From Bacteroidota bacterium (lineage in GTDB: Bacteria > Bacteroidota > Bacteroidia > Chitinophagales > Chitinophagaceae): 43,132 nt of DNA. The notes under the pieces were generated by a model that saw only the letters and a program-made list of their open reading frames with translations, had not been told where the DNA came from and made no database searches. The translations under genes and the position numbers were made by a program. Positions 1 through 43,132 of this stretch are shown here, in pieces; the stretch's first letter is position 1, and each line of letters begins with the position of its first letter. The DNA lies in NCBI GenBank assembly GCA_013288745.1, contig JABDBG010000012.1:1-43132 (forward strand), read 5' to 3'.

Positions 1-1237
1 TTGCTTTGCTAAATATTTCAAGATCGCTTTCCGTCGTCACTTCGAGAATATCTCTCGGCTTAATATTATAAGACAATAAATATTTAGCTCTTAAAGTATT
101 ATCATCTTGCAAACCAAATTCACTTTTTATTAATTGATTTAAAGTTGGTAACACTTCTCCCATTTCAATGAGAAGTTTTTCATATCCATCAATTGAAATA
201 CCAATTTTATCGTCACGATCAATATCTTCAAAATACTTAATTATATTAGAAATTTTTTCTTCAAGCGTAACACCACGTAATGGAGATGCTATTTTTAAGC
301 TCTTATCCCATAAATCATTTATGAATAGTTTCTTCTCTGTTACATTAGTTCCGTCTTTATATATTTCATACGATAATACATGCGAAAATGAAACACCGAT
401 ATTTATAATTTCTTTTATTTTTTCAGGTACAGGATTATGCCATCCTATATTATGAGCTCTGCATATTTGATTTATCTGTGGTTCTCTTAAAAGTCTTAAT
501 ATTCTCCTAAAAAATTTATCGTTAACTTCTTTACCTCTTGCTTTATTTAAAATTCGAACGACATCATCCGCTACATATATTATGTTATTCTTTTTCGAAT
601 GAAAAATAACACCCGCAACTTTTAATTCATTAATAACTGTATCGATGTCAAGCTTTCTAACAGGAATTATTAAATAATTAATAAGCTTAACTTCTTCCTG
701 CGAAAGACCTAATTGAGTTGATAGCGTTAACAGTATTGATTGTTCATCAGCCGTAATTTTCTTGTCTTGGTTATTAACCTCATCATTATAATATGCTGTA
801 TAAACACAGGATTTATATATCTTATAATCTCTCAGTCTTTGTGGATCAATTTCTGACTTTTCATTTTCTATTGAATCTTGGAATGCTTTTAACTTTTTAT
901 CTAAATTAAGTAGCTCATTTTCATAAAGCCTAGCAAACCATTCTTGCTTCATTATGCAACTCCCATCTCTAGAAATGATGTCTATTAAAATATCTAATTG
1001 CGATTCTGTATCTACTAATTGAGATTTAGTATAATCAAGAAATTCTTCTTCAACTAAATTAAAAACCTTGGCAACATTAATGTTGTCCATATTTTTTAAA
1101 TCTCTGCTAGAATCACTTAATAATTTATCAACGATTGCTGCATTTTTAGGCTTAGCAGTAAGTATTCCATCGATAATTTTTAGAAACGAATTTTTTTCAA
1201 AAGAATTAAGTCGTTCAAGTACATTTTCTAATTTCAT
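1..1237 (-). CDS. hypothetical protein, C-terminus beyond left edge
   Basis: An uninterrupted reading frame of 412 codons runs leftward from an ATG at 1237-1235 to the window edge with no stop, so the gene is incomplete here. I do not recognise the family. The N-terminus reads MKLENVLERLNSFEKNSFLK. The middle is rich in Lys, Glu, Asp and Ile and looks helical. A segment beginning ITADEQSILLTLSTQLGLSQ is faintly like the acidic helical part of TerB-like proteins, and a later stretch containing LLSYNIKPRDILEV is faintly like a SAP-type motif; neither is strong enough to assign function. There is no signal peptide or membrane helix, so it is probably cytoplasmic. The region is visibly more AT-rich than the housekeeping genes to the right, which could mean horizontal acquisition. 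Confidence 0.8.
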   Translation of the reverse strand, partial: MKLENVLERLNSFEKNSFLKIIDGILTAKPKNAAIVDKLLSDSSRDLKNMDNINVAKVFNLVEEEFLDYTKSQLVDTESQLDILIDIISRDGSCIMKQEWFARLYENELLNLDKKLKAFQDSIENEKSEIDPQRLRDYKIYKSCVYTAYYNDEVNNQDKKITADEQSILLTLSTQLGLSQEEVKLINYLIIPVRKLDIDTVINELKVAGVIFHSKKNNIIYVADDVVRILNKARGKEVNDKFFRRILRLLREPQINQICRAHNIGWHNPVPEKIKEIINIGVSFSHVLSYEIYKDGTNVTEKKLFINDLWDKSLKIASPLRGVTLEEKISNIIKYFEDIDRDDKIGISIDGYEKLLIEMGEVLPTLNQLIKSEFGLQDDNTLRAKYLLSYNIKPRDILEVTTESDLEIFSKA

Positions 1238-1311
1238 AGTTAGTTTTGGATAAATTATATCTCCAAATATATAGAATCATAACTGTATTGTGTATTTGTC
1301 TCCACATATAT

Positions 1312-1334
1312 AAAAACCTCATATTTCTATGAGG
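1312..1334 (-). terminator. intrinsic terminator after the AI-2E gene
   Basis: On the minus strand a 7-bp stem (CCTCATA/TATGAGG) with a 4-nt loop is followed by TTTTT. It lies 34 bp past the stop of the AI-2E family gene. The stem-loop shares 17 consecutive bases with the terminator after tRNA-Arg at 16905-16928. Confidence 0.8.
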
Positions 1335-1367
1335 TAACTTATATTACATTTATTATCAATTATTTAG

Positions 1368-2408
1368 CTATATTTTTTCTTTCAAAACCCGCCTACCCTT
1401 TCTCCGCGTAGGAACTTCAGTTCCCAATAACCTGCCCCAGGCTTTCATTTCAGGTATGGATAAGAACATGCCGGGTATTCCCCAAAGTGCATTGCCCAAT
1501 AAAACGATCACGATAGATATTAAGGCATTGATCTTTACTTTGGATGCTACTATTACCGGCACCAGGTAGTGATTATCTACAAATTGTATAATGATATAGG
1601 ATATTACAATACCTATCTGCGTGTTGTAACCATCTTTTGTAACCGTTGCAATGATCAGCGGAAACAGCACGGAGAGTATGCCGCCGATAAACGGCAATAC
1701 ATTTACTATCGCTCCTATCACGCCTAATAAAATAGCATACTTTACACCGAGTATCATTAAAGCAATTGCGTTGAGTGTTGCTACTATCAATCCTTCCACC
1801 AATAAACCGATCATATAACTTTGTATAGCGCCTTTTGTTTCGTGTATCACGATGCCTACTTCTTTTGAATGGTCATCTTCAAAAACTTCAAACAAAAAAT
1901 TCAATAGTATTGTTTTATAGTACAACAATAAAAAAGTGTAGACAGGTAATAAAAAAGTTGCTGTCAGCGAACCTAATAGGTCGCCGATTGTTGCACCTAT
2001 CAGCGGTTTGATACTTGCTTTTGTACTGGCAACATATTGTTGCTGCTGCGCCATTGGTATGCCCATGCTTCCCTGCAGCCATTGCTGCAATGCTGCTAAC
2101 ATTTCTGCAAACTTTTTCTTCAACATCGGTATCTCCGTTCTAAAACTTGCGAGCTGCGAATAAAAGAAAAACAGAACAGCTACCAATATCAAAAATGCAA
2201 TAAGAATAGCAATAGCGATCGCTGCTATTTTGGGGATCTTTTTTTGCATCAGCCAATTGGTAATTGGGTTCAGCAAAATAGCCAGCAATAAGGCAAATGC
2301 CAGCGGCACCAATATTTCACGCAGGTTCAACAACACGTAGAAAAAAAGTATGAGGCCAAATAATATGATCGTACTTTTTAAGAAGAAAGGATATTTTTTT
2401 ATCATCAT
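1368..2408 (-). CDS. AI-2E family transporter (PerM/YdiK-like permease)
   Basis: A 346-residue polytopic inner-membrane protein. Hydrophobic segments occur near residues 10-30, 33-45 and 60-85, followed by a soluble stretch at about 90-150 and then further membrane helices to about residue 315. The glycine/proline-rich segment GVIGAIVNVLPFIGGILSV in the C-terminal half is characteristic of the AI-2E family permeases (TqsA, PerM, YdiK), and the length is normal for the family. The substrate cannot be predicted: members have been linked to autoinducer-2 export or Na+/H+ antiport, but most are uncharacterised. The C-terminus is very basic (RRKGRRVLKEKI), as expected for a cytoplasmic tail. The gene stands alone, with a terminator downstream at 1312-1334. 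Confidence 0.9.
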   Translation of the reverse strand: MMIKKYPFFLKSTIILFGLILFFYVLLNLREILVPLAFALLLAILLNPITNWLMQKKIPKIAAIAIAILIAFLILVAVLFFFYSQLASFRTEIPMLKKKFAEMLAALQQWLQGSMGIPMAQQQQYVASTKASIKPLIGATIGDLLGSLTATFLLPVYTFLLLYYKTILLNFLFEVFEDDHSKEVGIVIHETKGAIQSYMIGLLVEGLIVATLNAIALMILGVKYAILLGVIGAIVNVLPFIGGILSVLFPLIIATVTKDGYNTQIGIVISYIIIQFVDNHYLVPVIVASKVKINALISIVIVLLGNALWGIPGMFLSIPEMKAWGRLLGTEVPTRRKGRRVLKEKI

Positions 2409-2591
2409 TGATACAAGACAATAATCAAACCGTAAAAAACAAGTATTGATTATTTTAAAATAGCCTGCTGCTGTACCAATTTTTCCCCAATTAAATTACC
2501 AGGCAACAAGAACGCCTGTTAACACAGCAAATAACTTTTGGCATGCCGTTTGAAATTATAGCAAAAACAAGCATTTAAAAATCAACCAATT

Positions 2592-3119
2592 ATGACAAAG
2601 AAAATTTTACTCGGACTAATTACATTATGTATTAGCGCGCACTCTTTTGCGCAAACAAACGAAATTACACCAAAGGATTCCTGGTTAAAGGTAGGTCTTG
2701 AAGCAAGTGTTCCTGTTGGTAATCTTTCTAATTACAGTTCTTTTGCCGGAGGCGCAATAGTAAGCGGACAGTTAATGAGGACAAGGCATTTTGGATTGGG
2801 CCTTACTACAGGTTACACTCACTTCTTTGCAAAGAACGGTGCCAGTGATTTTGGTGTTATCCCAGCCGGTGTCATGCTTAGGTATTATTGTCACCCTACA
2901 GGTTTTTTTGCAGGTATTGATGGTGGATACTCTTTCTTAACAGGCAATAATACGCCAACAGGTGGTGTTTACATTAAACCGCAGTTGGGTTATCATAACT
3001 ATAGCTGGAATTTTTATGCCTTCTACAACCAGGTATTTGTTAGCGATGGTAATGCAAATTCAAATGATGTACAAAATTTAGGTATTGCTGCATCTTATAA
3101 TATTCGTTTTAAAAAATAA
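2592..3119 (+). CDS. small outer-membrane beta-barrel protein
   Basis: A 175-residue protein starting with a clear signal peptide (MTKKILLGLITLCISAHSFA, cleavage before Q21). The mature part alternates polar and hydrophobic residues in short Gly- and aromatic-rich strands (for example GLGLTTGYTHFF and AGIDGGYSFL) and ends in NIRFKK, with a near-terminal aromatic residue as in barrel proteins. The length suits an 8-stranded OmpA/OmpW-like barrel. No specific ligand or function can be read from it. It is transcribed alone and followed by a terminator at 3145-3172. Confidence 0.75.
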   Translation: MTKKILLGLITLCISAHSFAQTNEITPKDSWLKVGLEASVPVGNLSNYSSFAGGAIVSGQLMRTRHFGLGLTTGYTHFFAKNGASDFGVIPAGVMLRYYCHPTGFFAGIDGGYSFLTGNNTPTGGVYIKPQLGYHNYSWNFYAFYNQVFVSDGNANSNDVQNLGIAASYNIRFKK

Positions 3120-3144
3120 AGACATACTACTCTTAAATAAAAAG

Positions 3145-3172
3145 ATCTTCCGCTAATGTGGAAGGCTTTTTT
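3145..3172 (+). terminator. intrinsic terminator after the barrel gene
   Basis: The stem CTTCC/GGAAG with an 8-nt loop is followed by a T-rich tract (CTTTTTTATTT), 25-55 bp after the stop of the barrel protein gene. Confidence 0.75.
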
Positions 3173-3177
3173 ATTTG

Positions 3178-3440
3178 CTTTCCGGTAAATACTTTTTAAT
3201 CCACCATACCAGTTTGTAATTTTTAGATCTTGGTCGCTCATAGCCGCTGGGCTGTGTTCCTTCTCCAGCGCTGCTTTGGCCGCTGGCTAAAATCTGCTTC
3301 GCATGATTTTGTCTGCCTTGCTTCGCTTGGCACCACAGCCAAAGAGGCGCTTCCGTAGGAAGTGGTAGATTTAGCAAATGGTTGATCAGGGAGAAATTTC
3401 AATATTGAAAATTGATCGTTGAACATTTGTATTTCTTTAT
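3178..3440. repeat. long tandem repeat, copy 1
   Basis: First copy of a direct repeat of about 290 bp period. The best conserved core (about 3230-3373) is clearly more GC-rich than its surroundings and contains GCCGCTGGGCTGTGTTCC and CTTCGCATGATTTTGTCTG, both present unchanged in copy 2. The tail (about 3397-3430) carries the AT-rich ATTGAAAATTGATCGTTGAA type of intergenic repeat. Open frames across it on the minus strand are not shared in frame with copy 2, so I treat it as non-coding. The whole gap 3120-3894 holds only this repeat, its second copy, a terminator and a hairpin repeat. Confidence 0.8.
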
Positions 3441-3468
3441 TACAATTATTTCACTTAGGAAAAACTGG

Positions 3469-3760
3469 CTTCCCGGTGAGAATAAGCCTTGATCCACCAT
3501 ACCAGTTTGTAATTTTTTGGGTCTTTGTCGCTCATAGCCGCTGGGCTGTGTTCCTTCTCCAGCGCTGCTTTGGCCGCTGACTAAAATCTGCTTCGCATGA
3601 TTTTGTCTGCCTCGCTTCGCTTGGCACCGCAGCCAAAGAGGCGCTTCCGTAGGAACTGGTAGAATTAGCGAGTGGTAATCAACAGTAAATAGTCAGGTTT
3701 TCAACATTGAGAATTGATCGTTGAACATTGATCATTGAGCATTTGTATTACTTTAGACAT
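3469..3760. repeat. long tandem repeat, copy 2
   Basis: Second copy, offset about 291 bp from copy 1 and in the same orientation. It has scattered substitutions, a 1-base length difference near 3518, and about 14 extra bases (ATTGATCATTGAGC type) near its end. The core from about 3528 to 3670 is nearly identical to copy 1. The differences break any common reading frame, which supports a repeat element and not a duplicated gene. Confidence 0.8.
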
Positions 3761-3803
3761 TCTCAATATAAAAAATATCAAATTATAGAAGCTCTTTGTC
3801 ATC

Positions 3804-3873
3804 CTGAGGAACGAAGGATCTGATCTTTAAACAATCATTCTTCTACAGTAAGGAAAAGATGCTCGTTCCTCAG
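3804..3873. repeat. intergenic inverted repeat (CTGAGGAACGA hairpin)
   Basis: The arms CCTGAGGAACGA (3803-3814) and TCGTTCCTCAG (3863-3873) pair over 11 bp around a loop of about 48 nt. The left flank, TCATCCTGAGGAACGAAGG, resembles a short repeat I associate with intergenic DNA in Bacteroidota. It sits about 20 bp beyond the stop of the minus-strand esterase gene, so it could shape the 3' end of that transcript, but there is no T-tract. Confidence 0.5.
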
Positions 3874-3894
3874 CACGGCAAAAAAACTGAATGC

Positions 3895-4914
3895 TTATTT
3901 TTTTGCGCCAAGCTTTTTGTATAATTCTGTGGGTGTCATTGTCATTAATGGTTTTATCGATGGATCGTGATATGATATATCGATCTGCAATTGTTTATGC
4001 TGCATTACATACTGATCCAGAAAATCGTAGATCCTTGGTAGCTGATCTATCATTGGTAATAGAGACATCTCATGTCCGAGCCCTTCTGCCCTGTATATAT
4101 AGTAAGGATGGTTTTCTTTTTTGCAGGTTCTCGCGATCCAGCTTGAGCCGTACATGCCCCTGTTGAAAATGCGTATCTTATTATAAGGAACAATTTTATC
4201 TGCCGTGCCATAGAACATCATTGTGGGCGCCGGTGTTGTTTTATACTTAAACCTGCCATCGTAACTTAATATAGCGCCGGAATATGCTAACACTGCCGCA
4301 TACCTGAAATGCGGCGGTAATTTCTGCGCTGCAGGTTTTCCATTGGCTCTTTCAAAATCTGCTTGCAATACCGCGATCGCTCCTGCGCTTGATCCGGATA
4401 TTATGATCTTGGATGTATCGATGTTCAAACTGTCTGCATGTACCACTACCCAATCCGTTGCATCGAACAGGTCATCTGTCGCCATTTGAATCGCGTTCTT
4501 CAATGGTTTGATATTGAACGCTGATACTTTTGATGCGCCTTTTAAGCCTAGGCGGTAACTGATAGATACTACATCATAATTATGTTCAACCAGGCTATTG
4601 AAATAGGTATTATAAATATGTGCATCCCGTCTGCCCATTACAAAGCCACCGCCAAAAACAAAGATCACACAAGGTTTTTTAGTATTGGTTCTTGCAGAAT
4701 CACTGGTATAAAGATCTAATCCTAATTGAACGGAATCTTTGGTTGCGTAAATGAAACTTTGCTTTTTTACAAAGGATTTTATCGCTTCGGATTTGGTATT
4801 GACGGGTAGTTCTGATTGAGAAAAAGACGGCAATGTAACCAGTAAAAACAAGGGAATCAGGGCAGTTTTCATCATCGATATTGTCGAATTGCATTTTTTA
4901 TTTATTTGTTGCAT
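3895..4914 (-). CDS. secreted alpha/beta-hydrolase (esterase/lipase, BD-FAE-like)
   Basis: An alpha/beta-hydrolase of up to 339 residues. The oxyanion-hole motif VFGGGFVMG follows a first beta-strand, and the nucleophile elbow is SGSSAGA (Ser in G-S-S-A-G). A late Asp (TADKIV) and His (GLGHEMS) complete a plausible Ser-Asp-His triad. This pattern fits carboxylesterase/feruloyl-esterase-like hydrolases of the BD-FAE/Aes type. The ATG at 4914 gives a 13-residue extension before a good signal peptide; the ATGs at 4875 or 4872 (MMKTALIPLFLLVTLPSFSQ) are more likely starts, giving a secreted protein of about 325 residues. It is a single gene with no operon partner, and the substrate is unknown. 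Confidence 0.85.
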   Translation of the reverse strand: MQQINKKCNSTISMMKTALIPLFLLVTLPSFSQSELPVNTKSEAIKSFVKKQSFIYATKDSVQLGLDLYTSDSARTNTKKPCVIFVFGGGFVMGRRDAHIYNTYFNSLVEHNYDVVSISYRLGLKGASKVSAFNIKPLKNAIQMATDDLFDATDWVVVHADSLNIDTSKIIISGSSAGAIAVLQADFERANGKPAAQKLPPHFRYAAVLAYSGAILSYDGRFKYKTTPAPTMMFYGTADKIVPYNKIRIFNRGMYGSSWIARTCKKENHPYYIYRAEGLGHEMSLLPMIDQLPRIYDFLDQYVMQHKQLQIDISYHDPSIKPLMTMTPTELYKKLGAKK

Positions 4915-5161
4915 AGTGGTTTTTTTGAGTCAAATACCATTTCATATACGTTAAAAATAAGGTTTTAGTTGTGAGAATGTTGTTTAAACAACAAAGTTTT
5001 TATTATAAAACATAGTTAATTAGGCTATTAGGAAAAACGGACAAAAGAATCTGAAAAGAAAGTAAAGTATTGACATACTAAATAAAATATTCGCACGTTT
5101 TGAATAGAACGACCGGTAGTTTAATTGGGTCAAAAAATATCAGTAATCAAAATTCTTTATT

Positions 5162-5602
5162 ATGAAACAGTTATTACTCTTATTAGTTTGTCTGGCGACA
5201 ATCCCATTAAAAGGTATTCCAGAAAGAATGCCACCGTACAGAGAAATTTCAAGCGTTGAAGTTGTTTTTACTACTACAGGTGGTTTAAAAGATGAAGGTA
5301 CGGGCATTGAAATTCAATTAAAAAATGCAGCGAAAGAAGTAATGGCTTCGAAGAGTGGCGAGTTTGGAAAATTCGAAAAAAATATGACCAACGCAGTTGA
5401 TCTTAGTGTACAAGGAGAATATTCTGATAAGGATCTGCAAAACAGCACACTTAATTTACACGTTATTCCTAATAAAAACGACAGCTGGGACTTTGATGTA
5501 GACATCACAGTTATCTGGAACAATGGAAACACAACTTTAGTCCACTCATCCGGGTACAGTCTTGCACAAAATGGCAATGACATTGAAGTTGACGCTTTTT
5601 AA
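5162..5602 (+). CDS. small secreted protein of unknown function
   Basis: A 146-residue protein with an N-terminal hydrophobic stretch (MKQLLLLLVCLATIPLKG) that reads as a signal peptide. The rest looks like an all-beta domain: alternating strands such as SSVEVVFTTTGG and FDVDITVIWNNGNTTLVHS, with several Asp/Asn-rich loops. There is no lipobox and no cysteine in the mature part. I do not recognise the family. It is transcribed alone and ends at the bidirectional terminator 5632-5662, which separates it from the response regulator gene on the other strand. Confidence 0.7.
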   Translation: MKQLLLLLVCLATIPLKGIPERMPPYREISSVEVVFTTTGGLKDEGTGIEIQLKNAAKEVMASKSGEFGKFEKNMTNAVDLSVQGEYSDKDLQNSTLNLHVIPNKNDSWDFDVDITVIWNNGNTTLVHSSGYSLAQNGNDIEVDAF

Positions 5603-5631
5603 ATGATTGCTTACTACTCTCAAAAAATAAT

Positions 5632-5662
5632 AAAAAGTCCCGAATAATTTCGGGACTTTTTA
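5632..5662. terminator. bidirectional intrinsic terminator
   Basis: The perfect stem AGTCCCGA/TCGGGACT with a 6-nt loop is flanked by A5 on the left and T5 on the right. It can stop transcription both from the small secreted protein (plus) and from the LytTR regulator (minus). It also marks the downstream edge of the RiPP region. Confidence 0.9.
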
Positions 5663-5682
5663 TTACAATGTTATCACGTTCT

Positions 5683-6414
5683 TTATCCTAATGTTTTCTT
5701 ATTGATATTTTCAAAGAAATAACTGCGGTAAGTATCGCCCAGTAAAATTTCTGCTTTGATATTTTTCTTCAATGATATTTTGTTGCCTTCAATACCTGTG
5801 ATACGATCGATCGAAACGATAAAAGATTTGTGTACGCGTATGAACATCGATGGAGGTAATTTGCTTTCTATTTCCTTCATGCTTGAATTCGCCAATGTTC
5901 TTATTCCTTCATGATAGATATAAATATAATTACCGTTACTTTCTATGTAATCAATATCAACTAAATTTATTTTAAGCAGTTTGCCCTTCACTCCCATCTT
6001 CACATAAATATGATCTGCGGCATTTTGTTCTGCTGCCTGATTAGGACTGATGCGCGGCGCCAGCATATTTTCTGCTTTTTGAACAGCTGTTAAAAACCGC
6101 GGAAAAGAAACAGGTTTTAATAAATAATCTACGATATCATTTTCATAGCCCTGCAATGCAAATTCACTGTAGGCAGTTACAAAGATCAGTTTACATTTGC
6201 CCTTTACTGCTTTAGCGATATCCAAACCGGATACATCTGCCATCTGGATATCGGAGAAGATCAGTTGCACATCGTTGCCTTCATTGATATATAACAGTGC
6301 CTCTACAGGATCAGTAGTGGTTTTAATTACATTTAAGGTCGGTATCTGTTTTGCAAAATGTTGCAATAATTCAACCGCATGTAATTCATCATCGACTATT
6401 AGGCAATTGATCAT
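5683..6414 (-). CDS. LytTR-type response regulator
   Basis: A 243-residue two-domain regulator. The receiver domain (about 1-120) has the acidic pair DD at 8-9, phospho-acceptor Asp55 (FSDIQM), Thr80 and Lys100 (LLKPVSF). The C-terminal LytTR DNA-binding domain (about 135-240) contains YIESNGNYIYIYHEG and FIRVHKSFIV, as in LytR/AlgR proteins. It is expected to be phosphorylated by the kinase encoded 30 bp upstream and to bind direct repeats near target promoters. It is the last gene of a same-strand block that includes the RiPP locus, so control of the precursor peptides is a reasonable inference, but such pairs are common in Bacteroidota and the adjacency could be coincidental. Confidence 0.93.
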   Translation of the reverse strand: MINCLIVDDELHAVELLQHFAKQIPTLNVIKTTTDPVEALLYINEGNDVQLIFSDIQMADVSGLDIAKAVKGKCKLIFVTAYSEFALQGYENDIVDYLLKPVSFPRFLTAVQKAENMLAPRISPNQAAEQNAADHIYVKMGVKGKLLKINLVDIDYIESNGNYIYIYHEGIRTLANSSMKEIESKLPPSMFIRVHKSFIVSIDRITGIEGNKISLKKNIKAEILLGDTYRSYFFENINKKTLG

Positions 6415-6444
6415 TTGTTAGTATTTATACATTCTGCAAAGTAA

Positions 6445-7527
6445 TTAAATATTACTATCTATTGTTAACTCTACCTTATAGAATACGCCATCATCACCCG
6501 TAACAAGACTGAATTTATCTCCATATGAATGCTGCAGGCGTTTTTTTACATTGGCCAGCCCTATTCCGGTGCTTGGTTCCTTCATTCCCAGTTTTATTTT
6601 ATTCACTGTTTCATAGCGTATGATACCATCAACTACGGTTAATTTTATTTTAGCAGGATATTCAGAAATATGCACGGCTCCGTGTTTGAATATGTTTTCT
6701 GCAAAAGTGATCAGCACCAATGGAAGCATCGGCACATTCTCAATGTCGCCGCTAACTTCAAAATCCAGGTACATACTTTTCGGAAACCTGAGGCGGTTTA
6801 TTTTGATCACATTTTCTAAATGTCCTATTTCATCAGTTAATAAGGTCTGTTTTCCCGCAGTATGCTGCTGATGCGATGTTAGTGCATACCGCATGATATC
6901 TGAAAGCGTTAATATGCCTCCGGCAAGATCAAGGTTATAAGGAACCATCTTTGCATAAAACAAATTAAGGGTATTGTATAAAAAGTGAGGATTGATCTGA
7001 TTTTGTAAAAAAGTAAGTTCGCTTTGTATGCTCTCTGTTTTTAAAGCGGAGAACTGTCTTTCTTGTTCTAAAGCAAGTTCGCCTTGTTCAATTATACTTT
7101 TGTTCAACGCTCTTGTATTTATCCAAAGACAATAACACACATATAAAGGTGTATTTGTAAAATAGTAAAAAATAGACCGCGGTAAAATACCAATAAAGGA
7201 AACAGGAGTTCCATTATCTGTATGGGTTAGCTCATAACCCGGGGAAATATAATCATACAATCTTAACTGGTAGATGCGCAAATAATTGTAAACGAAAAAA
7301 AGAAAAAAAACGACTATGAAGAATTCCCAGTATCTACCTTTAGCTAAAAGTTTAGGATTAAGGAAATTGGCTATAAAATAAAAAAGGCAGGCCAACAGTC
7401 CATAGGATGTTAGTCCTGCCAAAGTCGATCTGATGGTGTAACTGATAATTAATCCTTCGATATTAGCAATTACATAAAAGGCCAACCAGCATAAAGTGTG
7501 TAATAATATTCTTTTTATAATTTTCAT
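6445..7527 (-). CDS. LytS-like sensor histidine kinase
   Basis: A 360-residue membrane kinase. The N-terminal half holds about four hydrophobic helices (near residues 8-30, 38-57, 68-86 and 112-135). A short coiled coil (about 140-165) leads to the His_kinase box QINPHFLYNTLNLF with the phospho-accepting His. The C-terminal HATPase region has the N-box-like FAENIFKHG and the G-box GIGLANVKKRL. It lacks periplasmic sensor domains, so the signal may be sensed in the membrane. It is followed 30 bp later by its LytTR partner. The 140 bp upstream separate it from precursor peptide 1 and contain no clear terminator, so read-through from the RiPP genes is possible. Confidence 0.93.
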   Translation of the reverse strand: MKIIKRILLHTLCWLAFYVIANIEGLIISYTIRSTLAGLTSYGLLACLFYFIANFLNPKLLAKGRYWEFFIVVFFLFFVYNYLRIYQLRLYDYISPGYELTHTDNGTPVSFIGILPRSIFYYFTNTPLYVCYCLWINTRALNKSIIEQGELALEQERQFSALKTESIQSELTFLQNQINPHFLYNTLNLFYAKMVPYNLDLAGGILTLSDIMRYALTSHQQHTAGKQTLLTDEIGHLENVIKINRLRFPKSMYLDFEVSGDIENVPMLPLVLITFAENIFKHGAVHISEYPAKIKLTVVDGIIRYETVNKIKLGMKEPSTGIGLANVKKRLQHSYGDKFSLVTGDDGVFYKVELTIDSNI

Positions 7528-7667
7528 TTATTCTACTTTAAGCGGAAGCCTCTTTTAAGGCAGCTACCTTCATTTGAACAATGATATTACAAAAAAATAT
7601 TGGTTTTCGGGGGTTAAGGATTGGGCAAATCTTATTATTATTCTTATTTATTATTTTTTAACTGGTA

Positions 7668-7814
7668 TTAGCGTGTTCCCGGTGGTGGCACAGTATCTTG
7701 TACAGTTCCCGCATTAGTCTTTCCTCCACCAATGATCTTAACCATGTTTACAACACTTAATTTTTTGACAGTTTTTTTCTGCAAATCTAATTTTCGGTTG
7801 TTAGCTTGTTTCAT
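7668..7814 (-). CDS. RiPP precursor peptide 1, class I lanthipeptide-type leader, Cys-free core
   Basis: A 48-residue peptide. The leader contains KLDLQKKTVKKLSVVNM, which fits the K-L-x-L-x-K-x-T-[IV]-x-x-L pattern of Bacteroidota class I lanthipeptide leaders. It ends at a double-glycine site (IIGG, residues 27-30). Cleavage after Gly30 would release an 18-residue core, GKTNAGTVQDTVPPPGTR, with four Thr, no Ser and no Cys. The first four codons (MKQA) and most of the leader match precursor 2, so the two genes are a tandem duplication (starts 210 bp apart). The LanB, the C39 exporter and the adaptor are encoded just upstream on the same strand. Being shorter than 50 codons, it is easily missed by gene finders. 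Its function (antimicrobial, signal or other) is unknown. Confidence 0.85.
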   Translation of the reverse strand: MKQANNRKLDLQKKTVKKLSVVNMVKIIGGGKTNAGTVQDTVPPPGTR

Positions 7815-7883
7815 ATAAATTATCGTTTTCCAAGGTTAAGGACTATAGGTAATCTAGGTATATTGTATTTCTATTAATTAGTA

Positions 7884-8024
7884 TTAACGTGTTCCTGATG
7901 GTGGTGGCGTTGTAGCCGGTGCACTAGCTGCTCCTCCTTGAATTTGAGCCATGTTAGCAACACTTAATTTTTTGATAGTTTTTTTCTGCAAATCTAATTT
8001 TTGGTTGTTGTTAGCTTGTTTCAT
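7884..8024 (-). CDS. RiPP precursor peptide 2, class I lanthipeptide-type leader, Cys-free core
   Basis: A 46-residue peptide. The leader segment KLDLQKKTIKKLSVANM is almost identical to that of precursor 1 and is followed by AQIQGG (GG at 30-31). Cleavage after Gly31 would give the 15-residue core AASAPATTPPPSGTR, with two Ser, three Thr and no Cys. Both cores end in a proline run followed by GTR. The leader is far better conserved than the core, which is typical of RiPP precursor families under shared enzyme recognition and diversifying cores. It is the first of the two precursor genes in transcription order, about 145 bp after the HlyD-like gene, with its own likely promoter at 8075-8082. 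Confidence 0.85.
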   Translation of the reverse strand: MKQANNNQKLDLQKKTIKKLSVANMAQIQGGAASAPATTPPPSGTR

Positions 8025-8074
8025 GTTTTTGTTTTGGAGGTTTGTGTTGACTGTTTGTTTGAATTATTACAGTG

Positions 8075-8082
8075 CAAACATA
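8075..8082 (-). promoter_or_regulatory. likely -7 promoter element of the precursor genes
   Basis: On the minus strand TATGTTTG matches the Bacteroidota -7 consensus TAnnTTTG exactly. It lies 50 bp before the ATG of precursor 2. The -33 position holds only a T-rich run and not a good TTTG. A separate promoter would let the two precursors be made in excess of the modification and export proteins, as is usual in RiPP loci. Confidence 0.5.
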
Positions 8083-8169
8083 GCAGGGATACGCTTTTAG
8101 GCATAAAAAATAACACCAATGGGCGTATGATTTGTGTAAACGGGGTTATTCCCTATGTAAACCAGTTTG

Positions 8170-8883
8170 CTATTTGGATAAAAGCCAGGTAATTAGCCTT
8201 TTATCGCTAATAACCATATAACCGGTACCTCTGGCGAGGATTCGAATCGGCAGCAGTTTGCCGTATTCTGTAGTAGTATTTTTATTTAACTTAATGTTTA
8301 TCAATGTATTATGCAAGCTATCCTGTACCGGTTTTGTTACCACCGTTGCAGCAAGACTACCATAATCTTCCTTTGGGAAATTATCTACATTTATGCCAAG
8401 TGATTGTCCCAAATGGATCTTATTGATCGCTGAACCAGGGAAAACACCTTTTACAATATAGGTTTGATTGGCAGGATTAATATTGATCACTTCACTGTCC
8501 TGATCGATCACAGAACCCTTTTCCATCAGCTGTTCTATCGAAACAATACCAGATTCAGGAGCAGTTACTGTATACTGTTTTGCAACTCTTGTATATGTCA
8601 AAAGACTATCTCCTTCAATTACTATCGCTCCATCTTTTACAAATACAGAATCGATCGTAGCGTTTAACGGAACAAAGAGTTGAGCCCGTTCTTTTACTGG
8701 TGTTATTACAACAGTACCTTCTATGATTTCCGGACGCCTGATAAACAGTAAGCCAGCTACCATAAAAACCATTATCAAAAGTAATACCATATTTCCCCAA
8801 CGTAATATCCATTTAGGCGGAGTTCCTAAAATGTCTTTTACTTCATTGTTGGTAAGATTGATATCGTTATTTATTTTTTCCAT
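8170..8883 (-). CDS. short HlyD-like membrane fusion protein of the peptide exporter
   Basis: A 237-residue protein: cytoplasmic N-terminus (1-30), one membrane helix (about 31-48, MVLLLIMVFMVAGLLFI) and a periplasmic part. The segment around 52-90 (EIIEGTVVITP, then SVFVKDGAIVIEGDSLL) and the partner half-motif TAPESGIVSIEQLMEKGSVI form the biotinyl-lipoyl-like domain of HlyD/MFP proteins, and a beta-barrel domain follows. Most HlyD adaptors are near 400 residues because a long helical hairpin separates the two lipoyl halves; here the halves are only about 20 residues apart, so the hairpin is absent. Its start codon overlaps the exporter stop (TAATG), indicating translational coupling. It probably works with the C39 ABC exporter. 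Confidence 0.88.
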   Translation of the reverse strand: MEKINNDINLTNNEVKDILGTPPKWILRWGNMVLLLIMVFMVAGLLFIRRPEIIEGTVVITPVKERAQLFVPLNATIDSVFVKDGAIVIEGDSLLTYTRVAKQYTVTAPESGIVSIEQLMEKGSVIDQDSEVININPANQTYIVKGVFPGSAINKIHLGQSLGINVDNFPKEDYGSLAATVVTKPVQDSLHNTLINIKLNKNTTTEYGKLLPIRILARGTGYMVISDKRLITWLLSK

Positions 8884-11066
8884 TAGCTACCCAGCTCTAA
8901 TTGATTTTTTACTAAGTTGAAATAAGAGTTACGCAATGAAACAAGATCGTCATGTGATCCTTCTTCGATGATCTCTCCGTTTTCCATTACAATTATCTTA
9001 TCGGCATCTTTTACTGTACTAAGGCGGTGTGCAATTACGACAACGGTTTTGCCTTTAAAAAAATTGTTCAGGTTTTCAATAATGATACGTTCATTTTTTG
9101 CATCCAACGCACTTGTTGCTTCATCAAATAATAATATATCCGGATTTTTGTACACCGCGCGTGCAATTAAAATGCGTTGTTTTTGTCCGGCACTCAACCC
9201 CATTCCATTCTGCCCTATCTTAGTATTATATCCCAATGGCAATTCAGTAATAAACTCATGGATATTGGCTATCCTGCTGGCATTCAGCAAAGCTTCCGTA
9301 TCAATTACCTCCTCGCCTATTCCAATATTATACGCGATGGTATCATTAAAAATATATCCGTCTTGCATCACAGCGCCACATTTTTCGCGCCACATACTAT
9401 GTGCAATAGTAGCGATAGAATCTTTAGCAATTAAAATTTCTCCCGCCGAAGGTTCGTAAAATTTCAATAATAATTTCATTAAAGTTGTCTTACCACTTCC
9501 GCTCGATCCAACGATCGCAGTTACTTTTTTATATGGGATGATCAAATTAATATTATCGATCGTTGGCTTCAGTGCTGCGGTACCATCGTAACTAAAAGAA
9601 ACATCTTTTAAAGAAATATCACCGTCAGTGATCGATGATATTTTTTCATCGTTTATATTTTCTTCATCCCGTTTATTGTGAATCTCGTTGATGCGGGCAA
9701 TACTTAAACGTGCATTTTGCCATAGCTCCGTAAACTCTACAAGCTGCAGTATCGGCGAGTTTAATTGCCCGATGATATAGGATACGGATAACATCACACC
9801 CAATGATATCTGTCCTTCTATTACCAGCTTAGCCGCTAAAAAAGAAACGATGATATTTTTTAATTCATTGATCAACGATGCGCCGCTGGTCTGCATTTGC
9901 TTGATCCGTAAACCTTTTAGATTTATTTTAAACAGCTTTGCCTGAAGGTCTTCCCACTGCCATCTTTTTTTTGTGCTGGCATTGTGCAGTTTTATTTCCT
10001 GCATACCATATATCAGTTCAAGATTTTTTTCCTGGTTCTGTGCTAACTGATCAAAGCGTTTATAATCGAGCAATGCATTTTGTTTCATGAACAAAAACAC
10101 CCAGATGAAATATAAAATACTGCCTGCTACAAAAACGGCAAATATCAGTGGGTTATAAATAAATAACACTACACTAAAAACCAAAATATTAATAAAAGAA
10201 AAAGCAACATTTACCGTACCCGATGTAAGAAATGTTTCTACGCGCTGATGGTCTTGTATACGTTGCAGAATATCGCCCGTCATCTTTACATCAAAAAAAC
10301 CTAAAGGCAATTTCATCAATTTGATAAAAAAATCTGACAATAAATTAATATTGATGCGGGTACTTAAATGCATCAATATATAACCACGCAAAACTTCCAC
10401 ACTTGTTTTACCAAGAAATAATAACAGCTGAGCCAGTAACATGAGGTAAATGAAACTTAAATTATTATACCGTATCCCTTTATCTACGATCGCCTGCGTG
10501 ATGAACGGAAATATAAGCTGGATAAGGCTCTCAGCCACTAACCCTAATATCAGCTGAATTAAAAGCTGTTTATATTGTAAAAGGTATTTGTATATAAATG
10601 ACAATCCGCCCGTTTGCTTTTGCTGATCAACTGCTACTTCATTAAAATCAGGTGTAATTTCAAGCGATAAGATCACACCTTCAACACCATCTGCGGCCCA
10701 GCCTTTTAAAAATTCGGCTTTTGTATATTTAATAATTCCATGTGCAGGATCCGACACATACACTTTATTTTTTGTGATCTTATAAATAACAATAAAATGG
10801 CGCTGGTACCAATAAGCAATACAAGGCATCGGTACTTCAGTTGATAAGTCCTCGTAAGATAGTTTTGCACCGATCGTTCTGAACCCTAATTTTTCTGCCG
10901 CTTCGCTTATCCCTAAAAAATTACTGCCGAGCCTTGTAACATGTGTTAGCTGGCGCAGGTATTCCAACGAAAATTTCTTTCCGTAATATTCACAGATGAT
11001 ACGAAGGCAAGTTGGACCGCAATCCATTTCGTCGTATTGTCTGTAATGTGGAAACCTTTTTATCAT
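8883..11066 (-). CDS. C39 peptidase-containing ABC exporter (LanT/bacteriocin exporter type)
   Basis: A 727-residue ABC half-transporter with a fused protease. The N-terminal C39 peptidase domain (1-135) has the catalytic Cys16 in DEMDCGPTC, His90 in YQRHFIV and Asp106 in DPAHG, so it looks active rather than a degenerate C39-like domain. The transmembrane region (about 155-440) has six helices. The ATPase domain (about 480-720) shows Walker A GSSGSGKTT, signature LSAGQKQR, Walker B ILLFDEATSALD and the switch His in IAHRLS. It should cut leaders after the GG site of the two precursors and export the cores. It lies 22 bp after the LanB gene and overlaps the adaptor start by one base. Confidence 0.95.
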   Translation of the reverse strand: MIKRFPHYRQYDEMDCGPTCLRIICEYYGKKFSLEYLRQLTHVTRLGSNFLGISEAAEKLGFRTIGAKLSYEDLSTEVPMPCIAYWYQRHFIVIYKITKNKVYVSDPAHGIIKYTKAEFLKGWAADGVEGVILSLEITPDFNEVAVDQQKQTGGLSFIYKYLLQYKQLLIQLILGLVAESLIQLIFPFITQAIVDKGIRYNNLSFIYLMLLAQLLLFLGKTSVEVLRGYILMHLSTRININLLSDFFIKLMKLPLGFFDVKMTGDILQRIQDHQRVETFLTSGTVNVAFSFINILVFSVVLFIYNPLIFAVFVAGSILYFIWVFLFMKQNALLDYKRFDQLAQNQEKNLELIYGMQEIKLHNASTKKRWQWEDLQAKLFKINLKGLRIKQMQTSGASLINELKNIIVSFLAAKLVIEGQISLGVMLSVSYIIGQLNSPILQLVEFTELWQNARLSIARINEIHNKRDEENINDEKISSITDGDISLKDVSFSYDGTAALKPTIDNINLIIPYKKVTAIVGSSGSGKTTLMKLLLKFYEPSAGEILIAKDSIATIAHSMWREKCGAVMQDGYIFNDTIAYNIGIGEEVIDTEALLNASRIANIHEFITELPLGYNTKIGQNGMGLSAGQKQRILIARAVYKNPDILLFDEATSALDAKNERIIIENLNNFFKGKTVVVIAHRLSTVKDADKIIVMENGEIIEEGSHDDLVSLRNSYFNLVKNQLELGS

Positions 11067-11088
11067 TCGGAATTATCTTTTTTAATTT

Positions 11089-14000
11089 TTAAACTTTTTC
11101 GTCGATACCTGTTTTAACAATGGTAGATTGATAATACCGGCTTGCGAAATTATAGATCACCATTTCATGCAATCTTGACTGTGCTTTTATTATCCTGTTC
11201 AACATCATATGGATCAGGCTATTGATAAACTCGTTCAATGGTATTTCCAGTTGATTGGTTTTACTCAGCTGAATTATTTGTGCTGCTATTGTTGAGTATT
11301 GTTCGTTCTTCCTGTACAATATTTCAATGAGTGGAAAAAGTTCGCTTTTGGTTTCATATTCCCTGTTCATTATTTGTTCAATAGCTTGCTTGTGTTCGCG
11401 GAACCTGTCGTTCAATTGAAGCGTTAAAGGTTTGTCTACATTGAATTCAGCAGCAAAAGAATCTTTGAGTGCAGTTAACAACTCAGATTTTTGTTTTAAG
11501 GAGAAGCTGAAACAATTCAACAATTCGTCTATTGCTCTTATTGCCCATACCCATCTTATTTCCTCTCTTGCATCGCCTTCTGTCAGCTCTAACATTTCGA
11601 GTAAGGCAACGCTATCATAATAAAAAAAACTTTCGGCAATGCTGATCGTTTTGCTGCCATATCTTTCCAATTCTCTAACATATACATCAACCTGTTCTTT
11701 CCAGATGAACCTGTTTTCTATAAAAGGCGCAAGGTAAATATTTATCAATCGTATTACTTCTCCGATCTTTTCAATATCGGTCAAATGAAAGCGCAGGCGG
11801 ATATGAAATTCAGGATCGTAATAGCGTATAAAAAAATATTGATCGATCAGGCCCTGGCGCAACAAGTCATCTGCAAGCGGTTTGATAGCTTCGGCTAAAA
11901 TTTTGTCTGCCGTTTTTAACCCACAATACAATTTATAATAAGACCATTCAGATCCCAAAGGAAAAGACTTTTCTACAGATTCATTTTTTTCAGCAGGTGT
12001 AGATAAGAGTACGTTTTTTTCAACAGTTGCTTCTTTAAAAAGTGTAGCAATAAATTGATTGGAATAAATATGCTGTTGTTTATCAGTAACGCCGTTTGCA
12101 GGATAGATAAATTCTTTTAAAATGAAATCGGCTTTCTTTCTAATTGTATTTATCCAAACCGTAACGGACAATTTATCTTCCAGGTTAACAAGCAATTCAT
12201 TATCACCATCCGTTAATACAACATGCTGAGGTAACTGATGAGCCTGTTTAAAAGACAACACATCTTCCATAACAATAGCTTCAGTCTTTATCAGGTGTTT
12301 AATATCCTGTGCGGTAAAATACCATTTTGCCAGAGAGATTATCGTATTCTTATACGTTACCCGTGGCAGAGCAGTATACAACTGATCAATGCTTCCCCAG
12401 GAAAAGCCCAGGCCACTACGGATATCCTGCGTTTGCAGATCGCATAAGAATTGATAAACGGGTAAAGAATTAAAATAGAAATTGTGCGCCGAGCTTAAAC
12501 GTGGAACGATCTGTTTATCCAATCTTTTTGACCGTAAAAAAATAACGCCATTTTTTATTGATATATACAGATCACTTACATCAATTTGCTTTTCGATCGG
12601 CACGGCTGATTGTGCCAGATAAGGTATTTCATATTCGCGGAAGGCAGGACGCAATAATACATTGCCCATTCTGTTTTCGGGTAAATGAATGATCTCAGCA
12701 TATAGAGTGCCTGGTTTATTTTCCTGCTCTTTACTACCTATATCATACAATATTTTATTGATACGTTGATCTGTATGCGCAAACCTTCCTAACAAACAAG
12801 CTGCAGTTGAATTTCCTACGGCATCTACCTGAATAAGATCTTTACCTGTATCAATTATTTTAAATAACATAGACATAGAAGCAGGCAGGTCTTTCCAATC
12901 GGCTTCTATGTCTTTTAGGTCTTCGTCACTTATTTCAATGCTATTATTGGTAAGCTTTGCCTGGAGTTTTTTATGCAACAACTGTTCGATCTTACCCCAG
13001 TTCAGTTGTGTCGCTTCTTTTTTTGCTGGCAAGATAAGATCATCGATCAATGGTGTTAAATATCCTGCATCATTATTAATGTACCCTATACCTGTTTCAG
13101 TATCCAATGCCTGTAACAATGGCATTTCTTCATCACCATATTTATCATAAAAGTCTCTTGAAAAAGATGCAAGGTTTTTATTTTTATAGGGTGTCGATAA
13201 TTTATTTAAAATAGTCAGCGCATCCTGCAATTGATCGTGAATATTTACATCGACACTTCCTGTTGTAATTTTTTTTGTACTGTCTAATTGAAATATTTTG
13301 CTTTCATCGGCCACAGGTTCTACTTCATTTAATAATGTTATGATATCCCTGTAAGCAGTTACATGATCAGATTTTAAGGATGCTATAGCCTGTAATTTTT
13401 GTTGTACGGTAAGCAGTACACGCAAAATGTTTTCTACATCAGGCTGTTGTTTGGCTATTTTTTCAAGCGTTGTTATTATCTGATCCAGAAGGCCATTACC
13501 TGTTAACCTGGGTTCTAACTCACTTGTAATTACCTGTGCGTCTATCAGGTCATATACAAACGCTTTAGCTTCTTCTTCATTGATATCTTCATCAACGATC
13601 AAAGTTATCAGTTCGTTTATCTTTTTACCGTTTTTCGCTGCTTCTGTGATCTTTGTCAAGTACTCACTTTGTTGAACGGCCGTTATCTGGTATTTCTTAA
13701 ATCCATCAACAAATAAATATTCAACATACCTTAATTCATCTCCTATTTTGTAAGCGCTATTATTTACATAGTAGGTCAATAATTCTGTAATGCCCGGCGC
13801 AGTTGCTATTTTTTGTGCCAGCATACACAGGTAATGCATGTCTAAGCGAATATGCCTGTCAACATTTTCATCCAGTATTATTGGTGCCGCATTATTTTTC
13901 CATTCAAGAAAACTACATCCCGAAAACAGTCCAAAAGGCGTACAACGGCTGCTGCTGCGCAGATAATATTTAGTAAGTGTTGCTGTTAGCCTGTCAACTT

Positions 14001-14199
14001 TTTTTGCATTGATATCACCGTTCTTCCATTTAATACATTCATCGTACACAACAGGAGAAGCGATATACAATGATTCTAAAAATATAGGGTCAGATAATAA
14101 AACAGGCAATGTTTGCGCGGTCAATTCCCCCGGCAACGGTAAACGTGGCGCCCTTAGCACCAGGTCAGGATGAAAATAATATGTGGTCTTACTATTCAT
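11089..14199 (-). CDS. full-length class I lanthipeptide dehydratase (LanB)
   Basis: A 1036-residue enzyme, normal length for a fused LanB. The N-terminal glutamylation domain (about 1-720) carries the family hallmark RSSSRCTPFGLFSG at 81-94. The C-terminal elimination domain (about 745-1020) has FIRYYDPEFHIRLRF, YVRELERYG and SLIHMMLNR, where the conserved Arg and His needed for glutamate elimination in NisB-type enzymes appear to be present. Such enzymes use glutamyl-tRNA to glutamylate Ser/Thr and then eliminate glutamate, giving dehydroalanine or dehydrobutyrine. The likely substrates are the two precursors at 7668-8024. No LanC cyclase is encoded nearby. It starts 1 bp after the receptor stop (TAATATG), so the two are probably co-translated. 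Confidence 0.95.
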   Translation of the reverse strand: MNSKTTYYFHPDLVLRAPRLPLPGELTAQTLPVLLSDPIFLESLYIASPVVYDECIKWKNGDINAKKVDRLTATLTKYYLRSSSRCTPFGLFSGCSFLEWKNNAAPIILDENVDRHIRLDMHYLCMLAQKIATAPGITELLTYYVNNSAYKIGDELRYVEYLFVDGFKKYQITAVQQSEYLTKITEAAKNGKKINELITLIVDEDINEEEAKAFVYDLIDAQVITSELEPRLTGNGLLDQIITTLEKIAKQQPDVENILRVLLTVQQKLQAIASLKSDHVTAYRDIITLLNEVEPVADESKIFQLDSTKKITTGSVDVNIHDQLQDALTILNKLSTPYKNKNLASFSRDFYDKYGDEEMPLLQALDTETGIGYINNDAGYLTPLIDDLILPAKKEATQLNWGKIEQLLHKKLQAKLTNNSIEISDEDLKDIEADWKDLPASMSMLFKIIDTGKDLIQVDAVGNSTAACLLGRFAHTDQRINKILYDIGSKEQENKPGTLYAEIIHLPENRMGNVLLRPAFREYEIPYLAQSAVPIEKQIDVSDLYISIKNGVIFLRSKRLDKQIVPRLSSAHNFYFNSLPVYQFLCDLQTQDIRSGLGFSWGSIDQLYTALPRVTYKNTIISLAKWYFTAQDIKHLIKTEAIVMEDVLSFKQAHQLPQHVVLTDGDNELLVNLEDKLSVTVWINTIRKKADFILKEFIYPANGVTDKQQHIYSNQFIATLFKEATVEKNVLLSTPAEKNESVEKSFPLGSEWSYYKLYCGLKTADKILAEAIKPLADDLLRQGLIDQYFFIRYYDPEFHIRLRFHLTDIEKIGEVIRLINIYLAPFIENRFIWKEQVDVYVRELERYGSKTISIAESFFYYDSVALLEMLELTEGDAREEIRWVWAIRAIDELLNCFSFSLKQKSELLTALKDSFAAEFNVDKPLTLQLNDRFREHKQAIEQIMNREYETKSELFPLIEILYRKNEQYSTIAAQIIQLSKTNQLEIPLNEFINSLIHMMLNRIIKAQSRLHEMVIYNFASRYYQSTIVKTGIDEKV

Positions 14200-14200
14200 A

Positions 14201-16594
14201 TTAATTTTTCATTCGTTTATTGATATCGGCTATCGCACTTGCTCTTGCTGCTGCCTGTTTAACATTTTTATTCCCAAATTTATAAGTGAATTGCAATTTT
14301 ATAAACCTTGATTCCGATTTGTAATCTACCGTCTCATTTATTCCCATGAAATTAGTACCATAGTTGATAGACTCTGTATTAAAAATATCTGTTACTGAAA
14401 GTGCCAGTTTTCCATTCTCGTGCAGTATAATTTTTTGAAAACCTGCATCCATTCTGAAAGCAGGTTTTATCTGGTAAAATCCATAAGGAATAGTAGAATG
14501 ATAATAAGTAGCTATTTCAGCGGCCCATCCTTTACGAAATTTAAATGTATTTTGTAATTGTCCCTGGTACACCCATCCCATATTATTATTATTTACAACA
14601 CCATTTGTAGAAGCTTCGCTATACGCTATATAATCTGCTTCGCTTGATACATTAACGTTCCAGAATTTATAAATATCTCCGCCCCAGTTGGCAGAAAAGC
14701 TAACTGCATTTTGTGTACTGATATTTCCGGAAACGATCCCTACAGAATTATTATTTCCTGTTACAACAATAGATGCGATAGCGTTGGTAGCGACTGAATA
14801 ACTGGCTGCAAGGTTCAATGCTTTTTTATACGTATAAGTAAAACTAAAATTGTTATCCAGCTGTGGCCTTAAATAAGGATTACCTGCAAAAAAGCTGTAT
14901 TCACTCATATATACTATAAAAGGATTGATCATATCAAAATCGGGACGTTGAATACTTCTATGATAACCGATACTAAACACATTGTTTTGATTTTTTGTGA
15001 ATTGCAGGCGCAGGTTTGGGAAGAGGCCAAAATAACTTGAATCATGCACCTGATTCGTTGTTACAAGGTTACTGCGGGTTACGGTTTCCTCGCCCCTCAC
15101 ACCTATTGTTAGTTCATATTTACCAATGGTTCTGTCGTAAGAAATATATGCTGCATTTATATTTTCGTTATAAACAAAATGATTGGTACGAGTTGTGTCT
15201 ACCAGCCAGTCTGCCCCATTTTTATATTGCCACAATACATTATTATCGGTTGCTGTATAAGTTGTTTTTAAACCCGCGTCTATCCTGCCATATTTTTTAA
15301 AAGGATTACTATAATCTGCGGCAAAAGAATATACATTATTATTTCCGGGGGAAGAATCTCTAAGCGCGTAGCTGGGCTGGTATTCAATATTATCTATCGT
15401 GGTATAAGTAGTAAGATAATTATCACTCCATTTTTTATTATAATTAAAATAATCTGCGTTCAGGGTCAGTGTCTTTCCTAAAGTATCAAACGAAGTTTTA
15501 TAATAGGCATTTACGCTTGCAGTAGAGAATACCGCATGGCCGCCCATTGCTACGGTAGAAAAGCTATCTACCAAAGGAGCTGCATGCGTAAGCGTTATAT
15601 TATCTATAGAATTACGGCTCCTGAAATTAGTATAGCCTGAAAATAAAACACCGGCAGTACTAGTTTTATTGATCGCATAATCGGCTCCTAATTTATAATC
15701 ATTGTTATACCGTTTACGTTCTTCCTGATTATTTTCCATGATCTGATCAGTTGGCGTTAACACGTGATCAGTTATTATATTGTAAAATTGCCGATTGTGT
15801 TCATAATTATAATTACCGTAAATATTTATTCTATTCTTTCGGTAGTTGAGGCTAAGTCCTCCATTATAGCGCAGATCATCACCCGCTCCTATTGCTCCGG
15901 TAAATACACCGTTCACACCATAACTATTATTCTTCAATAATTTAATATCGATAACACTTTGCGCATCTGCATCATATTTTGCAGATGGGTTAGGAATAAT
16001 TTGTACTTTATCTATGTCCGTTGCAGGCATATCTGTCAACATTTGCTTTAGTTCAGCACCCGTTAAATATGTTTGTCTGCCATTGATCAGTACCAAAGTC
16101 GTTTTACCTCTGAAAGTAAATCCGTTAAAGTTTTCCGTAACACCCGGTGCGCGTTTGATCACTTCGTAAGCGCTACCATTTGTTGCAACAGGGCTCTGCG
16201 CCACGTTCAACGTAATTTGATTGGGGTTAAATTCCACAAAAGGTTTTTTACCTGTTACAATCACCTGGTTAAGGTTTTTATCTGAATGATTTAATGCTAT
16301 TGTATCCAATAAAGTATTAATAGTATGATCCGCAATTTCTACTCCAACGGTATATGTTTCATATCCAACATAACTAACAGTTAATATATATTGTCCGTTT
16401 GTTACACCGCTGAAACTAAAAGAGCCATTTTCCTTTGTAACAGTTCTGCTGATCGTGCTGTCTTTTATATTTTGCAAACTAATGTTTGCAGCAGAAAGCG
16501 TATTATTTGTTGCCTTATCAACAATTACTGAAGCTATCTGTGCATTGGCACTTGCGGCAAGTAAAATAAGTATATATAGGCACGTCAATCTCAT
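14201..16594 (-). CDS. outer-membrane beta-barrel receptor (TonB-receptor type) leading the RiPP operon
   Basis: A 797-residue protein. A signal peptide (MRLTCLYILILLAASANA) is followed by a carboxypeptidase-regulatory-like domain (about 20-105, with the typical NGSFSFSGVTNGQYILTVSY), then a plug-like domain (about 115-220, IKRAPGVTENFNGFTFRGK) and a large barrel. This architecture is typical of the outer-membrane beta-barrel family common in Bacteroidota. As first gene of an operon with LanB, exporter and adaptor, it may carry the peptide across the outer membrane, take up a related peptide, or serve in self-recognition; the sequence does not say which. A promoter-like element lies just before the start. 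Confidence 0.9.
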   Translation of the reverse strand: MRLTCLYILILLAASANAQIASVIVDKATNNTLSAANISLQNIKDSTISRTVTKENGSFSFSGVTNGQYILTVSYVGYETYTVGVEIADHTINTLLDTIALNHSDKNLNQVIVTGKKPFVEFNPNQITLNVAQSPVATNGSAYEVIKRAPGVTENFNGFTFRGKTTLVLINGRQTYLTGAELKQMLTDMPATDIDKVQIIPNPSAKYDADAQSVIDIKLLKNNSYGVNGVFTGAIGAGDDLRYNGGLSLNYRKNRINIYGNYNYEHNRQFYNIITDHVLTPTDQIMENNQEERKRYNNDYKLGADYAINKTSTAGVLFSGYTNFRSRNSIDNITLTHAAPLVDSFSTVAMGGHAVFSTASVNAYYKTSFDTLGKTLTLNADYFNYNKKWSDNYLTTYTTIDNIEYQPSYALRDSSPGNNNVYSFAADYSNPFKKYGRIDAGLKTTYTATDNNVLWQYKNGADWLVDTTRTNHFVYNENINAAYISYDRTIGKYELTIGVRGEETVTRSNLVTTNQVHDSSYFGLFPNLRLQFTKNQNNVFSIGYHRSIQRPDFDMINPFIVYMSEYSFFAGNPYLRPQLDNNFSFTYTYKKALNLAASYSVATNAIASIVVTGNNNSVGIVSGNISTQNAVSFSANWGGDIYKFWNVNVSSEADYIAYSEASTNGVVNNNNMGWVYQGQLQNTFKFRKGWAAEIATYYHSTIPYGFYQIKPAFRMDAGFQKIILHENGKLALSVTDIFNTESINYGTNFMGINETVDYKSESRFIKLQFTYKFGNKNVKQAAARASAIADINKRMKN

Positions 16595-16601
16595 TATTGC
16601 C

Positions 16602-16609
16602 CAAACTTA
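16602..16609 (-). promoter_or_regulatory. likely -7 promoter element of the RiPP operon
   Basis: On the minus strand TAAGTTTG matches TAnnTTTG and ends only 7 bp before the ATG of the receptor gene. If used, the mRNA would start at or within a few bases of the start codon, giving a nearly leaderless transcript. A clear -33 TTTG is not seen; the region is T-rich. Confidence 0.4.
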
Positions 16610-16904
16610 CCGTAAGACCTATCCTTTATAAAAAAAATTACATATAAGAGGATATTGCAGGTGTAAAAGCGAATATTAATAATAGATTAATGTTGAAACG
16701 TTGTTTGGAAGGGTATTTAATTATATATGCCCGCATATTCCTGAAAATACCGATCAATAACCGGAATACGAAATATTACCAGTATAATTAAATAAGAACC
16801 GTTGAGTTGCAAGGGTTTGAGTATGCATCGTTTTATTCCTGGTTTCTTACCATGTTTTACTATTATGGAATTTGTTTTTGCCTGCTATCTGGGCAAGATC
16901 AAAC
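16610..16904. other. intergenic stretch without recognised features
   Basis: About 295 bp between the RiPP operon promoter and the tRNA terminator. It is AT-rich, with short open frames of up to about 33 codons that lack support and one small hairpin near 16875-16897. Nothing convincing is seen in it. Confidence 0.6.
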
Positions 16905-16928
16905 AAAAAAGCCTCATATTTCTATGAG
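16905..16928 (-). terminator. intrinsic terminator after tRNA-Arg
   Basis: On the minus strand CTCATA-GAAA-TATGAG is followed by GC and TTTTTT. It begins 9 bp after the tRNA 3' end. The stem-loop is shared with the terminator at 1312-1334. Confidence 0.85.
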
Positions 16929-16936
16929 ACTTCTAG

Positions 16937-17010
16937 TGACCGCGTTAGGATTCAAACCTAAAACCTTCTCATCCGTAGTGAGACGCTCTATTCAGTTGAG
17001 CTACGCAGCC
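16937..17010 (-). tRNA. tRNA-Arg(ACG)
   Basis: A 74-nt cloverleaf can be drawn. The acceptor stem GGCTGCG/CGCGGTC has two G-U pairs, the D-stem is GCTC/GAGC, and the anticodon stem TCTCA/TGAGA encloses the loop CTACGGA, with anticodon ACG (wobble A, expected to become inosine, reading CGN Arg codons). The T-stem TTAGG/CCTAA has the loop TTTGAAT. The discriminator is A and the CCA end is not encoded. It has its own promoter and terminator. Confidence 0.95.
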
Positions 17011-17065
17011 ATTTTTCCTTGTTTCTAACAGTAGTTAAATACTACCCTTCGATTCAAACGGGATG

Positions 17066-17096
17066 CAAAAATAGAGATTTATTTTATTCATCCCAA
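17066..17096 (-). promoter_or_regulatory. promoter of tRNA-Arg
   Basis: On the minus strand TTG (17094-17096) and TATTTTTG (17066-17073) are separated by 20 bp, a good match to the Bacteroidota TTTG/TAnnTTTG promoter. Transcription would start near 17059, about 50 nt before the mature tRNA. Confidence 0.6.
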
Positions 17097-17129
17097 CTCT
17101 TTCCGCATTTTTGCCATATAAACTATTAA

Positions 17130-17603
17130 ATGAAGCTACAGTTTTGGTCGGTTGGCAAAGCAAATGAGCCATATGTAAAGGAAGGAATAGAGCTGTTTAC
17201 CAAGCGTATCAGCAATTATTACCCTGCTGAATGGCATATCATTCCCATGCCCAAAAATGCTGCGACCCTAAGCGAAACCGACCTAAAAAAGAAAGAAGGT
17301 GAAATAATACTGAACCTTTTAGAAAAAGACGACTATTTAGTAGTGCTGGATGAAAAGGGAAAACAATTAAACAGCGAAGGCGTGGCCGCTTTTATACAAG
17401 CACGGGGCAACGAGAGTGTAAAAAATATCATCTTCTTAATAGGTGGGGCTTACGGCGTAAGCGATGCTGTATTAACGAGAGCTAATTATAAATGGAGCTT
17501 ATCACAATTAGTATTTCCGCATCAATTGGTAAGACTTATCTTAGCTGAACAGATCTACCGCGCTTGCAGTATTCTGCGAAATGAAAAATATCATCACCAA
17601 TAA
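17130..17603 (+). CDS. rlmH: 23S rRNA (pseudouridine1915-N3)-methyltransferase RlmH
   Basis: 157 residues, the usual RlmH length. The SPOUT-class knot motif is clear: FLIGGAYGVSDAV at 102-114, then LSQLVFPHQLVRLILAEQIY, and the C-terminal tyrosine/histidine tail KYHHQ that is diagnostic of RlmH. It methylates pseudouridine 1915 in helix 69 of 23S rRNA on assembled ribosomes, using S-adenosylmethionine. It lies 6 bp before the rhomboid gene, so the two are probably co-transcribed. Confidence 0.97.
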   Translation: MKLQFWSVGKANEPYVKEGIELFTKRISNYYPAEWHIIPMPKNAATLSETDLKKKEGEIILNLLEKDDYLVVLDEKGKQLNSEGVAAFIQARGNESVKNIIFLIGGAYGVSDAVLTRANYKWSLSQLVFPHQLVRLILAEQIYRACSILRNEKYHHQ

Positions 17604-17609
17604 GTACAA

Positions 17610-18284
17610 ATGACAATTAGCATTACACTCTACATAATTATTGTAACAAGTCTTATCTCTTTTTGGGGATTTAATAACGACCATGTAGTTGACAGACTAA
17701 TTTTTTATCCGCCCGCAGTGATTAAAAATAATGAATGGTATCGCTTTTTTACTTGTGGATTGGTACATAGAGATATTCCACATTTGATATTTAATATGTA
17801 TGCTTTATTTCTTTTTGGGCAAGGCCAGCAAAAAACGGGAACGGAATATATGTTCGAATATGTTTTTGATAATAAAGGAAAAGCACTTTACCTGATCATG
17901 TATGTATTAGCCTTGGGTGTTTGTTTGATCCCTACTTTTTTTAAAAATAAAAACAATCATTATTACAGGAGTCTGGGTGCATCGGGCGCCGTCTCCGCTG
18001 TGGTATTTGCTTATATTACGATGAATCCTTTACAAGGTGTTGGATTGATATTTATCCCTGTTTTTATTCCCGGTTTTTTATTTGGAACGATCTATCTGAT
18101 CATCTCCTATTTCTTATCGAAAAGAAAAGGCAGCTCTATCAACCATTCTGCGCATATTTGGGGGGCTTTGTTTGGAGTTGTATTTGTACTAGCAATGGCA
18201 CCGCTATTCTCAAACGAACCTATTGTTGGGAACTTTATCGAATCGATAAAAGAATTTGATTTTAGAAAAACATTTATGTACTAA
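17610..18284 (+). CDS. rhomboid family intramembrane serine protease
   Basis: A 224-residue polytopic membrane protein. The catalytic Ser125 lies in the rhomboid motif GASGAVSA and the likely partner His182 in HSAHIWGALFG; HLIFNMYALFLFG near 58-70 supplies the conserved HxxxN helix. About six membrane helices are visible. A loop at about 72-92 and another at 111-120 are polar and longer than in GlpG. Substrates are unknown. The 3' end overlaps that of tilS on the other strand by 11 bp. Confidence 0.92.
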   Translation: MTISITLYIIIVTSLISFWGFNNDHVVDRLIFYPPAVIKNNEWYRFFTCGLVHRDIPHLIFNMYALFLFGQGQQKTGTEYMFEYVFDNKGKALYLIMYVLALGVCLIPTFFKNKNNHYYRSLGASGAVSAVVFAYITMNPLQGVGLIFIPVFIPGFLFGTIYLIISYFLSKRKGSSINHSAHIWGALFGVVFVLAMAPLFSNEPIVGNFIESIKEFDFRKTFMY

Positions 18285-19605
18285 CCGTTATTGTTAGTAT
18301 TTGTTTTGTTGAAGGAACAATCTTAAACCGGTCATCAATACGCAGGCCAACGATCCATACAATTTTTTTGTCCATCTCGATCACCCAGGCGTTTTGTTTA
18401 TCGCTCAACGATAATTTTTGATCGGTGAAAAAGCGGCTAAGCTTTTTCTTTTTTTGCATACCTAACGGATAAAAATAGTCTCCTTGCTTCCATCTGCGTA
18501 ATAGCACCGGAAATGTAATTGCATCCAGACTCACCTGCGCGATCGTTGTATTATTTTGGATCTTATAATTTGTATTTTGAAATTTTTGCAGTTCGATAAA
18601 CCTGCCGCCAAACCCGATCCTGGTGTCATTTTCTTCGATCAGGATATTTTGTGCTTCGCCTGATTGATTGGGTGTAATGATGATCCAGTTTCGGTTCCTG
18701 ATCATTCTATGTGTTGGTGACTGAATATATTTTCCGGTCCCGCTTTGTAATAATGCGATCGCATCTGTTGTTTGATGAGCCTTAAAACCATAGTCTTTTA
18801 TCACTTCATACACCACCGTTTTTAGGGGAGCCGTTTTCAATAGTTTCAAAACAGGAATATGTACCTCATTGCCTTTATGTTCCAGTAATTTTTTCTTTTG
18901 CTGATCGATCGATTGTTCATACAACAATGCTACGCCGGTAAACCTGCTGATATTTTTTAAAATATTTTCCTGAGCACCGGGATAACTTTTTTCGATCAAT
19001 GGCAAAATATTATTTCGAAAATGATTTCTTGTGTAATCGCTTTCCAAATTAGTATGATCCGTAACATGCTGCAAATTATTCTCTGCTAAAAATATTTCCA
19101 GCTCAGCTCTTCTTGCAAATAATAATGGACGGATAATGCGATGCTGTTTTGGCAAGATACCCCGCAACCCTTTAATGCCTGTGCCCCTGAAAAATTGCAT
19201 TACCACCGTTTCAATATTATCATCCGCATGATGTGCCGTTAAAATATAATCAAATCCGTTTGCTTTTTGAATTGCTTCGAACCACTCATAACGCAGGTCT
19301 CTCGCTGTTTCTTCGATCGATTTTTTTTCTTGTTTAGAGATGATGTTCGTATCAAAATGTGTTACAAAAAATGGTACGCCATACTTCGCAGCCAGTTCAT
19401 GTACAAACTTTTCATCACGGGTGCTATCCCCCCCTCTTAATTGAAAATTGCAATGTGCAATGGCGAAAGTATATCCGGCTTGTTTAGTTAATTCACATAA
19501 TACCACAGAATCTACACCTCCGCTTACGGCAATCAACAACCTGTCTTTTTGTTGAAAAAGATCTTGTGATTTGATGTAGTTAGTATATTGCTGAAGTAGG
19601 TTCAT
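18274..19605 (-). CDS. tilS: tRNA(Ile)-lysidine synthase TilS
   Basis: A 443-residue enzyme. The PP-loop ATP-binding motif SGGVDS is at 28-33, followed by the family-typical HCNFQLRG and LTAHHADDNIETVVMQFFRGTG, and a C-terminal TilS substrate-binding region with RRWKQGDYFYPLGMQKKKKL. It ligates lysine to C34 of tRNA-Ile(CAU), converting it to an AUA decoder, and is essential in most bacteria. It converges with the rhomboid gene (11-bp overlap). A long inverted repeat (19631-19714) lies upstream. Confidence 0.97.
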   Translation of the reverse strand: MNLLQQYTNYIKSQDLFQQKDRLLIAVSGGVDSVVLCELTKQAGYTFAIAHCNFQLRGGDSTRDEKFVHELAAKYGVPFFVTHFDTNIISKQEKKSIEETARDLRYEWFEAIQKANGFDYILTAHHADDNIETVVMQFFRGTGIKGLRGILPKQHRIIRPLLFARRAELEIFLAENNLQHVTDHTNLESDYTRNHFRNNILPLIEKSYPGAQENILKNISRFTGVALLYEQSIDQQKKKLLEHKGNEVHIPVLKLLKTAPLKTVVYEVIKDYGFKAHQTTDAIALLQSGTGKYIQSPTHRMIRNRNWIIITPNQSGEAQNILIEENDTRIGFGGRFIELQKFQNTNYKIQNNTTIAQVSLDAITFPVLLRRWKQGDYFYPLGMQKKKKLSRFFTDQKLSLSDKQNAWVIEMDKKIVWIVGLRIDDRFKIVPSTKQILTITVST

Positions 19606-19630
19606 GTCGTTTTTTGTGAGCGAATTTCTT

Positions 19631-19714
19631 GTCTGAATTGGGATTCGCCTGATTAATAGGATCTCATATTCTTAAACCCAATAATCCATTAATCAGACGA
19701 ATCCCAATTCAGAC
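19631..19714. repeat. long inverted repeat with GTCTGAA/TTCAGAC ends
   Basis: Two 27-bp arms (19631-19657 and 19688-19714) are complementary at 26 of 27 positions around a 30-nt loop. The outer ends are GTCTGAATTGGGATTCG and its complement. A shorter member with the same GTCTGAA ends lies at 27698-27739. It sits between tilS and the TPR gene, ending 5 bp from the TPR stop, so it may also act as a transcript end for that gene. Confidence 0.85.
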
Positions 19715-19718
19715 AAAC

Positions 19719-20030
19719 TTAATCAGTTATATCTTCATAAGCGCCTTGTAATTCATTGTAAGAATGGTTATCACCTGCTTTTTTTGCCGCCGCCATTCCT
19801 TTTTCGTAGGTGTTTATTGCTTGTGCAATTTCGTTTGTTCTTTCCAGCAATTTTCCCAGATGATAGTACGAGCCAACATAACCCGGTTCTCTTTCCAGGA
19901 TGGCTGTAAACAATTTTTTCGCCTCGGCATCGTTATCTATTTTAACATACTCGAGTGCTAATGCATGTTGCAAAAAACTATCTTCCGGTGATGCTGCTAA
20001 AAATTCTTTTAATTTATCTATTCTTTCCAT
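19719..20030 (-). CDS. small TPR-repeat protein
   Basis: A 103-residue soluble protein with about two to three tetratricopeptide repeats: residues 18-51 (LQHALALEYVKIDNDAEAKK) and 52-85 (GSYYHLGKLLERTNEIAQAI) show the helix-turn-helix pattern with conserved small and aromatic positions. It probably serves as a protein-interaction adaptor, and no partner is indicated. It has no signal peptide. It lies upstream of tilS on the same strand, but the long inverted repeat between them argues against a shared transcript. Confidence 0.85.
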   Translation of the reverse strand: MERIDKLKEFLAASPEDSFLQHALALEYVKIDNDAEAKKLFTAILEREPGYVGSYYHLGKLLERTNEIAQAINTYEKGMAAAKKAGDNHSYNELQGAYEDITD

Positions 20031-20152
20031 GATATGCTGAATGCTTGCAAAACGCGTAACGCTTTTTGCTTTTTATTTTTTACTTTTCATTTTTTACTTC
20101 TAACTTTAACAAACGTTGCATAAACAACTTATTTACTAACTAAACAAGCTAT

Positions 20153-20896
20153 ATGAAGATTCTCGTTTGCATCAGTAAAACACCTGATACCACTGCAAAA
20201 ATAGCCTTCACCGATAACAATACGAAATTCGCTTCTGATGGCGTACAATGGATCATCAATCCGTACGACGAATGGTATGCACTGGTTCGTGCTATTGAAT
20301 TGAAAGAAGCCGCTGCTGATACTGTTATTCATTTAATTACGGTTGCTACGGCAGACAGTGAGCCCATTATCCGAAAAGCATTGGCCCTCGGCGGTGATGA
20401 GGCCATCCGGGTAAATGCTGATAGCCATGATAGTTTTTACATCGCTTCGCAGATAGCAGCTATTGCTAAAGAAGGCGCATATGATATCATCTTTACCGGT
20501 AAAGAAACTATTGATTACAACGGCTCTTCGATCGCGGGAATGGTAGCAGAATTATTGGATATGCCTTATATCTCCCTGGCAACAAAATTTGATATTGCCG
20601 GAACAGAAGCGACGATCAACCGCGAGATCGAAGGTGGCGAAGAAACTGATAAAGTAGCATTACCTGTTGTAGTGAGTTGCCAGAAAGGCGTGGCAGAACA
20701 ACGTATACCAAACATGAAAGGCATTATGGGTGCCAGGACAAAACCTTTAAAAGTTGTTGAACCTGCTGCTGTTGAAGCATTGACCAGTATAACATCATTT
20801 GATTTACCTCCTGCTAAAGCGGGGGTTAAATTAATCAGTGCTGATACACCTGAAGAACTTGTTAGATTATTGCATGATGAAGCGAAGGTGATTTAA
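20153..20896 (+). CDS. etfB: electron transfer flavoprotein beta subunit
   Basis: A 247-residue EtfB. The start MKILVCISKTPDTTAKIAF is typical, followed by the AMP-site region around GKETIDYNGSSIAGMVAELL and the conserved LPVVVSCQKGVAEQRIP near residues 179-196. With EtfA it accepts electrons from acyl-CoA and other dehydrogenases and passes them to the quinone pool. It is encoded 41 bp upstream of etfA in the usual beta-alpha order. Confidence 0.96.
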   Translation: MKILVCISKTPDTTAKIAFTDNNTKFASDGVQWIINPYDEWYALVRAIELKEAAADTVIHLITVATADSEPIIRKALALGGDEAIRVNADSHDSFYIASQIAAIAKEGAYDIIFTGKETIDYNGSSIAGMVAELLDMPYISLATKFDIAGTEATINREIEGGEETDKVALPVVVSCQKGVAEQRIPNMKGIMGARTKPLKVVEPAAVEALTSITSFDLPPAKAGVKLISADTPEELVRLLHDEAKVI

Positions 20897-20937
20897 TGGA
20901 TAGATTGTTTTATTGTTGAACTTTTAAAATTAAAATT

Positions 20938-21900
20938 ATGTCAGTACTAATATTTATAGATCAGGCAGATGGACAAATAAAGAAATCATCTTTAGAAGCT
21001 GCTGCTTACGGTGCAAAAGTTGCAGAACAATCAGGCACTTCTGCTGAAGCAATTGTTTTAGGTAATATCACAGATGACCTTACTTCTTTAGGAAAATACG
21101 GCATTAAAAAAGTGCATACCGTTAAGGATTCAAAACTGAATAGTTTAGATGCACAGTTGTTTACCAAAGTGATCGCACAGGCTGCTACAACAACCGGAGC
21201 TACTGTTATTGTTTTATCAAACAACTTTGCAGGAAAATCTGTTGCGCCACGTTTGAGCGTTAAATTAAAAGCCGGCCTGGTTTCAGGAGCGATCGCTTTG
21301 CCGGATACGACCAAAGGCTTTGTGGTGAAGAAAAGTGTATTCAGCGGTAAAGCATTTGCCAATATTGCCATTAATACGCCTATCAAGATCATATCATTAA
21401 GTCCGAATTCTTATAGTTTTACTGCCGGAACCGGATCTGCAGAAGTTGCTGATTTTGCCGCTACGATTGATGCGCCAAAAGTCCAAGTAACGGCTACTAA
21501 TAAAGTAACCGGCGAAATACCGCTGAGCGAAGCAGAATTAGTAGTAAGTGGTGGCCGTGGATTAAAAGGCCCTGAAAACTGGGGTATTGTATTGGATCTG
21601 GCTAAGGCTTTAGGTGCAGCTACAGCCTGCAGTCGCCCAGTAGCTGATGCTGACTGGAGGCCTCATCACGAACACGTTGGACAAACAGGGTTAGCCATTG
21701 CTCCTAATTTATATATTGCTATCGGTATATCCGGTGCCATACAGCATTTGGCGGGTGTAAACAGAAGCAAAGTGATCGTTGTAATTAATAAAGACCCCGA
21801 AGCGCCATTCTTTAAAGCGGCCGATTATGGGATTGTCGGCGATGCTTTTGAGGTTGTACCAAAGATCACGGCAGCGGTTAAAAAATTGAAAGGAATTTAA
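20938..21900 (+). CDS. etfA: electron transfer flavoprotein alpha subunit
   Basis: A 320-residue EtfA. The C-terminal FAD domain shows VVSGGRGLKGPENWG, SRPVADADWRPHHEHVGQTG and IGISGAIQHLAGV, the three conserved FAD-contact segments of the family. The N-terminal domain (about 1-190) is the usual Rossmann-like EtfA/B fold. It forms a heterodimer with the etfB product just upstream and carries electrons from flavin dehydrogenases, for example in fatty-acid oxidation. Confidence 0.96.
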   Translation: MSVLIFIDQADGQIKKSSLEAAAYGAKVAEQSGTSAEAIVLGNITDDLTSLGKYGIKKVHTVKDSKLNSLDAQLFTKVIAQAATTTGATVIVLSNNFAGKSVAPRLSVKLKAGLVSGAIALPDTTKGFVVKKSVFSGKAFANIAINTPIKIISLSPNSYSFTAGTGSAEVADFAATIDAPKVQVTATNKVTGEIPLSEAELVVSGGRGLKGPENWGIVLDLAKALGAATACSRPVADADWRPHHEHVGQTGLAIAPNLYIAIGISGAIQHLAGVNRSKVIVVINKDPEAPFFKAADYGIVGDAFEVVPKITAAVKKLKGI

Positions 21901-21977
21901 CACAGCACGTATAAAAAATACAACTGGAGAAAACAATAAATTATTTTCTCAAAATCCCTTAGTTTCGTAGTCATTTT

Positions 21978-22571
21978 ATGAAGAAAATAGAACTGGAAAT
22001 CGTGGCATTATCACATAGCATTACGCAAACACATTCGTATGCTGTAGTATTGGGTGAAGTAAATGGTTTGCGCCGTTTACCAATTGTTATAGGAGGTTTT
22101 GAAGCGCAGGCAATTGCCGTAGCGCTGGAAAGAATGCAACCAAGTCGCCCATTAACTCATGATCTTATGAAAAATTTTATGCTTGCTTTTAATGTTGACC
22201 TACATGAGATCGTAATCAATGACCTACAGGAAGGAATTTTTTATAGCAAATTAGTTTGCAGCAGCGAAGCTGATACCGTTGAAATAGATTCACGCACTTC
22301 CGATGCATTGGCATTGGCTGTTCGTTTTGGCTGCCCGATATTTACATACGATAATATTTTAGATAGCGCCGGTATTTTAATGGAAGATGACGACAAGAAA
22401 AAGAAATCAGCTTCAGGCGCGCCAACTCCTATCACCACTGAAACAGGCGGAAGCGATAATTTAAAATCAATGTCTTTAGAAGAATTGAATACTCTTTTAA
22501 ATGAAGTGTTAGAACAGGAAGATTACATCAGGGCAATTGCCATAAGAGATGAGATCGCAGCGAGAAAATAA
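21978..22571 (+). CDS. bifunctional nuclease family protein (DUF151) with UVR motif
   Basis: A 197-residue protein. Residues 1-130 match the bifunctional-nuclease/DUF151 family, with LPIVIGGFEAQAIAVALE and the late IDSRTSDALALAVRFGCPIF. After a Lys/Ser/Thr-rich linker (about 135-160) the C-terminus LEELNTLLNEVLEQEDYIRA continues into a UvrB/UvrC-interaction (UVR) motif. This two-part layout is common in Bacteroidota. A role in DNA or RNA metabolism is presumed; the biochemical activity in this phylum is not established. Confidence 0.92.
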   Translation: MKKIELEIVALSHSITQTHSYAVVLGEVNGLRRLPIVIGGFEAQAIAVALERMQPSRPLTHDLMKNFMLAFNVDLHEIVINDLQEGIFYSKLVCSSEADTVEIDSRTSDALALAVRFGCPIFTYDNILDSAGILMEDDDKKKKSASGAPTPITTETGGSDNLKSMSLEELNTLLNEVLEQEDYIRAIAIRDEIAARK

Positions 22572-22624
22572 TTGTTAATGGTTAATTATTAATTGTTAAT
22601 GATTGAATCCATGTAATAATTGAC

Positions 22625-22648
22625 ATTTACCATTAATCATTTACCATT
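22625..22648 (+). repeat. 24-bp dispersed repeat, copy A
   Basis: A 24-bp sequence made of two ATTTACCATT-like units. Its reverse complement matches 28878-28901 at 23 of 24 positions. It overlaps the first codons of the longest possible ispE frame, arguing that ispE starts later, at the TTG at 22647. Neighbouring bases (22572-22600) contain further ATTGTTAATG-type units. Confidence 0.6.
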
Positions 22649-23472
22649 GATCGTATTTCCCAATTGCAAAATAAATCTCGGATTAAATATTCTGTCTAAA
22701 AGAGAAGATGGTTTTCATGATATTGCAACTGTTTTTTATCCCGTTCCTATTACCGATGCAATAGAAATCATTCACGCACCTGCCAATTCCAAACCAATCA
22801 TTTTTACAAGTTCAGGTATTACTATTGATGGCAGGGAAGAAGATAATATTTGCATCAAGGCATATCATTTATTAAAAAAAGATTTTCCCGATTTACCTGC
22901 TGTTGCCATGCATTTGCATAAATCGATCCCGCTGGGAGCCGGATTGGGCGGTGGTTCTGCAGACGGCGCTTTTGTTTTGCAATTGCTGAATAAAAAATTC
23001 AAACTAAATATATCGAACGAGTCGCTGATTAAGTATGCTTTGCTGTTAGGTAGTGATTGTCCGTTCTTTATTGTCAACAAACCATGTTTTGCAACCGGTC
23101 GTGGCGAAGCATTAAAAGAGATCTTACTTGATCTGTCAGACTATCAGATCATTCTTGTCAATCCCGGTATTCACATCAACACAGGCTGGGCATTTTCACA
23201 AATAAAGCCTGGTGTACCTGCACGGCCCATCGAATCAATTATTCAACAACCGATCTCAAGCTGGCGATCTGATCTCACAAATGATTTTGAGAACCCGGTA
23301 TTTGAAAAATATCCTGCAGTAAAAGAGATCAAGGAAATATTGTATAAAAAACGGAGCTGTTTATGCAGCGATGAGCGGAAGTGGAAGCAGTGTTTTTGGT
23401 ATTTTCCAAAAGAAGGTTTTGCCTGTCATAACCTTTCCTGAAGGCTATTTTGTACGTTCTGTAGCGCTATAA
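22647..23472 (+). CDS. ispE: 4-diphosphocytidyl-2-C-methyl-D-erythritol kinase IspE, apparent 1-base frameshift
   Basis: A GHMP-family kinase of the MEP isoprenoid pathway that phosphorylates CDP-ME at the 2-OH using ATP. The N-terminus FPNCKINLGLNILSKREDGF and the ATP-binding motif PLGAGLGGGSADGAF are normal. The uninterrupted frame stops at 23441, with a non-family tail after YKK. Removing one A from the six-A run at 23346-23351 restores GAVYAAMSGSGSSVFGIF, the conserved GHMP motif 3, and a stop at 23470-23472, giving 274 residues, the usual length. The fault is therefore a 1-base insertion in a homopolymer: either a sequencing or assembly error (most likely for an essential gene), slippage, or a real mutation. 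The start is probably TTG 22647; an upstream TTG at 22620 lies next to a repeat. Confidence 0.9.
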
Positions 23473-23554
23473 ATCCAATAATCTGTTAAGGTTTATCGTC
23501 AAATCACCTGTAAATTACAATTGGTTATATATTGCATGTCTATAAATTTCAACA

Positions 23555-25174
23555 ATGAAACAATTTTTCTACTTATTATTTACTGCTTTCATACTTGGTA
23601 CAAGCGCCTCTGCACAAACAGCAAGCGACAAAACACCCCCGAAGAACTGGCACCAGTTAGATAAAGCTACCACAGGTTATTACGGTATCAGTCTAGATAA
23701 GGCCTACGCTTTCGTAAAAGAAAAAAAACTAAAAAGCAAAACTGTTCTGGTAGCAGTGATTGATAGCGGTGTTGATACAACACAGAACGAGTTAAAACCT
23801 GTTCTATGGGTGAACCCTAAAGAAATTCCCGGTAACGGAACAGATGATGATAAGAATGGCCATATTGATGATATGCATGGGTGGAATTTTATTGGTGGTA
23901 AAGATGGCCGTAATGTAAAATCAGATAGTTATGAAGCGGCGCGCGTTTATTATAATTTAAAAGCAAGGTTTGAAAATGTTCCGGTTGATTCGGTATTCAC
24001 AAACCCAACAGACTCCTTACAATTTGTAATGTATAAAAATGCAAAAGATAAAGTAGTTGGTGGTATTGATGTAGATGAAGTTGCTTTCATGCAAAAATTT
24101 CTGCCTTTATTCTTAGCTGGAGATTCTATTATTGTAAAAGATCTGGGTAAAGATGAATACAATTGTACTGATCTTGATAAATACGATCCAACCAACAGAG
24201 ATGCCAAAGCAACCAAAGCATTTTTGATTACTATCTGCAAAGGCAATGGCAGCAATGAAATAAGCAATAAAGAACTGATCGAAGAAATGCAAGGTGAGAT
24301 AAGAAAAGCTGATGCAGCCACTACTCCACCCGAAGCTTTTAGAAAAGAAATTGTACAGGATGATGAAACAAATATCAACGACCGCGATTATGGTAACAGC
24401 GATGTAATGGCCGGCACACCTTTCCATGGCACACATTGTTCAGGTATTATTGGTGCAGTAAGTCAGAATGGTATAGGCATCAATGGCATCGCCAACAACG
24501 TACGCATTATGATGGTGCGCGCCGTTCCTGATGGTGATGAACATGATAAAGATATTGCGAATGCGATCCGTTATGCAGTTGATAATGGTGCACAGATTAT
24601 CAGCATGAGCTTTGGCAAAGATTTTTCTCCGCAAAAGCAATGGGTAGATGATGCAGTACGATATGCAGAAAGCAAGAATGTTTTATTAGTACATGCGGCG
24701 GGCAATGATGCTAAAAATATTGATTCAACAGATAATTTTCCTAACCCTAATTATATTGATGGAAAAGGAAGAGCTACAAACTGGATAACAGTTGGTGCAA
24801 GCGGTGATCCTAAAAATGGCGGCATCACAGCAAGCTTTAGTAACTACGGTAAAAAAGAAGTAGATGTATTTGCACCGGGCGTACAAATTTATTCTACTAT
24901 ACCAGGACCAGGTGGTAACAATTACGGCAATGCATCCGGCACAAGTATGGCTACGCCTGTTGTTGCAGGAACTGCTGCATTCTTGCTAGAGTATTTTCCA
25001 AAACTAACTGCGCAACAATTAAAATATGTGATCGAAAAATCTGCGCAGGATCCGGGCATAGTAAAAATTCCAGGTGGAAGTGATTCTGTTGATATGAAAG
25101 AACTATCAACTTCCGGCGGAATTATAAATGCATACGAAGCTGCTAAGTTGGCTTACGGTATGAGAAAGAAATAA
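23555..25174 (+). CDS. secreted S8 family (subtilisin-like) serine peptidase
   Basis: A 539-residue protein with a signal peptide (MKQFFYLLFTAFILGTSASA, then Q21). The catalytic triad is visible: Asp70 in AVIDSGVD, His294 in FHGTHCSGI and Ser464 in ASGTSMATPV. The spacing between Asp and His is about 224 residues, against a few tens in subtilisin, so a large insertion rich in Asp and Lys (about 95-285) splits the catalytic domain. There is no C-terminal sorting domain, so it is probably periplasmic or released. It is transcribed alone. Confidence 0.93.
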   Translation: MKQFFYLLFTAFILGTSASAQTASDKTPPKNWHQLDKATTGYYGISLDKAYAFVKEKKLKSKTVLVAVIDSGVDTTQNELKPVLWVNPKEIPGNGTDDDKNGHIDDMHGWNFIGGKDGRNVKSDSYEAARVYYNLKARFENVPVDSVFTNPTDSLQFVMYKNAKDKVVGGIDVDEVAFMQKFLPLFLAGDSIIVKDLGKDEYNCTDLDKYDPTNRDAKATKAFLITICKGNGSNEISNKELIEEMQGEIRKADAATTPPEAFRKEIVQDDETNINDRDYGNSDVMAGTPFHGTHCSGIIGAVSQNGIGINGIANNVRIMMVRAVPDGDEHDKDIANAIRYAVDNGAQIISMSFGKDFSPQKQWVDDAVRYAESKNVLLVHAAGNDAKNIDSTDNFPNPNYIDGKGRATNWITVGASGDPKNGGITASFSNYGKKEVDVFAPGVQIYSTIPGPGGNNYGNASGTSMATPVVAGTAAFLLEYFPKLTAQQLKYVIEKSAQDPGIVKIPGGSDSVDMKELSTSGGIINAYEAAKLAYGMRKK

Positions 25175-25332
25175 TCCAGAATACGAATAAAAAGATGGAA
25201 TGATTGACAAGATTTTATTTTCTAATCTTGTGATCCTTTAATCAAAAAGATCGTGTTCAGACAAATAAATTTGGTCAATTAAAAAATAGAACCGTAGCTT
25301 CGCAATACAAAACGCTCTTTTAATCGTCTGAA

Positions 25333-25409
25333 TTTCCGGGGTGCTTCTTTTATTTAGAGGCTGAGATCATACCCGTTAAACCTGCTCAGGATAATGCCTG
25401 CGAAGGGAG
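25333..25409 (+). ncRNA. TPP (thiamine pyrophosphate) riboswitch
   Basis: The conserved core of the TPP aptamer is present in order: CCGGGGTGC at 25336-25344, GGCTGAGAT at 25359-25367, ACCC at 25371-25374, AACCTG at 25379-25384, and GGATAATGCC followed by GCGAAGGGAG to 25409. The 5' TTCC and 3' GGGA can close stem P1. A T-run and a hairpin (about 25424-25447) before the start codon could form the expression platform. It lies 60 bp upstream of a TonB-dependent receptor gene, so it should lower receptor expression when TPP is plentiful. Confidence 0.93.
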
Positions 25410-25468
25410 TACAATTTTTTTACATCGGAGAACCCTCTTCCGGATGTTCAGCAAAATATTTTATTGGA

Positions 25469-27691
25469 ATGAAAAAGATGATCATGAGTGCATGCTTATG
25501 CGCTTCAAGTATTATGCTGTTTGCACAACAAACAAAATTGACGGATACTGTTTATTTACAGCCTGTGGAAGTATCTTCTGTAAAAGCGACAGAACTTGCT
25601 CCATTTGCGAAAACAAATCTTACTGCAAAAGATATCAGCAAATCAAATATAGGTCAGGATATCCCCTATCTTTTAGACCAAACACCATCTGTTGTTGTTA
25701 ACTCGGATGCGGGTACAGGCATAGGTTATACGGGTATTCATATCCGGGGTTCAGATGCAACAAGGATCGAAGTTTCTTTGAATGGCATCCCTAACAACGA
25801 TGAAGAAGATGGAAATGAATATTGGGTAAATATGCCGGATATGGCTTCTTCTATTAGCTCCATACAAATTCAACGTGGCGTAGGTACATCTGTAAACGGA
25901 ACAAGCGCTTTCGGCGCATCTATCGATATTACTACTAATGAATTTAATAAAGATGCATACGGTGATATCAACAGCAGCTATGGCTCTTTCAATAGCTGGA
26001 AAAATACCGTAAAAGCAGGAAGCGGATTGATAGATGGACATTTTACCATCGATGCAAGATTAAGCCAGATCACAAGCGATGGTTATATCGACAGGGCCAC
26101 CAGTAATTTAAAATCATTTGCAGTATCTACTGCATACATCACAAAAAAATCATCTTTTCGTTTTAATATCTTTTCAGGAAAAGAAAAAACAGACCAGGCA
26201 TGGGACGGTGTTCCGCAAGATTCATTGTTAACCAATCGTACTTACAATGATTTGGGTACAGAAAAACCTGGCACACCTTACAATAATCAGACTGATAATT
26301 ATCAGCAGGATATGTACCAGCTATTTTTTAATCATACATTCAATGATCACTGGAGCTTTAATACAGCAGTGTTTATGACTTATGGCAGAGGTTATTACCA
26401 GGAATACAAAGGCGACTCTGCCGAAACTGCTAAAGGAGATAATTCTGAAACTTCTTATGCTTATTATGGATTACTTAACCCTGTTTATGGAAATGATACA
26501 GTTACAAATTCTGACATGATAAGACAGCTTTGGCTGGATAATCATTACTACGGACAGATCGCATCTGCTCAATACAAAAGCAATAAAGATGAAATAACAA
26601 TTGGCGGTGGTTGGTCGAGATATGAAGGATCACATTTTGGTAATGTTATATGGGCATTAAACGGCGGCATTCCAAATGATGATTACCAATACTATCATCA
26701 TCCTGTTTTAAAAACAGATGAAAATATTTATGTCAAATGGCAACATAGCCTATCAAAGAGCTGGTCAACTTTTGTTGATGTGCAATACAGAAATGTGTAT
26801 CACCGCATTGATGGTTTTGAAGCAACGTCTGTAACCGATCCATCTGATACTTTAAGCGTAGCAAGATCATTCAATTTTGTAAATCCTAAAATAGGTATCA
26901 CTTATGCTAAAAATGGCTGGCAGGCTTATGCGAGTTATGCAAGAGGAAATAAAGAACCCAACTATTCGGATTTTCAGGCCAACCAAACCAACCAACCAAA
27001 ACCGGAATCTTTAAACGATTATGAAATGGGTGTGCAAAGAACAAAAAGCAAATATGGTTGGGGGGTTGATGCGTATTATATGCAATACAAAGATCAGTTA
27101 ATCCTTACCGGGCAAATAAATAGTATTGGTGCTTATACAAGAATAAATGTACCAAACAGTTATAGATTAGGACTTGAATTACAGGGTAGCGTAAAATTTA
27201 CCAACTGGCTGAACATTGCTGCCAATGCAACTTTCAGCATCAATAAAATAAAAGCTTTTGCTGAATTTTTAGATATCTATGATTCAACTTATACCTGGAC
27301 CGGGCAAAAAGAGATCGATCATACCAATACTAATATTTCTTTTTCACCGGATGAAATTATTGGTGGTACCGTAAATTTTATTCCTGTAAAAAATAGTCAG
27401 ATAAGTTTTATAAGTAAATACGTCGGTCGTCAATACATGGATAATACATCGGACCTAAACAGAAGTATTGCCGATTACTTTACAGAAAGTGCGCGATTGA
27501 GTTATACGATACAAAATAAATTTGCAAAGCAGATAGATATTATTCTGCAGGTAAATAATTTATTGAGTACAAAATACAATACGAATGGATATACTTATGC
27601 AGATATAGAAAGCGGATCAGTTATTACTTATAACAGTTATTTCCCTATGGCACTAATCAATTATATGGTCGGAGTTAATATGCATTTTTAG
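25469..27691 (+). CDS. TonB-dependent receptor, riboswitch-regulated, probably for thiamine or a precursor
   Basis: A 740-residue outer-membrane receptor. The start is ATG 25469, giving a clean signal peptide MKKMIMSACLCASSIMLFAQ; an in-frame upstream ATG at 25394 lies inside the riboswitch core and is not credible. The plug domain (about 35-150) contains IPYLLDQTPSVVVNSDAGTG, GIHIRGSDATRIEVSLNGIP and IQIQRGVGTSVNGTSAFGA; the barrel follows and ends in YMVGVNMHF with terminal Phe. There is no N-terminal carboxypeptidase-like domain. The riboswitch implies import of thiamine, TPP or a pathway intermediate through the outer membrane. TPP-regulated receptors of this kind have been described in Bacteroidota; the exact ligand here is inferred. 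Confidence 0.93.
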   Translation: MKKMIMSACLCASSIMLFAQQTKLTDTVYLQPVEVSSVKATELAPFAKTNLTAKDISKSNIGQDIPYLLDQTPSVVVNSDAGTGIGYTGIHIRGSDATRIEVSLNGIPNNDEEDGNEYWVNMPDMASSISSIQIQRGVGTSVNGTSAFGASIDITTNEFNKDAYGDINSSYGSFNSWKNTVKAGSGLIDGHFTIDARLSQITSDGYIDRATSNLKSFAVSTAYITKKSSFRFNIFSGKEKTDQAWDGVPQDSLLTNRTYNDLGTEKPGTPYNNQTDNYQQDMYQLFFNHTFNDHWSFNTAVFMTYGRGYYQEYKGDSAETAKGDNSETSYAYYGLLNPVYGNDTVTNSDMIRQLWLDNHYYGQIASAQYKSNKDEITIGGGWSRYEGSHFGNVIWALNGGIPNDDYQYYHHPVLKTDENIYVKWQHSLSKSWSTFVDVQYRNVYHRIDGFEATSVTDPSDTLSVARSFNFVNPKIGITYAKNGWQAYASYARGNKEPNYSDFQANQTNQPKPESLNDYEMGVQRTKSKYGWGVDAYYMQYKDQLILTGQINSIGAYTRINVPNSYRLGLELQGSVKFTNWLNIAANATFSINKIKAFAEFLDIYDSTYTWTGQKEIDHTNTNISFSPDEIIGGTVNFIPVKNSQISFISKYVGRQYMDNTSDLNRSIADYFTESARLSYTIQNKFAKQIDIILQVNNLLSTKYNTNGYTYADIESGSVITYNSYFPMALINYMVGVNMHF

Positions 27692-27697
27692 TTTTTT

Positions 27698-27739
27698 GTC
27701 TGAACCGTCGATTCATCCGATCTAATCGATGGTTCAGAC
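27698..27739. repeat. short inverted repeat with GTCTGAA/TTCAGAC ends, terminator-like
   Basis: The 16-bp arms (27698-27713 and 27724-27739) pair at 15 of 16 positions around a 10-nt loop. T6 precedes it and TTTTTT follows at 27742-27747. It lies between the convergent receptor and rhodanese genes, whose stops are at 27691 and 27746, and probably terminates the receptor transcript. Its outer bases match the larger repeat at 19631-19714. Confidence 0.8.
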
Positions 27740-27745
27740 AATTTT

Positions 27746-28054
27746 TTATACGTGGAATGTATCTCTCCAACCCAACATACCACCTTCCAGGTTCTTAACA
27801 TTTGTAAAGCCAACAGATTCTAATATCATGCAGGCGGTACCACTACGTTTACCGCTGCGGCAATAACAAATCACTTCTTTGTCTTTCCAATCTTCCAACT
27901 CATCAATTTGTAAAGCTTGTATTTTACCAACGGGTTCTAACAAGCCGCCGATATTGAATTCGGCATTTTCATCCGGCTCACGCACATCTAACAGGTTAAG
28001 CTTTTCGCCTGCATCCATTCTTTTTTTTACTTCTTCTGCTGTGATTGTTTTCAT
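27746..28054 (-). CDS. single-domain rhodanese-like protein
   Basis: 102 residues forming one rhodanese domain. The start MKTITAEEVKKRMDAGEKLN leads into LLDVREPDEN, and the active-site loop CYCRSGKRS holds the catalytic Cys65, followed by the typical NLEGGMLGWRD. Such single-domain proteins carry a persulfide and move sulfur between donors and acceptors in the cytoplasm; the acceptor is unknown. It starts 6 bp after the PASTA gene, so the two are co-transcribed, and ddl lies further upstream. Confidence 0.94.
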   Translation of the reverse strand: MKTITAEEVKKRMDAGEKLNLLDVREPDENAEFNIGGLLEPVGKIQALQIDELEDWKDKEVICYCRSGKRSGTACMILESVGFTNVKNLEGGMLGWRDTFHV

Positions 28055-28060
28055 TATATT

Positions 28061-28864
28061 TTATTGAGGAGTTTTTGTTGAATCTGAAGGAGATTTCATT
28101 TCGGTCGATAGCCAAACATCCATGAACATCCCTGCTTTTATATATACTGTTTTTTTCTGCGCATCAAGTGGTACGGGATTTTGTTTGTACACGTAGGCAT
28201 TGGCTGTATCTTTTACATCCGGGTCAGGTGCGGTAGCAACGGCAACGCCCATTGATTCCAGTAATGCTTTTACATCACTAAATTTCATTCCTACTAAATT
28301 AGGCACAACCAAATTGGTTTCTTCCAAACCAGAAGCCACTACCAGCGTCACTTTACTGCCCCACTGCAACTGAGTACCAGCGGTTATTTTACTGCCATTA
28401 TATCGCTGCTCCATTACAGAGCCTTTCATAAAATCAGGTTTAAAAATAGTATCATCTAATTGCAAATGCGCCTTCTTTAATATCTCGATGGCAAAAATAT
28501 AGTTCTTGTTCAGCAGATCCGGCATTGGTATTTGTGGTGGTACCGTCCTGTTTGTTGTTAAATAAATAGTACGGTTCACTTTTACTGTTGCATTTGCATC
28601 GGGTAATTGTTTTAATACAATTCCCTTTGGCAATGTATCGGTGTAAATAGAATCTACTATCACCACATCAAAACCAGAATCTGTTAGTTGTTGAATCACA
28701 TCACTGGCCGGTTTACCTACAACAGCGGGCACTGTTAAATGCTGGCCGTGTTTGGTTATTCTGCTCAACATTTGCAAGGCACCAAAAACCAGTAGCAATG
28801 CAATTATAAAAGCAGCCAATAAGTTAGCCCAGAATGATTGGAAGAATTTAAATTTTTTAGCCAC
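28061..28864 (-). CDS. membrane-anchored PASTA domain protein
   Basis: A 267-residue protein with a short basic cytoplasmic N-terminus, one membrane helix (about 12-33) and three PASTA repeats outside: about 40-108 (TVPAVVGKPASDVIQQLTDS), 110-180 (MPDLLNKNYIFAIEILKKAH) and 184-250 (VPNLVGMKFSDVKALLESMG). PASTA domains bind peptidoglycan or its precursors. There is no kinase or penicillin-binding domain, unlike PknB or PBP2x. Its position between ddl and a rhodanese gene on one strand suggests a cell-wall-related role, which is inference. The C-terminus is Ser/Thr/Pro-rich. Confidence 0.9.
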   Translation of the reverse strand: MAKKFKFFQSFWANLLAAFIIALLLVFGALQMLSRITKHGQHLTVPAVVGKPASDVIQQLTDSGFDVVIVDSIYTDTLPKGIVLKQLPDANATVKVNRTIYLTTNRTVPPQIPMPDLLNKNYIFAIEILKKAHLQLDDTIFKPDFMKGSVMEQRYNGSKITAGTQLQWGSKVTLVVASGLEETNLVVPNLVGMKFSDVKALLESMGVAVATAPDPDVKDTANAYVYKQNPVPLDAQKKTVYIKAGMFMDVWLSTEMKSPSDSTKTPQ

Positions 28865-28877
28865 TGTTTTAATTGTT

Positions 28878-28901
28878 AATGGTAAATGATAAATGGTAAA
28901 T
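28878..28901 (-). repeat. 24-bp dispersed repeat, copy B
   Basis: Inverse copy of the 24-bp repeat at 22625-22648 (23 of 24 positions). It lies in the 36-bp gap between ddl and the PASTA gene, touching the ddl stop codon. Confidence 0.6.
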
Positions 28902-29875
28902 TATATAAAACATTCTTCTATTAATGCGCTGTAAAATTCTTTAAGGCTCCAGCCCATTGCTTTTACCTGTTGAGGTACAATACTGGCTTCGCTTTGTCCG
29001 GGTACCGTATTTATTTCAAGCATGTATGGTTTTTCGTTTGCCTCATTCAAGATGAAATCTATACGTACAACACCGTTACAATTAAATACAGTGTAGGCTT
29101 TTTTTGCAGCATCCTGAATTCTATTTGTTATTTCGGAAGGTATTTTTGCCGGAGTGATCTCTTCACTTGCGCCTTCATATTTTGCTTCGAAATCAAAAAA
29201 TTCTTTTTTAGAAATAACTTCTGTGATCGGCAAGGCAATTACTTCTCCTTTAGATTTAAAAACACCGATCGTAAATTCCCGCCCTTTGATAAACTCTTCT
29301 ACTAACACTTGTTCATCTTCTTTGAAAGCTTTGTCTAGCGCCACTTGCAGGTCCTCTGCTTTATTTACTTTACTCATACCGATACTGCTTCCGCCATTAT
29401 TAGGTTTTACAAATACAGGTAGTTGTATTTCTTTTAAAATTGCAGCCGGTGTTACTGTTATTTTTTTAAACAGGTGAATTGACTTTGCTACGTCAATACC
29501 CGCGAAAGCTGCTACAGCAACGGTATATCTTTTATTAAATGTTAAGGCAGACGTTGCTGCGTTGCAGGACGTATAAGGAATATTCAGACAATCGAAGTAA
29601 CCCTGTAATTTTCCATCTTCTCCCGGCGTGCCATGCAAGCCGACAAGTACCGCATCAAAAACTATTTTCTTACCATCAAGTGTTATGGAAAAATCATTTT
29701 TATCAACGATCGCTTTTTCTGTACCCATGTAGAACCAACCGTTCGGATTAATATCTATCTTATAGCAATCCCATTTGTCTTTATCAACATTGTTTTCAAT
29801 CGTTATAGCACTTTTATAGGAGATCACGGCTTCGCCGGAATAGCCGCCTGTGATCAACGCAATTTTTTTCTTCAT
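28901..29875 (-). CDS. ddl: D-alanine--D-alanine ligase
   Basis: A 324-residue ATP-grasp enzyme that joins two D-Ala molecules for peptidoglycan. Family signatures are clear: ALITGGYSGEAVISYKSA at the N-terminus, GLHGTPGEDGKLQGYFDCL (the D-Ala-1 site and active-site loop), VFVKPNNGGSSIGMSKV, EEFIKGREFTIGV, and near the end RIDFIL and MLEINTVPGQSEASIVPQQ with the Mg2+-binding Glu and Asn. It is probably first gene of a unit with the PASTA and rhodanese genes (gaps 36 and 6 bp). Confidence 0.97.
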   Translation of the reverse strand: MKKKIALITGGYSGEAVISYKSAITIENNVDKDKWDCYKIDINPNGWFYMGTEKAIVDKNDFSITLDGKKIVFDAVLVGLHGTPGEDGKLQGYFDCLNIPYTSCNAATSALTFNKRYTVAVAAFAGIDVAKSIHLFKKITVTPAAILKEIQLPVFVKPNNGGSSIGMSKVNKAEDLQVALDKAFKEDEQVLVEEFIKGREFTIGVFKSKGEVIALPITEVISKKEFFDFEAKYEGASEEITPAKIPSEITNRIQDAAKKAYTVFNCNGVVRIDFILNEANEKPYMLEINTVPGQSEASIVPQQVKAMGWSLKEFYSALIEECFI

Positions 29876-29957
29876 TTGTATAGCGAAGTATTATTTTTTG
29901 TTAAACAAAGAAACGAAAATTTGACAAGATAGCACGGCACTAAATGGTCATTTACAA

Positions 29958-30413
29958 CTACTTTCCTACCCCTTCATTACCACTATCCATTACAAAGCGC
30001 CATTGACCATCATGCTGCTTTTTCCAAACGCTTACATAAGTCCCCTGAAACACCCTGTTGTTCTTTTTCAGCTTAAGCGTATACACGCCATAAGTATATC
30101 CTAATTCGCCTGATTGAGCCACTGTTCCGCCTTTTGGCTCCCAGGTCATGGTATAAGTAGTATCTTCATTCTGGCTGATAAAATCAACCGCATCAGCACC
30201 CATTATAGGGTATTGATTAGGCCTTAACAATACGCCATCCGTATCTATATATTTTATAAAAGCGCTGCGAACACCTTCTTCTTCACTCATTTTTGAAAAT
30301 GCCCTGTCTGCATTCATTAATTCAGCTTGCGGATCGATCACCAACAAAGGCCTTTTATTGATACAACCTACCAGCATAACAGGCACCAGCAACAACAATA
30401 CAATTTTCTTCAT
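29958..30413 (-). CDS. lipoprotein with NTF2/SnoaL-like fold (DUF4440-like)
   Basis: 151 residues. The signal peptide ends in a lipobox, MLVGC, with the lipidated Cys at 17. The mature domain starts with a helix, AELMNADRAFSKMSEEEGVR, and continues as FIKYIDTDGVLLRP, followed by beta-strands such as GYTYGVYTLKLKKNNRVF and YVSVWKKQHDGQWRFVMDSG. This is the usual layout of NTF2-like DUF4440/SnoaL proteins, often small-molecule binding or enzymatic. No catalytic residues or partner can be assigned. Confidence 0.82.
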   Translation of the reverse strand: MKKIVLLLLVPVMLVGCINKRPLLVIDPQAELMNADRAFSKMSEEEGVRSAFIKYIDTDGVLLRPNQYPIMGADAVDFISQNEDTTYTMTWEPKGGTVAQSGELGYTYGVYTLKLKKNNRVFQGTYVSVWKKQHDGQWRFVMDSGNEGVGK

Positions 30414-30454
30414 ATACTACTATTCAATTATTACTAAGATAACATTCCCTAAAT

Positions 30455-30487
30455 AAAAAGGCGAAAGTATTTTACAATACCCTCGCC
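30455..30487 (-). terminator. intrinsic terminator after the ferredoxin gene
   Basis: On the minus strand GGCGAGGGTATT pairs with AATACTTTCGCC around a short loop, and TTTTT follows. It lies about 55 bp past the ferredoxin stop. Confidence 0.75.
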
Positions 30488-30540
30488 AATACTACAGGGA
30501 TTAACCTGCAACAGCCTTTCGGCTTTAAAGATCGATTAAA

Positions 30541-30888
30541 TTAAACGTGTAATTTTTCTTTTTTGGCTAATAATTCATCTACTGTTTCCTGGTACATTTC
30601 ATCAGGCACACAGCAATCTACCGGGCAAACCGCAGCACATTGTGGCTCTTCATGAAACCCCTGACATTCAGTACATTTATTAGTAACAATATAATAGGTA
30701 TCAACACTACCCGGCGCATTGCGCTGGCCGGCGTCGATCGTAGAGCCGTCTAATAAAGTAAAACTTCCTTTTACTGATGTACCATCTGCAATGGCCCATT
30801 CAACACCACCTTCATAAATAGCATTATTAGGACATTCAGGTTCACAAGCACCGCAATTGATACATTCATCAGTTATTTTAATAGCCAT
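30541..30888 (-). CDS. 4Fe-4S dicluster ferredoxin
   Basis: A 115-residue ferredoxin. The first cluster motif is [12 protein letters not shown] near residues 12-23, and the second is CTECQGF...CAAVCP with the usual longer spacing, followed by VDC. A loop of about 45 residues separates the halves ([20 protein letters not shown]), as in the YfhL/FdxA-like ferredoxins of Bacteroidota. It carries single electrons in the cytoplasm. It is divergent from the acyl-CoA reductase gene, with only 76 bp between the start codons; this pairing suggests it may donate electrons to or be co-regulated with that enzyme, which is inference. Confidence 0.95.
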
Positions 30889-30964
30889 GTCTTAAATTCT
30901 GGTTTAGATTTACAAATTGAAGTATTATAAAATACTTTTACAGCTCAAAAGTAATAATTACCGA

Positions 30965-31957
30965 ATGAAATTACAAAAACGAATTGATCTTTTAGTACAA
31001 TTAGGAAGCTATATACAACAAAATGGTGAAGAATGGCAAGCAGTGAAATACACTGCCAGCAAACAAAACGGATGGTTTATCCCCGAATTTATCGACCTGG
31101 CAGCCAATAATATTGTTGAACAATTTTTACAGCCGGATAAACTAAAAGCCTGGGCCGATCGGTATCATCTTGAAGATACCGTTACAGCCAAGAATGTAGG
31201 TATTGTGATGGCCGGCAATATTCCATTGGTAGGCTTTCACGATTTTTTATGCGTATTTATTTGTGGGCACAAGCAAACAATAAAATTATCAGGCAAAGAC
31301 AATGTGTTGCTAAAACATCTGGTACAAAAATTATATAGTTGGGACGAGAAATTGGATGACCATATCTCTTTTGCAGAAATGCTGAAAGGTTGTGATGCAT
31401 ACATTGCAACAGGCAGCAATAATACAGCCCGCTATTTTGATTACTATTTTTCAAAGTACCCAAGCATCATTCGCCATAACCGCACTTCTGTAGCGGTGAT
31501 AAAAGGAAATGAAACGACAGCGGAGCTGGAAAAGCTATCGGATGATATCCATGTTTATTTTGGATTAGGCTGCAGGAATGTTACCAAAATTTTAGTTCCT
31601 GAAGGATATGATTTTATTCCACTGCTTGGTTCTTTTCATCGCTACAAATATTTTGCGGATCATGATAAGTATAAAAATAATTACGATTACAATCTTACCA
31701 TTCAATTAATGAACAATCGTTTTTACATGACGAATGAAAGTACCTTACTGGTAAAAAGTAATGAGAATTTTTCGCCTATCAGTCAGCTCAATTATGATTT
31801 TTATACGGAGCTGGAACCGCTTTTATCTTCCCTGAAAAATAGTGATGAAATTCAATGTGTTGCGGGGATCGATATTCCATTCGGACAAGCCCAATATCCA
31901 ACACTGACAGACTATGCAGATGGAAGGGATACTGTTGAATTTTTGTTAACTTTATAG
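30965..31957 (+). CDS. acyl-CoA reductase (LuxC-like)
   Basis: A protein of 330 residues from ATG 30965 (MKLQKRIDLLVQLGSYI); an in-frame ATG at 30917 adds 16 residues and is less typical. It matches the LuxC/acyl-CoA reductase family of the aldehyde dehydrogenase superfamily: NVGIVMAGNIPLVGFHDFLC, IKLSGKDNVLLKHLVQ, and YFGLGCRNVTKILVPEGYDF with the probable catalytic Cys in GLGCRNV. The enzyme would reduce fatty acyl-CoA to aldehyde with NAD(P)H. No luciferase genes are present, so its role is probably in lipid metabolism. Its divergent neighbour is a ferredoxin gene. Confidence 0.9.
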   Translation: MKLQKRIDLLVQLGSYIQQNGEEWQAVKYTASKQNGWFIPEFIDLAANNIVEQFLQPDKLKAWADRYHLEDTVTAKNVGIVMAGNIPLVGFHDFLCVFICGHKQTIKLSGKDNVLLKHLVQKLYSWDEKLDDHISFAEMLKGCDAYIATGSNNTARYFDYYFSKYPSIIRHNRTSVAVIKGNETTAELEKLSDDIHVYFGLGCRNVTKILVPEGYDFIPLLGSFHRYKYFADHDKYKNNYDYNLTIQLMNNRFYMTNESTLLVKSNENFSPISQLNYDFYTELEPLLSSLKNSDEIQCVAGIDIPFGQAQYPTLTDYADGRDTVEFLLTL

Positions 31958-32074
31958 TGAAAACCCCGGGTCTTGACTAATAAATTGTTAAAGGTCAATT
32001 GCAATAATTCGTATTTTAAAACTCCATCGTTATTTTGTATTTTAGTAATAACATAAAAATAAAAACACAAAAAA

Positions 32075-33616
32075 ATGAAACTGAAAGACGTAGCATTTAC
32101 AATCGCAATTAGTGCCGTAACTGCCGCTAGTGTTATGTGGGGTTACAACAAATTCACAACAAACAATAATACGTTTGCCGGACAAGTTCAGGGAACTGTT
32201 CCGTCGAATTATCATTTTGCTGGTCTGCCGGGTGGCACAACAATACCTACTGCTCCTGCAGGAACGATCGATTTTACCGAAGCTGCTTCCGATGCCTTAC
32301 CTACGGTAGTGCATATCAAAACGAAAACAAATGCCAAGCAAGTAAGTAATAGTTTACCGAGGGAAGCCATGCCCGGCAACCCATTTGGGGACCTCTTCAA
32401 TAACAATGATATTTTTAATCAGTTCTTCGGACAACAAAATGGTGTGATACCGGAACAAAGAGCATCGGGCTCCGGTGTTATTATTAGTGCAGATGGTTAT
32501 ATCGTTACCAATAACCATGTGGTAGATGATGCCGATGAAGTAACCGTAACTTTAAGCGATAAAAAAACCTACACGGCAAAAGTTGTGGGTAAAGATCCAT
32601 CGTATGATCTGGCTGTTATTAAGATCGATGCAAACAACCTGCCATTTTTATTATACGGAAATTCAGACGATACAAAAATTGGCCAATGGGTTCTAGCGAT
32701 CGGTTATCCGTTAAATTTACAAACAACTGTTACAGCGGGCATCATCAGCGCCAAAGGAAGAAGTTTAGGTTTGAACAAAGGCACTAAAACAAGTTCGCCT
32801 GTTGAATCATTTATACAAACAGATGCGGCGGTGAACCAGGGAAATAGCGGTGGCGCCTTAGTGAACACCAGCGGACAATTGATCGGAATTAATTCTGCTA
32901 TTGCATCTCCTACCGGTTTTTACTCAGGTTATTCTTATGCGATCCCTGTAAATATTGTAAGGAAAGTTGTAGATGACCTGATCAAATATGGTACGGTACA
33001 AAGAGCATTTTTAGGCGTTGCCTATGCACCTGATGATATGCCTGATGATGAAAGAGTAAAAGAAGGTATCAAAGATGGCGATGGTGTTTTTGTTACCGAT
33101 ATTTCTAAAGGTGGTGCGGCTGAAGCGGCCGGTATTCAAAAAGGAGATTTTATCACAAAAGTAAATGGTGTTAGCGTTGGCTCAAGTGCAGAGTTGGTTG
33201 AACAAATATCCCGTTTTAAACCTTCAGATAAAATAAGCATTTCATATACAAGAGATGGTTCAGAAAAAACTGTGGATGTTACATTAAAAAACAATGCAGG
33301 CAATTACGATATCGTTAAAGAAGATAATTCTGCCATTTCAAAATTAGGCGCTGAGCTTGTTACACTTGATCCAAAGAAAGCGAAAGAATATGGCATAGCG
33401 GGTGGCGTTATCGTAAAGAAAATAAATGCAGGCGCATTGAGCGACCAGACAAGAATGAGGGATGGTTTCATCATTATAAAAGTGGACGGACAGAATGTAA
33501 AGAGTGTAGATGAATTTAAGAAATTAACCGGTGATGAAAAGTCAATCACGATCAGTGGATTTTATCCGGGGTATGATGGTTTGTACGACTATCCTATCTC
33601 GTTAGGTGATCAATAA
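32075..33616 (+). CDS. DegP/HtrA family periplasmic serine protease
   Basis: A 513-residue Do-family protease. A membrane/signal segment (about 5-23) is followed by the trypsin-like domain with His148 in TNNHVVD, Asp178 in SYDLAVIKID and Ser258 in NQGNSGGAL, a complete triad. A first PDZ domain (about 310-415, GVFVTDISKGGAAEAAGIQK) and a second (about 425-505, GVIVKKINAGALSDQTRMRD) follow. It degrades or refolds misfolded envelope proteins. It is transcribed alone, with a bidirectional terminator after it. Confidence 0.95.
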   Translation: MKLKDVAFTIAISAVTAASVMWGYNKFTTNNNTFAGQVQGTVPSNYHFAGLPGGTTIPTAPAGTIDFTEAASDALPTVVHIKTKTNAKQVSNSLPREAMPGNPFGDLFNNNDIFNQFFGQQNGVIPEQRASGSGVIISADGYIVTNNHVVDDADEVTVTLSDKKTYTAKVVGKDPSYDLAVIKIDANNLPFLLYGNSDDTKIGQWVLAIGYPLNLQTTVTAGIISAKGRSLGLNKGTKTSSPVESFIQTDAAVNQGNSGGALVNTSGQLIGINSAIASPTGFYSGYSYAIPVNIVRKVVDDLIKYGTVQRAFLGVAYAPDDMPDDERVKEGIKDGDGVFVTDISKGGAAEAAGIQKGDFITKVNGVSVGSSAELVEQISRFKPSDKISISYTRDGSEKTVDVTLKNNAGNYDIVKEDNSAISKLGAELVTLDPKKAKEYGIAGGVIVKKINAGALSDQTRMRDGFIIIKVDGQNVKSVDEFKKLTGDEKSITISGFYPGYDGLYDYPISLGDQ

Positions 33617-33637
33617 AATAACTGTATTATACTCAAT

Positions 33638-33670
33638 AAAAAAGGCATTACTGATTGTAATGCCTTTTTT
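33638..33670. terminator. bidirectional intrinsic terminator
   Basis: The perfect 7-bp stem GGCATTA/TAATGCC with a 7-nt loop is flanked by A6 and T6. It ends the HtrA transcript on the plus strand and the small lipoprotein transcript on the minus strand. Confidence 0.92.
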
Positions 33671-33682
33671 ATTTATTTGCGA

Positions 33683-33805
33683 TCAACGGTAATAACCATG
33701 ATCATGATGATAGTGGTCGTGATGATATCTGCAACAGAAACAACTGCTTAAAGTTGTTGTGCCGACTACCAAGGCCATAAAAAGTGCCAAATATCTCTTT
33801 TTCAT
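33683..33805 (-). CDS. tiny His/Cys-rich lipoprotein
   Basis: A 40-codon frame on the minus strand. It has a textbook lipoprotein signal (MKKRYLALFMALVVGTTTLS, then S-C with the lipobox Cys at 22) and a mature tail of 19 residues, CFCCRYHHDHYHHDHGYYR, containing three Cys, six His and two Asp. The stop is 13 bp before the bidirectional terminator 33638-33670, as expected for a real transcript end. I do not know a named family. The tail looks suited to binding Cu, Zn or Ni at the membrane surface. It lies between htrA and a GH13 gene, with about 106 bp to the latter. Confidence 0.65.
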   Translation of the reverse strand: MKKRYLALFMALVVGTTTLSSCFCCRYHHDHYHHDHGYYR

Positions 33806-33911
33806 ACATGCTGATTTTAAAATTGAATAGCACAAAACATGCTATCAATACAATAGAATCAAAAACAACGCCATAGTTTAATGTAGTATTGCTAACAAGC
33901 TGTTAATAGCC

Positions 33912-35189
33912 TTATTTCTTCTGGTATACCAGGTATCCCCAGGGCAACAGTTCAAAGAATTTGTTAGAAGAAAAATCAAAATCAGCGCCGCTGAATACAT
34001 TTGTAAACGTGCCTGTTAAATGAATATCCGTTACTTCTGCCCAAAAATATTCGGGGCTTAAATTCAATATTACCAGAATTTCTGCATGGCCATATTTTCG
34101 TATAAAAGCCATCACCTGCGATGCTTTGTCTGTTTGCAGATTAATAGTAATGGCATTAGGATCAGATGTTCTCAATGCAGGATTATGCTTATGAAGCGAT
34201 AATAAGGTCTTATAGAAATTGTGCAATTCATATTTACCCGTCCATTCGATCACATCTTTATCAAAAAATGCCAGCTTTTTAAGATTAGGTAATTCTTGTC
34301 CGCTATACAACATAGGAACACCGTTCCACGTACAGCTAAATACCGCTAAGACATGTGCGGCATCGCCAAATTTGTCATACTCTGTTCCTGTGTGGCTGTT
34401 CTCATCATGATTACTGGTGTAATAAGTTCTGTAGGCAGCTGAGGGAAAATTATCTTTGTATTTATTCAATACATACCAAAGGCCGCCTATATCAGTTGTG
34501 TATTTACAATAATCTTCTGTTTTATGCATCCATTCCCAGGTATAGCTTGCATCAAAGACAAAATGGTAAGAAATGTCTTCTGTTTCTGCCAGCCAGAATA
34601 AGTCGTTCTTTACTTTATCTAAAGCAGTTCTTGCTTCTTCCCAAAAACTTAATGGTACAAGGTGCGCCATATCGCAACGAAACCCATCAATATTACATGT
34701 TGTGATCCAGAATTTCATTGCTCCGATCATGGCCTTGCGAAGATCAAGACTGTTGTAATTAATTTTACTAACATCCTCCCAATCGTAAGGATGCATTATG
34801 GTACCGTTTGTATCTCTTTCAAAAAAGCTCGGATGCTGTTCTATCCACACATTATCATTTCCCGAATGATTGCCCACCCAATCAATGATCACTTTCATAC
34901 CCAGGTGGTGCGCTTCTCTTACCAAAGATGTAAAATCTTCTACTGAACCAAATTCGCTATTGGTTGCCGTATAATCCTGCACAGCATAATAGCTGCCTAA
35001 AGTACCTTTTCTACCCAATACACTGATCGGATGGATCGGCATGAACCATAAGGTTTCAACCCCCATATCTGCCAGTCTTGGTAACTCCTTTGCAAAGGCA
35101 TTAAAAGTTCCTTCAACCGTATATTGGCGAAGGTTTACCTCATAAATATTGGTGGTATGTGTCCAGTGCGCAGGTGTAAATGTTGCCAT
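33912..35189 (-). CDS. GH13 alpha-amylase family glycoside hydrolase
   Basis: A 425-residue cytoplasmic enzyme (no signal peptide). All GH13 regions are present: DWVGNHSG (region I, 103-110), IDGFRCDMAH with nucleophile Asp173 (region II), WLAETED with acid/base Glu202 (region III) and SNHDEN with Asp262 (region IV). A short C-terminal beta domain follows. It should act on alpha-1,4-glucans or maltodextrins; the precise specificity (amylase, glucosidase or maltogenic type) cannot be told. No Sus-type genes are adjacent. Confidence 0.92.
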   Translation of the reverse strand: MATFTPAHWTHTTNIYEVNLRQYTVEGTFNAFAKELPRLADMGVETLWFMPIHPISVLGRKGTLGSYYAVQDYTATNSEFGSVEDFTSLVREAHHLGMKVIIDWVGNHSGNDNVWIEQHPSFFERDTNGTIMHPYDWEDVSKINYNSLDLRKAMIGAMKFWITTCNIDGFRCDMAHLVPLSFWEEARTALDKVKNDLFWLAETEDISYHFVFDASYTWEWMHKTEDYCKYTTDIGGLWYVLNKYKDNFPSAAYRTYYTSNHDENSHTGTEYDKFGDAAHVLAVFSCTWNGVPMLYSGQELPNLKKLAFFDKDVIEWTGKYELHNFYKTLLSLHKHNPALRTSDPNAITINLQTDKASQVMAFIRKYGHAEILVILNLSPEYFWAEVTDIHLTGTFTNVFSGADFDFSSNKFFELLPWGYLVYQKK

Positions 35190-35317
35190 TAGTAAGACTT
35201 ATTTTAAAAAGATTTATTTGATCTGATAATTTTCAGCAGGCAACAGATACGTTATTATCCAAATTTAAGCAGTGTAACCGAAAAATGCTAAAACATTTTA
35301 ATACACGGCAACATTGT

Positions 35318-35325
35318 TACCTTTG
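35318..35325 (+). promoter_or_regulatory. -7 promoter element of ispH
   Basis: TACCTTTG matches TAnnTTTG exactly and ends 18 bp before the ATG at 35344. It overlaps the in-frame upstream start at 35314 and thus decides for the ATG at 35344. Confidence 0.6.
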
Positions 35326-35343
35326 CAGTTGTTATTTATTACA

Positions 35344-36570
35344 ATGAAGCAGTTTAATGTTCCCATAATTTATCGCAGTCCTTTAATTGTCGCTATTAAA
35401 AATAAGCGCAAACAAGCCGATAAAATGAAGAAAGATTTTACGCCGACCCTGCTCGATCTTGGACCGGTACAGATATATCTTGCCAGGCATTTTGGTTTTT
35501 GCTATGGAGTAGAAAATGCCATCGATATTGCTTTTAGAACGATCGAAGAAAATCCGGGTAAACGCATTTTTTTATTGAGTGAGATGATCCATAACCCGCA
35601 GGTAAATGGGGATCTTCAACAAAGAGGTGTTCAGTTTTTACAAGATACTTATGGCAAACAATTGGTTCCTTTTGAATCGCTGACTAAAGATGATGTAGTG
35701 ATTATCCCTGCATTTGGCACTACGCTGGATATTGAAAAGAAATTAAATGCCATTGGCATTCCAACAGAAAAATATAATACCACCTGTCCTTTTGTAGAAA
35801 AGGTTTGGAACCGCAGCGAACAGATCGCGAAAAAAGAATACACGGTAATTGTGCACGGCAAGCCTACACATGAAGAAACAAGGGCCACTTTTTCTCATGC
35901 AGCGATCAATACGCCCACTATTGTGGTGAATGATATGCAGGACGCGGTTAGATTAAGTAAATATATTACCGGCGAAAAAAATGCCGCTGATTTTTACGAA
36001 GATTTTAAAGGAAGGTTTTCTGAGGGCTTTGATACTACAAAACATCTACAAAGAATCGGTGTGGTCAATCAAACCACCATGCTGGCAAGCGATACCCAAG
36101 GCATTGCCGATTTTTTTAAAAAAGTAATGATAACAAAATTCAACCTGACTAATGATACGATCGAAGAACGCTTTGCAGATACAAGAGATACTTTGTGCTA
36201 CGCAACAAACGATAACCAAACAGCCGTGTATGGTTTATTAGAAACACCGGCAGATGTAGCAATAGTTGTTGGCGGTTATAACAGCAGCAATACTTCTCAC
36301 CTGGTTGAATTGTGTGAAGAGATACTACCGACCTACTTTATTAATTCAGAAGAAAAGATGATCTCTCCGGATGAGATACTACATTATAACTTTCATACCA
36401 AACAGGAAATTACAACTACCAATTTTTTACCGGCAAAAAACCCCGTAAAAATATTACTGACCAGCGGCGCCAGTTGCCCGGATGCCTTGGTAGAAGGCGT
36501 GATCGCCAGGCTTGCCGCATTCTTTAAAGTAGCTCCGGTTATGGAAACACTTTTAGAAACGATGGCATAA
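35344..36570 (+). CDS. ispH: 4-hydroxy-3-methylbut-2-enyl diphosphate reductase IspH (LytB), long form
   Basis: A 408-residue enzyme catalysing the last MEP-pathway step, making IPP and DMAPP from HMBPP with a [4Fe-4S] cluster. The three cluster cysteines are visible in HFGFCYGVENAI, NTTCPFVEKVWN and SGASCPDALVEG. The length (about 400 against 315 in E. coli) fits the long form found in Bacteroidota and cyanobacteria, with an insert around residues 200-240. The start at 35344 is favoured by the promoter just upstream. ispE of the same pathway is at 22647-23472. It is transcribed alone; fkbM-like follows with its own promoter. Confidence 0.96.
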   Translation: MKQFNVPIIYRSPLIVAIKNKRKQADKMKKDFTPTLLDLGPVQIYLARHFGFCYGVENAIDIAFRTIEENPGKRIFLLSEMIHNPQVNGDLQQRGVQFLQDTYGKQLVPFESLTKDDVVIIPAFGTTLDIEKKLNAIGIPTEKYNTTCPFVEKVWNRSEQIAKKEYTVIVHGKPTHEETRATFSHAAINTPTIVVNDMQDAVRLSKYITGEKNAADFYEDFKGRFSEGFDTTKHLQRIGVVNQTTMLASDTQGIADFFKKVMITKFNLTNDTIEERFADTRDTLCYATNDNQTAVYGLLETPADVAIVVGGYNSSNTSHLVELCEEILPTYFINSEEKMISPDEILHYNFHTKQEITTTNFLPAKNPVKILLTSGASCPDALVEGVIARLAAFFKVAPVMETLLETMA

Positions 36571-36576
36571 AGCAAT

Positions 36577-36606
36577 TTTGGGTTTTAGCTAAGTTGAGTA
36601 TATTTG
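36577..36606 (+). promoter_or_regulatory. promoter of the FkbM methyltransferase gene
   Basis: TTTG (36577-36580) and TATATTTG (36599-36606) are separated by 18 bp, close to the full Bacteroidota consensus TTTG-N19-TAnnTTTG. It is 50 bp before the start codon and 7 bp after the ispH stop. Confidence 0.7.
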
Positions 36607-36655
36607 CAACCAACAGTTATTGTAGCTATTCTACAATTAAAAACTTTATCACCTG

Positions 36656-37441
36656 ATGAGCATCGATAAATTCAAAAAAATTGTACCCGAATTTGCTATT
36701 ATATCTTTAAAAAAATCTGTCTTTTTTTTACATAGAATAACAGAAAAATTTTTCGCCGGTGGCGTTATTAATAAGTACGATTACGAAACGATCAAAGTAA
36801 TAAAAAAGACGCTGACGAAACAATCTAACTGGATAGATGTCGGTGCGCACAAAGGACATATTTTAAGAGAGCTTTTAAAAGTTGCTGATGCGGGTAACAA
36901 TTTCGCATTTGAACCGATCCCTAATTTATACAAGAACCTTCAATCGAAATATGGCAGAAAAGTAAAAGTGTATGACACTGCTTTATCGGATCATAAAGGA
37001 GAAAAAACATTTACATTATTTACTGACAGGCCTGCTTTTAGCGGATTTCAAAAACGCGCCGCTACAGTAAAAGAGTACGCAACAGAAACACTGGTTGTAA
37101 AAGTTGACAGGTTAGATAGTATCATCGACCCTTCTATCGCTATTGACCTCATTAAAATAGATGTCGAAGGTGCAGAGATGGAGGCTTTAAAAGGTGCTGA
37201 AAAAATATTAAAAAGCTACAGGCCCATTATACTGTTTGAATTTGGATTAGGTGGCGCCGATGTTTATGAAACAACCCCGGAAATGATGTTCGATTATCTG
37301 ACAGATTGTGGATTGGTAATATCAACTCAAGAAAATTTCCTATCTCATAAATCACATTTCAACAGGGCAGAATTTATTGGCCAATATACTAAGGGGTACA
37401 ACTACTTCTTTATGGCTTATGATCAGGCGAAATATTTTTAG
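36656..37441 (+). CDS. FkbM family methyltransferase
   Basis: A 261-residue SAM-dependent methyltransferase. The SAM-binding start WIDVGAHKGHILRELL (motif I) and AFEPIPNLYKNL (motif II) are followed by VDRLDSII and LIKIDVEGAEMEALKGAE, the FkbM hallmark. Members O-methylate sugars or secondary metabolites. There are no polysaccharide or polyketide genes around it, so the substrate is unknown. It has its own promoter. Confidence 0.93.
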   Translation: MSIDKFKKIVPEFAIISLKKSVFFLHRITEKFFAGGVINKYDYETIKVIKKTLTKQSNWIDVGAHKGHILRELLKVADAGNNFAFEPIPNLYKNLQSKYGRKVKVYDTALSDHKGEKTFTLFTDRPAFSGFQKRAATVKEYATETLVVKVDRLDSIIDPSIAIDLIKIDVEGAEMEALKGAEKILKSYRPIILFEFGLGGADVYETTPEMMFDYLTDCGLVISTQENFLSHKSHFNRAEFIGQYTKGYNYFFMAYDQAKYF

Positions 37442-37480
37442 GAATATTCTTTTCTCTGCCAAATATTTCTGTAAAAAAGG

Positions 37481-37550
37481 AATGTTCAATGCTCAATATT
37501 CAAATTGAAAAGCCCCATAGTTGAGCATTGAAAATTGAACATTGAGCATT
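37481..37550. repeat. AT-rich inverted repeat of the ATTGAGCATT type
   Basis: The left arm AATGTTCAATGCTCAAT (37481-37497) is complementary to the right-hand sequence TTGAGCATTG...GAACATTGAGCATT (37520-37550), with a GC core AGCCCC between. Similar TTGAACATTGAGCATT units occur at 3397-3430 and 3705-3750. It lies between the convergent FkbM and GSCFA genes and may help terminate both. Confidence 0.6.
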
Positions 37551-37556
37551 TTTAAA

Positions 37557-38531
37557 TTATTGCCTTTTAAAAAAGTCTACCTCCTCCTTAAGATCAATAT
37601 AGGAGTGCTCTTCCTGCAGCTTTGTAACTTTGTCCAAATTAGTTTGCAGAAATTTTTTGTGCTGCGCAGAGGTAGGATTGAATGGCTTATGACTTTTTGC
37701 CGCATTGATAATATTGATCTCTTTCATTAATTGCTGTGCTCTATCATCGATGCAGGTTGTAATAAACTTTTCCCAGACATAATTGGTAGCTGCATAATTC
37801 GGATGCACCATGTCTTCTGCATAAAAACGATAATCGCGCAGGTCATCGATCACCAATTCATAGGCAGGAAAGTAAAATGCTTTTTCATCATCGCTCACTA
37901 ACTGATGTACTGCCTGTATCAACATCGCCTTACTCCTGTTATTCTCTACAAAACCATCACGCAAATGACGCACCGGGCTAATGGTGAAAATTATTTTTAT
38001 GTGTGGATTGAATACTGCTAATTTTTGCAGCACCTCTTTTAGCATGGCGGTGATCTCAGCAGCAGTCAATAATTTTTTATTGAATTTATCTGTTGGTACT
38101 TTATGGCAATTGGCTACCAGCTCTCCGGTTTGTAATTCATACACAAATGCGGAACCCAATGTGATCAATACCCAATCTGCTTTTTTTAAGAAATTATGAG
38201 CTGCCTGTTGTGATTGATTAATAACAGCAAGACAAGTTTCTTTATCAGGATTAGAGAACCGGCTATGGTGCTGCCAGCTGTTCCAGCTTTCATTCTGATA
38301 AAATAATTCTTCTTCTTTGTATTGTTTATTTTCGATGTAAGAATTTAGTGAAGTGGCAATGCTTACCGGGTTAAACAAAATGCCATTAGGATTTTCCAGT
38401 ACGGAAAATTTGAGCTGTCTTAATTTATTACCAATGTTCTCCGTAAAGCAAGACCCGATCAACAATAATTTTTGATGATGTTCAATTTTTACCGAAAACG
38501 GCCTGGGATCAAAGTTTAAGTGGAAATCCAT
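37557..38531 (-). CDS. GSCFA domain protein (SGNH-hydrolase-like)
   Basis: A 324-residue protein matching the GSCFA family: LLIGSCFTENIGNKLRQLKF with the namesake GSCF motif (probable Ser nucleophile region) near residues 27-46, VLITLGSAFVYELQTGE, ISPVRHLRDGFVENNRSKA, and the C-terminal DMVHPNYAATNYVWEKF with the Asp-x-x-His pair of SGNH esterases. It is presumed to be a carbohydrate- or lipid-ester hydrolase, but substrates in Bacteroidota are not established. It has no signal peptide. It lies 85 bp downstream of the HMG-CoA lyase gene on the same strand. Confidence 0.92.
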   Translation of the reverse strand: MDFHLNFDPRPFSVKIEHHQKLLLIGSCFTENIGNKLRQLKFSVLENPNGILFNPVSIATSLNSYIENKQYKEEELFYQNESWNSWQHHSRFSNPDKETCLAVINQSQQAAHNFLKKADWVLITLGSAFVYELQTGELVANCHKVPTDKFNKKLLTAAEITAMLKEVLQKLAVFNPHIKIIFTISPVRHLRDGFVENNRSKAMLIQAVHQLVSDDEKAFYFPAYELVIDDLRDYRFYAEDMVHPNYAATNYVWEKFITTCIDDRAQQLMKEINIINAAKSHKPFNPTSAQHKKFLQTNLDKVTKLQEEHSYIDLKEEVDFFKRQ

Positions 38532-38570
38532 CTAACGAAGTTAAAATTTAAAAGTCAAAACCAAAAAGTG

Positions 38571-38596
38571 AAAAAGAACCAAAATACTTTTGGGTT
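38571..38596 (-). terminator. possible weak terminator after HMG-CoA lyase
   Basis: On the minus strand AACCCAAAA pairs with TTTTGGTT (one bulged C) over a 3-nt loop, followed by CTTTTT. The stem is AT-rich, so it may be leaky. Confidence 0.45.
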
Positions 38597-38615
38597 TTAA
38601 CTTTTGCCTTTTGAA

Positions 38616-39482
38616 TTATATAAATATTTCAGAAGCCATCCGGCTACATTCTTTCAATGCTTCCATATCCAAATTATTTTCCAAAGCATGCTCTTTAAAA
38701 TATGGTATCATAAGCTCTGTATCCATATTACCAACAAGCTCATCTCCTGCCATCGGACAACCGCCAATACCTTTTAAAGCGCCATCAAAACGTTTACAGC
38801 CTGCATGCATGGCCGCATCCAGCTTTTGCTTCCAATTCACTGCTGTGGAATGTAGGTGCACTCCTATTTCCACATTTGGATAATATGGTATCAGTGTAGA
38901 CAATATCGAAGAAACCTGGTGAGCTGTTGCCAAACCAACCGTATCTGCAATAGATATAATTTCAATATCCCTTTCTACCATTTGCTCAACCCATTCCAAC
39001 ACAATCTGTTCATTGTAATGATCGCCGTAAGGATTACCAAAACCCATCGATATATAAATAACCGGTTTCTTACGATTTTTGATGCAAAGGTTTTGTATCT
39101 CTTCTACGGTCTGCAAAGATTGTTCAATACTGCTGTTCGTATTACGTTGTTGAAAGGTAGGTGAAATAGAAAATGGAAATCCCAGGTAACTGATCTCATC
39201 ATACACAACTGCTTCTTCAGCACCACGGAGATTAGCAACGATCGATAATAATTTAGTATTGGAATTTGATAACTGTAATTTAGTTATTACTTCCTTAGTA
39301 TCTGCCATTTGCGGGATAGCTTTTGGCGATACAAAGCTGCCAAAATCGATCGTATCAAATCCTACTTTTAATAAGGCATTAATATATGCCGCTTTTTTTT
39401 CTGTAGGAATAAAATGCGGCCATCCCTGCATCGCATCGCGCGGACATTCAATTAATTTGATCGAATTATATAGTTTATCCAT
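38616..39482 (-). CDS. hydroxymethylglutaryl-CoA lyase
   Basis: A 288-residue TIM-barrel enzyme of the HMGL-like family. The N-terminal IECPRDAMQGWPHFIPTEKK holds the metal-binding Asp and catalytic Arg, and later ISIADTVGLATAHQ and GVHLHSTAVNW carry the metal-binding His pair. GCKRFDGALKGIGGCPMAG matches the C-terminal loop with the conserved Cys. It cleaves HMG-CoA to acetyl-CoA and acetoacetate in leucine degradation. No other leucine-pathway genes are adjacent. Confidence 0.93.
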   Translation of the reverse strand: MDKLYNSIKLIECPRDAMQGWPHFIPTEKKAAYINALLKVGFDTIDFGSFVSPKAIPQMADTKEVITKLQLSNSNTKLLSIVANLRGAEEAVVYDEISYLGFPFSISPTFQQRNTNSSIEQSLQTVEEIQNLCIKNRKKPVIYISMGFGNPYGDHYNEQIVLEWVEQMVERDIEIISIADTVGLATAHQVSSILSTLIPYYPNVEIGVHLHSTAVNWKQKLDAAMHAGCKRFDGALKGIGGCPMAGDELVGNMDTELMIPYFKEHALENNLDMEALKECSRMASEIFI

Positions 39483-39515
39483 TTGCTGTGGAAGTTTCTT
39501 CTGTAATTTATCAAT

Positions 39516-39551
39516 AAAAAAAACGGCAGCACAATTTATTTGTACTGCCGT
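39516..39551 (-). terminator. intrinsic terminator after the TPR protein gene
   Basis: On the minus strand ACGGCAGTACA pairs with TGTGCTGCCGT (one G-A-type mismatch) over a short loop and is followed by T8. It lies 20 bp past the stop of the TPR gene. Confidence 0.9.
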
Positions 39552-39570
39552 TTGTAAGAATATAAACCGA

Positions 39571-40818
39571 TTAGTTAAGTGCTTTTAATTTAGCAGTATA
39601 CATAGCCGCCTTTGGAGCGTCCTTCTTCGCTTCGTAAATGCTTTCCAAAATGATCATGCTTGCTTTATAGTTTTCCTTTTCAGCAACTTTCAACGATGGT
39701 AAAGAACTATAATAATTATATGCCACCTGCGCATAAGGAATACAATCATTCATATCAGCCAAAGCACCTGCATTGAGCTCATTTCTTTTTTTAATTGCTT
39801 CAGCACTACCGCCTTTAACACCAGCAGCTGCATCACTTTTATCAAAAGAACTATTGTACAGGTATCTTGCCATCATCAAATTATCTTCCGGGGTAGATTT
39901 GATAGCGATCGTTCTTTTTAACTGATCGTATGTGCGTTGTTTGTAGGCATCAACTTTTATTGATGAATCAGGATTAGCATATACATAGTTATACAATTCA
40001 ACACCATAGTCGTAAGAAAGATCGTAATTAGTAGGATCTTTCTGCACCATATCATCATACTTTTTAAATCTATCATCTGCTGATAAACCGTCAATAGCCT
40101 TAGATTGTTGAATGGTCTTCCAGTAAGGATCTGCAGGATATAATTTTTGCCCCTGAGCTACCGCAGCAGCAAAACCTGCATCATTCTTTTCGTTTTTATA
40201 AAAGTAAGCAAGGTATTCGTAAACACCTATGTACTGAGGACCGGACACATTTGCATCGGCCAATTTCTGGTAATAAAAAATAGCTAAACTGTCATTTTTA
40301 TCTGCCTGTTCAGCGAGGCCGGCATTTAAAACAACCGGTGTATCCAATACAGGTATCTTGGCCATTTGCTTGTCACGAACATAATCACCAATAGTCAAGG
40401 TATTCTTAAAATTATTATACGCCAGTGTATACTTTTTTTCGTTAAAAGCATCAACACCTGCCTGGTAAGATCCATTATAAAGATCTAAGAAACTGCGGTT
40501 TTGATCCAATAGCAATTGTGTATTCTTTCTATCAAGTTCCTTACATTTTTTAAGGGCCTCAAAAGCCTGTATTTTACAATCAGGGCAGTCGGCCTTTAAT
40601 TCAGGATCCTTACTATACTTATTATAGATTAAAGCTTTATCAAAATATGCATCAGCATCTTTTGCATTTTTAGGGTTCGCCAGGTATTTGTCAATAGCGT
40701 CTTTGGCCTGAGCAGGATCCCATTCGCCAGTCATCATTCCTTTTACTTCATCAAGCGTTTGTGCAAAACTTAAAGTAGTTGCCAATACTAAACATAACAA
40801 GACAATTATTTTCTTCAT
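39571..40818 (-). CDS. secreted tetratricopeptide-repeat protein
   Basis: A 415-residue protein from ATG 40818, which gives the signal peptide MKKIIVLLCLVLATTLSFAQ; an in-frame ATG at 40875 adds 19 residues and would bury it. The body is nearly all helical with degenerate TPR units, for example DAYFDKALIYNKYSKDPELK, FNEKKYTLAYNNFKNTLTIG and IFYYQKLADANVSGPQYIGV. A CPDCKIQA segment near residue 70 has two Cys. It is probably periplasmic and an interaction platform; the partner is unknown. It is divergent from dnaG and ends in a strong terminator. Confidence 0.88.
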   Translation of the reverse strand: MKKIIVLLCLVLATTLSFAQTLDEVKGMMTGEWDPAQAKDAIDKYLANPKNAKDADAYFDKALIYNKYSKDPELKADCPDCKIQAFEALKKCKELDRKNTQLLLDQNRSFLDLYNGSYQAGVDAFNEKKYTLAYNNFKNTLTIGDYVRDKQMAKIPVLDTPVVLNAGLAEQADKNDSLAIFYYQKLADANVSGPQYIGVYEYLAYFYKNEKNDAGFAAAVAQGQKLYPADPYWKTIQQSKAIDGLSADDRFKKYDDMVQKDPTNYDLSYDYGVELYNYVYANPDSSIKVDAYKQRTYDQLKRTIAIKSTPEDNLMMARYLYNSSFDKSDAAAGVKGGSAEAIKKRNELNAGALADMNDCIPYAQVAYNYYSSLPSLKVAEKENYKASMIILESIYEAKKDAPKAAMYTAKLKALN

Positions 40819-40945
40819 TTCAGGTAAATTTATCGTTAAAGGTATTAGTTTGTGGGTGATTTTTCCAAAAAACAAGCCAAAAATTCAGAAAATCTGTCGC
40901 AAATATATATTTAAAGTACCAAATTTTAAATCTTAAATGGTTTGG

Positions 40946-40953
40946 TACATTTG
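40946..40953 (+). promoter_or_regulatory. -7 promoter element of dnaG
   Basis: TACATTTG fits TAnnTTTG and ends 22 bp before the TTG start at 40976, which leaves a short leader and supports that start. Confidence 0.55.
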
Positions 40954-40975
40954 CTAAATAAAAGGTGCTAAAATC

Positions 40976-42919
40976 TTGATCTCACAAAATACCATACAAC
41001 AGATCCAAAGCCGTATCGATATCATCGATATAGTGGGCACATTTGTGAAATTGAAGAAAAGAGGCGCCAATTACATAGGAAACTGCCCTTTTCATAACGA
41101 AAAATCACCCTCTTTTACCGTTTCTCCTGTAAAAGAAATATATAAATGCTTTGGTTGTGGCCGTAGTGGCAATAGCATCGGGTTTTTAATGGAGCACGAA
41201 AAATACAGCTACGTTGAAGCATTACGATGGCTGGCCCAAAAGTACAATGTTGAAATAGAAGAAACAGAAACAACGCCCGAACAGAAACTTCACCAGCAGG
41301 CTGCAGACAGTTTATATATTATCAACAATTTTGCGCAGCAGTTCTTCAGTGATGTTTTATTGAATACGGAAGAAGGTCGCGATATTGGTTTAAGCTATTT
41401 AAAAGAACGTGGTTTTAGAGAAGATGTCATCAAAAAATTTCAGTTAGGATTTAATCCTGAAGCAAGAGACAGTTTTACAAAAGCTGCCCTCGCAGCTCAA
41501 TACAATTTAGAACTGCTGCAAAAAAGCGGATTGGTTACTGTAAGAGATGAAAGGCCGCAGGATAATTATCGTGGGCGTATCATCTTCCCTATCCATAACC
41601 AAAGCGGAAAAGTACTGGGTTTTGGCGCACGTATTTTAAAGACAAATGATAAGGCGCCTAAATATATCAATACGCCCGAAAATGATATTTATGTAAAAAG
41701 TAAAGTACTCTACGGCAGTTATTTTGCGAGGCAAGCGATCGATAAAGCAGATGAATGTTTATTGGTAGAAGGTTATACCGATGTGGTATCCCTGCACCAG
41801 GCGGGCATTGAAAATGTGGTGGCGAGTGGTGGAACTGCGCTTACCCCCGATCAATTAAGACTAATAAAAAAATATACCAATAACCTCACTATTATTTATG
41901 ATGGTGATGGTGCAGGTATCAAAGCGGCCCTGCGCGGATTGGATCTTGCATTAGAAGAAAGTCTGAATGTAAGATTGGTATTGATACCTGATAAGGAAGA
42001 TCCCGATAGTTATGTAAATAAAGTAGGCGCCTCGGCTTTTGTAGATTTCATTGCTGCGAATAAAAAGGATTTCATTTTATTTCAATTAGAAAATTCTTTA
42101 AAAGACGCGGGTAACGACAGCACAAAAAAATCAGCTGTAGTAAATCAGATCGCCGAAACGATCTCTAAGATAAATAAGACGGAAGATTTCACAAAACAGC
42201 AGGATTATATCAAACAGGCTTCTCAATTATTAAAAATTGAAGAGGAAGGTTTACATGCATTGGTCAATAAATTCCTGCGAGATAAAATCACCAAGGAAGA
42301 AAATCGTATTGGCAGAGAAAACGCGAACGATGCATTTTTAAAAAGCGAACAGCCTTTTGAAATTGAAGATGATGCCCTGTTCTTATTAAATAAAGATGAG
42401 CAATATGAAAGAGCAATGGTACGCAGCATACTGGAGTTTGGATTGAACGAATGGAACGAAGACCAAAAAGTAGCTGACCATGTTTTTGCAGAGATAGACA
42501 ATAATCAATTAGAAGAGCTGATCGATAATAAGAGCCTGATCACTATTTTAAATACTTACAAAGCCTGGTACAATGCAGGTATGGAACCTACGCCTAAGAC
42601 ATTTTTATATGATGAAAATTTAGAAATGGCAGCACTGGTTTTAAGCATCATGGATTTTTCTGTAGAGATAAGCCATAACTGGGCACGTGTGTACGAAGGA
42701 AAAATTCATACAAGAGAAGAGCTGTACAAAGAAGAAGTTTTTTCTACACTCAACTACCTTAAATTAAGAAAGATAAAAAGGCTGATAGATGAAAATCAAC
42801 GCGACCTCGAAAAAGCACAAACCGATGAAGAGCAATTGGTGCTGCTGCAAACACACCAGCACCTGAAACAAATGGAAATTGAACTAACCAAACAAGTTGG
42901 TATGGTAATATTCAGGTAG
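40976..42919 (+). CDS. dnaG: DNA primase DnaG
   Basis: A 647-residue primase that makes RNA primers for replication. The CHC2 zinc finger is CPFHNEKSPSF...YKCFGCG (about 38-63), followed by the catalytic-core N-terminal half with YRGRIIFPIHNQSGKVLGFG, the Toprim domain LVEGYTDVVSLHQAG (Glu) and YDGDGAG (the metal-binding Asp residues), and a C-terminal DnaB-binding region (about 460-640). The start is TTG 40976 (MISQNTIQQIQSRIDI); no ATG suits, and the family normally begins at this position. A promoter element lies just upstream. The 3' end overlaps the next, convergent gene by 8 bp. Confidence 0.97.
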   Translation: MISQNTIQQIQSRIDIIDIVGTFVKLKKRGANYIGNCPFHNEKSPSFTVSPVKEIYKCFGCGRSGNSIGFLMEHEKYSYVEALRWLAQKYNVEIEETETTPEQKLHQQAADSLYIINNFAQQFFSDVLLNTEEGRDIGLSYLKERGFREDVIKKFQLGFNPEARDSFTKAALAAQYNLELLQKSGLVTVRDERPQDNYRGRIIFPIHNQSGKVLGFGARILKTNDKAPKYINTPENDIYVKSKVLYGSYFARQAIDKADECLLVEGYTDVVSLHQAGIENVVASGGTALTPDQLRLIKKYTNNLTIIYDGDGAGIKAALRGLDLALEESLNVRLVLIPDKEDPDSYVNKVGASAFVDFIAANKKDFILFQLENSLKDAGNDSTKKSAVVNQIAETISKINKTEDFTKQQDYIKQASQLLKIEEEGLHALVNKFLRDKITKEENRIGRENANDAFLKSEQPFEIEDDALFLLNKDEQYERAMVRSILEFGLNEWNEDQKVADHVFAEIDNNQLEELIDNKSLITILNTYKAWYNAGMEPTPKTFLYDENLEMAALVLSIMDFSVEISHNWARVYEGKIHTREELYKEEVFSTLNYLKLRKIKRLIDENQRDLEKAQTDEEQLVLLQTHQHLKQMEIELTKQVGMVIFR

Positions 42920-43132
42920 TCAAATCTTCCATTTTTATTTTCGTCAGCACTTTCGCTATTGCTACCAATAAAATCGATACCACAAAAAAAGCGATACATA
43001 TATACAGGCAGTGTAGCAATACCGTCGACAAGCCCCAAAAATCTACATTCATGAAAGGGTAAGGATAAAAATGCACAATCGCTCCTCTGATCAAAGTATA
43101 TATGCAATACACTAATGGATAGATCAACCACG
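42912..43132 (-). CDS. Pr6Pr-like membrane protein, N-terminus beyond right edge
   Basis: Only the last 73 codons are in the window; the frame is open to the right edge. The visible part, WLIYPLVYCIYTLIRG followed by YPYPFMNV, matches the C-terminal segment of the Pr6Pr (FAR-17a/AIG1-like) membrane family, and a last membrane helix (LLHCLYICIAFFVVSILLVA) precedes a short basic/acidic tail ending MEDLTT. The function in bacteria is unknown. It overlaps the dnaG stop region by 8 bp on the opposite strand. Confidence 0.75.
   Translation of the reverse strand, partial: WLIYPLVYCIYTLIRGAIVHFYPYPFMNVDFWGLSTVLLHCLYICIAFFVVSILLVAIAKVLTKIKMEDLTT

Follow-up and report, generated by a model that had tools for sequence, protein, structure and literature searches.

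Gene content of the locus

The window, a stretch of 43,132 nucleotides (positions 1-43,132 of contig JABDBG010000012.1, assembly GCA_013288745.1) from a Bacteroidota bacterium (Chitinophagales; Chitinophagaceae), carries a run of eight cluster genes on the minus strand, all of which are open reading frames. The first gene of the run (14201..16594) encodes an outer-membrane beta-barrel protein with a carboxypeptidase-regulatory-like N-terminus (PF14905, 4.5e-91; PF13620); an ORF with a match to the same profile also precedes LanB at two other loci (L070 and L071). It is followed by the genes for a full-length class I dehydratase, LanB (11089..14199), a C39 peptidase-ABC exporter (8883..11066; PF03412, PF00664, PF00005), a short HlyD-type adaptor of 237 aa (8170..8883; PF13437, 6.3e-06) and two precursor peptides, A1 (7884..8024) and A2 (7668..7814). 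The exporter has the intact triad that had been claimed for it (Cys16, His90, Asp106). Directly after the peptide genes and on the same strand lie the genes for a sensor histidine kinase (HK; 6445..7527; PF06580, 4.2e-17) and a LytTR-type response regulator (RR; 5683..6414; PF00072 and PF04397), a pair absent from the original prediction.

The LanB dehydratase

The LanB protein (1036 aa), an enzyme of the type that ordinarily readies lantibiotics for closure of their rings, gave near-complete matches to the glutamylation and elimination domains (Lant_dehydr_N, PF04738, 471 bits; Lant_dehydr_C, PF14028, 234 bits) and matched NisB structures and other solved dehydratases. Counterparts of NisB R14, Y80, R83, R87, T89, D121 and D299 were all present, as were those of R464, R784, R786, E823, R826, H961 and E975 (R14, H961 and E975 fell outside the pairwise NisB alignment and were assigned from motifs and from their invariance; for R464, R786, E823 and R826 the numbers are those of NisB). 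With both domains near-complete and 14 catalytic counterparts kept, the description of this protein as a full-length LanB with intact-looking motifs was borne out. Since NisB tolerates D121A, D299A and E975Q, and nearly tolerates R784A, these four positions say little about activity.

Peptide aminoacyl-tRNA ligases (PEARLs) are not known to carry the elimination domain. That the window LanB is a LanB-like enzyme of this kind, which does exist (PMC11962472), adding residues to a peptide instead of dehydrating it, is highly improbable, and PEARL chemistry was rejected on account of the strong PF14028 match and the presence of the elimination residues. The nearest LanBs were 45-48% identical to that of the window, which was the sole PF14028 match in its genome (84 contigs, 71.67% complete), with no second LanB. 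Thiopeptide and pyritide pathways use LanB-type dehydration and are not known to involve LanC, and they need two Dha residues and a separate cycloaddition enzyme. This chemistry was also rejected, as A2 contains no Ser and no Lant_dehydr_C protein other than LanB itself was found in the 71.67%-complete genome.

The precursor peptides

The leader of A1 ends in IQGG and that of A2 in IIGG. A1 passed the cut-off of the NCBIfam class I lanthipeptide leader model (NF038153, 22.2 against 22 bits), whereas A2 scored below it (15.4 bits), yet is 69% identical to A1; of the two class I leaders with GG sites originally predicted, the GG site thus holds for both and the leader model for A1. The cores, AASAPATTPPPSGTR (A1) and GKTNAGTVQDTVPPPGTR (A2), contain five and four Ser/Thr, respectively, both precursors end in PPP(S)GTR, and neither core contains Cys, as had been noted. 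The absence of Cys from a single ORF of 46-48 aa is unremarkable alone. In contrast, 74 of the 79 leader-motif peptides at LanC-bearing loci contained Cys. The recommended search for further Cys-containing precursors with the same leader yielded none, as no other NF038153 match was returned by a profile search of the 71.67%-complete genome.

Relatives of A1 and A2 were found in three other genomes among 396 of the order, with matches chiefly over the leader, and core conservation therefore provides no test; a similar core was not found in these 396 genomes. Between A1 and A2, 26 codons are identical, five differ synonymously and 14 change the amino acid, a pattern that does not point strongly to purifying selection.

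If dehydro residues are formed in these cores, they could be reactive intermediates that capture an exogenous thiol, the side chain of a Lys or a nucleophile of the outer membrane or of a target. Such capture is chemically possible for Dha and Dhb, and the A2 core has one Lys, but we consider it unlikely, because the A1 core has neither Lys nor Cys and none of the eight cluster proteins resembles an enzyme for such a step. Lysinoalanine as a general product was rejected, there being no Lys in the A1 core.

Searches for LanC

Neither a LanC gene nor a remnant of one was detected in the window by tblastn using 60 LanC queries (one query, a LanB-LanC fusion, matched LanB, and the best other match had an E-value of 0.096), and no window ORF of at least 25 aa was returned by the LanC HMM. 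The claim that the window encodes no LanC was therefore upheld, and the genome search proposed with it gave the same result, with no PF05147 match in the 84 contigs of the 71.67%-complete genome. In terms of what defines a class I lanthipeptide, the window has the full-length LanB, and it lacks both Cys in the cores for (Me)Lan rings and, within the window and the 71.67%-complete genome, a LanC.

At this completeness a distant LanC could lie elsewhere, and the locus could be one half of an ordinary class I system in two places, whose LanC or Cys-containing partner peptide is encoded in the 28% of the genome that is missing. Among 22 near-complete genomes (each at least 96%) with a LanC-less LanB, nine contained a LanC-like match outside the locus, which was weak in three of the nine, and 13 had no PF05147 match. 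We nevertheless regard a two-place system as quite unlikely here, given that only 3 of 59 genomes of the genus have a LanC-like gene and that both other LanB carriers among 93 genomes of the genus have LanC in the same cluster. Even if a distant LanC exists, the residues of A1 and A2 themselves are incapable of forming lanthionine.

LanC-less LanB loci in Bacteroidota

A comparison of gene neighbourhoods covered 123 LanB loci, 48 of which were LanC-less, i.e., lacked a LanC in the surrounding 8 kb or in the DNA stretch examined. The LanC state changed 15 times on the best tree, with at least 11 changes forced by starred branches. Combinations of a LanC-less LanB and Cys-free peptides occur repeatedly in Bacteroidota; neither the window locus nor its LanC-less state is unique. 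Its LanB is placed apart from the large LanC-less clade, and its nearest tree rows, L070 and L031, are both LanC-bearing (support of the join 92, not starred). The L031 locus (genome G253) has the order LanB-C39-HlyD-peptide-HK-RR-LanC with three Cys in the peptide, and a cluster from the same genus as the window (genome G1246, L253) has the order LanB-C39-HlyD-peptides-HK-RR-LanC, with two and one Cys in the peptides and two additional ORFs (169 and 471 aa) interspersed. Because this same-genus cluster of the same order ends in LanC, loss of LanC is likely in the window.

The LanC-bearing state of the nearest relatives, together with the lack of a related core in the order, would also fit a decaying cluster that recently lost LanC and its Cys-bearing peptides and whose remainder makes nothing useful. 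We think this improbable. None of the eight reading frames is interrupted, the residues of both LanB domains and of the C39 triad are retained, and no remnant of LanC was detected in the window. Nor is a recent loss indicated by nearest LanBs of only 45-48% identity, and a similar state is found in many genomes of other lineages.

Peptides at the LanC-less loci

A first peptide finder, which relied on a single leader motif, overlooked most of the Cys-free peptides and also lost A1, which is overlapped by a longer antisense ORF. The peptide list was therefore picked by eye from the locus listings and the window, and the numbers of each kind in it do not amount to an unbiased count. Eighteen Cys-free motif hits were obtained at LanC-less loci, of which 11 are copies from the tandem arrays of L191 and L192 or are A2 of the window, the rest being one hit in L096, one further array copy and five noise-like hits (L061, L105, L112, L123 and one in L192); the p-value of 4e-9 calculated from the Cys-free motif-hit counts includes these noise-like hits and ignores relatedness. 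Some LanC-less loci do have Cys in their peptides (Cys-rich in L055; candidates with one Cys in L074, L109 and L178). Seven peptides from other loci, with one Cys or none, matched no NCBIfam model.

In a LanC-less clade of 18 rows, 12 of the 14 checked residue positions were kept in all 18 LanBs, D120 in 16 and the D299 counterpart in none. Candidate Thr-rich peptides occurred at 12 of its loci (seven Cys-free, five with one Cys) and were absent or doubtful at L062, L063, L067, L069, L186 and L187, and the HK-RR pair was present at 14. In another family, a profile of such peptides, A3, found matches in 53 of 251 genomes. Four of these had supplied rows of A3, and 20 of the remaining 49 were opened; this check is independent of choice by eye at each locus, the profile itself having been built from ten peptides picked by eye. 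All 20 new loci contained LanB, HK and RR, and none had LanC in the DNA read around them; 58 of their 59 peptides lacked Cys, and the peptide genes lay between HK and RR in 19 of the 20. The window shares with the LanB-HK-RR Cys-free peptide family of the 18-row clade the Cys-free peptides adjoining an HK and a LytTR regulator, and the lack of LanC. Its peptides, with GG leaders and PPP(S)GTR cores, do not have the leader K..VF.F and core [DHV]PT of that peptide family, and membership of the window in the clade was rejected, its LanB being nearest to LanC-bearing L070 and L031.

Proposed pathway and comparison with known systems

We estimate a probability of roughly 70% that the locus is a functional class I dehydratase cluster from which cyclisation has been lost and which makes linear peptides with Dhb/Dha. 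LanB would bind the LxLxKxTxxxL-type leader of A1 and A2, transfer glutamate from Glu-tRNA to core Thr/Ser and eliminate it, leaving Dhb/Dha, which is expected because both domains are intact and their residues conserved. No lanthionine would form from cores without Cys and with no LanC found, and the C39 transporter would cleave after GG and export a linear peptide of 15 or 18 residues. Its probable ancestor is a conventional LanB-C39-HlyD-A-HK-RR-LanC cluster from which LanC and Cys were lost, which would make it one of several independent LanC-less LanB occurrences in Bacteroidota. The linear product with dehydro residues that had been predicted is thus partly supported, by the recurrence of such loci, the kept residues and the near-complete genomes free of LanC.

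The papers searched contained no description of such Cys-free, LanC-less LanB peptide loci. Goadsporin is not known to contain lanthionine. As described in PMC5303826, its GodF/GodG carry out Glu-tRNA-dependent dehydration to Dha by LanB-type domains, as proposed here for the window, and it likewise has a putative peptidase-domain ABC exporter, but the LanB domains are split and azoles are apparently required first; no azole enzyme is among the eight cluster proteins of the window. Class I lanthipeptides of Bacteroidota, as presented in PMC7268733, share with the window the leader motif (LxLxKx5L), GG sites, C39 exporters and a full-length LanB, and differ from it in having LanC and Cys in the peptides. 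That survey sought precursors near LanC-domain genes and would therefore miss the form seen here. Spirosoma linguale and Microscilla marina encode several LanBs, only one of which is in a cluster with or near LanC, and the part of PMC3091789 that was consulted links the others neither to Cys-free peptides nor to a sensor pair. As both surveys, by their accounts, worked outward from LanC genes (PMC7268733; PMC3091789), LanB systems without LanC would go uncounted. Similar pairs of LanB and peptides in many related bacteria, frequently beside a sensor gene, suggest a type of linear modified peptide that has so far gone unrecognised and may be a signal. If linear dehydrated peptides are made at these loci, they would constitute an additional RiPP type of simple biosynthesis, one that a single peptide profile detected in 53 of 251 genomes of one family.

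The sensor pair

The HK and LytTR regulator might respond to the peptide or govern its synthesis in the fashion of autoinducing peptides. An HK-RR pair was present at 26 of 48 LanC-less and 20 of 75 LanC-bearing loci (p 0.004); when corrected for the tree, no link between LanC absence and the pair was found (11 independent pairs, median p 1). As the excess vanishes on the tree and the pair also occurs in LanC-bearing relatives, it may represent ordinary regulation. A signalling role of the peptides is plausible, and peptide genes between kinase and regulator make peptide signalling in Bacteroidota directly testable. It is conceivable, though doubtful, that LanB-dehydrated, uncyclised Cys-free peptides form a broad class of secreted Bacteroidota signals read by the adjoining HK and LytTR regulator, with LanB serving as a signal-making enzyme and not as a step towards lantibiotics, and with the window as an independent instance that arose via LanC loss.

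Nisin has the adjacent two-component pair NisRK. As a LanB product it induces its own synthesis, according to PMC4341554, and it differs from the window in its lanthionine rings and in its kinase and regulator families, NisK being placed in the OmpR family in PMC8895600.

Gene cluster in the window

Read along the minus strand, the cluster begins with an outer-membrane beta-barrel protein (14201-16594), which is followed by LanB (11089-14199), a C39-ABC exporter (8883-11066), a short HlyD-type adaptor protein (8170-8883), the candidate precursor peptides A1 (7884-8024) and A2 (7668-7814), a histidine kinase (HK, 6445-7527), and a LytTR response regulator (RR, 5683-6414). As originally noted, LanB is full-length, with both dehydratase domains matched almost end to end and solved dehydratases including NisB also matching, and the catalytic triad of the C39 exporter is intact. 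Class I lanthipeptide leaders had been assigned to both peptides; A1 scored just over the cut-off of the curated model, and A2 remained below it but shares 69% identity with A1. The cores obtained by the GG rule, AASAPATTPPPSGTR for A1 and GKTNAGTVQDTVPPPGTR for A2, contain no cysteine, in agreement with the earlier observation.

LanC and LanB in the genome and genus

The reported lack of LanC was upheld, with neither the gene nor a remnant of it found anywhere in the window. Searches for LanC and for further precursors elsewhere, which had been suggested as checks, were performed on the genome assembly (84 contigs, 71.67% complete) and returned no LANC_like (PF05147) match and no other peptide of the leader model; a second LanB was likewise not found in this assembly. 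Across the genus LanC-like matches were rare (3/59 genomes, one of the three weak), as was LanB (3/93 genomes including the window's own, E-value 1e-20), and both other LanB carriers encode LanC inside the cluster. In one of these, G1246, LanB, C39, and HlyD are followed by a 51 aa peptide (two cysteines), a 169 aa ORF, a 67 aa GG peptide (one cysteine), a 471 aa ORF, HK, and RR, with LanC immediately after the regulator. A genome from a different genus (G253) has a similarly laid out cluster. The simplest reading is that the lineage of the window lost both LanC and the cysteine residues.

Survey and phylogeny of LanB loci

LanB loci came from three sources: 294 genomes of the family, of which 33 matched; 395 genomes of the class, of which 40 matched; and the best 80 of 553 confirmed stretches in a scan of named genomes. 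The window's genome is included in both of the first two counts, for which no more than two candidates were scored in any genome. From 160 loci read, 123 were kept and 37 dropped, the former having at least 4.5 kb on either side of a sufficiently long LanB and no duplicates. LanC was present within 8 kb of LanB at 75/123 loci and absent from 48/123, within 8 kb or within the DNA read, which was shorter for some loci. The cysteine-free, LanC-less state is not confined to the window and recurs at other Bacteroidota loci.

On the FastTree phylogeny the LanC label changed at least 11 times on branches counted as firm and 15 times on the best tree; FastTree is prone to joining long branches, and several such joins were flagged in the output, so the number of LanC-less origins is approximate. 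One LanC-less clade comprised 18 rows (LanC at 0/18 loci, HK-RR pair within 5 kb in 14/18). The window LanB fell outside it, closest to L070 and L031 (the G253 locus), both LanC-bearing (support 92, not counted as firm), and the smallest firm set containing it had 25 rows, 17 with and eight without LanC. Further LanC-less cases with cysteine-free candidate peptides were a smaller clade (L048, L051, L052) and the single rows L041, L096, and L097.

Genome-wide, LanC was searched in 22 of 24 genomes with a LanC-less locus, leaving out G001 (LanC at L043) and G629 (62% complete). No LANC_like match was obtained in 13/22 and one in 9/22, three of them weak; two LanC-bearing control genomes gave the expected match. 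These near-complete genomes support the absence of LanC.

Peptides at LanC-less loci

By eye, short Thr-rich peptides, mostly with PT motifs, were recognized beside the kinase or LanB at LanC-less loci. Within the 18-row clade such candidates occurred at 12 loci, being cysteine-free at seven (L056, L058, L184, L189, L190, L191, L192) and containing one cysteine at five (L061, L064, L065, L066, L068), and were absent or doubtful at six. Tandem arrays of similar 47-48 aa cysteine-free peptides with a FSTDPTANTILMTQSS core stand beside LanB, HK, and RR at L191 (12219-13158, six copies) and L192 (6301-7273, five copies). Loci L064 to L068 also encode, about 2-4 kb from LanB, a 102-110 aa protein whose start is signal-like (for example MKKLMFSTAAILALSLSAFAGTPE), immediately adjoined by a larger protein at L065-L068.

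A profile of ten of these peptides (A3) was used to avoid choosing by eye locus by locus. In the first locus set it matched LanC-less loci only, nearly all hits being its own rows or adjoining copies. In the family of genome G371 it matched 53/251 genomes (E-value 0.01), four of which had supplied rows; 20 of the remaining 49 were opened at one locus each, mostly among the top scorers. LanB, HK, and RR were present at 20/20 and LanC at 0/20 (14-20 kb read each; the L233 contig starts 166 bases before LanB). By recount 58/59 matching ORFs were cysteine-free, and at 19/20 loci the peptides lay between kinase and regulator, commonly in tandem copies. As 18/20 genomes belong to a single genus (g171), these are not 20 independent events.

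Catalytic residues and proposed function

Residue equivalences to NisB were taken from alignments, with R14, H961, and E975 placed by motif. All 18 rows of the LanC-less clade carry R16, Y78, R81, R85, T87, R472, R801, R803, E843, R846, H997, and E1012 (window numbering), and 16 of them carry D120. The counterpart of NisB D299 was found in 0/18 (11 being gaps) and in 28/29 other LanC-less rows. In the NisB study, Y80F and H961A abolished dehydration, changes of R14, R83, and R87 reduced it, and D121A, D299A, and E975Q were tolerated (PMC4341554).

Gene content, catalytic residues, recurrence, and the lack of cysteine and, in the DNA read, of LanC are observed features; by analogy with its family, LanB would perform Glu-tRNA-dependent glutamylation followed by elimination, and the C39 exporter, like its relatives, would cut after GG and export the peptide. 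The adjacent HK-LytTR pair may detect the peptide. Less weight is given to this step. Against it, the raw HK-RR excess at LanC-less loci (26/48 versus 20/75, p 0.004) was lost when independent pairs on the tree were compared, and LanC-bearing relatives carry the same pair. The strongest pointer to signaling, still a hint, is the placement of peptides between kinase and regulator at 19/20 of the opened loci; the window's own peptides directly precede its kinase gene.

Relation to known systems

LxLxKx5L leaders with GG and C39 are described, with precursors sought near LanC genes (PMC7268733). More than one LanB was noted in each of Spirosoma linguale and Microscilla marina, only one of them standing with a LanC (PMC3091789), and no LanB was found in Bacteroidales (PMC10352776). 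In goadsporin, LanB-type domains already carry out dehydration in a peptide that is not a lanthipeptide, with azoles added (PMC5303826). No description of cysteine-free, LanB-only peptide loci of Bacteroidota was found in the literature searched, most subscription journals lying outside it. The window locus is therefore best called a novel form of class I dehydratase system: judged from sequence, it would carry out the equivalent of the opening half of lanthipeptide biosynthesis, but it lacks two defining features of the lanthipeptide class.

Other arrangements

Loci L055 and L057 encode LanB, C39, and HlyD with no LanC found nearby, L055 having a cysteine-rich peptide; since both genomes carry LanC elsewhere, it may act from its distant site. 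Four full-length LanBs from Arcicella, Pseudarcicella, and a Cytophagales MAG (L072, L083, L107, L111) formed a firm clade; at these loci neither a LanC nor an evident neighboring peptide was found, and an HK-RR pair is lacking within 5 kb. In a Phycisphaerales MAG (L136, 8390-13042, CAIVHJ010000145.1) the LanB profile (7e-276) and the LanC profile (1.6e-69) both match a single open frame of approximately 1551 aa, which looks like a dehydratase-cyclase fusion.
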